Part shown: one piece after another, positions 1 to 64,000 of the stretch
Numbering within the stretch: the first letter of the stretch is position 1
How the letters are laid out: every line of letters begins with the position of its first letter
Source: Pleurostoma richardsiae
Taxonomy: Eukaryota > Ascomycota > Sordariomycetes > Calosphaeriales > Pleurostomataceae
Reading direction: 5' to 3'
DNA length: 64,000 bases
NCBI GenBank assembly: GCA_030052745.1
Contig: JANBVO010000075.1
Coordinates: 22,704 to 86,703 of the forward strand
The notes under the pieces: generated by a model
What the model was told of the DNA's origin: nothing
What the model saw: only the letters and a program-made list of their open reading frames with translations
Database searches by the model: none
Made by a program: the position numbers and the translations under genes

Positions 1-1031
1 GATGAGTTAGTCAACGAAGCAGCTAAGCACCAACACTTCGGAGCTGGATGGGTGGGAACGAGGAAATGAGCTCACCTCAAATTATATTTTATTCCATTAC
101 TGGAGTGGACAACAATCTAATCGACATGGACTGAGTAAACATCAAATTGATTTGCTAGAGCCTCCGACACCAACTCTCTCTTGTGATTTTAAGGGAGCGC
201 TATACTACGTAGTGAAATGTGTGGATTGAGAAACCTACCTGCCAAACGAAGCAGAATTGTTCAACTATGAACCTATTACTTCATGATACATAGAATAGTC
301 TTGCGCTACTTGCGCGGATCAGTGTCTTTCGCTAGAAGGCTATAAACAATAACCAGGCGTATTGTATAGCCTAATTAACCCCAAAAACGAGAGAATGAGA
401 TAAAGACGTAGCCGCGAAACATATAGAAGCGTAATTTACATCGCGTCTTGTATTCATTCGTCCTGTCTTCTCGCTTAGGGTCGGTGTACAATGTTAACCT
501 AGATAGGGCACGCTATCGCTATCGCAGGACGAAGACTGCACCTACAGACAGAAATGACCGATACTTAACCTCGCAGGCTCCCTCCCCCAAGCCCAACAAA
601 ATGAAGCACCAGGAAGAATGAAACGTAACATTTATATTCACGGTCCCAGGGTATTGTCAATAGGTTCTAGTAAATTGACGAGAGGTATGTGTCTCTTTAA
701 GTTCAAAATGGACATTTCAGGCATCCATAAGCCATGTGTCATGCATTTGAGAAAGACATCATCAGCGCTCTTAAGCACGTCAGTATACAACGAACTATCG
801 GAGCCAATAACGTTAGACGAAGATGCTGCTGCTGTTATGGTGCGACAATTAATGTGACCCCGCACCGCTTCCTTACGGAGTTGTTGGTAGGAAATGCGAC
901 ATTGCGCTTTATCATCACATCGTGCTCCCAAAAGTTGCTTTGCCACTTACGGCCCTGTCGCCATTGCAAAACCTCTAAGGTGAAGATTCAATACTCAGAA
1001 GCAATTCTTGATCGCTGAGGATTCGACTACG
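1..1031. other. intergenic, no gene seen
   Basis: No convincing coding sequence is visible on either strand. The open frames between about 618 and 1018 overlap in three frames and show no family signature. The last part is presumably the promoter and 5' UTR of the dioxygenase gene that starts at 1032. Confidence 0.5.
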
Positions 1032-2516
1032 ATGGCAACAGCTACTGTACAATTACCTATTAGAGCTGGTCCGGCCGGGCAGCCAGATATCGAGTACACG
1101 CCGGATCATGACAAGTATCTTGAGCGGGCTAGAAGAAGGAGGGAGACAGAGCCGCTCAGCAAGCAATTACCTGAAGGTTTTCCGCAGCGGCTGCAATCGG
1201 ATTTGGTCTGGGATCAAAATACTCTAGCGGGGTCCTACGACTGGAACTACGTGCTAACCAACGACGACATCATTGAAATCCAAAACGCTCTTCGCCACTT
1301 CAAATGTGAGAATATCTTACTGTTGTTGAGGCAAGGATTCCAACGCTGACGCAAGAATCCCCTGAAAGCTCTAGGCAAGCCCCTAGGGTACATCGACCAG
1401 GACACCTTCCCCTTACCGAAGCTACATAGCATCCTGCGAGATATATCGAAAGAGATCCACTACGGACATGGCTTCAAGGTGATTCGAGGTGTTCCTGTTG
1501 CGGACCATACTCGCGAGGAGAACGTAATCATTTACGTTGGAATCTCTTCTCACATCGCCCCCATCCGTGGGCGACAGGACCATCAATACGACGGCAAGAA
1601 AGCTGACGTCGTTCTCGCACACATCAAGGACCTTACGGCCCAGGTGAATGCTGGTAGCATTGGGGCGCCGGCCTATACCACCGACAAACAAGTTTTCCAT
1701 ACTGACGCTGGCGATGTCATTGCGCTTTTTGCGCTTGGCGAGGCTGCCGAAGGGGGACAGAGCTACCTGTCCAGCAGTTGGAGGGTCTACAATGAGTTGG
1801 CAGCAAGTAGACCGGATCTGATTAGGACATTGGCTGATCCTTGGGCGTTTGATGAGCAAGTTGTCCTAGTACTTTTTTTTGACATTGACATTTATGCACT
1901 GTGCACACATCTTAGAGAGACTGACAATTACCAGGTTCGGCAAGTCCGCTAGGTCGTACAGCCTTCGTCCTTTACTTCACTATCAGCCGGAAACCGCAGA
2001 CGGTGACCCAGAACGTCTCATTATTCAGTACGCGCGCCGCGGCTTTACCGGATACTGGGGGCTCCCACGATCTGCGAATATCCCGGCCATCACCGAGGCC
2101 CAAGCCGAGGCACTGGATGCCCTCCACTTCACTGCTGAACGCTATGCTGTTCATATTGACTTCCATCAAGGCGATATACAGTATGTCAATAATCTGAGCA
2201 TCTTCCACGCAAGAGGCGCGTTCAAGGACTCGTTAGAGAAACAGTGAGTATTCTTGCGCTCTTACGCGAGCTGTTCTTTTCCTCCGTGCGGGCTTTCTAA
2301 GATGTGCTAATATTCTATATAAGACGGCACCTTGTACGACTGTGGCTTCGCGACCCTGAACACGCGTGGAAGACGCCAGATTCCCTAACAGACCGATGGG
2401 ACCGTGTCTACTCGGATGTACAGCCGGAAAGGTCGGTGTTCCCCCTGGAAGCCCAGATTCGGAGTGCAAGCAAGGGCAAAGAAATAGACGAAGACAATGC
2501 GGCTGCGAAGACCTAG
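1032..2516 (+). CDS. TauD/TfdA-family Fe(II)/2-oxoglutarate dioxygenase
   Basis: Spliced gene, exons 1032-1305, 1369-1855, 1935-2243 and 2324-2516, giving 420 residues. The family couples 2-oxoglutarate decarboxylation to oxidation of a small substrate, classically taurine or a chlorophenoxyacetate; the substrate here cannot be told. Seen in the sequence: the FHTDAGD segment carries the HxD iron ligands, and NNLSIFHARGAF carries the distal histidine, followed by RHLVRLWLRDPEHAW with the 2-oxoglutarate-binding arginine. Removing intron 1 (GTGAGA donor) restores the family segment HFKSLGKPLG. Intron 2 (1856-1934) has a GC donor (GCAAGT) and restores WAFDEFGKSARSY. The ATG at 1032 is the first in frame. 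The length fits the fungal subfamily of about 400 residues. The nearest gene is a convergent amino-acid permease. The product is probably cytosolic, as no signal peptide is seen. Confidence 0.88.
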
Positions 2517-3404
2517 TTCTTTAAGAAAGGAGCTGCATTGCGATATAATTGCTAGGGCTAGTTCGTTATCTGAGGGAAATTCATGTTCAAAACACTGAGT
2601 AATACATGGTTGAAGACCCCACCTCATCTCTGGGTCCCCTTTTTCTCACATATATTGCCATTTCCTGCCAGCATTACTCGAGATAGAATCTAAATTACTT
2701 TACACCCTATCGGCTCATATATCATCAGCCATGGTCGGTCCCCCCTGAGCCTTTTTGCTGCCTCTGGATTCCCGCTGATCCCCTTTAAGGTGTAGGTACT
2801 TCTGATCATCCAGCTCGGTCGAAGATTGTTACCGTCCAGATATAAAAGATGTACTCCGAATGTATACCAATCTTTCGAGTAGATCGCAGCGCACGAGTCT
2901 CGACAGCATGGTGTCTCTATCTCAGGATTTAAGTTCATTGACTACGTTGATCCTAGTCATTGACTGTATGCCTTCTCAAGTCTGTCGTCCCCAATTATCG
3001 ACATCACTTCTAGACACTCTGTCCTCGCCTGACTCTATATCGGTGACGTTGGGAGGTATCCAAGAAGTAAACAACATGAAGACATAGAAGACAACAGTGG
3101 AGACAATAAGTTCGTCGTACGCGATACGTTGCGGACTAATCCGACTGCATAGGCCAGAGCCAAGCCAAGAGCCCCCACCCCTCCGGTGAACGCATATCGA
3201 TGGGTTTACCTGTCGAGTTCATATATCCACAACATACATGAGGCGTTATGTAAGAGGAAGGAAGTGCTGCCGACTTCGAGACTTAGTACGCACATGAATG
3301 TAACCAACACTATCTGAAGATATAAGTTCCACATATGCTAAATTCTACACGGCAATATTTCGTGTGAGGTGGAGGTGGATATAGCGTAGATAAGAGACAT
3401 CAAG
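2517..3404. other. intergenic between convergent genes
   Basis: Holds the 3' ends of the dioxygenase (plus strand) and the permease (minus strand). No reading frame here resembles a known family, and no RNA gene was recognised. Confidence 0.5.
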
Positions 3405-5759
3405 CTAGACGCCTCTCTCTGTGATCTCGGGACCTATCCGCCCTACCTTTTCCTCCGGCTCGTAAGATTCAGGCACCCCCTTTTCGTGGCCATGGTATCC
3501 GCACACAACGGTCTGTCTTAAACGACCAATTGGGTCGTGCGTGGCATCCCATTCCGCAACCTCGTTTTTAGGGACCTTTTCGATCTTGTGTGTCTGCGCA
3601 CCGTTTTCGAGATACACGACCTCTTGTCGCAACTCATAACCCTTGCATTTTGGCAGTAGCTTGGCCCAGAGCCAGTAGTACATACCACAGAGCGCCAATC
3701 TAATTCCAGGGCATTAGAGATGCGCTGTAACCCATCACAAAACTTGTAGAAGACAAAAACCTACATTCCGATGCCGGTCACGATGTACGTGCCATACCAG
3801 AAGCTGACATCACCGGCATACTGACCCCCGGCGGGAGGATACCAAGGCATGACGAGAAGATAGAGCTGCACGAGGATGTTGAAGATGACGACCGGATCCC
3901 AGGCGCGGAATTGTGGGCGTGGGAGCTTCGCCCTCTTGCGACGCCAACGCACAATGTAGAGCCCAATAGCCATAGCTAGATTGAAAGCAGCGGTAGGATA
4001 AACACTGAGATCAGATACTGTAGGGAGTCAGGAATCTACAGAAGGGACAATGACCTTGCAGGCAAGCGGAGACGTACCAAAGTTGAACGCGTCACCCGTA
4101 GGGATCGCCAGTATCATTAAGATAGTTAGGAACCATTTAACAAGGTAAGGGCCAAAGGGAGTCCCGAACGGCTTTGTTGAAGACCAGAAATTTGGGTATG
4201 GAAGAACACCTTGTCTACAAATAAATATTAGCTTGTTTGTATGCTCGATAGATCAAATGAAGAGTAGCCTTGCCTTCCACACTCGCGTATCATGCGGGAC
4301 GCGCCCAATGCGGAGGCAAGCAAGTTGCCGAACGCGCTTAGTGCAATGAGAAAATTGAGTCCCCGGATATGACTGCTATTGCCAAAGACAGCAGTAAAGA
4401 ACAAGCTGGCCGCCGTAGTTCCCGAGTTCTCGATATCATATTTTGATACTGAGACAAGAAACAGTCGTTAATTCGGTTCTAGCGGTTAAAGGTGACGTGA
4501 GCACCTACCGGCAGAAAGCCAAGCCACATTAGCGAACATATAGAGAACATATACGGCAAACAGTGCAACGAAGGCGTATCTTCGCAGCTGTTGGACGGGA
4601 TTCTGCAGGTAGCACAAGTGTTACTGACGGCTCGTTGCTTTCGAATATGGTCGTTTAATCCCTCATAATAACGCGACATGATATCTTACTTTGACTTCAT
4701 TGACCACATTAAACGCATTGTTATATCCGCCATACGAGAACGTGATCCTATAAAGCGCATTGGTCAGACCGTACGCTCCGGCAGCTCCCGTGCCCGCGAA
4801 CGAGTTTCGAAAGTTAGCTTTGGGATCCGCGACACTGGTATGGCCGCCCAAGACCACAAATCCTGTTGTGACGATGAATATGAGCGTCAAGATTTTGACG
4901 ACCCCTATGGCATTGGAAAGATAGTATGAGAATCTCGTGTGAATGATCAGAACTTGCTCATGTTAGCTTAGATTCAGCCAGCGTAGTTAGTGGAGGTGCT
5001 CATGTTTACGTATGGTCACGACTGTGTAGCCAGCAACAGCAACGCCTTTTATCTCCCAGTCTGTGCCAGCATGCCCGGAAATGGAGAACAGATAATCTGC
5101 GAGAACTGCCGGCCGAAGCTGTCAGCAGCACTCCAATCTCTACTGCCCATTATCAGTACTTGCCGATGGCGTTGCTACTCGCAAATGAGAGAGCTACACT
5201 CTGGAAAGCGAAAGTGGTCGGAAAGAACCAGGTAGGTCGAGGATACGCTTGCTCGAGATAAGCTACTTCAGATCCAGATCGACTAGGAAAATATGCGGTA
5301 TATTCGAGATACACGCATCCAGATGCGAGGGATACCTGGACAAAGGTTAACATAGTGCTGTGATGCCTAACATTTACGTTCATTACAACATACCAAGAAG
5401 CCAATGGTCCAATAGATGAACGATAATCCGACAGAACCGGTCCCAGACAGGATAGATGAAGCTGCGCTTTGTCTTAGTGATGGTAGATAATGCGGAATCG
5501 GCCTCGTCGACACACGTGTAGAATAAATGCCAGTGCCTATCATCATGCTTATGTTCATGAAAGTAATGGTGATGGGCCCAACTGCGTAACCTAGAGGCGA
5601 GTCTGCTTCAACTGGTGCACCGCTTGCTTCCTGGTATGTTGGCGGGGCATTGTTGCCCCCTTTTTCCTTGACATATTTTATGCTGCCGTCGGAGATCTCC
5701 CCTCGGTCGCCGCTTTCTGCAGCCGTGCGGCTACTGAATGGCCTCCTCCAGTAGGACAT
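3405..5759 (-). CDS. MUP1-type (LAT family) amino-acid permease, copy A
   Basis: Ten exons on the minus strand: 5759-5516, 5461-5394, 5335-5164, 5105-5010, 4952-4690, 4602-4509, 4448-4274, 4214-4078, 4017-3765 and 3699-3405, giving 598 residues. The family imports amino acids through the plasma membrane with about 12 helices; yeast MUP1 takes methionine. Seen: a hydrophilic N-terminus of about 65 residues, the first-helix motif GPITITFMNISMMIGTGIYSTP, the loop YFPSRSGSEVAYLEQAYPRP, NAFNVVNEVK, and the C-terminal MPWYPPAGGQYAGDVSFWYG block. The gene looks broken in raw frames but every exon joins in phase. Introns 5106-5163 and 4215-4273 use GC donors. A paralogue with nearly the same exon layout lies at 46422-48696, which lacks the 5336-5393 intron. 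The transported substrate is uncertain. Confidence 0.9.
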
Positions 5760-8700
5760 TACAGTGAAGGCGGTGGTATTTTGGTATAGTGGAAGGCTTC
5801 GAAGGTACTCACTTTAGATACGGTCCTCTCTTTGTCTTTCTAACTGAGATAGCTTGTCATTTAAAAAATTAGAAACGAGATATTTAGGGTACAAACTCCA
5901 CGGACTTGAACAATGTCTTATTGAAAGTCGAGCAAGGGGAGGGTGTCGTGCGAGCCCCATATTGCCTGTCGCCACGATATGATGCCATTGCACGCTTATG
6001 GGTCAATAATTGAGACATATACAACCTGGGTCGATGTCGGCATACAAACCTAGAATGACACAAGCAGACGGCAGCATCGGCCTAGGTTGCTAGGCTGCTA
6101 GGATATTGTGGCTACCCACGATCACGGCCAATATCCTTGAGATGGTGAAATCGTCCTTGACCAAGAGAGGCAGTCCCGTTTCACGTGCCATCAACATGTA
6201 CCAATTTATGCAGGGATGTTTACCACAGAATCATTGTCATATACCTACAGACGCAAAGGTTTAAACATAGTGATTATACAAGATTATGGAAACTAGAACC
6301 TGCGAAGAATGCCCCAATCCATCTCGACTCTGAAGACGACTATGTAATGTTTGGCAGTCGTACAGCCTTTAGCAACTACATTGAACTTTCTGCACAAGAA
6401 ACCGTAAGATACCAGTGCCGGTCCCAATTACGTACCAATTGCGGCAATGAGCAAGGAGAATTTATCAGTACATCGGATCGTCCCGCATGGGACCAGTCGG
6501 ACTCGTCCCGCCCAGTGCTTAGGCCGAACTTCGACCTGCCTATTTGGGCCTTACAGCCACGTAAGACGATTTCCACGGCGGAAGCTCAGACTCTTGGAGC
6601 TAAGATAACGATTATCGTCGGAGCTACTTCAAGCTGATATTTGTAGTCCCGCTTCGGACGTGGTGAAGAAAGCTTGAGTCCGCGTGTCTAGAACATAGCT
6701 TGACGATCAATAGAATTGACCTTACCATGTATCGAAGTGCATCTGGCCGTGAGTGGCCTGCACATCATGGCGGCAAACGGCGTGGTGCGCCGGGCTCCCT
6801 AATAGTAGAAATCCACCATTTCATACTTCGCGGGCTAAATTATGCCCTGTGTCTTTTGCTGTGACGGTCTTTTGAGATCTTACCTATTGCTGTAGCCCGA
6901 CGGACATGGTAATCTGACGCAATAATCCCGTGCTCTCTACTCGTTCCAGGCGTACAAGAGAGGTCCTTCAGGGAGCCCGGGGATCACATAGTCATATGCC
7001 TAAATATTTCCAATATATCGTACGACTTGTGCATAGCATGGCGTCAAGCAGCAAGAGACACCGAGTAGGAATGCGGGCGGCACACACCTGTCTCTTCCCA
7101 TCTTCTCAGTTCTCAAGTGAATGCTGGGTTGCCGATCTGTCGTGAGTGTTTCCCTCTTTGGATAGTGCCCGTCTCATCGGAAAACCTTGCGCCGCTATCC
7201 TTTTTGACCTTCTCGTGTAGTCAACTGTCGTCGGCTCGCGAGCATCAGAGCATGTCCTTTTGGTTAATGCTCGCACTCAACCCTGCGGAGCGTACGTCGC
7301 TGGGGTCGAGTCACATTTCAGTGGTCTGTCACTTGTCGCTTGCCGCCGCTTGACTCGTGACCTCACTCGGCAATTTCCTTTCCACCTTGGTGCCAAGGCA
7401 CCTCGTCCGTCTCTCCACCACCAACCTAGCAGCACAAGTCTTAATAGTCTTTGACTTTTAATTAGCAGTCAGGCTCGTGAAGAGGATCTTAGCTCACAGA
7501 AGTGAACATAACTATGTATCTCATGCCTTTCCATGTGTTCTCTGACTTCTTGAAACCGATCACGCCGGTTGTCCCCGTGCTGATAGAGAACCTTGCCTTA
7601 CCTAGCTATCTACCTAGGTAGGTACTGTACCTAGGTACTTAGACGCCGATGATTGATAAGCGGCCTGAACGCAGCAGCGCTGGCTAGGTGGTGGGCGGAC
7701 GCCTTGCCTGACATCCAAACATGAAGGACGCGTTAATGAACTCTCGATGTTCATTGGAGTTTTAGCCGCAGATGCCTCGAATTTTGATTGGCCTGTTGGA
7801 GTCTAGATTCGCGTTTTAAGTGGCTTCAGGACATGCACGCAAGGTGCACCGAAGCTGATATCGAACTACAGCGACATCCATCGCCGGTAAGCTTGTCCAT
7901 ACCATTGTGGCAGGTACTAACTGACCTTATCCTATGTACAGGACTTAGCTTACTGTGCTTGGGGTCACCCTGGCCCAGCATGCGCTGCTCCAGTAGGCTG
8001 ATTCCAGGAGAATCGGTATCATAGTGACGAATACTTGACTCTTCTCTCATCTGCATGAAATTCAAGATCGGCGGGATGATTCCTATGCCACTTCGAAGTG
8101 TTCGTGTATACAACTAAGAATGATGGCCCACTGCTCTCTTTTGCCTCCTCTACCTGTGTACGTGTCTCCTTTCCGTTCATTCCAAATAGCCTCACGCTGT
8201 CCGCTTCTAATTCAGCGCCAACAACCTTGATACTGTTGAAAAACCAGGCACACAAAGGCTCACCTAGAACCATCTCTTTATCCCTCTGTCTAGCCACTTC
8301 CAACGCTGACTGGAACAGGCCCTGAAGGGGCCTGAATTCAGGCTTCAGGAAGAAGCTGGGGATATAAGTAGGGAGCTGGGATCCTGTAAAACAGCACTAT
8401 CACTTAGTCCTGTAGAGGCAATTCATCGATCCAACAACAGATACGCCTTGACAGTCCGTTACTAGGCACCGTGTCCTCATTCTGTCAATCTCGTAGGCAC
8501 AGAATCCGTTCTCCCTTATCGAAGTTATTTCAAGTAGGATATTTCGTAGTACTCCTTGGACGAGGCGTTTTCTTCCCTGTTTATGTCACGTATGCGTCTT
8601 TTACTTTTCTGGCTCGCTGCAGCACAACATTCTTGTTCTTATTAACTCTGTCAGCACTTCTTCACAGCTATCCAACACACACTCTCTTCCTCGACCCCAG

Positions 8701-9459
8701 TCAAGTCCTTGCGCTTGTTTCTTAATCTATACTATCTCGTAAATCGTCGTCAACGTCGGTTTCTCGAAGATAATCTTCCCCGACCACTTGCACAGTGGCT
8801 TCTATTTGTAATGCCTTGGTCATACCCTTCTCGAACTATAAATTGACGGCGAATTGATATATAAGGTGCTGTTTGACCTCGAGGAATTCATAGTTCCTCA
8901 TATATGCCTCATTCAAAGTGTCCTGTTCATGTACATAGCAGAGAAGATATGTACAGAGTAGTAACTTTCTCCTTGGTCTCGTTCGCCCGATCTTCTTATC
9001 CGACCTTCGCCTTACTGTGAATGATATAACCCTAGTCTTCAGGTCGTAGACAGTGATGGTACATCACATTCACTAGAGTGTGCTAAATGGAGAAGGAGTC
9101 ACACGTATCATTGCCACTCGCTCTGGGTCTATTGTATCAACACTTCCTGGTGCGACAAACGGTGTTGAATCAATGCGTCGTTGTTGGTTGTTGTGAATAA
9201 GCGACATGATTATTCCATCTTTATACCTTCATTTACTTGAGCTGCATAACGCTCTTCAGGGCAGTAAGGAGATTGGTGAAGTGCAGCCCAGGATCTCCAT
9301 ATAGCGCCATTGGTTGGTGCCGTCACCTTATTCGTGACGTAGATCCCGCCTCTCGACTCCCTCTATGCCAGACTTCCAAGTATGATGAAGCGAAACAACC
9401 CGAGGTGTTATCGAAACAGTAGGAATTCTAGTACCCGGACTTTAAACCGTAAAGTGCGA
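5760..9459. other. long intergenic stretch (3.7 kb)
   Basis: No gene can be supported here. The longest open frame, 6185-6637 plus, begins with GTG, has no early ATG and matches nothing recognised. Frames around 7.8-8.7 kb overlap in several phases. A cluster of TACCTAGGTA-like words lies at 7598-7641. Pyrimidine-rich sequence at about 8.6-8.8 kb could be promoter or UTR of an unseen transcript. Confidence 0.45.
7598..7641. repeat. TACCTAGGTA-type palindromic word cluster
   Basis: Two near-perfect TACCTAGGTA palindromes and flanking variants lie side by side. Related clusters occur at 10847-10868, 16507-16532, 16717-16730, 51132-51152 and 51304-51354, all outside genes. Function is unknown; such words may be regulatory sites or remnants of small repeats. 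Confidence 0.5.
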
Positions 9460-10629
9460 TTATTTCTCCTCGTGAGAAGCAGCGACTGTCTCGCCAATGT
9501 CGCACAGGAGGATTTCATCACCCCACTTCAGTCTCCGTTTCTCACAAGCCTGCTTCCACCTCTTGGGCGGCTCCGTCACATCTTCGTACTGGGCACTGAG
9601 GCCTCCTCTTACGGTGCCGTAATGCATACCTAAGCTCCTTCTACTCTGGATATCTACGTGGATCTCGATGGCATCTTCAGGAGAGCAGTGCACCCCAGAC
9701 ATGAAGGTACGCGGAGAATAGCAACCGATTGGGAGGAGGGCTAGGTCGAACGGGCCGTATCTCTGACCTATCTCTGCGAATGCCGGGCATCGTGGAAGTT
9801 GGGTTGGGTCTATGCCGGTAGTGATGTCGTCTTCCGTGACGGAACGGTAGCCTGTATCCCCAGCGAAGTAAAGCTTTTTGTTCGGCGTGGAGCCTAGTTC
9901 TTCAATGACCCACGAGCACCACAGCATGCGACAGTCGTCCAAGGCGCCTCGTCTGCTCGCGTGCTGACTGGGTGTGCATACCAGTCGGAGAGCTCCTACA
10001 CCCTCGACAACCACCTCAGCCTCATCCCACCAGTCCATTTCCGTGACATGCTCGGGCCGGACACCACAGCTGACAAACCAGTTGGTGGAGCCCAACCCAC
10101 AGAAGAAACGCAGAGGATACGCTCGCCGCCCGTCAAAATAAAGCCTCTTAATCGTGTCTGCATCCAGATGATCGTAGTGGTTGTGGCTTATGCAGACGGC
10201 ATCCACTTCAGGGACGTCTTCCAATGGGCATGGCGGCGCGGTGAATCGCTTCGGCCCAATGGACCCTGCCGGCCCCATTCTTTCACAGAAGACGGGATCA
10301 AGGAGGATTCTGACGCCTCGGTCCAGATCCCGTTGGAGCGTGGTCTCGACGAGGAAACTTGAGTGCCCAATCCAGGTGGCTTTGGCGCAATGCTTTCCTA
10401 CCCCCCAATCGGGTGCCTGGATCTTGGGCAGCCCGCTGCGGTCCATCGGTACGGGCACGAAGGTCCTGGCGGGACCGAATCGCACGCGCAGGATGCTTGT
10501 CAGCGTATGTTCCTGGCGAAAGGACGGCCAGGGATTCTTGAAACGAGTTGGGGGATTTCCAATCCAGTGATCTGGTGGGTTTTGAGACGCATCTTTGAGA
10601 TGTGGTATTACTGTGACGCGATTCGACAT
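9460..10629 (-). CDS. NAPE-PLD-like metallo-beta-lactamase-fold hydrolase
   Basis: A single exon of 389 residues starting at ATG 10629. The family hydrolyses N-acyl-phosphatidylethanolamines to N-acylethanolamines and phosphatidic acid using two zinc ions; fungal members are little studied, so the substrate is inferred from family. Seen: ATWIGHSSFLVE near residue 85, the metal-binding signature SHNHYDHLD near residue 150 (HxHxDH), FAGDTGY near residue 258 with a metal-bridging aspartate, and HYGTVRGG near residue 345 with the last histidine. The N-terminal NPPTRFKNPWPSF segment is typical of NAPE-PLD. No signal peptide or membrane helix is visible. It is one of three intronless models in the window. 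The next gene downstream on the plus strand is a P450 about 1.9 kb away, with no clear link. Confidence 0.9.
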   Translation of the reverse strand: MSNRVTVIPHLKDASQNPPDHWIGNPPTRFKNPWPSFRQEHTLTSILRVRFGPARTFVPVPMDRSGLPKIQAPDWGVGKHCAKATWIGHSSFLVETTLQRDLDRGVRILLDPVFCERMGPAGSIGPKRFTAPPCPLEDVPEVDAVCISHNHYDHLDADTIKRLYFDGRRAYPLRFFCGLGSTNWFVSCGVRPEHVTEMDWWDEAEVVVEGVGALRLVCTPSQHASRRGALDDCRMLWCSWVIEELGSTPNKKLYFAGDTGYRSVTEDDITTGIDPTQLPRCPAFAEIGQRYGPFDLALLPIGCYSPRTFMSGVHCSPEDAIEIHVDIQSRRSLGMHYGTVRGGLSAQYEDVTEPPKRWKQACEKRRLKWGDEILLCDIGETVAASHEEK

Positions 10630-12523
10630 GGCAGGAACGTTACGTTTTGCGGATGGTGAATCAGGTGAGGGGTGAAAATTCCGTCGAACCTGTTTGAAGT
10701 TGTGAGGATCATCGGGAGTAGTAACGGAGTTAACATCTCGAAGCCAACACGTCAGTAATCCTGAATGGCGCCTCAGTCAATTAGCGCGAGGTTCGCACTC
10801 GCCAAACTTCGCATTCGCACGCTAAAATATACGTACTCAAGTAAACTTAGGTAGGTACTCGGTACTTATCTGGAATTTTATAGCCCATGCCACTGGCATG
10901 GGTCCCATCCCGTCTTCTCTTCGGGTTTCTAGTCTCCCCGACCCCGAGCAGCGCACGTCGCGACTAGGTGTACATAGTTAGTAGTACACGTTAACTCACT
11001 ATCTACCAACGCAGTGCATTCAGTCGCATTATTTGCGGTCAGTCTTCAAGAAACCTTTGTCCCTCACTGATGGTCCTCTAGCAAGCACCATGTTGCATGG
11101 TTGTAAAGTGGGCCTGGGAAAGTGCTCCACACTAAGGTTAACTACACCCTGTTAATCCGAAAAAGCAATCGACATCTAGAAGCTATTGTTATTGATATCT
11201 GTCACCCGTATTTCATTCAGCATATCCTATCGCAGCTGATCTCGCGCTAGATTGATATTACCAAGCGCAGTATGCGCTTAAAATGAAGCCGCGAACATTT
11301 CGGGTTTTCGCACAAGCATACCTGGAATTTTCTTCGTCTGTCTCCTCCTGCGCGGCACCAAGTCTACTACGAAGCCGAAGTGATAGTTCCGGGGGGCGCT
11401 GTTCTTCGTCATAGACCAGGCAGGCGATGGAGCTCGGATCGTAATGAGGGGAATAACGCACCAGCTTTTACCCATAACATTCCCCAGACTTGCAGACCCA
11501 TTGACAACGACAGGTCTAGTACATCGCCCGTGGAAGATTGTATCATGGGTTTCACTGGAGGATTGAGTATTGTCTCCACTGTCTAGCCAGATAGTCGCCT
11601 CGGGTATGCTCTATCCTACGTGATTTGTACGCGTTCACTGCCACCTCCAAGCACCTGCGGATCAATGTCCTACTCGGCTCCTGAAAGGCCCATTCTAGGC
11701 TTCCAGGGAGGAAGCTGGAATAAAGGCGCTTACAGGGCCTTCCGGTTAACTCTAGAATTGGCTAGTTAGGGCAGGAACAGGGATCAAAGAGAGGTTTCTG
11801 AGCAAATCGGTTGTAGTGTTTTATTTCTTCGACAAATTGAGACTACACGGTCGAGAAATACTGTGTTGCCGCAGGCATAGGGACTGGTACGTTAAGGCAA
11901 TCAGATCCGTTCGCAGCCCCTGTGATACATGATAGCTGTAATATCTAAACTGACTAGGCGACTGTATACGACGCTAAGCTCGGTGCCCTTAGAAATCATA
12001 AAATTACTTTAACAAAGAAGGTCTCAGGCATGTCAAGCGAGTCTGAACTGGAATACACTATTGGTTTCCGCGTCTGGATCAGCGCCTGATGTAGTCACGT
12101 ACATTACTAGACTTTCCCCGCAACTTCAGGTAACGGAGCCGCAACTGCCGAGCCGGTTTGCGGGGTAGCCCGCATGCATATCCCGTACAATGTTGCGAGG
12201 GGTGGAGCACCCGAGTCTGGCTTATGCCGTTTGGCAAGGTAATCCAATGTCCCCTTGACCCATGAAAGACGCCGAAACCCCCCTGATCCGGCAACCAGTG
12301 CTACGAAGAGGGACTGGGCCGTTGAATGACGCTCTCAGCTCGACCCGGTGTTTAGTCGGCCCCTCGTTGCCCCTATTTCTCCGCATCGACGTATAAGAAC
12401 AATTCCAGAGAGCCGCGAACCCCGAATGCTTCCCAGAATTCAAGGTGCCATACAAAATTTCTCTTTTGTTTCACCCGAATTGATGCTCTTTTTCTTTGCT
12501 GGGAGTAAACGCGTGACTGAACA
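10630..12523. other. intergenic
   Basis: Promoter side of both the NAPE-PLD-like gene (leftwards) and the P450 gene (rightwards), which are divergent. A run of TAGGTAGGTACT-type words lies at 10847-10868. The small frames here have no recognisable family content. Confidence 0.45.
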
Positions 12524-14333
12524 ATGCATTTGAACGCTGATCTGGCTTTCAGAGTCCCATCGTGGATAGAGTACGCTGTCATCCTTGGTCTATACTTCTG
12601 GGTCAGCAGCCTCCTGGTCCGTTACAAGCGTGGACTGCGGTCACTCCCAGGGCCATTCCTCGCAACGTTTACGAATTTGTGGCGACTAGTCGATGTAGCA
12701 CGAGGTCATCATCATGATACTCTCATTGGCTTGCACCAGAAATATCAGTCAAAGCTGGTTAGGGTCGGCCCTAATGTGGTATCGGTAGCAGACCCCGGAG
12801 CAGTGAGAATCATATATGGTTTGAAGACTGGTTTCACCAAGGCATGTTCCCTCACGTTCTATGTGATCGCCGTAGATAGACTGATTCGCCTGTTCAGACC
12901 AGGTTCTACACGGTGCAGCAGAACGTGAGCCAAGGCAAACCGCTAGAGAATCTCTTCAACACCACGCGTGAAGATTTCCACGCCACCATTCGACGACCGG
13001 TTGCCAGTGCCTATAGCATGACCACCTTGCTGAGATATGAACCTTTTGTCGACAATACGTCACAGGTGTTCTTGCGCAGATTGAATCAACTCTATGCCGA
13101 CACGGGGAAGGTCTGCGACCTAGGAACGTGGCTACAGTACTATGCGTTCGATGTCATGTAAGCTTATTCTCCGTTTCAGATAGCTGTTTCTCCGGCGACT
13201 GATATACTCGAAGTGGCGAGATGACTTTCAGTAAACGACTAGGTTTCCTGGAGACGGGGAGTGATGTCGGTGGCATCATTGCCAATCTTGAATCAAGGTT
13301 GAACTACTTCGCTTGGGTGAGAGTTGCACGTCTCAAAACGCTTTTAACTCACAGCGCTTATGAACTTCAGTGCGGGCAGATACCGATCTTAGACAAATTC
13401 CTAGTCAAAAGTCCGATAGCTTTACGTGCTATGTCCACCAACTATGCCGTCAAGTTCACCCTTGGGCTCGTGAAGGATAGAATGAGACATCCTTCGGAAA
13501 GAGTGGATTTCCTCGATATGTTTTTGAGAGCGAAGCAAGAGCACCCCGAAGTGGTTGATGATCGACAGGTCACCTCTTACAGTGTCACGAATGTCTTCGC
13601 AGGCAGCGATACCACGGCTATATCCCTTCGGTCTGTAATCTATCACTTGCTCAAAAATCCCGAAAAGCTTCGCAAGACCGTAGAGGAGATTGATGGCGTT
13701 GTTCAAGGACGTGACTGCTGGCAGCGTCCAGTCACATTCGCTGAAGCCAATACGATGACTTACCTGCAGGCGGTTTTGAAAGAAGCAATGCGCGTCCACC
13801 CCGCCGTTGGACTGCTTCTCGAGCGAACGGTTCCGCGTGAAGGATGTGAGATCGCCGGCACTTGGCTTCCCGGAGGGACAACTGTCGGCATTGACCCCTG
13901 GGTTCTACATCAGAATACGGAAGTCTATGGCAAGGACGCTAGTAATTTTCGGCCAGAGCGATGGCTTGAAGCTGATGCCGAGACATTGAAGTCGATGGAC
14001 AGGTGCTCTTTAGTGGTAAGGACTGCCTCGTCGTCGAACGTTGATTGCTACGCCTAACAGTGATCAGTTCGGTTCAGGGGCTCGCACATGCATAGGCAGA
14101 CACATATCGATGCTCGAGATGTCCAAGATTATTCCACAACTATTGTGGGCCTTTGAGGTAGGAATGCCGCTTTCTGCTTTTGCCTCCATGGCTTATTATG
14201 TGTGTAGTTCGAGCTTCGGGACCCCAAAGCTTCTTGGGAGCTCTACAACATGTGGTTTGTGAAGCAAAGCGGCCTTAACGTATACATACGGAAGCGATCT
14301 CTACCAGATGGACACCTCATAATCGAGGGTTAG
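12524..14333 (+). CDS. cytochrome P450, pisatin-demethylase-like
   Basis: Five exons, 12524-12841, 12898-13157, 13214-14015, 14068-14157 and 14208-14333, giving 531 residues. It is a membrane-anchored haem monooxygenase of the microsomal type. Seen: an N-terminal anchor helix (AVILGLYFWVSSLLV), LPGPFLATFTNLWRL, the CYP57-like block NTTREDFHATIRRPVASAY, the I-helix FAGSDTT, the K-helix EAMR, a PERW motif, and the haem loop FGSGARTCIG with its cysteine, which starts directly after intron 3. Intron 1 (12842-12897) has a GC donor (GCATGT) and its removal restores GFTKTRFYTVQQNV. All exon phases agree. It resembles enzymes that demethylate or hydroxylate plant or fungal secondary metabolites. It stands alone rather than in an obvious pathway cluster, so the substrate is open. 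Confidence 0.9.
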
Positions 14334-16066
14334 GCCGTATAGAGCCAGAGTGGCTATTAAATATGAGCTTATCTTCGCGTTCAAGACTGCTCTAGTGTAC
14401 TCCAGACTCACAGGAGCTTTTAAGGACATCGAACCGGGTCAGTTCAGATCCACAGTGCTAGAAGAAAGTGCTCACTTAACTTTTATTTGCCCGGCATTGT
14501 TTCACGAGGAGGGCCAACCGAACTAAAACCCGATTGTGCAAAGCGCTTTTCCTCGCCGAAGAAAAGATTAGGTAATGAAGTGATCTTGCCAGAATGTTGT
14601 GTATGCTTGTGTATGTTTAAAACGCCTGAGCTGATAACTCAGGGAATAATCTATGCTATAAAGTCGACAAAGGACTTCGTAAAATGCTTGGATCGGTAGG
14701 TATTTCTACTCTATGTAAAACTACCCAAATCTCAGAAATGAGGAGTAGGGATAAAGGCCTAGTCAAACGACATCATGACGGCTATGTTAAAGAAGGAGAG
14801 ATAACATTGTATTCTTTATCTGCTCAGTGTCTTGTCGAGCGATGAGATGGTACCTTCTACGTGTCTGGGGAATCGCGACGTCTACTTCACTGGTTCCGAC
14901 TTTCTATCCGCACCTTAAAACGTCCATATAGGAGTAATTTGACCGTATACGAGGGCTAATATCACGTGGGTTTGGCTTATAATGTCTCCCCTTCTTTTAC
15001 GGGAGTACTCGTTCACTGTTTGGAGACATCTCGGTATTCCGAGGCGAGCATTGAGTCGGACCGCGAACGACGGACTCAAACATCAGCAGGAGGCCAGTGT
15101 TTCTCTTTAAGCAGGAGAAGTTAGAGCAAGAAATAGTGTTATTGATACTCATACAGGACCTGGTAGTTTCTTAGTTCCTAGTAGCCCATCTAATGAAGTG
15201 ATGTCTTAGAGTTTCGTCTTCTCTACGGCATCGCTAGTCGGATGGGTCTTCCCATAGCTCTACCGCCTTTCCTTTTGCTATCGGATTTGCCGACACAGGC
15301 CGGGTAAATGGATTACAAATGTGTGCTCGTCTCACTCTTTTCAACAATTTATGCAGTTGATCTGCGTCCAGGCACCTGACCTCGTTAGAGATATCCTCAG
15401 TGAATGCCGCCGGGCAGCGTGTCACATGAACGAACTCTGCCCATCGTTCTCGCGGGTTGGCATATCTTATCCCTCTCCGACGAAACCAGCAGGTGTGATA
15501 TATTATTTTGAAGAGTTTTCGATAGCTAAAATACTTAATCTAATACCTCGTTGAGCGGGGAAGATATGTCCTTCTAAACAAGGAACTCCGTCTTTTCACC
15601 GGCTTCAAGTCGAATTGTATCGCTTCAGGGTACAAAGGACAAAAGACAGCAAAGGAAAAGTGTGAGCATGAGACATTCGTAAAAGAAAGGTATTGCTCTC
15701 GGAGCTGCTGTGACTTTTCCCAGGTCTCGCCTCTTCATCTGCTTTCGCGAGCGTGCCGTCTTACGTCGATGATACGAGAAGGCCGCATTTCCCAAAAAGA
15801 CTTGCGAGCTAGGTCCGGGCAACTCGTAACTTTTCTGCCGTAAAACCGTATTCTTAGCGCCCGAGTTAGGTACTAGCTACGCTTGGAACACAGGTTCATT
15901 AGGGTGCGGTAGATATTGAATATCTTTGCCTTTAAGATTAAGTGGAAAATAGGGAGCAGCCATGAGATGTTGCCTTGAACGTGATTATGATAGCCTTAGG
16001 GCGGTAGAGGCATACGTATCTTGCCATTGGCGAAGAGAGATCGCGGATTATCCAGTAGGAAGTCAT
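14334..16066. other. intergenic
   Basis: Follows the P450 stop codon and is fairly AT-rich. Small frames on both strands, for example 15321-15554 and 15625-15822, carry no recognisable motif. Confidence 0.45.
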
Positions 16067-16360
16067 CTAACGGCGAGGATCTCCATGTCTTTCTCTCCAT
16101 GTCGTCTTGAATTTTAATACTGATCCGGAGGAGTACCATGGCTCGGCAATGATGTTGAGTGTCTGGGCCTCAATGCTTTCCTGGAGTTTTCTGAGATCCT
16201 CGTTGTCTTGGGCCCTTACATAGTCAATAAGGCGACCTCCTGGCATTTGAGATAGAACCTCACTATGAAGCTGACGGTAAGTACGCATCAAGGGCGTGAG
16301 ATTTCCTTCTCCTGCAAGAAAATCCCGAATAATGTCGCGTAGGTCGATAGGAAGGCTCAT
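16067..16360 (-). CDS. small hypothetical protein, weakly F-box-like
   Basis: The open frame from ATG 16360 encodes 97 residues. Its start, SLPIDLRDIIRDFLAG followed by LTPLMRTYRQLHSEV, has the spacing of hydrophobic residues seen in fungal F-box motifs (LP..L...I...L....L..L.R..R.L), which recruit substrates to SCF ubiquitin ligases. This is a resemblance by eye only. The rest is charged and helical (DNEDLRKLQESIEAQ). It could be a lone exon, a truncated copy of a longer F-box protein, or a chance frame. The same frame runs 33 bases upstream without another ATG. Confidence 0.35.
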   Translation of the reverse strand: MSLPIDLRDIIRDFLAGEGNLTPLMRTYRQLHSEVLSQMPGGRLIDYVRAQDNEDLRKLQESIEAQTLNIIAEPWYSSGSVLKFKTTWRERHGDPRR

Positions 16361-16983
16361 CGACCTAGAAGAGCGTCTTGATTCGGAGGCCACTGCGGAT
16401 CTCTGGGGTATCGTATCGGTATTCTATATGCCATTGGCGAGAAATTGTTGGGAAGAGAATTAAGAGGTGTGTAGTACGGATAAGTTACTTTTTTACCGGC
16501 CGGAGATAGGTAAGTGGGTAGGTACCTAGATAGAGACCGTAAAGTTTGAAGAGATCCAGAGGAGAGCGAGTCTAGCGAGCAACCCCGCGCCAATCACCAT
16601 CAACCTGACTAGATTTCTAAGGTAAAATCCCGGCCCGACGGCATTCAAGTTACATCCGACGGTTCCTTTAACTCCTGGTCGGATTGGGCTGTTTTGTGCC
16701 CATCTCCATACATAGTGTAGGTAGGTAGATAAGATGCCGCAAAAAGCGGCCAAGCCCGTAGTCGGCGGATCCCAAGTTAGCTTGAGACGCCGGTCCGCTG
16801 ATAGATAAGGCGATTGGAGCGAATAGAAGTTTTGTAGTAAGACATCGGCAATGCGAAGCCGGCTCGGTCTAGAGGTGCTACAATCTCCGTTCGGCTCGAG
16901 GACAAAGTTTCCAGTAATAGGAAGGTCTCGACCTTTGAAACCATTGTCCTTCTCCATTTGGATAGTTACCGACTCTCGCAAAA
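16361..16983. other. intergenic, upstream of fucosidase
   Basis: Contains two clusters of GTAGGTAGGTA/TACCTAG words (16507-16532 and 16717-16730). It is the presumed promoter of the fucosidase gene. A short upstream exon carrying a better signal peptide for that gene cannot be excluded. Confidence 0.4.
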
Positions 16984-19453
16984 ATGCGCGGCCCCGACAT
17001 TTCATGGACGGCGCTCCTGCCGCAGATACTGCCATCATTTCTCCAAGGGTCCGTTCCTGAGTCTCGCTCCGTGCAGGTCGACTTGACGCACCACTTCAAC
17101 CACAAGGCTTTCGGATCTTACCCTGGCGAGACTGCCTTCGGCCTGCAGAACAGGTCTTATCCCGTACTCGACTCTCTTGCCCCCAATGGAATATACACCT
17201 CACGGCGAACGGGAATCAAATACTCGTTCCCGGGTTATTCGGGGGTGGGCGTCCCCGACAACGTGATTTGCAACAACCAGACAATTCGCGTGCCACGACG
17301 ACAGGGAGGAGGAACCGCCTTCTCCGTCTCGATGCTGCTGGCCAATGACCTGCAGGACACAACAATCTCGCGCAACGTCACGTACGTGTACGCTGACGAC
17401 ACAACCAGCCAGGCGGAGCTGCGTGCTATGCCCTTCTCAACGTACTTGCTGCTTGCACATGGCGAAATTGTTAGCAAGTTCACCTGGACGGCGTCCGGGC
17501 GAGATGGGAACGCCTCGCAGATCTTCGAATTTACTGGAGCCGTGGACCCGAACAGAGACTTGGACGCCGTGGTATTGCCCGATGCAGCGGACGAAGAGCA
17601 AGGGCAGATTCACGTGTTCGCGTTGTCATTGTGGCGGGGTGAGCCTGGCCTAGGCTCCGGGGGACCGATAGTAGAGGTGCAGGCCGTGAGGCCGACGCAA
17701 AAGTGGACTGAGAACGGTAATCAGGTGGTTGAGGTGACCGTAAACAATGTTGGGAAGAGGTGCCTTGCCGGCCGCGGGCTGAGAGTTTCTCTTGAGGGAT
17801 ACGGCGTGGCAACTGCGGAATACGGCAAGATCACACGCTTGTGTCCCGGTGACCAGAAGAGGGTTGACGTCGGCGTAGTTGGGCGCGGAAGTGGAACTCT
17901 GACGGTCACTCTGGACAGCGAACTAGAGACTCGCGAAGCTGAGTTTTCAGACGTCACAATCGGTTTTGAGACCTTCAGCGAGGATCTAGACAGCCTGTCT
18001 AAGCATGAGACTCCACAGTGGTTTGACGACGCCAAGTACGGCATTTTCGTTCATTGGGGCCCATATGCTGTTCCTGGGTGGGGAGGGCCGCCTGAAAATG
18101 AGACATACGCTGAGTGGTTTTGGTAAGTAGACACCCCGACGGAGGACAATATGGACGAAACATGCGCGTCGGTATTAACAATTTTGAAGGTGGTACACTA
18201 CATATCACGATGGGGGCCGCGGTGACGTCGCGGACAGTTACGGCTATCGACTCAGAACTTTTGGACCGGAGTGGAACTATGACGACTCCTTTACTGACTT
18301 CACGGGAGAGTTCTGGGACCCGAAGGCTTGGGTCGATCTATTCGCTGATGCCGGTGCCAAGTACTTCGTCATGACCACGAAACATCACGACGGTTTCGCA
18401 TTGTTCGACACGGGTAGAACTACCAACCGTTCCTCCCTGCACTACGGGCCAAAGCGGGACATTATCAAAGATCTGTTCGATGCGGCGGCTAGATACCAGC
18501 CACAGCTAAAGCGTGGGACATACTTCTCGCTACCAGAATGGTTTAACCCCGATATGTCACCGTACGCCTTTACCCAGACGGACCTCCCAAACTCAGTGTC
18601 CTGGCTAGGTGTCGAGGCCAAGAACCCGTACACTGGCAGGGCAGAGACCTATACGGGACGTACACCGATCAATGACTTCATTACAGACCTGATGGTCCCA
18701 CAGATGGAGGCTCTCGCGTATGGCTATAACACAGATATCATGTGGTGCGACGACGGAGCCGCAAACGGCACACCCGGGTTCGCAGCGAATTGGTGGAATT
18801 GGGCGCGTCTTCACGCAGGCAGACAGGTAACAATGAACAATCGGTGTGGCGTGGTAGAGGCTTCAGATTTCGAGACGCCCGAGTACACGACATATAGCTC
18901 CGCTCAGCGGCGAAAGTGGGAGAGCAATCGCGGCATGGATCCATTCAGCTACGGGTACAATCGTGGAACGCCGGACGAGGCCTACATGAACGCCAGAACA
19001 ATAATCTTCTCCCTCGTAGATATGGTAGCGAAGAACGGAAACTTCCTGCTGGATGTTGGGCCGCGGGCGGACGGGACGGTGCCACAGGTCATGCAGGACA
19101 ACCTCCGAGAGGCTGGACGGTGGATCCAGAAGCATGGCGAGGCCATCTTCAACACGACCTACTGGTTCGTGCAGACACAGATTACAGAGCCTTCTGTAAG
19201 ATTCACTCAAACGGACGATGCATTTTACATCCTGTTTCTGGAGAAGCCCGTCGCGGTACGCGGGACAGTACTTGTCGACGCGCCGATCCCTATCATTGAT
19301 GGAGATGAGCTGAGCCTCCTAGGGGTTCCAGGCGTAGGAATGCTCAAATGGGCGAAGCAGGGCCCCGAGGAAGCGCTCGTCATCGAGGTCCCTGCGGACG
19401 CGCTCGATCGTGGGGAATTCTGCTGGGTGTTCAAGGTGAAATATGCCACTTGA
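16984..19453 (+). CDS. alpha-L-fucosidase, GH29 family
   Basis: Exons 16984-18122 and 18190-19453, giving 800 residues. GH29 enzymes remove terminal L-fucose with retention through an aspartate nucleophile. Seen: an N-terminal beta-rich region of about 330 residues including a CARDB-like stretch (VVEVTVNNVGKR), then the GH29 barrel: HETPQWFDDAKYGIFVHWGPYAVPGW, AEWFWWY across the intron, MTTKHHDGFALF, and NTDIMWCDDG near residue 566 with the likely nucleophile. LLDVGPRADGTVPQ closes the barrel region. Removing the 67-nt intron (GTAAGT donor) exactly restores the WFWWYTTYHDGG segment. The protein is probably secreted for plant or fungal glycan breakdown, but the N-terminus at the chosen ATG gives only a weak hydrophobic segment (ALLPQILPSFL), so the true start may be in an unseen upstream exon. 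Confidence 0.9.
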
Positions 19454-20227
19454 ATCGTGCCGGCCTGGCTGAAGTATTCGCCCGTCCTGCTCCCCCCCAC
19501 AAATGGCTGTCAATTTGGGGTTCTGGTATCTCTGTGCAGGATGTGGAGATGGCTAAAAGACATACATCACGTCAATAGCCCGAATACAACGACCTTGAAA
19601 CTTTTGCCATGCCGGTCGCGTGGATTGCGTGGAAAGGACATGCCATCTCTACTGCGTATGGTCTTGCACTCGCATTGAAGACCAACACGCAAGCCAGCCA
19701 CATTCACTTCACGACGCCCGCAAGTGGGGTGATTCCCAACCACCGTTAGTGTACATGCGTCTGGCTGCATTGCTGTGGAGGGGCCCGCTGGATTGGCAAT
19801 TGCTATCCGTACGGAGTTCTTTGCATGCATACGCGTATGCAGTGCACCGCGTCGATCCTCAAGCCGCCCAAAAGCTCGTATTTTACTTTGTGCTTCGTTG
19901 TGTTGTGGAGTTTGAATGTGGTTTTGGTAGAGGATGTGCTACCGTAACGGAGTAGGGTGACGTGTCGGCGTGGATTTTGACGGGGCACGATTTTAGAGCG
20001 GAGGCTGGGAGGCAGTTAGCCCAACCTCCATGATACCAGCCGACCGTGTTTCTCTTCACTCTTGAACAGCTCAACCTGCCGGCGCAAGACACAGCATCTT
20101 TTCGGCCTAGCTTATTTCTTCTTTATTTCACCGTTCTAAGTATCACTCATTCCAGTCGTTGCTCATCCCAGCGTCGTCAATCCTGCACACCGTGGGCCAG
20201 TGCAAATCTGCAGTGAACTCACCGACG
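19454..20227. other. intergenic
   Basis: 3' flank of the fucosidase and 5' region of the coiled-coil gene. No supported gene. Overlapping short frames on both strands are treated as noise. Confidence 0.45.
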
Positions 20228-21391
20228 ATGGCGCATCAGCTACCCTTTGAGCAAAAGTTCGAGCAACAGGGAGGAATCCAACGGCGCAGCCCCCGCGGCC
20301 CCCACGATGCCCGCGAGGCCCGCGAAGCTGCTCGCGCTGCGAAGAACGGAGCGGATTCGCGCTACAGGCGGGCCTACTCCCCGCCGGAGGGCCCGGATGA
20401 CTTTCACTCTGACGATCATAGTCTCAGGGAGGCCCAGGCTTTGCTGGCTCGTGCACAAGCTCAGGTATGCCCGTGAACTTTCCGTACTCGCAGTCTCATT
20501 CACTGCTGGTGGACGGACCCGACTAGGCTCCGATCGGTTATGTCCCTCCACTCACTTGGTGTTATCGCATGACCCTCCCTGATCCCTATCTGTTCGTTTG
20601 TTTTCATGCCAACCGCCATGCCGGCTAACAAGACTACATAGCAAGGAACTGTTCCAATTGCGGCAGATCCATTGGCGAGGAATGCCAGATCACGTCGCCC
20701 CGGCAACCTCAATCGCGGAGGACTGAAAGCCTCCGTGCCCGTTTCACCAACCTCAGAGCCTCCGTCTTATCCCGGACCCCCTGTGGAAAATAATGGGCAC
20801 ACGGGACAGTCTCGCCCTGCAGAGCCTGGCCGCCAAAGGCTCAGTACTGCCGGATCGCAAGGTCGTCGCCCCTCGGAATCGGGCTCACCCCGATCTGCCC
20901 CAAAGGCCCAGAGACCCCAGTCCATGTCCATGATGGCGGATCCGCAGCAGCAGCAGAGACGGCCGCCCTCGCCCAGTAATCTGTCGGCTGCCTCTTCGAT
21001 CAACCGCCTGAACAGTCCCAGTATCAATAAGATTGTCCTTCAGCCTCTCGAGCAGAAGATCCATGAGTACGACAATCTCATGGAAGAAGCTACAGTCCAG
21101 ATGATGCAGCTCGACGAAGAGATACGCGCACTACAGGAACGGCGGCGACAGGCAGAGGAGCAGTTTAGTCAGGCCAAGTCGAAACACGACGAGTACGAGC
21201 GACAGCACGAAGATGTCAGCAGGGCCCTGCGTGGCGAGTTGATGCAAAGATCGAGAACGCCACCGCCACCGCACCGGATGTCAGCATCGTTGGATAAGAT
21301 TGATAGTTATGATGACCGTCCTATGAGTGGGCAAAGTGGTAAGACGTATAAGTCTAGAGGGAGGGGGTTTCGGTTAAGCCTTTTCAAGTAA
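20228..21391 (+). CDS. uncharacterised coiled-coil protein
   Basis: Exons 20228-20464 and 20642-21391 give 328 residues. I do not recognise a named family. Residues 1-80 are charged and alanine/arginine-rich. Residues 80-220 are low-complexity and rich in Ser, Pro and Gln, probably disordered. About residues 230-290 form a clear coiled coil (LEQKIHEYDNLMEEATVQ, then LDEEIRALQERRRQAEEQ). The C-terminus is basic and serine-rich. The 177-nt intron has a GTATGC donor and a TAG acceptor in phase 0. Such architecture is typical of conserved Pezizomycotina scaffold or cytoskeleton-linked proteins, but no function can be assigned. No signal peptide or membrane helix is seen. Confidence 0.75.
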
Positions 21392-21883
21392 GTGAACTCA
21401 ACTGCGGTTAATATCGTAACGGGCGGCTTTTCTGGGAAAATATTAGTGCTGTTATTATGTATATGTATTCTCATAGACCACCTAATATACATTGGAGGTA
21501 TTTCAGCCGTACGAACTTTATGAAATATCTCACATTCTTAAAGCACTTCTTCCTCTTAAGCATTGGGCGGAGAATGTAGAGGATATTACTTTGTTCAGAG
21601 TGTATCTCATTGCCGGGAGCTTAGACCTTGAAAGACATGTTCAGTAATCACAAGATCGTCAACATCAGTTGAGAGGCGAAGACGTGAACGACGGAAGCCA
21701 ATGAATTGAAACCGGTGCGGAGTACTAAATGAAGCGAGCGGTTTTGGAACGTCTGTAAAGGCATGAACTAGTCAAGAAGAATAGACATAGCTCAACGATG
21801 CCGTCTCATGTCGTCTGTTGAGCTGTCTTCCCTAGCGTCACCCGAAACGCAGCGGGGCTTACAGTTGTTGCTTCCCTTTGCAG
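21392..21883. other. intergenic
   Basis: 3' flank of the coiled-coil gene followed by the degraded beta-lactamase-like sequence. Nothing else recognised. Confidence 0.4.
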
Positions 21884-22718
21884 CTAAGGTCGAACACAAA
21901 CAGCATTGTGCCTATGCCTCCGGACGTGGCCGAGTCGACACCCACTCAGTCCCCAACAAGGAAAGTCACCCCGACCAGAGAACAGCCTTGATCCTGCTTG
22001 CGCCTGTGTCCTGGGAGCGTCGTTCCCACTGACCAACTGGAATGCCACTCTTCCATGAGCCCAGTCGGAGATGGATGGAACAAGCCGCCAGGGAAACAGA
22101 CCCGGGCTGGGGATCAGCGTGGCGAGAACATCCGCCCCTTTGCTTATCCACGACGGCACGACTAGTCCAGGAGCATCGGCGATAGTCTGATTGACCGTCA
22201 CGGTTAGCGACGAGTTCAGTCCGGGCTCCGTCGACCTGTATATCCAGCGAAAATTTTGCGCGGCTTCTGCAGCGGGCTTGGCAGCTATGCGGGTATCATG
22301 AGGTTGGTGATGACGTCGGTTATGCCGGCGAGGACGTCGAAACGGGTGGCCAGGATGCGACAAATACCCCTGCGTCGTATTCAAAGTCCGCCAGGTCTTC
22401 GTAAATTACAGAGAGTGCCCATTCGGAAGGCGGAGGTGTGGTAGTGTTAGACGAGTCCATGCCGAGGGTCTCGAAGATGCTCTCGCGAAACATCTGGTCG
22501 ATGTTCCTGCCGGTGATATTGGACAGCGCGAGCCCAAGCAGAGCAAACCTGTTGTTAGAGTACCCGGGGCTCATCCAGGGGACAAAGCTGGGCGGCCGGT
22601 TCAAGACGCCCTGGACGTAGGGCACTAGAGGGCATTGGGCGGAGTTGATCAACCTCCAGCCACTCTTGAAAAGTAGCGGCAAGGTTTCTAAACGTAGCGG
22701 CGACAAGGCCTCGATCAC
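21884..22718 (-). pseudogene. beta-lactamase-related serine hydrolase relic
   Basis: The minus strand from about 22718 encodes a piece of a class-C beta-lactamase-like (peptidase S12 type) protein. It has MSPGYSNNRFALLGLALSN with the Tyr-x-Asn catalytic motif, ITGRNIDQMFRESIFETLG, and MDSSNTTTPPPSEWALS. The frame then runs DLADFEYDAG and shifts. The expected following block, glycine-rich with a SSxNDL motif, is not in frame, and the N-terminal SxxK motif is absent. Downstream fragments to about 21884 occur in other frames. I saw no intron set that rebuilds a full protein, so this is read as a truncated, frameshifted gene copy. Confidence 0.65.
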
Positions 22719-22961
22719 TGGATAAGTCAGAAGGCCTTGGTCAGCTTGGGCTTAGGAAGTCAGCTACGACCGGTTTGATGCAGATCGGGAGAAGAGACAG
22801 CCTGTGAAGAGGAAGTTGCATGGTGAACTACCAGGAAACAAGCAAGAGTTCTGAAGGTCTGGTTCGGTTGTCCATCTAGACGTTCCACTTGTGCTTCAAA
22901 CATCTGCGACTTCTTCATCTTCCACCGAGATCCACACCAAGAAACACCTGGAGTAGAGTAC

Positions 22962-24653
22962 TCAGACTTCCTGCTGTCTTAACAGATCTAGAACCAAGTT
23001 GGAGGGGTTGCTTAGTCTAGCCGGTGTTGTCTTGAATGGCGCGGGGACGCCGGTCTCTTCAAAAGAACAACCTTCTCTTAGCATTCTCGCAACGGCTTTT
23101 GACGCAAGGAGAATCGACGGCATTCCATGACCGTTGAATCCCACACTGATGTACTGCCCATCTTTTGAGGGCACCGCACCCACATGCGGCATTAGGTCGT
23201 TAGTATACTGTCGATTAGTCTGTTAGCGCGACCTCTTGCCGACGAAGACGTAGAATGGCCCCCGGAGATAGAGAAAAGCTTACGCCCATGATTCCAGTCC
23301 AGATGCGGTCGACTTTTGCTCCGCTATTTTCCCAGCCATGGTAAGTCCTCTGCATAAGACCGTCAAAGTACTGCACAGCAGGTTCGATGAGCTTAGAGTC
23401 ATCGTAGACGTTGTACCACTCATCTCCTTTGTGCAGATAGAACGGCCTGCCTCCGCCAACTATTATACTCCCATCCGGTCGGGATATTTGATAGTCAGCT
23501 CCCTTTACGCTGTGGCGTATCTGGACACAGAGTCAATTGCTTCTCTCCCCTTGGAACAGGCGTGCTGTAGGTGAGCACTTTCTGTGTGCTTGCATAACTC
23601 ACACTATAGGAATACGGGAGACTTGGGGCAATCTTGCCTTCCGGGACAGTAACGCGGCTACAAATACCACGGACCGGAATGATCTTCTCCTGGTACTGTG
23701 GCAAGATGCCTGCAGTGTAGCCGTTTGCTGCGAAGACGATCTTCCTAGCCTTGAGCTGGCCCCTAGGGGTTGAGACAACCCAGTTACCATCTGCGTCTTG
23801 AGCCTCGGAAACCATTAGAACAGGGGTGTTCGTCTGAAGATTGACGCCCCTCTGGACGGCCATGGACAGGAGGTGAGTGACCAGCTTGTAGGGCCAGAGG
23901 CTCCCCGCAGTGAAAGAGAACGCGCACTTAGCACCCTTGACTCCCGACAACGCTTCAGCGGCGGGCCCGGGAAGGTAGCAGACGTCTTTGACTGTGGGGA
24001 ACCCCTCGGCCACCAGCTGGTCAAACTCCTTTTTGCATCTCTCTGCCAGCCTGGCGTCGATGATTACATCATAAGCCCGGGTGAGGTTGAAATCACAGTC
24101 GATGTTCTCTTTCTCGACCAGTTGTTTCACCGCATAGACCTGTTTAGCTTCAAACATCGCAATGTCTCTTGCAGCTTGTTTACCAAACATGCGGGTGTAT
24201 TGCGGAACCCTATAATAAACATCGGGTTTGACATGCCCGCCTAGAATACGGTATGTGTGTTAGGGATGAGCTATACGCTGATAGAAGTTCTTGCAACAAA
24301 GTCTCCTTACCATTGCGGCCGGTCGCACCTGAACAAGCCGACCGAGCTTCCAGAATCACCATGGATGGCGGCGACGGATTACTGTCCAGCAGATGGTACG
24401 CCACAGAGGCACCGGAGAAGCCGGCGCCGATTATCAAAATGTCGCATTGCGACGGCAAGTCGTCTGTGGTCCGGTGGTGCTCTAAATCGTGGGGCCGCGT
24501 CCTCCAAAATGAAAGAGTAGAGTTCAAAACAGGAAAAGGACCAGTCCTTTCCCCGAAAATCGTCGTGAGTGCCATCGCGGGCTTGAGGGTGTTGGCTATT
24601 GCAACAAGCCTCTCTTTGGCTCGCTGCTGAACGGGGGTCGCCGAGCATAGCAT
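22962..24653 (-). CDS. FAD-dependent oxidoreductase, DAO family
   Basis: Four exons, 24653-24311, 24240-23603, 23502-23284 and 23207-22962, giving 481 residues. DAO-type flavoenzymes oxidise amines or amino acids. Seen: the dinucleotide-binding fold CDILIIGAGFSGASVAYHLL near residue 80 followed by acidic ILEARS, the family motif CSGATGRNGGH split by intron 1, IVFAANGYTAGILPQ, RPDGSIIVGGG, DRIWTGIMGYTNDLMPHVG, and GFNGHGMPSILLASKAVA near the C-terminus, which closes the FAD site. The junction at 23503-23602 is the least certain; a GTGAGT donor and TAAAG acceptor keep phase and join to DYQISRPDG. It is head-to-head with an UNC93-like carrier 531 bp away, so the two may be co-regulated and act on one compound. 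The substrate is not evident. Confidence 0.88.
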
Positions 24654-25184
24654 CCTGAAGACTCGCACGAGAATGAAGAGAAAGCAGCTTATCTTTCCGG
24701 ACAAGATAGGGAACCGTCTATCTGGACCTCACCGAATATAAATGATAAAGGGTATAGGAGTTAGAGCGAATTGGAAAGATAGTCTCAGCCGATCCATCTC
24801 CGTGATAGTCCAGCTCCGGGCCGAAAGATGAGCCAAGCGCCGTCATCGCAAATATCCGGCATCTTCACGAATCAGCTTCGGCGCCAACGAGCAAGGGAGG
24901 TGATCCCGAGTGCGGTTCATAGTTATTCCCTGATTATTACTTCGGCTTCAAGATAACCATGCAGAAGATTCCGGCTGATAAGCGGCTTGCGCCAGATAAC
25001 TCTTGGCTTAATTCCTGTCTCCATAGTTGCTGGCATGCACACCTTCTCCACAACGGTATCATCGGATCGAGTCCACGGTTGTGGAGTCGTCACAGCAGAT
25101 GGCCACTTTAAAGATAAGCCGATCCCCTGTGCTCTCTTCCTCTGAAGCACCTCAGTCGAGTCCCGACTTCAATTACCGTTGGTA
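24654..25184. promoter_or_regulatory. divergent promoter region, flavoenzyme / UNC93-like carrier
   Basis: 531 bp separates the two divergent start codons. Open frames inside it have no family signature. Shared control of the two genes is inferred from arrangement only; no specific factor site was identified. Confidence 0.4.
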
Positions 25185-27230
25185 ATGCCTCTGAGTGTAG
25201 CCGCTTCCCCTAACAAAGGAAGAAGACTTAATATGTCGACCACCAAGAGAGATGGTCGAGACGACGAGACTCCGTCCGTCGAAGCTGTCATCTTCAGTAA
25301 TGAAGTGGTCGTGGAGGATCCTTACGCGGTCCGAATCGTCGAGATCCCAGAGCACAAGTGGCAGAGGAGATATAGAAGCGTGGCTTTCCAGATGGTTCTG
25401 CTATCTATGCTCTCTTTCTCTGGCCCTTCTATGAGCAATGGTACTATAACCATGATTTCCTCTATCAAGCCATTCTAGCTGACATGTTTGCTATTGCAGC
25501 AATCAGTGGCCTCGGAGGAGGGGGACTGGCTACTCCCTACACAGCAAACGCTGCCTCGGCTACTCAATACTCGACCTCCGTCCTGATCGCGTCAGCTGCA
25601 CCCATGTTTAATTCATCTTGTATGCAAAGCTGACAGTTATCCAGCATGTTTGGCGGTCCTCTAATCAGCACAATCGGTATCCCCATCGGCTGCATCATCG
25701 GTGCTATTGGCTTTCCTCTGTCGGGGTCTGGTTTCTATGTAAATAGCAAATATGGCGTTCAGTGGTATCTTATTTTCGCGAAGGCTATATACGGAATTAG
25801 TAAGTGTTCTAATGACACCGTCATTCAGCTTGGCAGATTCGTGCTAATCGACTTTACACGTCCGCAGCTTCGGCCTTCTTATATATCGCCGAAGCTTCTG
25901 CGATGATCTCCTACCCCGAGGAACATCGAAGGGGATTTTACATCAGCATTTGGGTTATCATGAGGAACATCGGCTCAATAATCGGTGGCGCCATTACCTT
26001 TGGCCTCAACATAAGTCGTAATGGATACGGAGGCGTCAGCGCAAATACATACCTAGTGTTCCTTGGCTTAGAATGTCTTGGTGAGTTCGCCTTTGAACAT
26101 CTTCGTCCGACCAGAGTTGGAGACCTGCGAGCTCAAAGGTAATATTTTCAGGTCTCCCGGCAGCATTTCTCATGACTAGGACGAGAAAAGTCATCCGTTC
26201 TGACGGATGGGGTGTCCCCATGCTTCCTACGAAAACATGGAAACAGGAATGCAGGTTGCTGTGGGAGCATCACAGGCAGAAGCGGGTGAGTGACTCCCTC
26301 AAATGTCCCGCTTTTCCCGTTTTGCACATTTCCTAACGTGCCTCAACTAGACTCTCATGCTGATTCCGATTTATATCCTAACGTATTTTGGTGACGGCGT
26401 CTGGGGGACGTACAACTCTCTCCATTTCTCAGTCCGCGCACGGGCTCTGTCTTCTTTTATTGGCCCAGTCCTCGCTGTCTTCATCAATCCCTTTTTTGGA
26501 ATGATATTAGATATGAAGATGGTGAACCCAAGAAGAAAGGGAACCATAGCATTCTGGGTCTGGATGCTTCCTACCATGTAAGCCATCCATATACCTTTGA
26601 AGACCTGAACCTAAGACCGAGTGACTTCATAGGGCCATGCTCATTTGGGTCATGGTGAATCTGAAGTGGTTCAATGACCAGCCGAATGACCTTCGACTAG
26701 ACTAGTAAGGAGTTGACGAGATTGCACCTGGAGAATGACCCAAAACTGACACCTTGCAGCGCGCAGCCTACAACAGCTCGCTGGTTCGCAACTTGGTTTC
26801 CATACCTCATTTACGTTGTCAATGGGTAAATTGATCAGCGCTAGTGCTAAGTTTTGTTGAAAGGTCTGTTGAGCTGACAATCAGAAACAGGTGGATGTCC
26901 CAGACGCTCGTTTACTGGGTCCTCGGACAGTTTGCCTCCGATGTTGCGACCAACGCTCGCACAGGTGGCGTGTTCCGTTCATGGGAGACAGTCGGTCAGG
27001 CTGTTTCCTACGGCATAAATTCAAAGGCATCTAACAAATTCATCCCGTTTGGTGTTTACATAGGCCTCTTTGCAGTCGCAATGCCACTCTTCTGGACCGT
27101 TCTGATGGAATTGCCGAAGGAACACAGAGGCCTCAGGATTGTTGATGACGAGGGGCATGTGGTGGGGGAATTCACAAAGGCGCAGCAAGTGCCCGGGGAA
27201 GAGAGAGTGGCAAGAGAAATCCCGATCTGA
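25185..27230 (+). CDS. UNC93-like / MFS membrane transporter
   Basis: Nine exons, 25185-25440, 25500-25590, 25645-25799, 25868-26080, 26152-26285, 26351-26577, 26633-26704, 26760-26825 and 26891-27230, giving 517 residues. The family comprises MFS-like proteins with 10-12 helices in fungi, usually of unknown cargo. Seen: SGPSMSNAISGLGGGGLATP across intron 1, typical of fungal UNC93-like proteins; YSTSVLIAMFGGPLIS across intron 2; FLYIAEASAMISYPEEHRRG; LPAAFLMT; ILTYFGDGVWGTYNSLHFSVR; ARWFATWFPYLIYVVNGWMS; and a late YWVLGQFASDVATNARTGG. Intron 2 uses the weak donor GTCAGC, but no other choice keeps phase. An in-frame ATG at 25233 is an alternative start. It is divergent from the DAO flavoenzyme gene. 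Confidence 0.87.
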
Positions 27231-29148
27231 GGTGCAGGACGGCCAGGCATAAGTCGAGAATGATGTTCACACGCAACATCTCCTAACAGTCCGGCGACTT
27301 CTTTAGCGAAACCTGACAAATTGACTGGGTCAGAAACAGCAATCACGCTTCTTCCCTTTAGCTCGAGCTACACCGACAAGCTTCTTCCCGAATATTAAGC
27401 TTGGGGGAAGACTCTTTGGTTTGGTGCTTCCCTCTAGAGGGTGCCGCTAACGCAACCACGGTTTAACATTCACGTACGGAAATGATGTCGAAACGTAATG
27501 GAACTCCTAGGTCTATGTAGATACTCACCAAGTGACATGCTTGATACGACCATCGTTGGAACAGTAGTGCCCCGTGCATAATCTTCCCATTTAGTATGTA
27601 AGCTTGGTGAACCACATCACTCTGTAACGGACTGCTACTAGAAAGACGATAAGCTATTCAAAATAAGTCCTCGAAATCAAGCCCGATGTCCAGTCTTGGA
27701 AATCTTAGGACTCCGGTGATTATAAACAACTAGCCTACGACATCCTTTACTCCCAGAACATCTCACGACGAGCTCAGGGAAGCCCTATATTGATTAGCTA
27801 CGGCAGCGGTTATGCAATAGACGTTAACAGACGGAAGACCAACACATCCACCAGGCAAATATCGCATGATGACAAGCTTCTCTTGTAAGCCGCAGTGATA
27901 TCGGGGTCACGATCAGTGGTCAGCCAACATGTTGACACACCTGGAACTGGAATTGCGCCCAGACAACTAGCTATGTAGCCTGCCAAACACAGGGTTACTA
28001 GTGATGAGGGATCCTTTGCGATTAGAGATTGGAAAAGTTGACCCTTAGCTTTTCGATACGTATCAAGAAGGCTGCGTTTCAACGTCACGGCTTCCTGCCC
28101 AAAGAGCTTGGCTTTATTGTGGTTGCAAGTATTACACATAGGTGAGGATAACAACTTGAGGTGTTGGTCGGCTAACTAGCTACACAGCGCCTGCCGGTAT
28201 CGAGGGGCCGGTTCTCTTCCAAAAGTTCCTCGGGACTACTTTCATCATAGGGCGGCGAACGTCCAAGAGTTCTTGTTACTTCAGGGCATTGTTTCATTTG
28301 GGGATGAAGAAGAAGGAGAGCCCATACAACTTATCTAATCTCTGGCAGCTGGGAGATGGTGGCGGTTCCGGGTCAAAGCCTCCACATGACGGAGTACACG
28401 AAAACAGCATCTACAGAACAAAAAAACAATGTTATGCCGATGTCTCAACCTACGGAGGTATAGATTGACTGATGAAGGTAGCTGAGCATTGGCGCATGGC
28501 TTATGACCTCTACATCTAAACCCAACTAGCCAAGATAATGAAGACATAACCGAGGCGAGGAAAGAAAGAAGAGAGAAGATTCCTTTAATGGATCAAGTTC
28601 AAGCACGGCTTGAGGCACATGTTAGGGCACTTGCGTGGATGATCGGGGCTATTAATAACACCCAATGGGTACCTTACGTATTCGGCCCAACTGATTGGGC
28701 CTGACGCAGGGCCAGCAGCAAGCACAAGCCCTGACCATGGATAGGCTCTAAGGAGGCCCATAAACAGTGGATGCTTGAACATGCCGTCCGGTCAATAAAT
28801 CAAACCCCGGAAAACACTTGATCGGACCTAAATAAATGACCTGCTGGGCTGAGGAACCAATGTGCGGGGGTAAGCACCTTGGCATACGCTAGCTGCCGTG
28901 AGGGTATTATTATATTATTGCAGTGTGAAAAACTCGAGTTCAACCTTCAAGCCTGTTGGAAGAAACATCAAATTGTACAGAGGAATAGAACTTCCCAACC
29001 AAACCCAGGAGTAGGATACATTGCCCTTTACACCTTTAAAGCTCCAGTCTCTCATCTTTCACTCTTAATGCTAGGTCTCAGGCCGAACAATCATTTGCAC
29101 CTCTGCTAACCTTGAATGTTTGGCATCTCAACAGAAACGTACAGTATC
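27231..29148. other. intergenic, possible gene remnant at 27810-28154
   Basis: No intact gene. A minus-strand frame at 27810-28154 (114 residues, several Cys and a hydrophobic stretch LVTLCLAGYIASCLGAIPV) could be a lone exon or remnant, but no family is recognised and no neighbouring exons were found. The remainder is the 3' flank of the carrier and the promoter of the monooxygenase gene. Confidence 0.35.
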
Positions 29149-31344
29149 ATGGCAGAGGTAAACGGAGTTAACAGCATTAACGGCACCCACCAGCACCGCA
29201 CGAATGGGACCACGACTGGAGCTACGACTTTCACGATCAAGGATGAGCCAGTCGAGAATCTACGGCATCTGAAAGTGAGGGTTATTGGAGCTGGATACTC
29301 AGGCATACTAGCCGCTATCAGGTCAGTTTCACGAACGTGCAAATGTTACAATATCTTCTCACACTGTGGTTGCACAGGATTCCAGAGAAGATCAGGAACG
29401 TTGACCTAGTCGTGTATGAAAAGAATGAGGCCGTTGGCGGCGTTTGGTAGGTGCATGAACACGTCGAATCCTCTTATATACTGACTGTGGTTAGGTTCTT
29501 GAATCGTTACCCTGGTGAGTAGACCAAAACGTACTCTCACTCTCATCATGCGGTCGGCGTCGCTTACGATTCCTATCATAGGGTTGGCTTGTGATATCCC
29601 ATGTAAGTGGAAGGTGCCCGACAGAGAGACCTGAATCCTGACGGAACAAAGCCCACTCATATCAATATTCTTTCTCACCCAACCCCCTCTGGTCTTCGCT
29701 ATATGCTCCTGGAAAAGAGATTCGAGAGTACCTGCAAGATGTAGCAGAAAGGTTTGGAGCAACAAGGTTCATCAAGACCTCGCATAAGGTCGAGAAATGT
29801 GTCTGGGACGCTGCCGAGAGGAAATGGTTCGTCCCTGCACCATTCCACTGTGACAGTGTTGTAGAGGAGACACTAATTCAAACTCTAGGAGGATCACAGT
29901 TACAAATTTGATCACTAGCGAGACCTTCGAGGATATCACAGACATCCTGATCACTGCCCGTGGGCAGCTTAACGACATCAGCTGGCCGGACCTACCAGGA
30001 CTCGACAAGTTCCAGGGGAAGGTAGTCCATTCAGCAGACTGGGATGAAACGTGGGGAAACACCCTCGAGATCTTTCGAGCATGATGACTCATACTAATTG
30101 TGCTTCAAGATACAACTTCAAGAACAAGAAAATCGGAGTCATTGGAAACGGCTCGAGCGCAATTCAAATCATTCCTCGTCTACAGAAGCTCGAGGGCGTT
30201 TCTCTCACTTGCTTCATCAGATCGTCCACGTGGATATCACCAGCCTTTGGCGATGCTGCGATGGTTGCTCTAGGACTTGACCCAACTGTTATAAACTGTG
30301 AGCCTTCAACCTCTTCTTCACGTTTATGACGGGGACTCATCAGCACGCCACACAGTCTCAGAAGAACAACGGCAGGCATTTCTACGAGATCCGGAAGGCT
30401 ATCTTAGAATGAGGAAGGTCATTGAAGATGACGGCAACCTCATCCATGAGTCAACCATCCCTGGAACCAAGATGCAAGTCGAATTCACCGACTCCTTCCG
30501 CAAGATAATGCGGGAGCGGCTTGCTAAGAAGCCTGAACTGCTCAAAACTCTCATCCCGACCTTCTCCCCAGGCTGCCGGCGCCTAACTCCAGGCCGTGGC
30601 TATCTCGAGGCCCTCGTCGAGGATAATGTTGACGTGGTCACCGAAACCATCACATCCGTCACCGAGACGGGTGTCGTGCTTGCCTCAGGCACGGAGCTGC
30701 AACTCGACACGCTCGTGTGTGCAACGGGCTTCCAGATCTCCGCGCCGCCTAATTTCGAGGTCGTCGGCCGGAGCGGGCTGACACTCGCGCAGCGTTGGAC
30801 CCCGCACCCGGAGAGCTACCTGTCAGTGGCGTGCGACGGCTTTCCGAACTTGCTGATGATGTTCGGCCCGAACTCAGCTATCGGCTTCGGGAGCTTGACC
30901 AAAATCCTCGAGGCCGAGTGCGACTACGCCGTGAGGGTTGTGCGTAAGATCCAGAAGGAAGACTATGCTACGTTCGAACCGCGTGCCGAACGCGTTGCCG
31001 ACTTTAGCCGTTATACGCAGGAGTACTTCAGGGGCACGGTGTACATGGACAAGTGCAAATCTTGGTATCGCTCCGAGGGGGGCCGGGGCGACTGGATCTC
31101 GGGCTTATGGCCGGGTTCGACGCTGCATGCTCTGGAGGCGCTGCGATCGCCGCGCTGGGAAGATTTCGTGTTTGAGAGCGCGGATCTTAGCGGCAATGCC
31201 TTGAGGTGGATGGGCAATGGCTGGAGCGTCACGCAGAAGGACGGGGACTCATCGTGGTACATCAACCCGGAGGAGGTAGAATGGCCGGTCGAGGGAAAAC
31301 CTGAGGAAAACCCTCGGTACAAGGCCCGACCTTGGTCATATTGA
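29149..31344 (+). CDS. Baeyer-Villiger-type FAD monooxygenase
   Basis: Eight exons, 29149-29321, 29378-29446, 29495-29514, 29582-29602, 29652-29826, 29889-30050, 30110-30297 and 30356-31344, giving 598 residues. Class B flavin monooxygenases insert oxygen next to a ketone or oxidise N/S, using NADPH. Seen: the first Rossmann motif RVIGAGYSGILAAIR, VGGVWFLNRYPGLACDIPSH spread over four exons, the fingerprint FQGKVVHSADWDE, the second Rossmann motif IGVIGNGSSAIQIIP, VCATGFQIS, and LLMMFGPNSAIGFGSL. Exons 3 and 4 are only 20 and 21 nt. An in-frame ATG at 29116 could add 11 residues. Its 3' end converges on a peptide transporter. Such enzymes often sit in secondary-metabolite or steroid catabolic pathways; the substrate is unknown here. 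Confidence 0.92.
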
Positions 31345-31933
31345 CATATCTAGCCTTGTTCTGGTAGCACTCATTAGGAGTCAGCGTGAGAAGCCATCTA
31401 ACAGCACCGCCACCGCCGTTCGACAGAGCTCTGCTAAGAGCTGGAAGCCCGCTCTATGCCGTTTTCTCATAGCCCTACAAACATATAGCGGCGACATATT
31501 CGGGGAGACTTTAATGCTTGCGAGAAATGAGAGCATGCTAACTGTGCACTTGATCAACACCGTTGAGTCTCCCAGGGTGGATGATGGTAGGACAGACCAA
31601 CTCATCGCGAAGAGAGAAGAACGATACTCTTGGCGTGGACGATCGAGATTGTCTAGTCTATTGAATTGGCCCAAAAGCCTACAGCATTCTGACTCTTCAG
31701 GCTCGTGTTCAGTGTCAAAGGCCGCCGGTTCTGCAGGCACGTGACAAATCCACGTCCTGATATGAGCCATTCGGGGCAATGCCTAATATTGAAACCCGGA
31801 TAGAACATAACAGAAACAGAGAGATTTATCACGGTATATATATTTTTGTATGGTTACATCCTGTAGAAAATGATGACCCCATTCCCTCAGCATATCGGAA
31901 GGCGTGGGACAGAAGCCTAGCCACTGCTGGACT
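31345..31933. other. intergenic between convergent genes
   Basis: 3' flanks of the monooxygenase and the peptide transporter. No gene recognised. Confidence 0.45.
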
Positions 31934-34458
31934 TTACATCTTCTGGGAGATACCATACTCCTCGTTGTCGGCAATGGGTGCTGGTCGGTTGTCGGTCTGG
32001 TTATGCTCGCTCTCCTTCACGAAATTCGTAGTCCCTGTGCTGGGATGCACCTCGGCAGTGTCAATGGTAGTAGAGAGGACGTATTCCTCCTTGTCGACGT
32101 GCTTGAAGAGGAACCACTAAGTCGCACAGTGTTAGTTCATGCACCTATGCTGACGGAAATGGAGACAACGCTTGAGGGACCAGGTTCACTCACGAAGAGA
32201 ACCGTGACAATTCCGCCGAGAATAGTAGGGCCACCAAAGTCCCAGATGAGATGCGGGTCAACGACGACGGATGAGCATGCAAGGTTGACGATGTATGCAA
32301 TGGCGGTGTTAAAGAGATTGATGGCGGACACCAGGCCTCTCATATTTACCGGAGCACGGGAGTACGCAATGCCGTAGGCTAGTAACAGTCAGCTGGCTCT
32401 CGGTCTTTTTAAACGACACAACCTTGGATGTTTACGCACCGGGAACATTGATGAAAAGCTCAGAGATACCACCAATACCGTACGGAATACCCATCCACCA
32501 GACTGAAATAGGTGACGTCAAACCATTGTCGACGCATGTGGGATCAGACGAGCCATAGTGACCGCACGGGGATGTCTTGTAGGCGTAGTACTGCAACACA
32601 GTATACGCAATGCCACTGCACGTAGATATGAAGAATCCCGTGCAGATACGCATAACGGGTCCGTAGTGGATCTTCCACCTTCGTAGCAGCGGGTAGAGAC
32701 CAAACTATAACTCAAGAGTCAGTTGTCGGTTTCTCAAGAACGACTCCACGAGCGTCACGATCGCGATAGCTCTTGGGGCCGAACACCGCGAGAGTCCACG
32801 ACGAATCTGTGAGAATGTCGAAACACTCGCCGAGACAGAGGTGATGGGGATTTCTCACATTGAGGATCGGGGAAAACAAAATAATGGCGAAAGGGTTAAA
32901 GTTGTTGATCACGTCGTTGGGAGCGCCATTCGTCGTGAGCATGGTACTTAAGTAGCTGGCAGCATTGGCGATACTGGAATGTCCCGTGTCAGCGCTTGGG
33001 ACTCCTGAACAGTGGACAGCACAACTTACCCATTGTCGTTCCAGTACTGCACGGGAAAGAAGCAGAACATGCCGGTGGCCTGAACTGTGCGTTTCACGTC
33101 CTCAACAAACTGGTCATTGTAGCGCGTGGTGACTGGAAGTCCCTTGGCGGCCTGGACAGATGGCTTTGCCGACTCCCACCAGCCCTTGCGGCCGATGCGC
33201 AAAATGCCACCGCGTCTCAAGCAGTTCCCCAGAACGACGAACACATTCGGCAGGTCGGAACCGCCGGGCTTATGCAACACGAGTCGCTTCTTCAAAAACC
33301 ACATCACGAAAGGCAGCGGGAGGTAGAGCAGAAGGGGCAGCAGCCAACTCAGCCACCAGCCGACATACTTCTCCGAGTACGAGGTCGCAACTTGCATAAA
33401 AGCACCGACGTTGATCAGGAGGTAGAACCACAGCATGGCCCTTTCCGTGCTGTGCTCTGGGTCCTGGATCACACGCTCGCCAGTCTTGAGCGTGATGACC
33501 TTGGGAACATGTGTTGTCATCTGATCCAACAACAGAGGCGAAACATTGGGCTTGAACATGGCTGAGAGTTCGAGTTAGCGCAGGAAATGGCAATGGCATC
33601 GATGATCTGCGACAGCATAACCTACCAGCACCGATGGCAAGGATGTAAATGCCAACAAAGAAGGGACCTTTGGCAGAACCATCGGCAAGCAGGCTTCTAG
33701 CTCCCGATGCGACCAGAATAACATGACCGACCCCCATGACGAAAATTCCCCAGAATATCATGTTGAAGCGGCCCGTCTTGGTATCGGCAATGTATCCGGT
33801 CACTAGTGGGAGCGCGTACGCGAGCAGGCTGAAAGATTGGCCGACGGCGTTCTGTTGCGATTGTTAGTTTGGCTGACGACTTAACTCCGTCGACAGGAAG
33901 ACTGCTCTTACCGCTTTGGCCTCTCCCATGCCCAAGGCACCTGTCGTACAATCCCAAGGTCAGCTATTGCCGTCCGAAGCCCCACTGCTCACGCTCGGCA
34001 GAAATGGAGTTTGCCCACCTGCAGTCTGTTGCGTCCCGCGCGGTGGCGCGCCATAGCCGTTGCCTCCGGGTGGCAGAGGACGATTCACGAAATTGCTGAA
34101 GAGGCCCTGGCAACCTTTCCACGATCATGTCAGTTCATTGTCACCAGGACCGACCCGTCTAGCCAGCTCGACGAACCGTAGTATGATGCACGCTCGCAGA
34201 ATTCGACGGCACAGAGGAGGTAGGCCACGGTGGGCAAGCCGCCGGGGACGCGACGCAGCGTGGCTAGCTCCTCTTCTGTAGGCTTGCCCTCGTAGTCAAC
34301 CTCCAGGGCGGGGGCGTAGATCGGGGCGTGTTCATCGCCCTCGGGAGTGAGGGCCCCCTTCTCGGTGGGTTGTTTCTCGGTGTCCGCTGAGCTTCGACGT
34401 CAGTTCTGTTCTTCGGCGGACGCGCCGAACGGCGCTGGGCGACACGCAGCTTACACAT
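31934..34458 (-). CDS. PTR2-type proton-coupled peptide transporter (POT family)
   Basis: Ten exons on the minus strand: 34458-34455, 34386-34177, 34114-34019, 33940-33912, 33851-33626, 33561-33030, 32973-32859, 32704-32440, 32378-32194 and 32116-31934, giving 614 residues. The family imports di- and tripeptides with protons through about 12 plasma-membrane helices. Seen: LLCAVEFCERASYYGCQGLFSNF across intron 2 (the ExxERxxYYG signature), GALGMGEAKANAVGQSF, LPLVTGYIADTKTGR, YLLINVGAFMQVATSY, FFPVQYWNDNG, FNPFAIILFSPILNFGLYPLLRR, and PYGIGGISELFINVPAYGIAYSRAP. The first exon is only ATG plus one base; splicing it gives MSDTEKQPTEKG, and no ATG exists in the exon-2 frame. The acidic C-terminal tail of about 60 residues is cytosolic. 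Confidence 0.9.
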
Positions 34459-37400
34459 GAGTCTTGAGTCGCGGGTTTGGCTCTGCGACACGTGCCTGTC
34501 TATAGCATGTGACAAGAGAGAAAGAAGGTAGCATAGGGGGAAGAGGGCAAGGGGATCAGAGGAGCCGTCAGTTAAATAAGGCACAGGGACCTGTCATGGC
34601 GCCCTGGCTACCCTGGGCTGCCTGGCCATATCGGGCCGTCATCGAATCGAGTCCTCGCGCCACTGCGCGATTGGCCTGATCGAGCTAATGTTATCGCCAA
34701 GTAATCGCCAATGACAGCTTCCGGGGAAAGCAAAAGCTTGATTGCGGCAGAGCCCTGGCGGCGTCAATGCCACCTTATCAGCAAACCTCCTGCCAAGACA
34801 GGCAAATAGCGGGGAGGCGCCGGAGGTGCAGATTGGAAGCTCCTTTCGAAAAAAGTCTAGAATTATGCCGCATCAGGCAGGTAGCTTGATAGTAGCCCAC
34901 CACGAGTAATGTCTGCTCCCTTGATCGACCCACCACTACTCCTAGCGGGCATGACTAGTCCCCCCGGCTACTGAGCAGCATACTTCCGTACGTGTCTGCG
35001 TGTGCATGCGCCCCAAGAGATCGTCAGTCTGTGTGAAGCCCCGTACTGCGAGGTAGGTGGCTAATGACTCGGCCGACCAGTCGAGATCCTTGACGTCATG
35101 CAGCAACTTTGGACCCGGAGTTGTTCGAGGAAAACAAACTCGACGTGCAAGCTGTGCTGCTCTGGATTGTGTTGGGTGTCTGATGCTCGATGTCATCTAA
35201 GAGCTACATGTCGTGATTGGGGGGGAGTTTAGGACTTCCCTTTTCGAGTTCCAAGGGTGGTCCCGAATTAATAATGATTAGCTCTGATAGGCCTCTGGGA
35301 TGGTGTGAACAGGGGTAGCTGTCATGTTACGATCATACTGCACCGCAGGCTGCGAGGTGCCGGATTCCGTCTTGGCTTTTTCTCACGCCGAGTCTGTTTT
35401 CTTTCCGTCAAGGGAGTCAAGGGAAGGAAGCGTGACACGAGTCCTGCTGTCGAGAGCACTGAATAGGAATTCTTACCGGAATACTGTGATTACCGAGAGG
35501 CTAATTATAGTAAGTGTGTAAGTACGTGCCGTTATATACTCTAGGTACCCAACTTCTAGGTTCTGGGTTGGACAGGACAAAGAACCGTTTCCTTGTGATT
35601 AGCAGGATCCTGCCATCTGTTCCGTCTAGCACGGCGTCAGGCATATACCAAGACAACAAGGATACGTTATGTGTTGTCGTGACTTATGGAAGGTCCAGAT
35701 CCTCGTGAGCCCCAATGGCGTGTTTGTGCTCTTACTTCGAGACAGTTGAGGCATTCAATGCTCAAAGCTCGCGACATCTCAATTGCACCTGCTCATCCTT
35801 CTCGATAGGGTTTAGGTTGCACCTCAAGAAGGGAGCCTGCCCTTCGGTGTCAACGCATCTGGAAGGAAGTTCGTTCTCTATGTTTGATCCCTACGGATGC
35901 GAAGGCTCTCGGCGAGAAATAGGGAATACATGTGCAGCCAGTGTCACACTTGCTGTTGCTAGCGCATCTTAACCAACTTCAAGGGGATCTGCATCTCCCA
36001 CAAGACTCTTTAGTGGGGTGGGGACCTTGCGGCTCACGAACAGCTCTTGTAGGCGCCGTAAGAGTAGCTGCTGATAATTGACTTAGCGTCACACAACTGC
36101 AGGCTTCTTGTTCTATTAGTTGCGCCCCTGGTAAATGCTGCTTACAGGCTGGCGTCTACCGAGATACGCTAGCTTCGCAGCGCCGGGACGGGCACACTAG
36201 ATATTTGACAAAAAGAATAATGCGATAGAATATATCTTCTAGCCGCCGTTAGCATTGCTTCGCTCATGTATTCTCTCGAATTTTCAACTATGAATGAGCT
36301 TTAAGAAGAGTTGTATGAGATTCTTCAAACTCATAATCTGTTGGTCTAAGGAGTAAACATCGAAGCTTCCGTAATGGCCTAGAGTCCTGTGATAGAGGCA
36401 GCAGCTCTGCAATCTTCGTGAGAGTATAAATCCAACTGCGCTGCTTGAAGTTAGACATTCTATACGCTGTGACAAGCTTCGGTTGGCAGTCGAAGTAAAG
36501 AGAGACAGCGTACGTTCCAAGTGTTCAGAAATCAGAAAGTTGATAGTGCTAGACGCCGAAATCGGGGATGTAATGGGCTATTTCCAATAGTCCTATAGCA
36601 GACGCCCTATGCCGTCATATCATTGACATCCCTCGGGCAATAAAACTGGTCTTCTTTTACGGATGGGACTTGGACATAGACGCGCCGTGGCCCGCGGGAG
36701 ATCATGAGTACGGACAAAAATAGTTTCGACTTCGCACGTTTCCGGCACCAGAAACATAGCCCTGCATACACTGTGCATGGGGATGCGAACGTGCCGGCCT
36801 TTTAACTTCTCCATTCCATGGCATTGACTTACTGCTTGGCCGGAATTTCCTATTCCGGGCGCCGTTGCGAACGCACCCTTAACGTTTTATGCTACAACCG
36901 CATCACTCTTTCTTCTGTATCATGAGTTCCTTGTCAAGACACTCCCAATGTCCCTGCCAACCTTAGGCAGTTTAACCCGTCGCGGAGTCTCTGCCGCCGT
37001 GATATCCACGTGTTCGGGACTCGGGGGCCCACAAATCGGCGGCCCGCACCGGTCCGTAAGTGTTGAGACTCCTGTTATGTCCGATGAAGTCTACGCATCA
37101 CTCGAGCAACAGGCAATATTCAGCACTGAGTGCCGCCATCATGCATACCCTGGTGAGACTAATAAGGACAACACTCTCTTGTGGCTGTGAATGGATCGCA
37201 TGAGGGATAGGCTCAATTCCAGTATCTTAGACTGGAGGTGCCCGGCTCTTCTCGGGCCGGCGGATAAGTAACGTCCACCTGCAGATCACTGGGCAGCAAT
37301 ACCCCGGATTTCTCAGTAGAAGTGGCCCTTGCTAGCCAAATAAAGGAAGGGCTTTAGCATTCTCTACCAACCAGAAATTTGATGCAGCGGGGTTGCATGG

Positions 37401-37607
37401 GGTAACAGAAGGCGAGAGCTCGGTCTCGGTCTATCTAAGTCCATGGAAGCGTACCGAAACTCGTCGGCAGCTGCATGCGACATTCCACTTTCACCCCAAG
37501 CCTGGACAGTATAAGAACCGGGTGAGACCGGTATGGCTGTCTGGAGAGGTACATTCTTTCAATCCCAAGGCTTTCTCCATGTACTGAATCGCCCGACTTT
37601 GAGAAAG
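34459..37607. other. long intergenic stretch (3.1 kb)
   Basis: No gene is supported. Frames such as 35715-35972 and 36948-37190 are short and without family signal. The region holds the promoter of the peptide transporter at its left end and of the GH43 gene at its right end. Confidence 0.45.
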
Positions 37608-38921
37608 ATGTTATCATACTTTCTCCTACTCTTGGCAGGTTCCTCTTCTATGCTGGCTGCGGCAAAGGATGGAGTGCCAATCCGATTGCTCAGTACACGA
37701 GATACGCCTCCAGGAAATGCGAGTTTGATTGCCGCAGTAACTCTGTCTGATCCCTCCGTCCTAAAAGTCGATCCAATCATCGACGCGAACCTGTCATCGG
37801 TAGTGTTCCCCGTCTTCCCAGGGACGGACCTCACCAAACTTGCCCCTGTATTTTCTACTACAAAAGGCGTCGTTGCCTCCCCGGCACCAGGTACTGCGGT
37901 CGATCTCAGTCGTCCCGTTGAGTATGTACTAAGCTACCACGGCCAAATCACGGCAACTTGGACAGTGCGTGGGGTGGAAATGCGCAGCCCTGTTCTCCCC
38001 GGATATTATGCAGATCCAAACATCGCAGTCTACGGCGGGTTATACTACATCTACGCCACAACAGACGGTTTTGCAAGCTGGGGTGGTAATGTCTTCTATG
38101 TCTGGAAGTCCCGGGATCTCGTTACTTGGACTCGCAGCTCGCAGCCAATACTTATCCTTGCCGGGACCAATGGCACAGTTCCATGGGCAGACGGCAACGC
38201 ATGGGCACCTACGATCACCCATCGCAACGAGAGGTACTACTTCTATTTCAGTGGGGACAACCCGACTTACCAGCGCAAGACGATCGGCGCGGCGGTGTCT
38301 GTTTCCCCCGAAGGGCCGTTTAACGCCGAGCCAGGCGCGATGATCCTGAATAACGAAGATCTTACAACTAACCAGGCCATTGATCCGGTGGCATTCAGAG
38401 ATCCCGTGAGTGGGAAGTACTATTTGTTCTGGGGTAATGGCTCTCCTCTCATGGTGGAACTAAGCGACGACATGGTGTCGATCAACAAGAGCACGCTTCG
38501 AGCCGTCGAGGGATTGACAGACTTCCGTGAGGGAACATTCATCAACTACCGCAAGGGGCTGTACCACATCACATACTCTATCGATGACACGGGCTCAGAA
38601 AACTATCGCGTCGGCTATGCGACATCTCGTAAGATCGAAGGGCCCTACACGTACCAGGGCATCATTCTCCAGAAAGATCCCTCGCAGGGCATCCTTGCTA
38701 CGGGTCACAACTCCATCATCAAGATTCCTGGAACTGATAAGTGGTATATCGCTTATCATCGGTTTCACATCCCAGGCGGTAATGGCACCCATCGAGAAAC
38801 GACCATTGATCGTGTGGAATTTGACCCAGTCACGGGGTTGATGCGCCCTGTCATCCCAACGCTTTCAAGCGTAGATGCAGAGACTGTTCCGGCCTGGCCT
38901 GAACGGGTACAGCATTATTAG
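37608..38921 (+). CDS. secreted GH43 glycosidase with N-terminal Ig-like domain
   Basis: A single exon of 437 residues from ATG 37608. GH43 enzymes are inverting arabinofuranosidases or xylosidases. Seen: a signal peptide (MLSYFLLLLAGSSSMLAAA); residues about 40-125 with FPVFPGTDLTKLAPVFSTT and GTAVDLSRPVEYVL, which resembles the Ig-like DUF5018-type carbohydrate-associated domain common in Bacteroidetes; then the five-bladed propeller with YYADPN (general base Asp136), AIDPVAFRD (pKa-modulating Asp) and FREGTFI (acid Glu). HNSIIKIPGTDKWYIAYHRFH is characteristic of the subfamily near the C-terminus. Another in-frame ATG lies 75 bases upstream, but it would put the signal peptide inside the protein. 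The lack of introns contrasts with most neighbours. Substrate linkage is undetermined. Confidence 0.9.
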   Translation: MLSYFLLLLAGSSSMLAAAKDGVPIRLLSTRDTPPGNASLIAAVTLSDPSVLKVDPIIDANLSSVVFPVFPGTDLTKLAPVFSTTKGVVASPAPGTAVDLSRPVEYVLSYHGQITATWTVRGVEMRSPVLPGYYADPNIAVYGGLYYIYATTDGFASWGGNVFYVWKSRDLVTWTRSSQPILILAGTNGTVPWADGNAWAPTITHRNERYYFYFSGDNPTYQRKTIGAAVSVSPEGPFNAEPGAMILNNEDLTTNQAIDPVAFRDPVSGKYYLFWGNGSPLMVELSDDMVSINKSTLRAVEGLTDFREGTFINYRKGLYHITYSIDDTGSENYRVGYATSRKIEGPYTYQGIILQKDPSQGILATGHNSIIKIPGTDKWYIAYHRFHIPGGNGTHRETTIDRVEFDPVTGLMRPVIPTLSSVDAETVPAWPERVQHY

Positions 38922-39564
38922 ACCTCGGTTCACAGTTGCAATCCACTATTTTCCATCAAAAAATGACTGCTTCTGACCCCTCCTGTAGGACAGCGATTTA
39001 CGGTGATTGTGTGTCATTTGCCAGTGAAACTCTAGCCTACTTTCTTTTCCACATTTGTGTATCCGAGGGCTGTCGTCTATACGATACGGTCTGCCGGTTG
39101 ATTTTCTTGTAACTTCTTCTCTTTCGTGTTCTAGATACCTATGTATCTCCAAAAAAGAGCGTGGTTCGATCTCAACAGAAGAACCAACGTATCAGTATAC
39201 TCGGTACCTGTTTAGGGTCCATCAGGGAGCTCCGTAGGGTTCGAGAGAAGACCAGGTTCGGATACGACGACCTGGGTAAGTGGAGACACAGTTTCACGAG
39301 TCGACCCGAGCTTTGCGTCAAAGAATTGAAGGCGCCCATAGACGGCTTCTGTGACTTAGATTACGGGTATAATAACACCCTCCCGGTTCATGAACATGAC
39401 ATCGTCTTGCGCTAATAGTGGATGTATGTACAGGGGTTTCTCTGCACAAGAGAGCAGGCATGAGCGTCCGAACAGAGGGCCTCCAGATTCTTTGACGCCG
39501 AGGCGATTGGCTGAGCAATGAGCCGGTGCTAGGGGTAAATATAGTTGGAAGGCCGGATGTTCTT
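38922..39564. other. intergenic between convergent genes
   Basis: 3' flanks of the GH43 gene and the zinc transporter gene. No coding sequence supported. Confidence 0.45.
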
Positions 39565-41734
39565 TCATGCCCACTTCCCCAAAAAACTCATTAGAGCCAT
39601 GCCCGCGACAAGGCTCACGATACCCAACACTGTTTTCAAGGGTTTCGCACTTGTCATCTCTCCGCCTAGCATCCAGTCGTGCGCCAGCATCTCCACAACT
39701 CCAACCCATACCAGAATTCCCGCAGAGAAGGCGTCAAGGGTGCCAATGGCCACTATGGTCGCGGGGTCGTTGCCATTAAAGTTGTAAATGACTCCTATCC
39801 CGATAGCCATGCCAACAGGAGTAACCAGGGCAAATGCAGCAGCAAGTAGAAGCTTTTTGCGCATCGAAATATTTGATGGGACATTCTTTTCCGCCCGAGC
39901 CACCGGACCAGAGGTCGACAGATCTCCGTCCGTTCCTGGGGTAGATGCTGATAAGCCGTATGAACTATTGCGATGGATTTGGCTGACGGGTATCTCAGCG
40001 TCATTTGTCCCCAAAGCGGCAATACGAGTTCCCAGAGCAATTCCCTCAAACATCTGGTGAAAGACGATGACGGCAAAGAGAGTCAGAAAGAAGCTGTCGC
40101 CAGCAACAACGAGTGTCACGCCAATAACTAGATTGTGGTAAGCCAACACCCACTATACATAGAAAAACCTAGATCATCTTACTCATTGAATGAAAGATGA
40201 TGCCAGTTTCCAATACCATGATCTTGTTCGTCCGGGTGGAAGGTGGGAGCTCAGGTTGCCTCCCAGCTTCAATACTGCCTGCCTTCTTTTGGTAATGCCA
40301 CAGCAGAAGCCGATTGCCAGTATACTCGACGAGGAATGATAGGAGAATCCCGGCCATCATCACCGCCGCTGCTGTTCCTTCGAATGCAAGTTCGCCTAGG
40401 CAGTCATTCTCAAACATCAGGTTCGCATGCGTTTGCAACTGTGAGCCTGTCAGATAAGAAGATACAAGCTGCTGTGTGTTGCTTACGTGGACAAAGGCAG
40501 TCGAGATAATGACTCCGGTGCCAAATTGCTTGAGGAGAGAGAACGTAAAGTTCTGTGCTGGAACAAAGAGGGCTAGGAATATTGGACTGAACACGCCTAT
40601 GCTGAGTTAGCAACACTGGAGCTCTTCACTTCATGTCTGAACTGGGTATACCAATAGCACTCGTGGTGAGTATGACGAAGAGGAGTCCGACGCGCAGGGA
40701 GATATTGTAATCTCTGTTCATACGCGCGCATCTTGTTTCGGATTCTTCTGCGTCTGAACCGCCGCCGACACAGTGCCTAGCCTCTGTTAATTCAGCTCCG
40801 AGTGTCCTAGTTTCGTGTAGCAAACTCACTCAACACCGGCATGGAAATGGCAATTTTCTTCCGACGGTTCCTCTGTGTCTTCCGATGCATCGTTCGTAGA
40901 TAGGGTGACTTCAACGTCGTCACCCGTGGGATCGAGGCAGTATCTATCCACAATATGCATTAGAGTGAAATCTAATCTGGACTAGAACGGGAAGCACACG
41001 TGTTAGACCCATGACTGTGGCATCCTGTGAACTCAGGGGGAACATCCGTTGTCGCTGTAACCGTTGTCTGGACGTTGTATTCGGCGGTACCAGCAATGCA
41101 GAACCTGTGCGTTCATTGTCAGGGCGCCATAACATTTACTCGGCGGGTGTGCAGGTACTGACACAGAGGAACCGTGCATATGGCACTCTGATACCGCCGT
41201 TATACCGGTTGTGGTTGGCTCACTTGAAGTGCCGATGGCCGATGCCGAATCACCAGACCCGGATTTACTTTCAGGTAACAGCTGTACTTCGTCCCCAGTA
41301 GACGCGATACACCAGCTACATCAAGTGTCAGTGTACCAAAAGTATATCCAATGTCCGAAGTTACATACGTCTGTGTCCCATGATTATGACAGCTCGTGTA
41401 GGACGAGGGTAGGCCGGTAGTGGTCGTTGCGGTTCCCGAGATTCGAAACTCGGTTGTCCCAACCATGCAGAATCTAAGAAATCAATAATCAACGTCTTCC
41501 AGGCCCCTCCCAGTTTACAGGAACTGAGACGTACTGGACGGTACCATGAAGGTGGCATTCAGAGACCGCAGTCACTCCGGCTTCCAGAGCTGTAGTGGGG
41601 GTGGCTATTGTTTGAGTCACCTGCCGCCGAAGGTGTACGCTTTGAGCAGACCAGGCAGTACCGAGTTGGGTACAGAAGGAAAAGAAAACAAGGAACGCCT
41701 GATTGCGCGTGGTCATGTATTGGCTTCTTGCCAT
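39565..41734 (-). CDS. ZIP zinc transporter with repeated Cys/His ectodomain
   Basis: Nine exons, 41734-41535, 41473-41369, 41315-41163, 41104-41000, 40943-40830, 40776-40652, 40596-40487, 40438-40183 and 40127-39565, giving 576 residues. ZIP proteins import zinc (or iron) into the cytosol. Seen: a signal peptide (AFLVFFSFCTQLGTAWSA), then about 210 residues with five motifs of the form C-H-x-H-[GA]-x3-[FWYH]-C at about residues 60-69, 95-104, 146-155, 181-190 and 219-228. The ZIP core follows: VGLLFVILTTSAIGVFSPI, QFGTGVIISTAFVH, THANLMFENDCL, and FHSMIIGVTLVV with AVIVFHQMFEGIALG, which carry the metal-binding histidines of helices 4 and 5. Each motif is cut by a phase-2 intron in its eighth codon. 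The gene is head-to-head with the GPI-type protein gene, which has the same motif. Expression is probably zinc-repressed, inferred from promoter words. Confidence 0.92.
40826..41559 (-). repeat. five intron-split C-H-x-H-[GA]-x3-[FWYH]-C repeats
   Basis: The repeats are CHLHGTVQFC, CHNHGTQTWC, CHMHGSSVFC, CHSHGSNTYC and CHFHAGVEHC. Introns 41474-41534, 41316-41368, 41105-41162, 40944-40999 and 40777-40829 each split the codon of the eighth motif residue after its second base. This indicates growth by tandem duplication of an exon-plus-intron unit of about 150-210 bp. The motif residues are plausible extracellular zinc ligands. Confidence 0.85.
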
Positions 41735-42029
41735 ATTCGTTGCGTTAGTCTTAGTGTTAAACCCTGTATGCGAAGCTTCGGGAGACGGGCCTGTTTTGCG
41801 TGAAGGCATGCAAGCTTTCGAGAAAATACAATGTCTCTGGAGTGCCAATACAGATAGGCATATAGAACACAGCTGTATTACGGGAACATAATAAGGTAAT
41901 GATCTCAACAATGTTTAAAGGCAAGCTACAGGCCTCCTAGACAGAGTAAGCGGAGTGGTGATGGCGGTAATAGGGTGCATCGAAGGTTCGTGTAGATATT
42001 GATATGAGTCCCAAGAAGCTCCTTTACAG

Positions 42030-42040
42030 GCCCTCAAGGT
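42030..42040 (+). promoter_or_regulatory. ZRE-like word GCCCTCAAGGT
   Basis: Fits the relaxed form RCCYTNAAGGY of the fungal zinc-responsive element bound by Zap1/ZafA-type regulators. It differs from ACCTTNAAGGT at positions 1 and 4. It lies 296 bp upstream of the ZIP start codon. Confidence 0.4.
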
Positions 42041-42371
42041 GCTCGGATGTATGGGACAAATTGACGAGGTGGACTTGGCGAACCTCGCCAAGTGAATGGT
42101 TAGAGCCTGAAAACCAACAACGACAATCACCAGGAACCTAATTCCTTCAAAAAAAAAAAAAATCCCGCTACTAGGAGCCGAAGAGTCTATTTCCGGCTCA
42201 GGTCGAGCAGTTGGAGCCAGATTGCCACTGATCACGGGTGAGGACAATCCCCTTAGCCCGCTTAATATATGGCGATCCGGGAACCCAGCGAGAACTTGTA
42301 CAGCTGAGAACTTTCACCTTCTGAATTTTCCAGTCACACTTTTCTAACTATCCCAAGTCTTGAAGGAGTGA

Positions 42372-42382
42372 ACCTTGATAGT
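42372..42382 (+). promoter_or_regulatory. ZRE-like word ACCTTGATAGT
   Basis: The left half-site ACCTTNA is perfect and the right half has two mismatches. It lies midway between the divergent genes. Confidence 0.25.
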
Positions 42383-42579
42383 CAAGCCAAGCCTGCGATC
42401 CGTAGGTGATCACGTTTTCGCAAGCTGCTGGAAAGGCAAAGCAGATCATTAGGTCCTTGCCGCCGAGACTGCCCAGACATGATAAGTCCTTTGAATTCTT
42501 GTCTTGAACCTTGGCGCTCAACTGCCCAGTCCCTAAACACGCGCACTTATCTAGCACTCCAGTTGTACGGCCTTGGCAC

Positions 42580-42590
42580 ACCATCAAGGT
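42580..42590 (+). promoter_or_regulatory. ZRE-like word ACCATCAAGGT
   Basis: One mismatch (position 4) to the zinc-responsive element ACCTTNAAGGT. It lies 280 bp upstream of the start codon of the GPI-type protein gene. Confidence 0.45.
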
Positions 42591-42869
42591 CCAAAGTCTC
42601 GCGAAGGAAATCCGTGAGCGGTCGGAGATAGAAGGTTCGAGGGATCAGGGCCCAGAGCAAAATCTAAGACACAGAAGATCATAGTAATTTCTTGCTCTAG
42701 CCGGTGAGAGATATATTCACGGGGCTTCCCTATAACAGATCAGCCACTGGTCATAGTCTCTCAGACTCGGCATTCTTAACCATTGTGAAAGTCTGATAGG
42801 TACTTTCGTTTCCTCATTTCAGATCAAACACGCTCGATCGAAAAAGTGCACCGGAATAGCCTCGACAAG

Positions 42870-43479
42870 ATGAGAGCGTCTTCATTCTTGACACTGGCCA
42901 TGGTCTCTCTACCCGCTACCCTCGCCCAGACTCTCCTACCTTCTCCGAGCGAATCCATTGGTTGTGAACCACATGGCGATCATTGGTAGAGATCGTCATT
43001 CTTTATTTGAAAGCTGCTCATATTGACAGTATCTTCACAGGCACTGCGATGGACCGCTCACCACGACATCCGTAGAGATCAGCACGGTATTCTCTATTCC
43101 AGCGGCCACAGCCACAACGGATACTAAGGAGGACGAAGGCCACAGTGGGACTCTCCTACCGAGTCCTACCGAGTCTGTCGGTTGCGAACCTCATGGGGAT
43201 CACTGGCACTGCTCCGCACCGGCCACGAGCTCTACGTTATCTTCGGAGACTGCTAGCCTTGAGCCTAGCCCAGCAGAGTCAGTCGGTTGCGAGCCACATG
43301 GAGATCACTGGCACTGCTCGGGTCTCGCATCCACGTCAACCCTTCTGACAGCTTCCTTGAGCTCGGCAGCTCCGGCAAACGCTACTTCCAGTGTTGTCAC
43401 TGCTGGTGGTGCGCTTCGCAGACACTCGCTGAACACGTGGGCAATCGGGTTGGTTGCGCTTCTGACTATGATTCTGTAG
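42870..43479 (+). CDS. small secreted GPI-type protein with CEPHGDHWHC repeats (zincophore-like)
   Basis: Exons 42870-42985 and 43041-43479 give 184 residues. I recognise no named family. Seen: a signal peptide (SFLTLAMVSLPATLAQ); three near-identical 20-residue units, each a PSPxESxG lead followed by CEPHGDHWHC, at about motif residues 32-41, 87-96 and 122-131; Ser/Thr/Ala-rich linkers likely to be O-glycosylated; and a C-terminal hydrophobic tail (WAIGLVALLTMIL) after a small-residue region, as in GPI-anchored wall proteins. The motif matches the C-x2-H-G-x3-[FWYH]-C unit in the adjacent ZIP ectodomain, and its single 55-nt intron splits the eighth motif codon at phase 2, as in the ZIP gene. 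A role in capturing zinc at the surface and passing it to the transporter is inference. Head-to-head with the ZIP gene. Confidence 0.85.
42963..43317 (+). repeat. three CEPHGDHWHC repeat units
   Basis: Coding repeats at 42963-43047 (split by the intron), 43183-43212 and 43288-43317. All ten motif residues are identical in the three copies, with synonymous differences (for example TGT GAA CCA, TGC GAA CCT, TGC GAG CCA), so the conservation is at protein level. Each offers up to three His and two Cys. Confidence 0.9.
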
Positions 43480-44516
43480 GCTGTATCTGATGATAAACTG
43501 TCACTTCAGTGGCCTAGTTCCACCTGCTAGAATTCGGGAAGCAGAATCTTTCTTCGGCAATAGATAGGATAGTCTCCGTTTCCTCAGCCTCAAATACTGG
43601 GTTTCATTTATCCCCCGAGTCCAAAATTTGGAGAAACCCAACGATCTGAAAGTTCTGCTCTGTCTCGATAGCAATCCGTGTCGTTGACTCATCCCTTGGT
43701 CTAGGAAATAGAGGCCAAAAGTATATCTAGGCGTGGCACACAGACCAAAGAGCAGGAAATTACAGCTCTGCCGCCTGCGATATACTGGCCTACGAAAGTG
43801 CAGCTACGCAAACATTTGATGACGGAGTCAATTAACCAGTTAACCCTCACCCCCCCTCACCCACCACCCCCCCAAACGAAACGTGTTGAGAAGGTGAGAT
43901 GATACTTAATCAGTTCGCCATTGCTCTTCTCCTCCTGCACAACCTACAGAATCTTCACGTAGTCGGCGGGACCCTTAAAAGCAAAGCCCAGACAAGACCA
44001 TAGCTTTATGTATTCAAACTCGACGACTGAATGCCACCTAGATACACTTTGCTCGATGAGACATGGTCACAATAATATTGACGGCTTTGTAGAACTTGGC
44101 ATTTCTTCATGTCCTATGTTCTGCTTCTGCAGCTCTCCATAGATGTCACAGCAAAGATATGTAGCGCTTATCGCATACACACTCATGGAAATTGAGAGAA
44201 TCACATACATAGTGGCTGAGAGCATTTAGCGCTGCCTACGCTTTTGAGCTATACATTCTTAATAGAAGGGGACAGTGTAGGCCATTGTAGAGGGAAGACG
44301 CCATAGCAACCGTTAGCGGCTTCTCGACTACCCCATGCACCCTGTTGGTGTCCTCCAACCCATAGCGTCGATGCCCAGAAAGCGGCGCCTGGGCATGTCC
44401 TTGGCAGCTATCCAGGTGCTTATCTAGCGACCTCACAATGTGTCTCAACAAGCCTGGAACTCCAGATAGAACCTCAGTCGCATTACTCCTCATACTGTTC
44501 TGCCTCTCTAGTAACC
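43480..44516. other. intergenic with a C-rich tract
   Basis: No gene supported. A cytosine-rich tract at 43844-43873 is the only notable element. The rest is the 3' flank of the GPI-type gene and the promoter of the methyltransferase-like gene. Confidence 0.45.
43844..43873. repeat. C-rich tract, G-quadruplex potential on minus strand
   Basis: Runs of three to seven cytosines are separated by TCA, TCACCCACCA and similar spacers. The minus strand has several G-runs in 30 bases, enough for a G-quadruplex. It could also be simple low-complexity DNA. Confidence 0.5.
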
Positions 44517-45983
44517 ATGAGTCTCTTACTGGCATGGTTATTGCCGGTTTTCCCTTGTTTCCTAAGAATATCGATGCTTGTAGCTGGCACCGCTCTCGAG
44601 AATGATTCAGCAAGAGAGTTTGTCTACGGAGGAGGTCCGACACTTTACGAGTTACACTACGTGATTGTTACGGTCGAAGATACCCGCAGAGCACCAAATC
44701 CGCCGGAACACCTCGTAGAGAGGGCGAGGTTGCTAGACCGCTTGAAGGAAACTAACGGGAAGTCGGACGCTCACCACCCTCGATACCGGTTACTTCAAGC
44801 TCTCCACGGTTTCAGAAACTACAAACAAACCCAGATGGCCGAACTCCATCGTTGGAAAGGGCTTTACAAACACGTCCCTAAGAGGCAGAGACAGGTGAGC
44901 CGGCCAATGTTAAACTGAATCTGATCAAGACAGAGCACAGTTCTTGCTCACTACATTAAGGGAAAGATTCTCGAACGTGAAATACGTTATTCTGAGAAGT
45001 TCGTCACTACCGAGGAGCTCCTTGAGCAGAATGCTGCATTGTGTGAGAACATTGTCCAACATGCGCTCAAATTTTACGAAGTAGAAGAGACGGAGCTGCA
45101 AAATTTCATTCGCGCGGCCGAGAAAAGCAAAATCCCAGTAGAGAGAGTAAGCATCGCTCAAGCTCTCAAGCATGTTGTCAGAGACTGGACGAACATCGGC
45201 GCTGGGGAACGCGAGTCAGGATTCACATGCGTCTTCGACATTTCCAAGAGCTTGCTGTCTGGGACAAACCTGTCAGAAGAAGATATTAAAGTCATCATAC
45301 CAGGTGCAGGTCTCGGGCGCCTAGGGCATGAGCTCACTAGCCTGGGTAAATATACGTCCCGTTACGAAGGCAGTGGCCAAGTTCTGACAAACGAGCGTGC
45401 AGGTTACAAGGTCACGATCAACGAGTGGTCGATGTACATGAATGCCGCATATAGGTTTCTAGAGCATATTCGAGACCCATACTCGCATTTCTTCTACCCG
45501 TTTCTCGATAGTTGGTCGCATCATGCGACTAATGGTGATATGCAGCGCCGAGTGCCTTTCCCAGATTGCAGGGTTGACGCGGCGTCGATTGCCTTGATAG
45601 AGGGCGATTTCACAATGGGGATGAAGGACCACGAGGGTCAGTATGACATGGTCATCACGTATTTCTTTATTGACACTGCCCGCAACCTCATGAATTACCT
45701 AGAAACAATCGATAGGCTCTTGACACCGGGCGGTCACCGGGTTAACTTCGGGCCTTTGCTCTATGGTAGTGCCCCTTTTGTACAGCTAACGCTCGAGGAA
45801 ATTATTCTAGCGACGGAGGCACTGGGATACATCTTTCTCAATATACCTTCCTCTTGCGGTCAGAAGACATTGATGGGACGGCCCGTGAGAGGGAAGGAGG
45901 CTGTTTATGGTTTCAATGATAAGGCACTGGTGAGGAATATTTATATAGCCCAAGCTTGGGCGGCAAGAAAGAACCTACAATAG
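44517..45983 (+). CDS. N2227-like / carnosine N-methyltransferase family protein
   Basis: Exons 44517-44894 and 44934-45983 give 475 residues. The family (CARNMT1, yeast YNL092W) transfers methyl groups from S-adenosylmethionine to histidine-containing dipeptides. Seen: DIKVIIPGAGLGRLGHEL (SAM-binding motif I), INEWSMYMNAAYRFLE, ALIEGDFTMGM, DMVITYFFIDTARNLMNYLE, and LTPGGHRVNFGPLLYG, all in family order. The N-terminal part HRWKGLYKHVPKRQRQ joins to LAHYIKGKILEREI. The join needs a very short intron of 39 nt (GTGAGC to GACAG), so this junction is uncertain. The ATG at 44517 adds a hydrophobic N-terminus (SLLLAWLLPVFPCFL), like a signal anchor, which is unusual for this normally soluble family; a later start may be used. 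Confidence 0.85.
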
Positions 45984-46421
45984 AAGGGATTACACCAAGG
46001 GTTGATGTACTGTCATGGACTTATAGTTATGCATCGGAGTCAAGAGCTGATTGTCCTCTTCTGGGACTCGACTATGGCAAGTGGGCGTTGGGATTTGGTG
46101 AATGTATAGAATATGTTTAGTATGATTATATTGTCGATCGCGGTGACCCTAGAACATCTACGCTGCTCCCGGACTGTACTACGAGATGATCCGCATAATG
46201 ATTCCAAAACCTTATGAGCTGACTGTGTCGTTTCAGTAGTGCAGAGGCACAAGCCACCATAGCAAAGGCACTTGAGCAAGATATTTAGCTCGGAGAATGG
46301 CTTCTTACGGGTTTGGACTCTGATATGCTTGACCTCAGATCATCTCGAAACAGTGACCTAGATACCAAATGTAAAGTATCATAACCAGACCAACAGGCGG
46401 CTTTCTGGCTGACGAAGAGCT
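45984..46421. other. intergenic between convergent genes
   Basis: 3' flanks of the methyltransferase-like gene and the second permease. Nothing else recognised. Confidence 0.45.
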
Positions 46422-48696
46422 CTAGGCATGCTTCTCAATCGATCCGACCACTTCTGTGGAATGATACGGGGACGGCTCATCGAGCTTGCGGCCAGCTGCG
46501 TCATGCGTGTTATCCCACAATTGCAATTCCTCAACGGGGATTTTCACAAGCTTGTGACTCTGTGCCCCATTTCCGACATCCATGACCTCCGAACGGACGC
46601 GATAACCTCTCCACCTGGGAATGAAATACATCCAGAGGGAATAGTATATCCCACAGGCCACAAGACTAAGTAGAAGGTTAGCAAGGATTCGCCGTTCATT
46701 CTTGTTTTATCGAAAAACTCACATGCCAATGCCGGTGACCACATATGTAGCGTACCAGAAGCTCACGTCACCGGCATATGCGCCGCCTGCTGGAGGATAC
46801 CAAGGCATGATCAAAAGATAGAGATCAACAAGGATCTTGAAGATAATGATAGGGTCCCAGGCTCGAAAAGCCGGGCGAGGGAGGTTCAGTCGCCGCCGAC
46901 GCCACCGGATGATGTAGATGCCAACAGACATGGTAAAGCTGAAGGCCGCAGATGGATACGATTGAAGGTCGACGACTAATCAAATTGATTAAAATGTGTC
47001 ATATCATGCCATGTGACGATATGATGAATGCTCACTGAAGTTGAAGGCGTCGCCTGCTGGGGGTGCGAGAATCATCAGAATGGTGAGAGCCCATTTGACG
47101 AAATATGGTCCCAGCGGTGTCCCAAAGGGCCATGTCGAAGCCCAGAATCGGGGATAAGGTAAAACCCCCTGCCTGTTTGAGTGCTGTTAGAGTTGGCCTA
47201 TGCCATGGATAGTTAGGAGGGAGCTTACCTGCCACATTCACGGATAAGCCTAGACGTCCCGAGCATCACGGCAACCAGGTTGCCGAAGGAGCTGAGGGCA
47301 ATGAGGAAGTTTAAGCCTTTGACTGCGTTGCTCGCACCGAAAACGTTTCTAAAGAATAAGCTCGCTGCGATCTGGGTTGATGCTCTGAGGTCCTTCTCGG
47401 GAACTGAATCCAACCAATGACAATGTCAGTAAAAACAACCTCGAGTCGGGAATAGTCGGCGTCGTGTCCCACCTGCAGCGAAGTATGCGATGTTGGCCAA
47501 CAAATACAAAACTGTCACAATACCCAGGGAGAGAAATCCATTGCGTCGAATCTGTTTGATAGGGTTCTAGTTGCGACCAAGGTGTCAGTCGTTCCGACTC
47601 CAACACGTCTTAAGAGTACCATGAGTCATGTCTACTCACCCTGACTTCATTAACGACGTTAAATGCGTTTTCGTATCCGGCATAGGAGAATATAATCTTC
47701 ACCAATGCGTTGGTCAAGCCGTACGGGGTTGCATTCCCCTCGAACGAGTTGTGGAAATTCTCGTGGGGGTTCGGAACCCTGGTATGTCCGCCCAGGACGA
47801 CAAGGCCCGTTATAGAAATGAAGACAAGAGTGAGGACCTTCACGATTCCAATACCATTTGAGAACCAGTACGAGAATCGAGTATTGAAAGCCACAACTGG
47901 ACGTTGGTATATTAGCATCTTGCCCTGCCGGACATGGTTTTAGGGGTCGATCATACGCAAAAAAGCGACTGTGTAGCCAGCGATTGCAACTCCTTTCAGT
48001 TCCCACGCTGTCGGTGAGTGTCCGTTGATCCTAAAAAGGTACTGGGCAAGAACTTGAGCATAGTTAGATGAAGGGAGCTTCAGGAAGTAAAATACAGCGC
48101 CTGACGAGAATACTCACCGATAGAGTTCCCACTGCTGAACGACAGTAAGACTGACTGGAAGGCAAAGGTCAAGGGGAAGAAGAACTTGGGACGTGGGTAC
48201 GCCTGTTCGAGATAGACAACCTCCGAGCCGGACCGATTGGGAAAGTAGGCGGCATATTCGAGATACACTGATAGCGACGCAATAGATGTTAGGAAACCTA
48301 TGCCCCAGTATATCATGCTGAGTCCAACGGACCCAGTGCCCTTGAGGATAGCCGATGCTGACGAGAGTAAGGAGACCGTCAGCCGTCACCAACTTCCAGC
48401 CTGTAATGTGATTGACTGTTGAACTCACGGGTAGAGTAGACACCGGTACCAATCATCTTGCTGACATTCAGAAATATTATGGTGATGGGGCCAACGGAAT
48501 ACCCCAGCGGGCTGTCAACCTCGACCGGGGCCCCATTTGCTTCCTGGTAGGACGGCGGAGAATCGTTGCCCCCTTTCTCAACAACATATTTGAGGCTTCC
48601 ATCTGTGATCTCCCCAGCGTCCTGGGGGTCGGACACAGGGGCCTCGGCACCGGCCACGTTGCGACGACCGCTAAAGGGACGACGCCAGAAAGACAT
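46422..48696 (-). CDS. MUP1-type (LAT family) amino-acid permease, copy B
   Basis: Nine exons, 48696-48429, 48357-48118, 48052-47957, 47896-47640, 47566-47473, 47403-47229, 47172-47036, 46975-46723 and 46665-46422, giving 587 residues. Plasma-membrane amino-acid importer of the same family as copy A at 3405-5759. Seen: the N-terminal WRRPFSGR and GEITDGSLKYV segments, the motif GPITIIFLNVSKMIGTGVYSTP, YFPNRSGSEVVYLEQAYPRP, RFSYWFSNGIGIVKVLTL, ENAFNVVNEVR, CGRQGVLPYPRFWAS, and MPWYPPAGGAYAGDVSFWY. The two copies share eight intron positions. Copy B has GT donors at the two sites where copy A has GC, and lacks one intron. The alignable parts are clearly diverged in protein, so the duplication is not recent. 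An amino acid such as methionine is the likely cargo by family. Confidence 0.92.
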
Positions 48697-49582
48697 TGCA
48701 GCGGTGTCCACACTCTCCAAGCCGTGCTATCAGACGAGGATAAGACAGTCTGTTTCGCCTGGCAGGCAAAGTGATCTACTTCAGCTGTTGCGACTTGACA
48801 CCTCCATCGTCGGGGTGTGCTGCAGTTATACGCAGCAGAGTGCCGGGGTGGGCTCCTGGTGCTCACCGACGCTCCACCACCACTCCATAGATCTCTTTTG
48901 ACTGGTGCAACCGCCACGCAGAATCGCACGGTGCATTTCGAGTGAAGTGATTGCCATGCAAGGAGAAATAGCCAATTGCGTTGAGTTGGCCGCAAAGCAC
49001 CTTCCGAAACAGGGCCTCGGCTGCGACGTTGTCGGGAGCTGTAGCTCTCGGCGGTGCCGCAACATTGAAGAGCTCATTGGGGGTCTTGATAGCGCAATCA
49101 ACAACGACCCCTTATGGAAGAGAGCGACACTGAGGCCGGGATAGACAACCAATCTGGGGTCCCCGTCCGCGAAAACCCCACACAACACAGCCAGTCTTGG
49201 ATATATTTCGCCATTTCACATCATCAAGATGCAATTTCTCAACGCGACAGTGGCCGATGTAATAAGGCGAGTCGGTTATCCTTTGTCGATATTTAGCTCA
49301 CCCTCATCCCCCGTGGGGTTATACTCGAGAAAAGCCACCTTTGACGTGATTGACATGGTTTGCGCCTCTTGCCACCAGCCCACCGCGTCACGTCCCGAAG
49401 ACACGCCATGGTATAACAACACAATATCCGCGTTGAATATCCGGCTCTATGTTATGGGTTGTTACAATCGCTGACGAAAGACAAATAAATCTACGACAAG
49501 TGGTCGTTCATTTGACACTAATCTGTCTCCCAATCCCGATATACGTACGGGAGGCTGTTCACTAGGTCCCCTACGCTCCTAA
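48697..49582. other. intergenic
   Basis: Upstream of permease copy B and downstream of the broken oxidoreductase gene. Several overlapping open frames on both strands (for example 48826-49188) lack any motif and are treated as noise. Confidence 0.4.
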
Positions 49583-51031
49583 TCATTTCTTCTTCGCAAT
49601 AGAGGAGGTGCTGGGCCGTTTACCAAGTCCTGACTTCTCATAGATCGCGTCCAGTGTTTGCATCTGCACAATACTGTCCTCTGGGTCGACCCAGTGTACA
49701 GATTCCTTTCCAGTGACCTTGTCCACGAATGCCTCCAGCTGGTATCTTTCCTGCCGTTAACCAAAAGTCATCACCACGTCCCCAATGACGGTGGCTTACC
49801 TGTACGTGCTCTACCAGGGCTCTGACCTTGGACTCCAAGATGGTCCAAATGAGTAGTGCTTCTGAGTGTGTGTCTGACCCGTCCTCTTGTCTGTGACCTG
49901 GATGAAGTGATAGAGATGCGGTATCATGAAGCTGGTGACGAGGCACCGGTCAGCTGGGACGCTTTCGATGATCTTGATGGTATGGTGGCATAAGCAGTTA
50001 ATGCTGCAGACTTACTTGTAATAGTAGATGGTTGCATGATCAAGCTCAATTTGTATCGATGGCAATTCCCACACCTTCGGGATGACGTGGCCCAAGAATG
50101 GTTGGTCCATATCGGTATGGATACCGCTTTGCACAACGCCTCTATCTGTTTTAAGCTCCATCCGCACGTCCATCGCGTCGTCGACCCGACTGTCGTTTTT
50201 GAGAGGCCGGGTCTCGGCATATTCGATAGTCTCGGGGTTGGTACCATCCAGGAAAAATCTTGTAGCCGACACTGTGTATGTCATGTCCATCAAGCTGCCC
50301 CCGGCTAGCTCCCACTTCCAGCGAATGTCAGACTTGGGGACGACCCAGCTGGGCTCGTCATGCGCGCGTACGTTGACAAGACACGACCATAACGGCCACT
50401 TTGAACAAGGGACTTGACAATGTGTGCCGCTGGATGGAATCGCCAGTGGAAGGCCTCAACGGCGACCTTGTTATGCTTCATAGCCGTTTCGAATATAGTG
50501 ACAGCCTCCTCTGCGTTGGAGCATAGGGGCTTCTCGATCAGGGCATGCTTCCCGGCGGCGAGCGTCTTTTCCGCCCATTCTGAGCAACATTTGTCAGCGC
50601 TTCTATGCAACAAACAAAAAGCATGCGAGAGGCGATCCAAATGCCATACCGGCGTGCATTCCGTTAGGTAGAGAGATATACACGGCGTCAATGTCCGGGT
50701 CGGCTAGGAGCTCTTCGTAGGAGCCGTAGGCCCTCTTGACATTGTACTGCTTAGCTGTTGTCTTTGCATTCTGGGCATCTCGAGACGCGATAGCCTTGAT
50801 GACGGCATTCGGGTGCGTCTCGACGGGGTGGATGATTGCTGCCGGATTGATCATCGCCGTAGACAGAACGCCGAACCGAACAAGTTGCTACTGTTTTCAC
50901 TAGCGTTTACACTCAGCCACGACTCCAGCCATTGATGCAAGAAAGTCGCGATCTGTCACTTAGTGTCAGCAGCGATGCGCATCATCATCCGGGTCTACCG
51001 CAGCACAGCCCACCTGCAGTGCCATAGCCAT
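49583..51031 (-). pseudogene. Gfo/Idh/MocA-family oxidoreductase, degraded
   Basis: The minus strand reads as an NAD(P)-dependent Gfo/Idh/MocA dehydrogenase (D-xylose 1-dehydrogenase-like), from about ATG 51031 to TGA at 49583. Seen: RFGVLSTAMINPAAIIHPV, ASRDAQNAKTTAKQY, DAVYISLPNGMHAEWAEKTL across an intron, GKHALIEKPLCSNAEEA with the catalytic EKP, AFHWRFHPAAH, then WVVPKSDIRWKWELAGGSLMD, PHLYHFIQVTD, STYRYQLEAFVDKVTG and KSGLGKRP. Three lesions break it. The N-terminal frame (SENSSNLFG) is out of phase with RFGVLS near 50885. A one-base shift separates MTSPA from WVVPK near 50345. An in-frame TAG at about 49810 stands where the family has tryptophan before STYRYQLEAF. Introns do not explain the last two. 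Sequencing error is possible for the shifts. Confidence 0.7.
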
Positions 51032-52465
51032 CTTGAACTGGTATTGCGAAACGGTACTTTGATATTGACGGGATGGTTGAGTCGGTGGATTAGAGGATCG
51101 TGCCGGAAGACGAAAGGTCTAGCTGATGCGAAGTACCTACCTAGGTAAGTAGAACACGGTCGGATACGGTACATAGATGAATTGTTTACGGAGGACTTAT
51201 CACAATACATCGAGGTTACGTGTCTCCCAACACCGTTCTATGATGCGAACCAATAACGTGCTGACATCACTTCAACGAGAATGCCCATCTAATTACTGGA
51301 ACTACCCCTAGGTACGCCTTGGGCAGTGTACAGTACCTTGCCTAGGTAGGTATATATGACACTAACTTGATTAGCGGGGTTCCCTAGTTGGCGGAGGTTA
51401 TCGCCCCTTGCGCCCGCACGTAGAGGCAAGTGTTGACATGCTTTAGCGTGTATATGATTAATAGACGCTAACAGTTCCTAGATAGGCATTCTACATAAAT
51501 CTCGTCATTGGCGGTGTATTCGCACCTGTCTATCTGTTCTTGCTCCCCTCACCAGATCCAAGGCCAGGCGCCTCCCTCAGGGAGCGACTAGTATCATGTG
51601 ACTAGCTCGGGCAATTCTGTAAATATGTAGAGTCTAGTACATGGGATGAACTGGAAGTGTATAGCTCGATATACCCCTCAGCGGTTCCTCAGCTACCTAC
51701 AGTATTGCGAACCTTCAGCGCCACCGACAAATATGAGGTCTTCGTATGCTTTATTCACTGACTTCGACTGTAGTAGTTAGTAGTACAAATCATTTGATCC
51801 GCGGACGTAGAGCCGTTACGGGCTACGCCTAGGAGGGCCTGCCGTTCCTTGTCAACAAGAGGGGTAAGAGGTCCAGACATCGAAGACGGAATGTCCTAAC
51901 GTGCCGGTGAGGCTAGAGCGGAGAGAGTGTTAAAAATATCTTCTACTGACAAAATCTGGAAGTCATTTGCGATAACTAAATGAAGGTCGGTTAACTTCTA
52001 GGACCACGACTGGCTTGAAGGTGCCTGGTCTGCCCTTGGGACCGAGACGTCCATGCATGATAAGATCTCGGGTTGGAGAGCCGTCGCCGGGGAAAGTGGG
52101 GTAGCTTTCGCGGAACCAATGCTGGAAACTGACCGCGGATGCAACGCAATAGTTATCCCGATAGAACCCAAGAATGGACCAGCCCCAAAGGTTACATTTC
52201 TGGGCCACAAAGCGTCCGGCAATGCCAATCATTATTCCCGCAAATAGCTGAGGTTGGTTAGCGTTAGTAGGTTGGCGTGAGTAGAAGTAATTTAAGTACT
52301 CCTCCTGATCCTTCTGCAGCAAGAGTGCGTTTGCGACCCGAGGTCGTCGAATTCTTCCTGATCATTGTCTTTTCATAGTTTGATGATTGCATTTACCAGG
52401 CGCGCGGGACCGAGAGAATTGGATCGTAAAGGTGCAGAAAACGTTAAAACTGGGTACTGACGGAC
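51032..52465. other. intergenic with palindromic word clusters
   Basis: TACCTAGGTA-type words occur at 51132-51152 and 51304-51354. Frames at 51963-52322 (minus) and 52053-52247 (plus) overlap on opposite strands without a recognisable family, so neither is called. The right end is the promoter of the FAD monooxygenase. Confidence 0.4.
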
Positions 52466-54014
52466 ATGGCACCTTTTCGGGTGCTCATCGCGGGTGGCAG
52501 TGTCGTTGGGCTAACGCTAGCCAACGCGCTCGAGAAGGCAGGCATTGACTACCTCGTCCTCGAGAAGAGGGACATCGCTCCGCCCGTAGGAGCATCCATT
52601 TCAGTGCTGTGTCACACTGCGAGGGTTTTCGAACAGCTCGGCGTCTGGGATAGAATGTACGACTCTTCGCTGGGCCTCGCGCACAGGCAGCACTTCGACG
52701 AGAATGGGTGCCTTTTCGAAGATTCGGGACTCTTCGCCTTAATCACTCGCATTACTAAACGACCATTCCTTTTTATGGAGCGCAAGTTCTACCTCCAGTG
52801 CCTATACGACAATCTGGAAGACAAGTCCAAGGTGCGGTCCCGCTGCGGCGTCCAGGACTTTGTGGAGACAGACGACGGGGTCACCGTGATCACAGATACG
52901 GGCGAGACGATCTACGGCAGCATTCTCATAGGCGCCGATGGCGTCCACAGCACTGTTCGCCAGCTCATGGCCAATTCAGCTGGGACGGCTTCGAAAACTG
53001 CGAAGAGTATGATCGAGGGTGAGTTCAAACAGGCCCGACACAGTCCCTTCCCGTTCGTTCTCCGGGAACCCTCTGATCGATACTTCATTATCAGGGCGAG
53101 AACATCGGCTAACAGCCGAGAATTGTAAGGCTTTACTACCAACTACAAGGCCCTCTTCGGCACATCAAACAATCACTGTGCCAATGACCCTGAGCGGTCT
53201 TTCCTTCCTAACGGTATGGTCCACAACGTCTACTATCGCAACGTCTCAGGGGTTGCCGCCGCCGGCGCTCCAGACCGGGTATTCTGGTTTCTCTTCGTCA
53301 AGCTGGAGTCTCCGTCCCTGATGCCCAACTGCCTACGCTTCACTGAGGCCGACATCAAGACCACGCTAAGGGAATATGGCGACCGGCGTCTGGGCTCGGG
53401 CTACACCTTCAATGACCTCTGGGCAGCCAGGATCGGTGGTGGGATGGTCCCTATGGAAGAGGGTGTCCTCATGCTGCCTTGGAATAATGAGAGAAGAACA
53501 TTGTTGATGGGCGATTCAGTAGCCAAGGTAAGTTAAACCCTTTCTCACCCAAGGGGTAATTTTGATGGTAGATCTACACTTCCTGGCCAGTATATTTATC
53601 TTTGTCTCGGGCGGACCGGGTACACGCTAACAGGCTGCACTCGTTTCCTTGACATAGTCAACTGTCAATGTGGGCCTTGGCGGTAACACCGCGGTAGAAG
53701 GCATCGTCACCTTCATGAACGAGCTGGTTCCCCTCCTGAAGCGCTACCCTCCCGGCACACAACCAACCGCCGAGGACGTTGTAGGCCTGTTCGACAGGTA
53801 TGAGGCCAAACACCGCCCCCGCGCCGATCTGTGCGTGAAAATGTCTCACTATGTCACCCGCTACGAAGCCATGGACACCTGGTGGCTGCGGATCATCAGA
53901 TGGCTGTCTCCGTGGATACCAGAAGGTCTCAAGGCCAAGGGGTTTTTGGACTTCATGGCACCAGCACCGATTTTTAGATTCTTGCCGGACCCGGACAAGA
54001 AGCACTCGGGGTGA
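52466..54014 (+). CDS. FAD-dependent monooxygenase, PaxM/salicylate-hydroxylase-like
   Basis: Exons 52466-53018, 53130-53527 and 53658-54014, giving 435 residues. Group A flavoprotein monooxygenases hydroxylate or epoxidise organic substrates with NAD(P)H. Seen: an N-terminal FAD-binding fold FRVLIAGGSVVGLTLANALE ending in LEKRD, the DG motif ILIGADGVHSTVRQ, the subfamily segment GFTTNYKALFGTS created by splicing intron 1, and the second FAD motif TLLMGDSVAKSTVNVGLGGN. In this subfamily the last motif usually reads GDSxHKMTPNxGxGGN; here the histidine and proline positions differ. Similar enzymes epoxidise prenyl chains in meroterpenoid and indole-diterpene pathways, but no prenyltransferase or terpene cyclase lies in the window. 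It begins the 52-63 kb gene group. Confidence 0.87.
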
Positions 54015-54609
54015 CTGGCAGTTGATTGGGCCTAAAGCTTAGATCATATTGTCAAGACTACGTCCCGCTGGTCGGGGGACGCGAACCATGGCTGTCATCG
54101 TTTTATCTAGTTGTGAAGCATCCCTTGCGAATATAGGAGAGTACGAGGGGTTTCCTTCGTCTTTCCGATAGCACTGTATTGGCTCTAAGTATGTGTCTTC
54201 TCGCGAATTGTTATCTTGTTTGCCGCATTTCCTCCCTATAAACTTCCACTTGAGGCTTGTGGTAGCTGAAACCGGTAATGCTATGGCCGTTATCTCTCGG
54301 CGGCGGCGTTGTCCGAAACCGGTGATGCTACGCTTAGTCTCGCACCTCGGTCCTGATCGGGGAACAGCGCATATGCCAAGGCCCGGCTGGTCTTGTCCGG
54401 CATCGCCGCCTCCCGCCTCCCGCCTCGATCCGACTCTCCCTTCTTACACATTCCTGTGATCGCCTAACAACTGGGACAAGACTAGACTTCCGGGACACAA
54501 GCAACATAGTAAATGTTCAAACTCTGCGTGGCTGTAGACATCGCCGGGTGTCTTCTTTCAATTATCCACATATCTTCGACCGTAGTATCATTCTAAAGAA
54601 GGCGCCGTT
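54015..54609. other. intergenic
   Basis: Spacer of 595 bp between two genes on the same strand, holding the promoter of the amine oxidase. No gene recognised. Confidence 0.45.
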
Positions 54610-56796
54610 ATGCGGGCATCCCCTCACCCGTTTGACCCCCTCACGCCGGAGGAGATCACTCTGGTATGTCCGCAGCATCGGGCCCCGTCCGTTTATACTC
54701 CCTAGGAACACAAATGGGTGTTAATCCGAGCATCTCTTACAGGCTGCCGCTATCGTCCGGCCACTCTTCTCGGACCCAAATCCTATTTTTCGAGTAATTA
54801 CCCTACAAGAGCCGCCAAAGAAGGAGATGATCCCGTTCCTGGAACATGAGCATCGTGGAGAGGTTCCAGGGTCGGTTCCCGCACGCTGCGCTCGTGTCCA
54901 GCTACTCGTTCGGAGTGAAGGAGGGGTAAGCCAGTTTTTTGAGATAAGGGTGAATCTGAGCCAAAGAACGGTCACGGGGGAAGAGCATCTTGAAGGAAAG
55001 CACTCTCACGTTGACCCTACATACATGAAAGAGGTCGAGGCCGCCTGTCTAGCAGATGAACGGGTGCAAGCGGGAATCCGTACGCTCGAGCTGCCTGACG
55101 GCGCGACAGTGTGTGTCGAGCCTTGGACTTATGCGACGGATGGAGAGAATGACATGTCGGAGCGCATCACGATGGTACGCATGAAATTATTACCACATAT
55201 GCGGAGCATGCCAACCACTAACATATCATCATCCTTAAGTGCTACTTCTACATGCGTCTTGTGGGCAACCAAGATGCGAATTACTACGCGTACCCGCTCG
55301 ATCTCTGTGCCGAAGTGTCTGATAAGCTTCAGGTCACCAAGCTCTATCGTCTCCCTTCGACTGCGAACGAGCGTATTCATACGGAGTCGCGACCTTTTGA
55401 TCGCCGCAAGATCCAGAAGGCGTCAGATAGTGAATACCACCCGGGGTTGAGGCCGCCTCCGCGGAATACCACTAAGCCTTACCATGTTGTGCAGCCAGGA
55501 GGCCCGTCGTTTGAGACGCACGGGAATCATGTCGCCTGGGAGAAGTGGAGCTTCCGTGTAGGCTTCAACTACCGGGAAGGCCTCACGCTCCACGACATCT
55601 GTTACGATCATCGCAGTCTGTTCTACCGACTGTCACTATCCGAGATGTTCGTACCGTATGGAGACCCGCGAGCACCGTATCAGCGGAAGGGAGCCTTTGA
55701 TTTGGGCAACGATGGTGCAGGCATCAACGCGAATAACCTGCGCCTCGGATGTGACTGCCTGGGCACGATCAGATACTTCGATGCCTGGCACAACACCGTC
55801 TCTGGCGTGCCTATGAAACTTTTCAACGTAGTCTGCTGCCACGAGCAAGATGACGGAATTCTGTGGAAGCACACAAACTTCCGCACACAGAACGCGGTAG
55901 TAACTCGGTCACGCATCCTTGTACTGCAGACCATCATCACGGTCAGCAACTACGAGTACATATTCGCCTTCCACTTTGGCCAAGACGCCTCCATTCACTT
56001 CGAAGTACGCGCCACTGGCATTGTGTCGACAGTACCAAATAATATCGGAGAGAAGGTGCCATACGGAACCATCGTTGCGCCAGGTGTCCTGGCGCCATAT
56101 CATCAACATCTGTTTAGTCTCCGCATTGACCTGGCCATTGATGGACAGAAAAACTCTCTTATGGTCGAGGAGTCTAGACCGATGCCTATCAATGACCCGG
56201 GCGTCCATAATCCCTATGGCGTGGGATACAGCACCTTCTCGAGCGTGATTGAGGAGGAAGGAGGCTTTGACCTCGACTTTGCGAAGAACCGCACCTTCAA
56301 GTTCGTCAACGAGGAAAAGATCAATCCAATAAGCCTCACCCCGGTGGGCTACAAGCTCGTCCCTTGCTACAGCCAGATGCTGCTAGCCCACCCCGATTCC
56401 TTCCACGCCAGACGATCCGAGTTCGGCCGTCATGCCGTTTGGGTTACACGACACGACGACGAGGAGCTGTTTCCCTCAGGCCGGCACACTATGCAATCGC
56501 TTGGCGGGGAGGGTATTGCATCGGCTATCGAAAAGCACCAGGTCACCGGGGCCGCACGCCGTGTGCGAGGCGAGGATATCGTTGTATGGCATACATTCGG
56601 GTCAACACACAACCCACGGATTGAGGACTGGCCTGTCATGCCAACTGAGAAGATGATCGTCGGCCTCAAGCCAGTTAACTTTTTTGCCAGAAACCCGGCA
56701 CTTGACGTGGCAGTGTCTACGCAAGAGAAGAACAGAAGTGTTCTAGCCCCTAATGAGGGCGAAAATGACGGGCTTGCCTGTTGCCCAAAGTTCTGA
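54610..56796 (+). CDS. copper amine oxidase (topaquinone type)
   Basis: Exons 54610-54663, 54743-55174 and 55240-56796, giving 680 residues. It oxidises primary amines to aldehydes with release of ammonia and hydrogen peroxide. Seen: HPFDPLTPEEITLAAAIVR at the start, RLVGNQDANYYAYPLDL, YHVVQPGGPSFETHGNHVAW, NYREGLTLHDICYD, and YQRKGAFDLGNDGAG with the likely catalytic-base aspartate. The cofactor motif VSNYEYIF carries the tyrosine converted to topaquinone. Copper ligands sit in APYHQHLFSLRID (HxH) and WHTFGSTHNPRIEDWPVMP. No signal peptide is present and the C-terminus is not an evident SKL-type signal, so the location is cytosolic or peroxisomal by another route. It converges on a P450 and lies near an agmatinase, whose product putrescine is a plausible substrate; this is inference. 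Confidence 0.95.
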
Positions 56797-57075
56797 CGCC
56801 TTGCTTTCCTGTGTTCACCTTACACTGCAGATGCATATAGACTGTGCTGGCACAGGCGAGAAGTGTCCTTATACTACGTTTCCTTCACTACAGAGATGAA
56901 TATTTTGTCTTTGCTTCTCTCAAAATCCTGCTCTTTGATGTTGCTGCAAATCGACCTATGTCCGAAGTCCAATCGGGGCTCCCATGTCAGATAAGGAGAG
57001 ATTTGGTCTAGCAAAACATCATATGCGGACATAATGCAGCTTAATACGCTGGTCCAAGGTCACACTTAGCTTTCA

Positions 57076-58757
57076 TCAAGCCGCCAATGGGATGAATTGG
57101 ATTCGGCACTCGTGTTCCTGCGTGGTGACATGAGCGTCGTCTGTTAAAAGAGAGAACTTTAAGACTAACCCGCACTCCACTGCAACTTTCGTCGTAAAAG
57201 ATTTCGTATCGGCTTGTGATACCCGGCGAGATGACGTCGAAGTCTTTTTTGACTTTGGTCGTGTATTTTCGGTAGAGTGCCGCGACGAGAGTGGTCATCT
57301 CGGCCATTGCGAGGCTGTCCGAAGAAGTCAGCAAGTGTTTCAGATGAAATATGGTTTTAGGGAGTCAGGGCATACTGCATCCCGATGCACATCCTGCCTC
57401 CACTGGAAAACGCCCAAAACCACCTGTTCATCTCCGCAAGATTCTGAGATGGGTCCAGCCAGCGATCAGGGTTGAACCTCAGCGGGTCCGGAAAGACTTC
57501 CGAGTTCCGATGCAGGACGTACGGCGAAATAGAGACATCAGTGGCCGGGGGAATGAAATAGCCATCAATTGACGTTGCTGTTGGTGATGACCGCGGCTCA
57601 GACCCTGGTAGCGGTGCAAATAGCCGGAGCGTCTCTTTGATCACCGCGTTCACATAAACCAGCTTGTCGTTTGCTTCTACCCTGGGAATGCCGTCGGCAT
57701 TGAGGCTACCCTGTGGCATACTCCTGACTTCGTCTATGAGGTTCCGCTGGAACTGAATATTCCCGGTCCGTGAGATTGACCAGATGAGGAACATTAGCGT
57801 GTCACTTGTAGTATCAATGCCCGCCAGGAGGTGGTCGGCGCACTCAGATGCAACGTCGGCATCGTCAAGACCCTCGCCATTCCTTTCTGAACAGTGGTGC
57901 TTCCATAGCCTGGCTATCAGACTTCGTTCTTTCTTCGTCTCACCAGTGGTCGCAGTAGCAGCATGCGCAAATGCCTTACAAGCGTCCATCGCATGGCGTC
58001 GAATACCAGTGTAGGTAGTTGGAAGCTGCATTGGGTAGAACCGGCATGCGACACGGCCAGCGATACCCACCCTTGAATAGAGCCACTCGGTATACCCGGG
58101 CAAATGGACGGCAAACCACGCTAGCCTCCGGCGAGCTTTGTCCACGATGTCCTCGACTAAAGCGCGATCTTGGTGGGCTCCCTCGAGGCACGCAGTCTTG
58201 CCGAAGTCACCGTACAAGAACTGAGTGATGGTGTCGAGGGAAAAGTAGTGCAGGGACGAGAAGATCTCGCCTGCTTGCGCATCGCTGTCGACGAGGTCTA
58301 GGTATTGCCGGACCTTGTTTTCGATCATTGCTGCGTTGTCACCCCTCAACATCGCCGACTTAGCGTACACGGCCGCGAACATCTTCTTCCGCTCGCCGTG
58401 CTCCTTGACCGTAACAGACGAGAACATGTTCTTGCGCCCGTAAGCCTCAAACATGTGATAGAAACTCGTCCGCTCGAAGCCGCTCCCGGCGCCGTATATT
58501 GCTCGGAGCGCCGACGTACTGTTGAAGGACACTTCGGTCGGGCCCACGCGAACAACTGGGCCATATCGCTTGTGCAGCTCGAAGATTTTCCGCGTGCGCG
58601 TTCCCCGGTAGTCCTCGTAAGCGAGTCTCCATCTTGTGATGGCGAAGGACTTGGGTCCTGGTATTCGTGCGAGGGGACTGAAGAAGAGAGAGCGGCACAG
58701 CTGATAGAACAGGAATGCTGCGACGAGAGTCGCAGCGATAGCGGTCGCCGTTGCCAT
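57076..58757 (-). CDS. cytochrome P450
   Basis: Exons 58757-57376, 57314-57181 and 57140-57076, giving 526 residues. Microsomal haem monooxygenase. Seen: an N-terminal anchor (AIAATLVAAFLFYQLC), the hinge ARIPGPKSFAITRW, the helix-C region KEHGERKKMFAAVYAKSAML, the I-helix LLAGIDTTSDT, the K-helix KETLR, FNPDRWL, and the haem loop FSSGGRMCIG. Splicing intron 1 (CA|GTATGC) gives CIGMHLAMAEM as expected. Intron 2 is only 40 nt (57141-57180) and was chosen because it leads to the family-like tail EHECRIQFIPLA. The substrate is unknown. It converges on the amine oxidase with a 279-bp gap and is divergent from the agmatinase gene, with which it shares an 815-bp upstream region. Confidence 0.9.
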
Positions 58758-59572
58758 CCTGCACGCCTGATATAGACCACTGAGTACGTGAATTACAGCT
58801 TTACTACTAAGGAATCTGTAGGCACGCGGTGGATCAAAACATTGCTGCCCGCCTTTTATCGCTTTCAGCGACACAAAATAGGCGCGTCACGCGGGCGGGA
58901 TTGCCTTCATCCATCTGATTGTCTCGATCTTGGATTCGCCGCGTCCTATCGTATGAAGGAAAGAGTCTGCGGTGTTGGCGGCTTCTCCAGGTCGGCTTCC
59001 TGGACTCGGGGTGTCGGTATCGTGCTGTGTGACGACGAATCCGGTAACCGCCAGCGAGACCGTTTAGCGTATCGTTAAGCCACCACAAAGAAGGATATCT
59101 ACATTTAAGGAGCAGTTTATCCATGTCACTACATCGATGCAAACGCAATAGGAATCTATCACTAGAAATTGTGGCGGGTCCCTGCGCATTAGAGCGAGAC
59201 TCGGGTTGGCCGGTAATTGTCGAGTTGTCCAGATCGAAGCATGCATCGGCAGAGAGGCAGTCGTGCGGAAGTATCCGATGGTGCTTTTCTGGAAAGACTC
59301 TGCGAGATGCGTCAAAGCCGGCTCCAGCCTAGGTGGGTAGTCAAGCGCCTCCTCTCCTAGTGCAGGTATCGAAGGTGGGGATGCCGATATCTACGGGACG
59401 ACGCCCACAAAGACGAACCATTGTATGTGTCACTACTTAAGACGAGAAAGCGCCATTAAACCCTTTCCCCTTCCCCTTGCGCATAACAGTCCAGAGGCTA
59501 GAGAGACGAACCTTATTTTCTTCCTGTCTTGGATCCTGGTCAGTTGACGTCACACCAACCTGATCTGATAAG
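58758..59572. promoter_or_regulatory. divergent promoter region, P450 / agmatinase
   Basis: 815 bp between the two start codons. No gene seen inside. Co-regulation of the pair by the nearby Zn2Cys6 protein is possible, but no clear CGG-N-CCG pair was identified with confidence. Confidence 0.35.
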
Positions 59573-61093
59573 ATGCGGCCAGGGGTATTGTCTTGCCTGC
59601 TACCCAGCGTCGCGGCTCTCAATCTGGGGCCCGGGTACAGCAATCCCATCGAAGGTCAAACACCCTCGCTACATCTCGAGAGCACGCTTTCGACTACACG
59701 GTTGATGTCTACTAACTAAGGCTTTCACAGACCTCGATGTTGATCTTCCGTTCTCCCAGCCTGTGACATTTGCACATCTTGAGTGGCAGCGATGCCTAGC
59801 AGCGTCGCATGACAGTGTATGTTATCTAATTATGTCCTCAACATAGTGACCTTCGGAGTCTAACCCTTTCAAGCCGCTGGACATCGCCATTCTGGGATTT
59901 CCTTACGACACATCAACGTCCTATCGACCGGGGGCCCGTTTTGGTCCTCGCGGCATCCGTGCCGGTTCTGCCCGAGAGAAGAAGGGACGAAGCTATAATA
60001 CGGTATGGGGTGTTGACCCCTACGAAGAGGGCTTAGAGATTGTAAGATCAAGTACCCCATCGGACGGGTCCTCATGGACTAATTCCACCGCGGTGGCAGA
60101 TCGACTGCGGTGATATCCCCATCACACCGTTTGACGCCGCGCATGCATTCAAACAGATGGAACAAGGCTACAGGCAGGTGCTGTATCATCCAACGTCTGA
60201 CGGAAACTCATGGCAGCACCCACGCATCGTCAGTCTTGGTGGCGATCACTCTATCGTCTTGCCAATCTTGAGGTCGCTCAAGACCGTGTATGGCCCAATA
60301 TCTGTGATTCATCTCGACTCACATTTGGATACGTGAGCCACGGTCCCCCTATTGTATTATATCGTGCGGTCCGCGTGTGCTGTAATCACACTCTTCGCTG
60401 ACTTTGTATCAATAGCTGGGACCCGTACGAAGGCTACACTGGGATCAGATCCAACCAGTCCGCCCTCACTCATGGTACCTTCTTTTGGCACGCCAGCCGC
60501 GAGGGATGCATCAGCAAGGGCACCAGCGTGCATGGAGGACTCAGGACTAAACTTTTCGTCAGTTTGTCACGCAGTCCATTGAAGTGCGGCTTAAAGAAGC
60601 CATGCTAACAACCGCCCGTCATTAGAGCCCCAAGGACTACGACATTGATAGAGACGTCGGCTTCAGCATTATCGAAGCCCACGAAATTGATGAGATCGGC
60701 ATGGCGGGAATTATCGAAAAGACCCGAAGTGTTGTAAAGGATACCCCGACATATCTGTCTATCGACATTGACGGTGAGCCATCAGTTATCTAGAAACAGG
60801 ATGGAGAAGAGTGTATGCTTATCAACATGTCTCAAGTGCTGGATCCCAGCATCGCCCCAGCAACGGGGACTCCCGAGTCCGGCGGGTGGACGACACGCGA
60901 GTTGAAGCGGTTTATCAAGGGCCTAGAAGGTATCAACCTCGTCGGCGCCGATGTTGTCGAGGTTAGCCCGCCGTATGACACAGTCGCCGAAACGACGTCC
61001 ATCGCGGCAGCGGACCTGATTGTGGACATCCTAGCAGCGATGACTAAGTCGAAGAAGAAGCCGGCGGGCGCGTTGGGCAAGGATGAGCTGTAG
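59573..61093 (+). CDS. agmatinase-like ureohydrolase with signal peptide and C-terminal KDEL
   Basis: Seven exons, 59573-59654, 59731-59816, 59859-60041, 60100-60332, 60416-60557, 60626-60773 and 60837-61093, giving 376 residues. The family hydrolyses agmatine or related guanidino compounds to urea plus an amine using two manganese ions. Seen: a short N-terminal hydrophobic stretch ([15 protein letters not shown]), [28 protein letters not shown], the metal motifs [19 protein letters not shown] and [19 protein letters not shown], and the active-site loop [12 protein letters not shown]. The last residues are GKDEL before TAG, so the chain ends in KDEL, an ER-retrieval signal. With the N-terminal signal, this suggests an ER-resident enzyme. 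Intron 2 is short (42 nt). Its product could feed the amine oxidase nearby. Confidence 0.92.
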
Positions 61094-61352
61094 AAACATC
61101 ATGTACAAATTGCGACATCCAACGCTCTATCGGAATGAGACGAGGAATGGGCTTTCAAGAGGGTTGAGTATGAAAATCTAGATATGAACACTTGTCCAGC
61201 ATGATAGTCTTGTTCACAAACCGTCTTATCACTTCACCAAAGAGTCTATACTTACCCGTGTAGGCGTTATTGTAAGACAATCGCGGATGGAAACATCATT
61301 TCGTGATACGAGTGGACTGGCTCATGCAGCTGCTTTTCCCTATAAGCCAGAA

Positions 61353-63532
61353 TCAGATAGGCAACACAAGCTGCCCCGTCAGTCGCAGCGCATCCTTCCA
61401 CCACATGGTCCCCCTGTCCGAGTCCATGACAGCCCATACCTCGCGAATGATCCTCCATTGCCGCGCCAGATTGCCCATATGGTACCCCTGCACGCGCTCC
61501 CACCACTTCGCCCAAGGTTCTCGGTCCACCGCCTCGCACGCCGCCACGAATCCCGGCCATGACATTGGCGCCGCCCGCTTCACGCCGCCCATGTTCGCAT
61601 CCTTGAGGTCCTCCGCTTCTGTCAGGTCCTTCCAGATAGCTCGCACTTGTGCCTCGACATCACTCACAACCATTGTTCCGTCGTCTTCCCCATCCTCGAT
61701 TTCGCGTTGAATGGAGCGGTAGTAGAAGAGGCGCACGGCACCATGGAAGGCGCGAGCCTGGCACTGCGCGATCTGATACATAGGCTGCTCGTCGCACCGG
61801 ATGAGGCGGAACGGCTCTGGCTGAGTAGCCCGGGCCTCAAGTTCGTGCTCAATTGCACGGCAAGCCATTCGAAGGGAGATGGGAATATTCTCGCCACCGC
61901 GGCGATAGAACACGAGATGCTCAGCGATCTGGCACGTTTTCTGGAGCAAGTTACCTAACGCAGGTGTGATACCATAGATATGCTCTATGCTGCGCTCATC
62001 GCTAGAGAAGCATAATGGATCGAAGCCAGGGCCGCGCGTGGGCCAGGGTCGAGGCTCGATCTCGTGAGCAGTTGTTTGGGCAAGGAGAGTGAGGAAGTGA
62101 CAGATGCTGCTAACAGGGCTGCTAGCATTACCAGGTCTCCCGAGCTGACGGACTGGTGGTTCCAGATAGCGACAGCCTCTGAGGTGAATGGGGTAGTCGG
62201 AATCTTCCCCGGTCATGGTCTGTCGGAAGGAGTGTAAGTAGGTTGTCAGGGCAACACACGCAGGAGGCTAGAGGACATACATCAATCGTGACTAGTGACA
62301 GCATTGCGGTTAAGTATACCGCATACGGTTGCGGGTCTCTCGTTTGAATAGGTACAGCTTTCAGAGCCCGCAACGCCTTGATTCGATGTTGCAGGCCTAA
62401 CCGGTGGAAGTCGGTCGAGCCGCCGGTAGCATTGCGCAGATGGAATGCGGCCGCTGAGAGCAGGCTGTGGAAGAGCGAGGTCGAGGCATGGGATGAAGGA
62501 CTCGAGCTCGTCTGGCAGAGGAAGAGGTCCGGGCAGCCTTCGAGGGCAAAGGGGAAGTATGTGGTGCGCCAAGGATTCCGCGGATGGAGGACAGGCTGCA
62601 GGAGCACCGCGACGTGGTTCATGTAATAGTCCATCAGCAGAGCAGTCTGCTGGTCTCGAAACAAGGGCATTGAAAGCCCGGGATGCAGTGAGGGTATGTG
62701 AAGCAGATCTCCTTGAGGCTCAGCCATCATATCGCAACCAAATGGTTGGCTGGTGCTGGACTCAGTCTGCGCCGATGTGGCTGCTGCATCTTCGTTCGCG
62801 AACCGCCCCGAGCTCTCTGCGTTCTCAGTATAGGGAAGAAGGCATTCTGTTTCTGTCGATGGTTCTATCGTGGAAGGGGTCTGTACGTCCGAGTCTAAGA
62901 TGTCCCACGTAAGGTCATGTTGCCTAGAGAGCGAATCAAGGGTGTTGGTCTCATCAAGGACACTGGAAATTGCTAGCGGGCGGCTGTGTGGATTTTCCGA
63001 AGCTGGGATCGGGTTGTCAAGGCGAGACTGGAAGATAGCAAACGGTCCCATCACGACAGTTGTTGAAGGAGCTGAGACGGCGTCAATGGCCGACATGATC
63101 CTCGCAACCTCATCATCGGACATAACAGGCGAGGCATGTTGGTCTGGAAGTCTACATCAGCCGTTGGGGTACTCGTCTACCAGGCGACCAACATCAGAGA
63201 CAATATGCAAAACTGACCTGGCTTGATTCTTCTACGGCGCGTTCCCTGAAAATTCTGTCTCTGGCCCGCGGTCATCCAGCAGAGATTCACGTTGTACCCA
63301 GCACATCGCAACCCGGCTCTTTCGCATACTGCACATCCATTCCTCCGCCGCTCGTCGCACTTGATCTTTCGGGACCTGCACGTCCAGCAGCTACGGCAGT
63401 GTTAGTTCAGACGACCACATGTCCTGAGGAGCCCTGACTTGGACCATCGACTGTTCCATACCCAGTGAACGTGACCGACTTCAGTTTTGGTGGGCGCACG
63501 CGAGAACGCGTGCCCGTCCCTCTCATCATCAT
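61353..63532 (-). CDS. Zn2Cys6 transcription factor
   Basis: Exons 63532-63462, 63390-63218, 63143-62281 and 62219-61353, giving 657 residues. It is a nuclear DNA-binding regulator. Seen: a basic start (RGTGTRSRVRPPKLK), then the binuclear zinc cluster TGCWTCRSRKIKC, DERRRNGCAVC, ERAGLRC with six cysteines at about residues 25-52. TGC is created by splicing intron 1 in phase 2. Acidic, Ser/Thr-rich residues fill about 110-210. The fungal-specific regulator domain follows (QTALLMDYYMNHVAVLLQPV, PFALEGCPDLF, LLSAAAFHLRN, LQHRIKALRALK). An in-frame run of three ATGs lies at 63524-63532; the most distal is used. The gene converges on the agmatinase gene, 259 bp apart, and could control the 52-61 kb genes; this is inference from position. 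Confidence 0.92.
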
Positions 63533-64000
63533 GGGGTCCGTGCCTTGCCTTCACCTTCTGGCCCTACCTTTTCATCATGTATGGCTTTTCATCACGTATA
63601 GGAGTTATCAGGACTCAGATGGAATCATTGCGTTACATGCGCGGATCAAGGCTGGTTCAGCTTCTCGGTGATATCTACCTAGTGTGGTTTATCAAACGCA
63701 GTCACTCGCATCCGAGCTAGACCTGAACAGGGTTAACGTAAAAGGATCTACCACTTCTCCAAGAGCAGATACCGTCGCGTGTGCTGATTGGATTAGAGGA
63801 GTCACCAACACGTACAGTGGACAAACCTGTTTCGTTCTGATTGGCCCAGCTGCTCTTATCTGGTACTATCAGTGTTATCGCTAGCTTGCTAGCGTACCCA
63901 CCACTAACTAGCTGCCTAGGTATTCTGGATATTGGTAACTTCAATATCATTGGTGCGTATATAAATTTATATATACATCTCGACTGTACATTAAGCATCT
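63533..64000. other. intergenic, window end
   Basis: Upstream of the regulator gene. No supported gene; small frames at 63465-63884 overlap the regulator's first exon on the opposite strand and lack motifs. A CCTAGGTA word occurs near 63917. Confidence 0.4.

Follow-up and report, generated by a model that had tools for sequence, protein, structure and literature searches.

The closest described systems to the locus studied here are the divergent pairs Pra1/Zrt1 (Zrt101) of Candida albicans and Aspf2/ZrfC of Aspergillus fumigatus, in which the genes of a ZIP transporter and of a secreted zinc-binding protein share one promoter under zinc and pH control (PMC12663325, PMC3386192, PMC9780748, PMC7711662). 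The core zincophore domain of Pra1 is reported to be the HRxxH + H triad and not the short Cys/His unit (hereafter clasp), which is not resolved in the structure and is missing in some ascomycetes (PMC12663325). Secreted partners of the Pra1/Aspf2 type carry this clasp at the C-terminus as CHTHxxGxxHC. The C-terminus of Aspf2 (CHTHEGGQLHC) is described to bind Zn(II) through two Cys and two His; Ni(II) is coordinated analogously by the peptide, but less strongly (PMC9780748). On the transporter side, a 20-residue Zrt1 peptide is reported to form a more stable zinc complex than the Pra1 site does, so that transfer is possible (PMC9780748, PMC8773511); its ligands are given as three His and one Cys, with one His outside the ten-residue unit (PMC9780748). 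The importance of ZrfC in A. fumigatus virulence is attributed to its N-terminus, which carries four putative zinc motifs (PMC4343018).

Two further systems invite comparison. The A. fumigatus gene gzbA (AFUA_8G02450), up 85-fold under zinc limitation and 275-fold lower without ZafA (PMC6070888, Table 2), forms a ZafA-induced divergent pair with AFUA_8G02460; we compare it by its description. In the description of this locus, genes of the gzbA type have no assigned function, and a ZIP transporter is not named (PMC6070888). In the PhtD/AdcAII system of Streptococcus, surface HxxHxH repeats are described to bind zinc and to pass it to the extracellular part of the transporter (PMC3842936). The locus presented below is best read as a divergent pair of the zincophore/ZIP type, with a tethered three-unit peptide in place of Pra1/Aspf2.

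Gene models and Cys/His units of the pair

Both genes were modeled in a 64-kb window, the whole stretch of DNA analyzed. The ZIP transporter gene (39565..41734, minus strand) has nine exons (41734-41535, 41473-41369, 41315-41163, 41104-41000, 40943-40830, 40776-40652, 40596-40487, 40438-40183 and 40127-39565) with GT..AG at every junction. The spliced model encodes 576 aa, and Met7, the second in-frame ATG, is an equally possible start. The second gene (42870..43479, plus strand; exons 42870-42985 and 43041-43479) encodes a repeat protein of 184 aa of the signal-peptide/GPI type, referred to here as the wall protein. In the spliced models the two genes indeed diverge head to head, as a sequence-only reading had claimed, and their stop codons (39565 and 43479) form the outer borders of the pair.

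The transporter belongs to the ZIP family according to Pfam (Zip, PF02535; E 4e-35, 122 bits against a cut-off of 35.1), and its TIGR00820 (NCBIfam) score of 158.9 bits lies under the stricter cut-off of 231. It contains FHSMIIG and HQMFEG, which we take to be the ZIP metal-site signatures of TM4 and TM5. A hydropathy scan gave nine partly overlapping segments, not a clean eight, with none at the N-terminal signal, and a PDB search with the protein returned no match.

The same reading had placed five C-H-x-H-[GA]-x3-[FWYH]-C units in the ZIP ectodomain. All five are present in the 576-aa model, on the minus strand, and each is interrupted by an intron: unit 1, CHLHGTVQFC (aa 60; 41467..41557, intron 41534-41474); unit 2, CHNHGTQTWC (aa 95; 41309..41391, intron 41368-41316); unit 3, CHMHGSSVFC (aa 146; 41098..41185, intron 41162-41105); unit 4, CHSHGSNTYC (aa 181; 40937..41022, intron 40999-40944); and unit 5, CHFHAGVEHC (aa 219; 40770..40852, intron 40829-40777). 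They precede the first membrane segment, which is the arrangement of a ZrfC/CaZrt1-type arm, and we infer that this arm is extracellular. Unit 5 lies letter for letter inside the zinc-binding peptide of C. albicans Zrt1 (PMC8773511, PMC9780748), and the ligand His outside the unit of that peptide has no counterpart after unit 5 here. With five clasps the arm is also unlike that of Zrt1 or ZrfC.

The wall protein carries the expected three CEPHGDHWHC units, all on the plus strand, at aa 32 (42963..43047, interrupted by the intron 42986-43040), aa 87 (43183..43212) and aa 122 (43288..43317), the last two without an intron. Splicing is needed to create six of the eight units; read in six frames without splicing, the whole window contains no complete units other than wall units 2 and 3. 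Among 20,000 shuffles, none gave five units in the N-terminal 240 residues of the ZIP protein or three in the wall protein (mean number of chance units per shuffle 0.0003 and 0.0, respectively). The idea that both proteins use the same metal-binding unit holds for the spacing and not for the identity of the units. Each ZIP unit shares four of ten positions with the wall unit (C1, H4, G5 and C10 for units 1-4; C1, H4, H9 and C10 for unit 5) and the possible ligand sets differ, since position 2 is H in the ZIP units and E in the wall units, which add H7 and H9, the latter absent from ZIP units 1-4. Between the wall repeats there are three to four synonymous and no nonsynonymous codon differences inside the unit, against two to three nonsynonymous differences in the ten codons upstream and five to eight in the ten downstream. 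The His positions are identical in all three repeats.

With hydrophobic ends (aa 3-20 and 168-184; weaker segments at 50-63), a Ser/Thr-rich body (41% Ser/Thr/Pro in aa 21-150) and thus the signal, body and tail of the type, the small protein is a putative GPI-anchored wall protein with a predicted anchor. The assertion that it has no Pra1-like fold was borne out insofar as neither a Pra1-like nor another Pfam domain reached the cut-off. HRxxH is absent from its 184 aa, and no metalloprotease-like family appears among the Pfam matches to E 10, a range in which the HMMER filters discard most matches above 0.1. Strep_his_triad (E 0.22, 11.9 bits against 27), the histidine-triad domain, and Thyroglobulin_1 (E 0.12) stayed below the cut-off and were dropped. 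Searches of NCBIfam and the PDB with the wall protein gave no match, and our literature searches found no paper on it. Unlike Pra1 and Aspf2, the protein is devoid of the metalloprotease-derived HRxxH domain (Pfam) and, where those are freely secreted, it looks tethered and has hardly any content beyond its three clasps. Its HGDHWH fits the HxxHxH of PhtD, but the streptococcal repeat has no Cys frame and the transporter type differs as well.

The shared promoter

The promoter common to both genes (41735..42869) spans 1135 bp between the start codons. One candidate zinc-response motif agrees with the consensus at 15 of 15 positions (42030..42044, plus strand), two at 13 of 15 (42368..42382, minus strand; 42580..42594, plus strand) and a weaker one at 11 of 15 (42504..42518, minus strand), the CAAGGT core of which overlaps a GCCAAG hexamer. 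GCCAAG, presumably a PacC-type motif, occurs five times within 42074..42577 (starts 42074, 42087, 42386, 42510 and 42572). The yeast Zap1 palindrome is ACCTTNAAGGT, which does not occur in the window. The consensus used, DYYVYCARGGTVYYY, is the ZR motif of Aspergillus ZafA (PMC6070888), and its one full and two 13/15 matches fall within 1200 bp of a start codon.

Four CAAGGT cores were counted in the promoter against 0.6 expected (P 0.003), and three motifs with 13 or more of the 15 positions matched against 0.22-0.28 expected (P about 0.001). Equal-sized windows along the 64 kb contain as many CAAGGT in 2.1% of cases and as many CARGGT in 2.8%. For GCCARG the P-value is 0.006, with as many in 5.6% of sliding windows; the P of 0.0002 for GCCAAG is not counted because this form was picked from GCCARG after the counts had been seen. 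Like the Pra1/Aspf2 genes, the wall-protein gene lies divergent to a ZIP gene and shares with it a promoter that contains candidate zinc-response sites. In the divergent aspf2-zrfC promoter of A. fumigatus, mutation of three such cores is reported to lower the two reporters by factors of 523 and 611, and co-regulation is described in that species for divergent pairs with less than 1200 bp between them (PMC6070888).

Intron position and origin of the clasps

In the gene models, all five ZIP units and wall unit 1 are split at the same place, by a phase-2 intron within the eighth of their ten codons. For each split unit, we enumerated the stop-free GT-AG introns (38-159 nt) that connect its first codon with the following exon in the model frame. 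There is a single solution for ZIP units 1, 2 and 3 and for wall unit 1, so that the intron place is forced in four of the six models. ZIP unit 4 has three candidates, just one of which preserves the unit. ZIP unit 5 has four candidates, three of them preserving C-H-x-H-A-x3-H-C (CHFHAGVEHC, CHFHAEARHC and CHFHAGARHC), and CHFHAGVEHC was preferred because its donor (GTGAGT) is the best of these and its ten letters are those found in the Candida peptide. If placed randomly, the wall-protein intron would fall at this place in 3 of 551 cases (about 0.5%), a post hoc figure for one intron.

Whole ectodomain and whole wall protein align with a score of 87 against a shuffle mean of 44 (P 0.002). Once the units are masked, the ZIP and wall proteins have no protein similarity (P 0.44), and the best DNA match outside the units is a weak one of 21 nt (P 0.025). 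The masked comparison leaves nothing, and common descent is therefore argued from the intron place alone. The shared place suggests that the ZIP and wall units have a common origin, in which case a single ancestral exon junction would be the source of the clasps in both proteins, probably through duplication from the transporter ectodomain.

Similar units, CDPHGDHWHC and CHTHGTQWHC, occur in loop 3 of ZnuD-like receptors, a loop of this bacterial outer-membrane barrel that is described as metal-sensing (PMC4557270). The bacterial clasp sits at the start of the loop (alignment to 4rdr), once per protein in the loops examined. Of 148 genomes searched, 77 had a ZnuD-like match, and 50 of these loci were examined, namely the best 30 (L008-L037) and 20 chosen from the rest. 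No loop was located by anchor in six loci, all in a clade of about 36% identity, which were left uncounted. The Cys pair is present in all 44 located loops, and C..HG(x2-3)WHC is kept in 23 and not in 21. We presume that the likeness of the ZnuD clasp to the fungal units arose by convergence. As a DNA pattern, C..HGDHWHC was found at two places in prokaryote contigs (84,980 species), one in frame in a ZnuD-like protein (L001) and one within a 25-residue reading between stops (L002), which was dropped. Around 0.5 chance matches are expected under equal base use, and the count of two is therefore not above chance; what carries weight is the in-frame location of L001. A looser pattern gave five matches in 398 genomes of one bacterial family, four ZnuD-like and one in an unrelated reading of 97 residues (L006), likewise dropped. 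Neither C..HGDHWHC nor CHFHAGVEHC matched the viral contigs as a DNA pattern.

We tentatively propose, as a possible course of events that falls short of a probable one, that the ZIP gene budded its own zincophore. A copy of the ectodomain exon junction, phase-2 intron included, would have come to lie on the far side of the promoter and given rise to a small tethered protein, in which the clasp multiplied and a Cys-framed histidine triad replaced the C-H-H-C ligands. A portable extracellular clasp, roughly C-[HED]-x-H-G-x2-3-[WFYH]-[HFWY]-C, would then be found in the ZIP protein, the wall protein and the ZnuD loop, once by descent and once by convergence. The units may instead have converged on a short zinc clasp with a coincidental intron place, a reading that is compatible with a role in zinc uptake and that we hold to be conceivable, though not probable. 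A similar unit arises in bacterial ZnuD-like proteins without common descent, so convergence is plainly possible; the linkers are also unrelated at the protein level and the wall protein has one intron only. Coincidence has to account for an identical codon and phase in six of six models, as well as for the small chance calculated above for the wall-protein intron. A common preferred insertion sequence fails to explain the intron place, since the junction codons differ.

A proposed surface zinc relay and its alternatives

Related clasps on back-to-back genes probably represent a surface zinc-gathering system of new make. We consider it likely that the two genes are co-regulated and together serve the acquisition of zinc at the cell surface, where the tethered clasp protein would relay zinc to the ZIP transporter. 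Judging from the candidate sites, zinc shortage would bring a ZafA/Zap1-type activator to the CAAGGT cores and turn both genes on. The small protein would be secreted, GPI-tethered to the membrane or wall, and display its three clasps on flexible Ser/Thr/Pro-rich stalks, and the transporter, if its topology follows ZrfC, would extend five related clasps outward. By analogy with the fungal peptides and the bacterial parallel, the clasps may hold zinc via Cys/His, with one ion each or between neighbors. The wall protein would concentrate zinc, an affinity gradient would lead it to the transporter arm, and the membrane-nearest CHFHAGVEHC would hand it to the pore for import.

The wall protein could also act as a sponge or buffer for zinc, with a role in protection or in storage of metal at the surface; it would then have the promoter alone in common with the transporter and hand nothing over to it. 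Three identical tethered sites suit storage, and the common promoter alone accounts for the gene arrangement, but starvation sites of the ZafA type have the wrong sign for detoxification and the Pra1/Zrt1 precedent favors transfer (PMC3386192, PMC9780748); we regard this as unlikely. Quite unlikely, in our view, is that the zinc reading is wrong and that the units are disulfide-closed structural or adhesive loops, or bind copper or nickel. The two extracellular cysteines of a clasp may form a disulfide, as such pairs often oxidize, and the Aspf2 peptide takes Ni(II) too (PMC9780748). Against this stand the neighboring ZIP gene, the similar unit in the ZnuD-like receptor loop and the constancy of the His positions across the wall repeats, and a disulfide could leave the His triad free for zinc.

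The pair is of wider interest because most of what is known of fungal protein zincophores concerns a single family, Pra1/Aspf2, and many fungi are reported to have lost it (PMC3386192). A minimal tethered clasp partner would suggest how loci work without Pra1/Aspf2, and CEPHGDHWHC is a short peptide amenable to direct measurement of zinc affinity and transfer. That a similar clasp recurs in ZnuD of bacteria suggests a common principle of extracellular zinc capture, and the clasp motif could flag unannotated zinc-uptake proteins.

Gene pair and shared promoter

The pair of genes is real: a ZIP transporter gene (41734 to 39565, minus strand; nine exons, 576 aa; Pfam Zip, E 4e-35) and a gene for a small signal-peptide/GPI-type protein, the wall protein (42870 to 43479, plus strand; two exons, 184 aa), diverge from a stretch of 1135 bp. 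The short introns and the genes encoded point to a filamentous ascomycete. The wall protein has hydrophobic ends (residues 3-20 and 168-184), weaker segments at residues 50-63 and a body rich in Ser, Thr and Pro. Comparison with Pfam (at the cut-off), NCBIfam and PDB gave no match, and no publication on it was found in the open-licence literature. A His-rich loop is common in ZIP transporters, from which the protein encoded here differs at residues 346-376 (about), between two hydrophobic segments, where a single histidine is found; its histidines lie instead in the N-terminal arm.

The ZIP gene also contains a perfect 16-nt inverted repeat (40864-40879 and 41160-41175), a length reached in none of 300 simulated sequences. 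In the pre-mRNA, one repeat arm lies over the 5′ splice site of intron 3, which could thus be hidden, and the other within exon 5. Downstream of the wall-protein gene, an open frame (45039-45983, plus strand) matches carnosine N-methyltransferase (CARME, E 4e-47), an enzyme whose substrate is a histidine dipeptide able to bind metal. Among the other frames of the window are matches to a GH43 hydrolase (37533-38921), a copper amine oxidase (55252-56796), an alpha-L-fucosidase (16984-18126) and a P450 (57357-58874).

The ZafA consensus of A. fumigatus is DYYVYCARGGTVYYY, and its CARGGT core is required for binding (PMC6070888). The intergenic stretch contains four CAAGGT and one CAGGGT. Three sites agree with this consensus at no fewer than 13 of 15 positions, and one of the three at all 15; first-order Markov sequences give an expectation of 0.22 such sites (P 0.001), and the density along the window one of 0.28; by a milder control, at least four CAAGGT occur in 2.1% of equal windows across the 64 kb. 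Five GCCARG hexamers, which we take to be PacC-type motifs, are also present (P 0.006; 5.6% of equal windows), one of them overlapping a CAAGGT core. Negative action by PacC is stated for zrfC (PMC7711662). In the 884-bp divergent aspf2-zrfC promoter of A. fumigatus, mutation of three such CARGGT cores lowered both reporters more than 500-fold, and ZafA co-regulation in this species is described for divergent genes separated by less than 1200 bp (PMC6070888).

Cys/His units and their introns

The sequence-only reading had counted five Cys/His motifs in the transporter and three in the wall protein, and all are present in the spliced gene models. The five ZIP units (CHLHGTVQFC, CHNHGTQTWC, CHMHGSSVFC, CHSHGSNTYC and CHFHAGVEHC) lie in the N-terminal arm, where they hold all ten cysteines and 11 of the 12 histidines of residues 30-235, while the wall protein has three copies of CEPHGDHWHC containing all six of its cysteines. 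An equal number of units arose in none of 20,000 shuffles of either protein. Compared pairwise, the wall units differ at three to four synonymous codons and at no amino acid, with two to three amino-acid differences in the ten codons upstream and five to eight in the ten downstream; the wall unit therefore looks to be maintained by selection.

Five introns of the ZIP gene fall inside the five units, one per unit. We listed every GT-AG intron of 38-159 nt that links a unit with the following exon while keeping the frame of the gene model. ZIP units 1-3 and wall unit 1 have a single solution each; for ZIP unit 4 one of three candidate introns keeps the unit, and for ZIP unit 5 three of four keep a unit; CHFHAGVEHC was preferred because of the GTGAGT donor and because the same letters occur in a Candida peptide. 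The intron follows the second base of codon 8 in six of six unit models, a placement that is forced in four. The wall protein's only intron thus has the same unit position as the ZIP introns (about 3/551 under random placement, computed post hoc). ZIP exons 2-5 (105, 153, 105 and 114 nt) are each divisible by three and flanked by phase-2 introns, and exons 1-2 and 3-4 resemble duplicates (AVSECHLHG/AVSECHMHG; a 26-nt direct repeat, 77%). Masking the units leaves no protein similarity between the linkers of the two proteins (P 0.44); their best DNA match, of 21 nt, is weak (P 0.025). We regard the intron and linker data together as moderate evidence that ZIP and wall units derive from a single exon junction. 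Among the inverted matches listed for the exons of both genes, the longest (41044-41066 and 43100-43122; 23 nt, 83%) is in frame, with TATTD in both; in a related test, the linkers were only weakly above chance (P 0.025).

Clasp chemistry and a bacterial parallel

In C. albicans Zrt1, CHFHAGVEHC forms part of a zinc-binding peptide of 20 residues, which is reported to hold zinc more stably than Pra1, permitting transfer (PMC8773511, PMC9780748). The ligands reported for this peptide, three His and one Cys, include one His that lies outside these ten letters and has no equivalent in the P. richardsiae ZIP; in the Aspf2 C-terminus with CHTHEGGQLHC the zinc ligands are two thiolates and two imidazoles, and in its Pra1 counterpart four imidazoles (PMC9780748). 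Such clasps therefore bind zinc with a variable ligand set, which need not equal the four Cys/His of one unit. The importance of ZrfC for virulence is attributed to its N-terminus with four putative zinc motifs (PMC4343018). Against a central role of clasps counts that the core zincophore domain of Pra1 is described as the HRxxH + H triad, the clasp being absent in some ascomycetes (PMC12663325).

Prokaryote genome contigs scanned for C..HGDHWHC gave one in-frame place, CDPHGDHWHC of Pseudomonas flexibilis (chance expectation about 0.5); a second place was rejected, its frame not being gene-like. The protein is a TonB receptor whose closest solved relative is ZnuD (4rdr, E 8e-99), also its best NCBIfam model (572 bits, under the 950 cut-off of this exception-level model). 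By alignment to 4rdr, the unit lies at the start of ZnuD loop 3, the metal-sensing loop in crystal structures (PMC4557270). A looser pattern gave five matches in 398 genomes of the same bacterial family, four of them ZnuD-like, and a protein search matched 77 of 148 genomes, from which 50 loci were examined (the 30 best and 20 hand-chosen). The loop was located in 44 but not in six distant relatives, and each of the 44 carries a Cys pair in it: C..HG(x2-3)WHC is the form in 23 (e.g., CHTHGSDWHC, CHTHGTQWHC), 16 have C(x5-8)WHC without this HG, frequently with Asp at position 4, and five differ in spacing or ending. Some ZnuD-like loops (L047, L049, L051) have a longer clasp, CHTHGHGSTLHWHC or CHTHGHGAKLSWHC, and the spacing between the clasp halves is therefore free. 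The bacterial loops come near both fungal forms: the unit of locus L001 shares 9/10 residues with the wall unit and that of locus L042 7/10 with ZIP unit 2. We take this likeness as convergence, and its place in a zinc-capture loop supports a zinc role for the fungal unit.

A probable zinc-capture pair

Judged by its sequence, the transporter belongs to the ZIP family and has a ZrfC/C. albicans Zrt1-like arm. Membership of the wall protein in Pra1/Aspf2 is ruled out by the absence of the HRxxH domain, in agreement with the earlier view that it lacks a Pra1-like fold; its position, promoter and unit suggest that it would nevertheless function like these proteins. PRA1/ZRT1 orthologues are reported to be syntenic in every Aspergillus species that had been sequenced by 2012, with repeated losses of PRA1 among fungi (PMC3386192); the ZIP gene here has a partner other than Pra1, which may have replaced it at that locus or may belong to a second pair. 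A possible relative is gzbA of A. fumigatus, which is strongly induced by ZafA and part of a divergent pair (PMC6070888).

In the proposed working, zinc shortage would induce both genes, and the wall protein, presumably tethered, would bind zinc and relay it to the ZIP arm and then the pore. Streptococcal PhtD, which binds zinc by an HxxHxH histidine triad and hands it to AdcAII (PMC3842936), offers a functional analogy only: HGDHWH, inside the Cys frame of the wall unit, fits this triad. Were the Cys pair oxidised extracellularly, the triad could still hold zinc, and a hold that is perhaps weaker would favour transfer to the ZIP transporter. The two proteins probably form a zinc-capture pair, a variation on the known zincophore/ZIP theme with a different partner protein.
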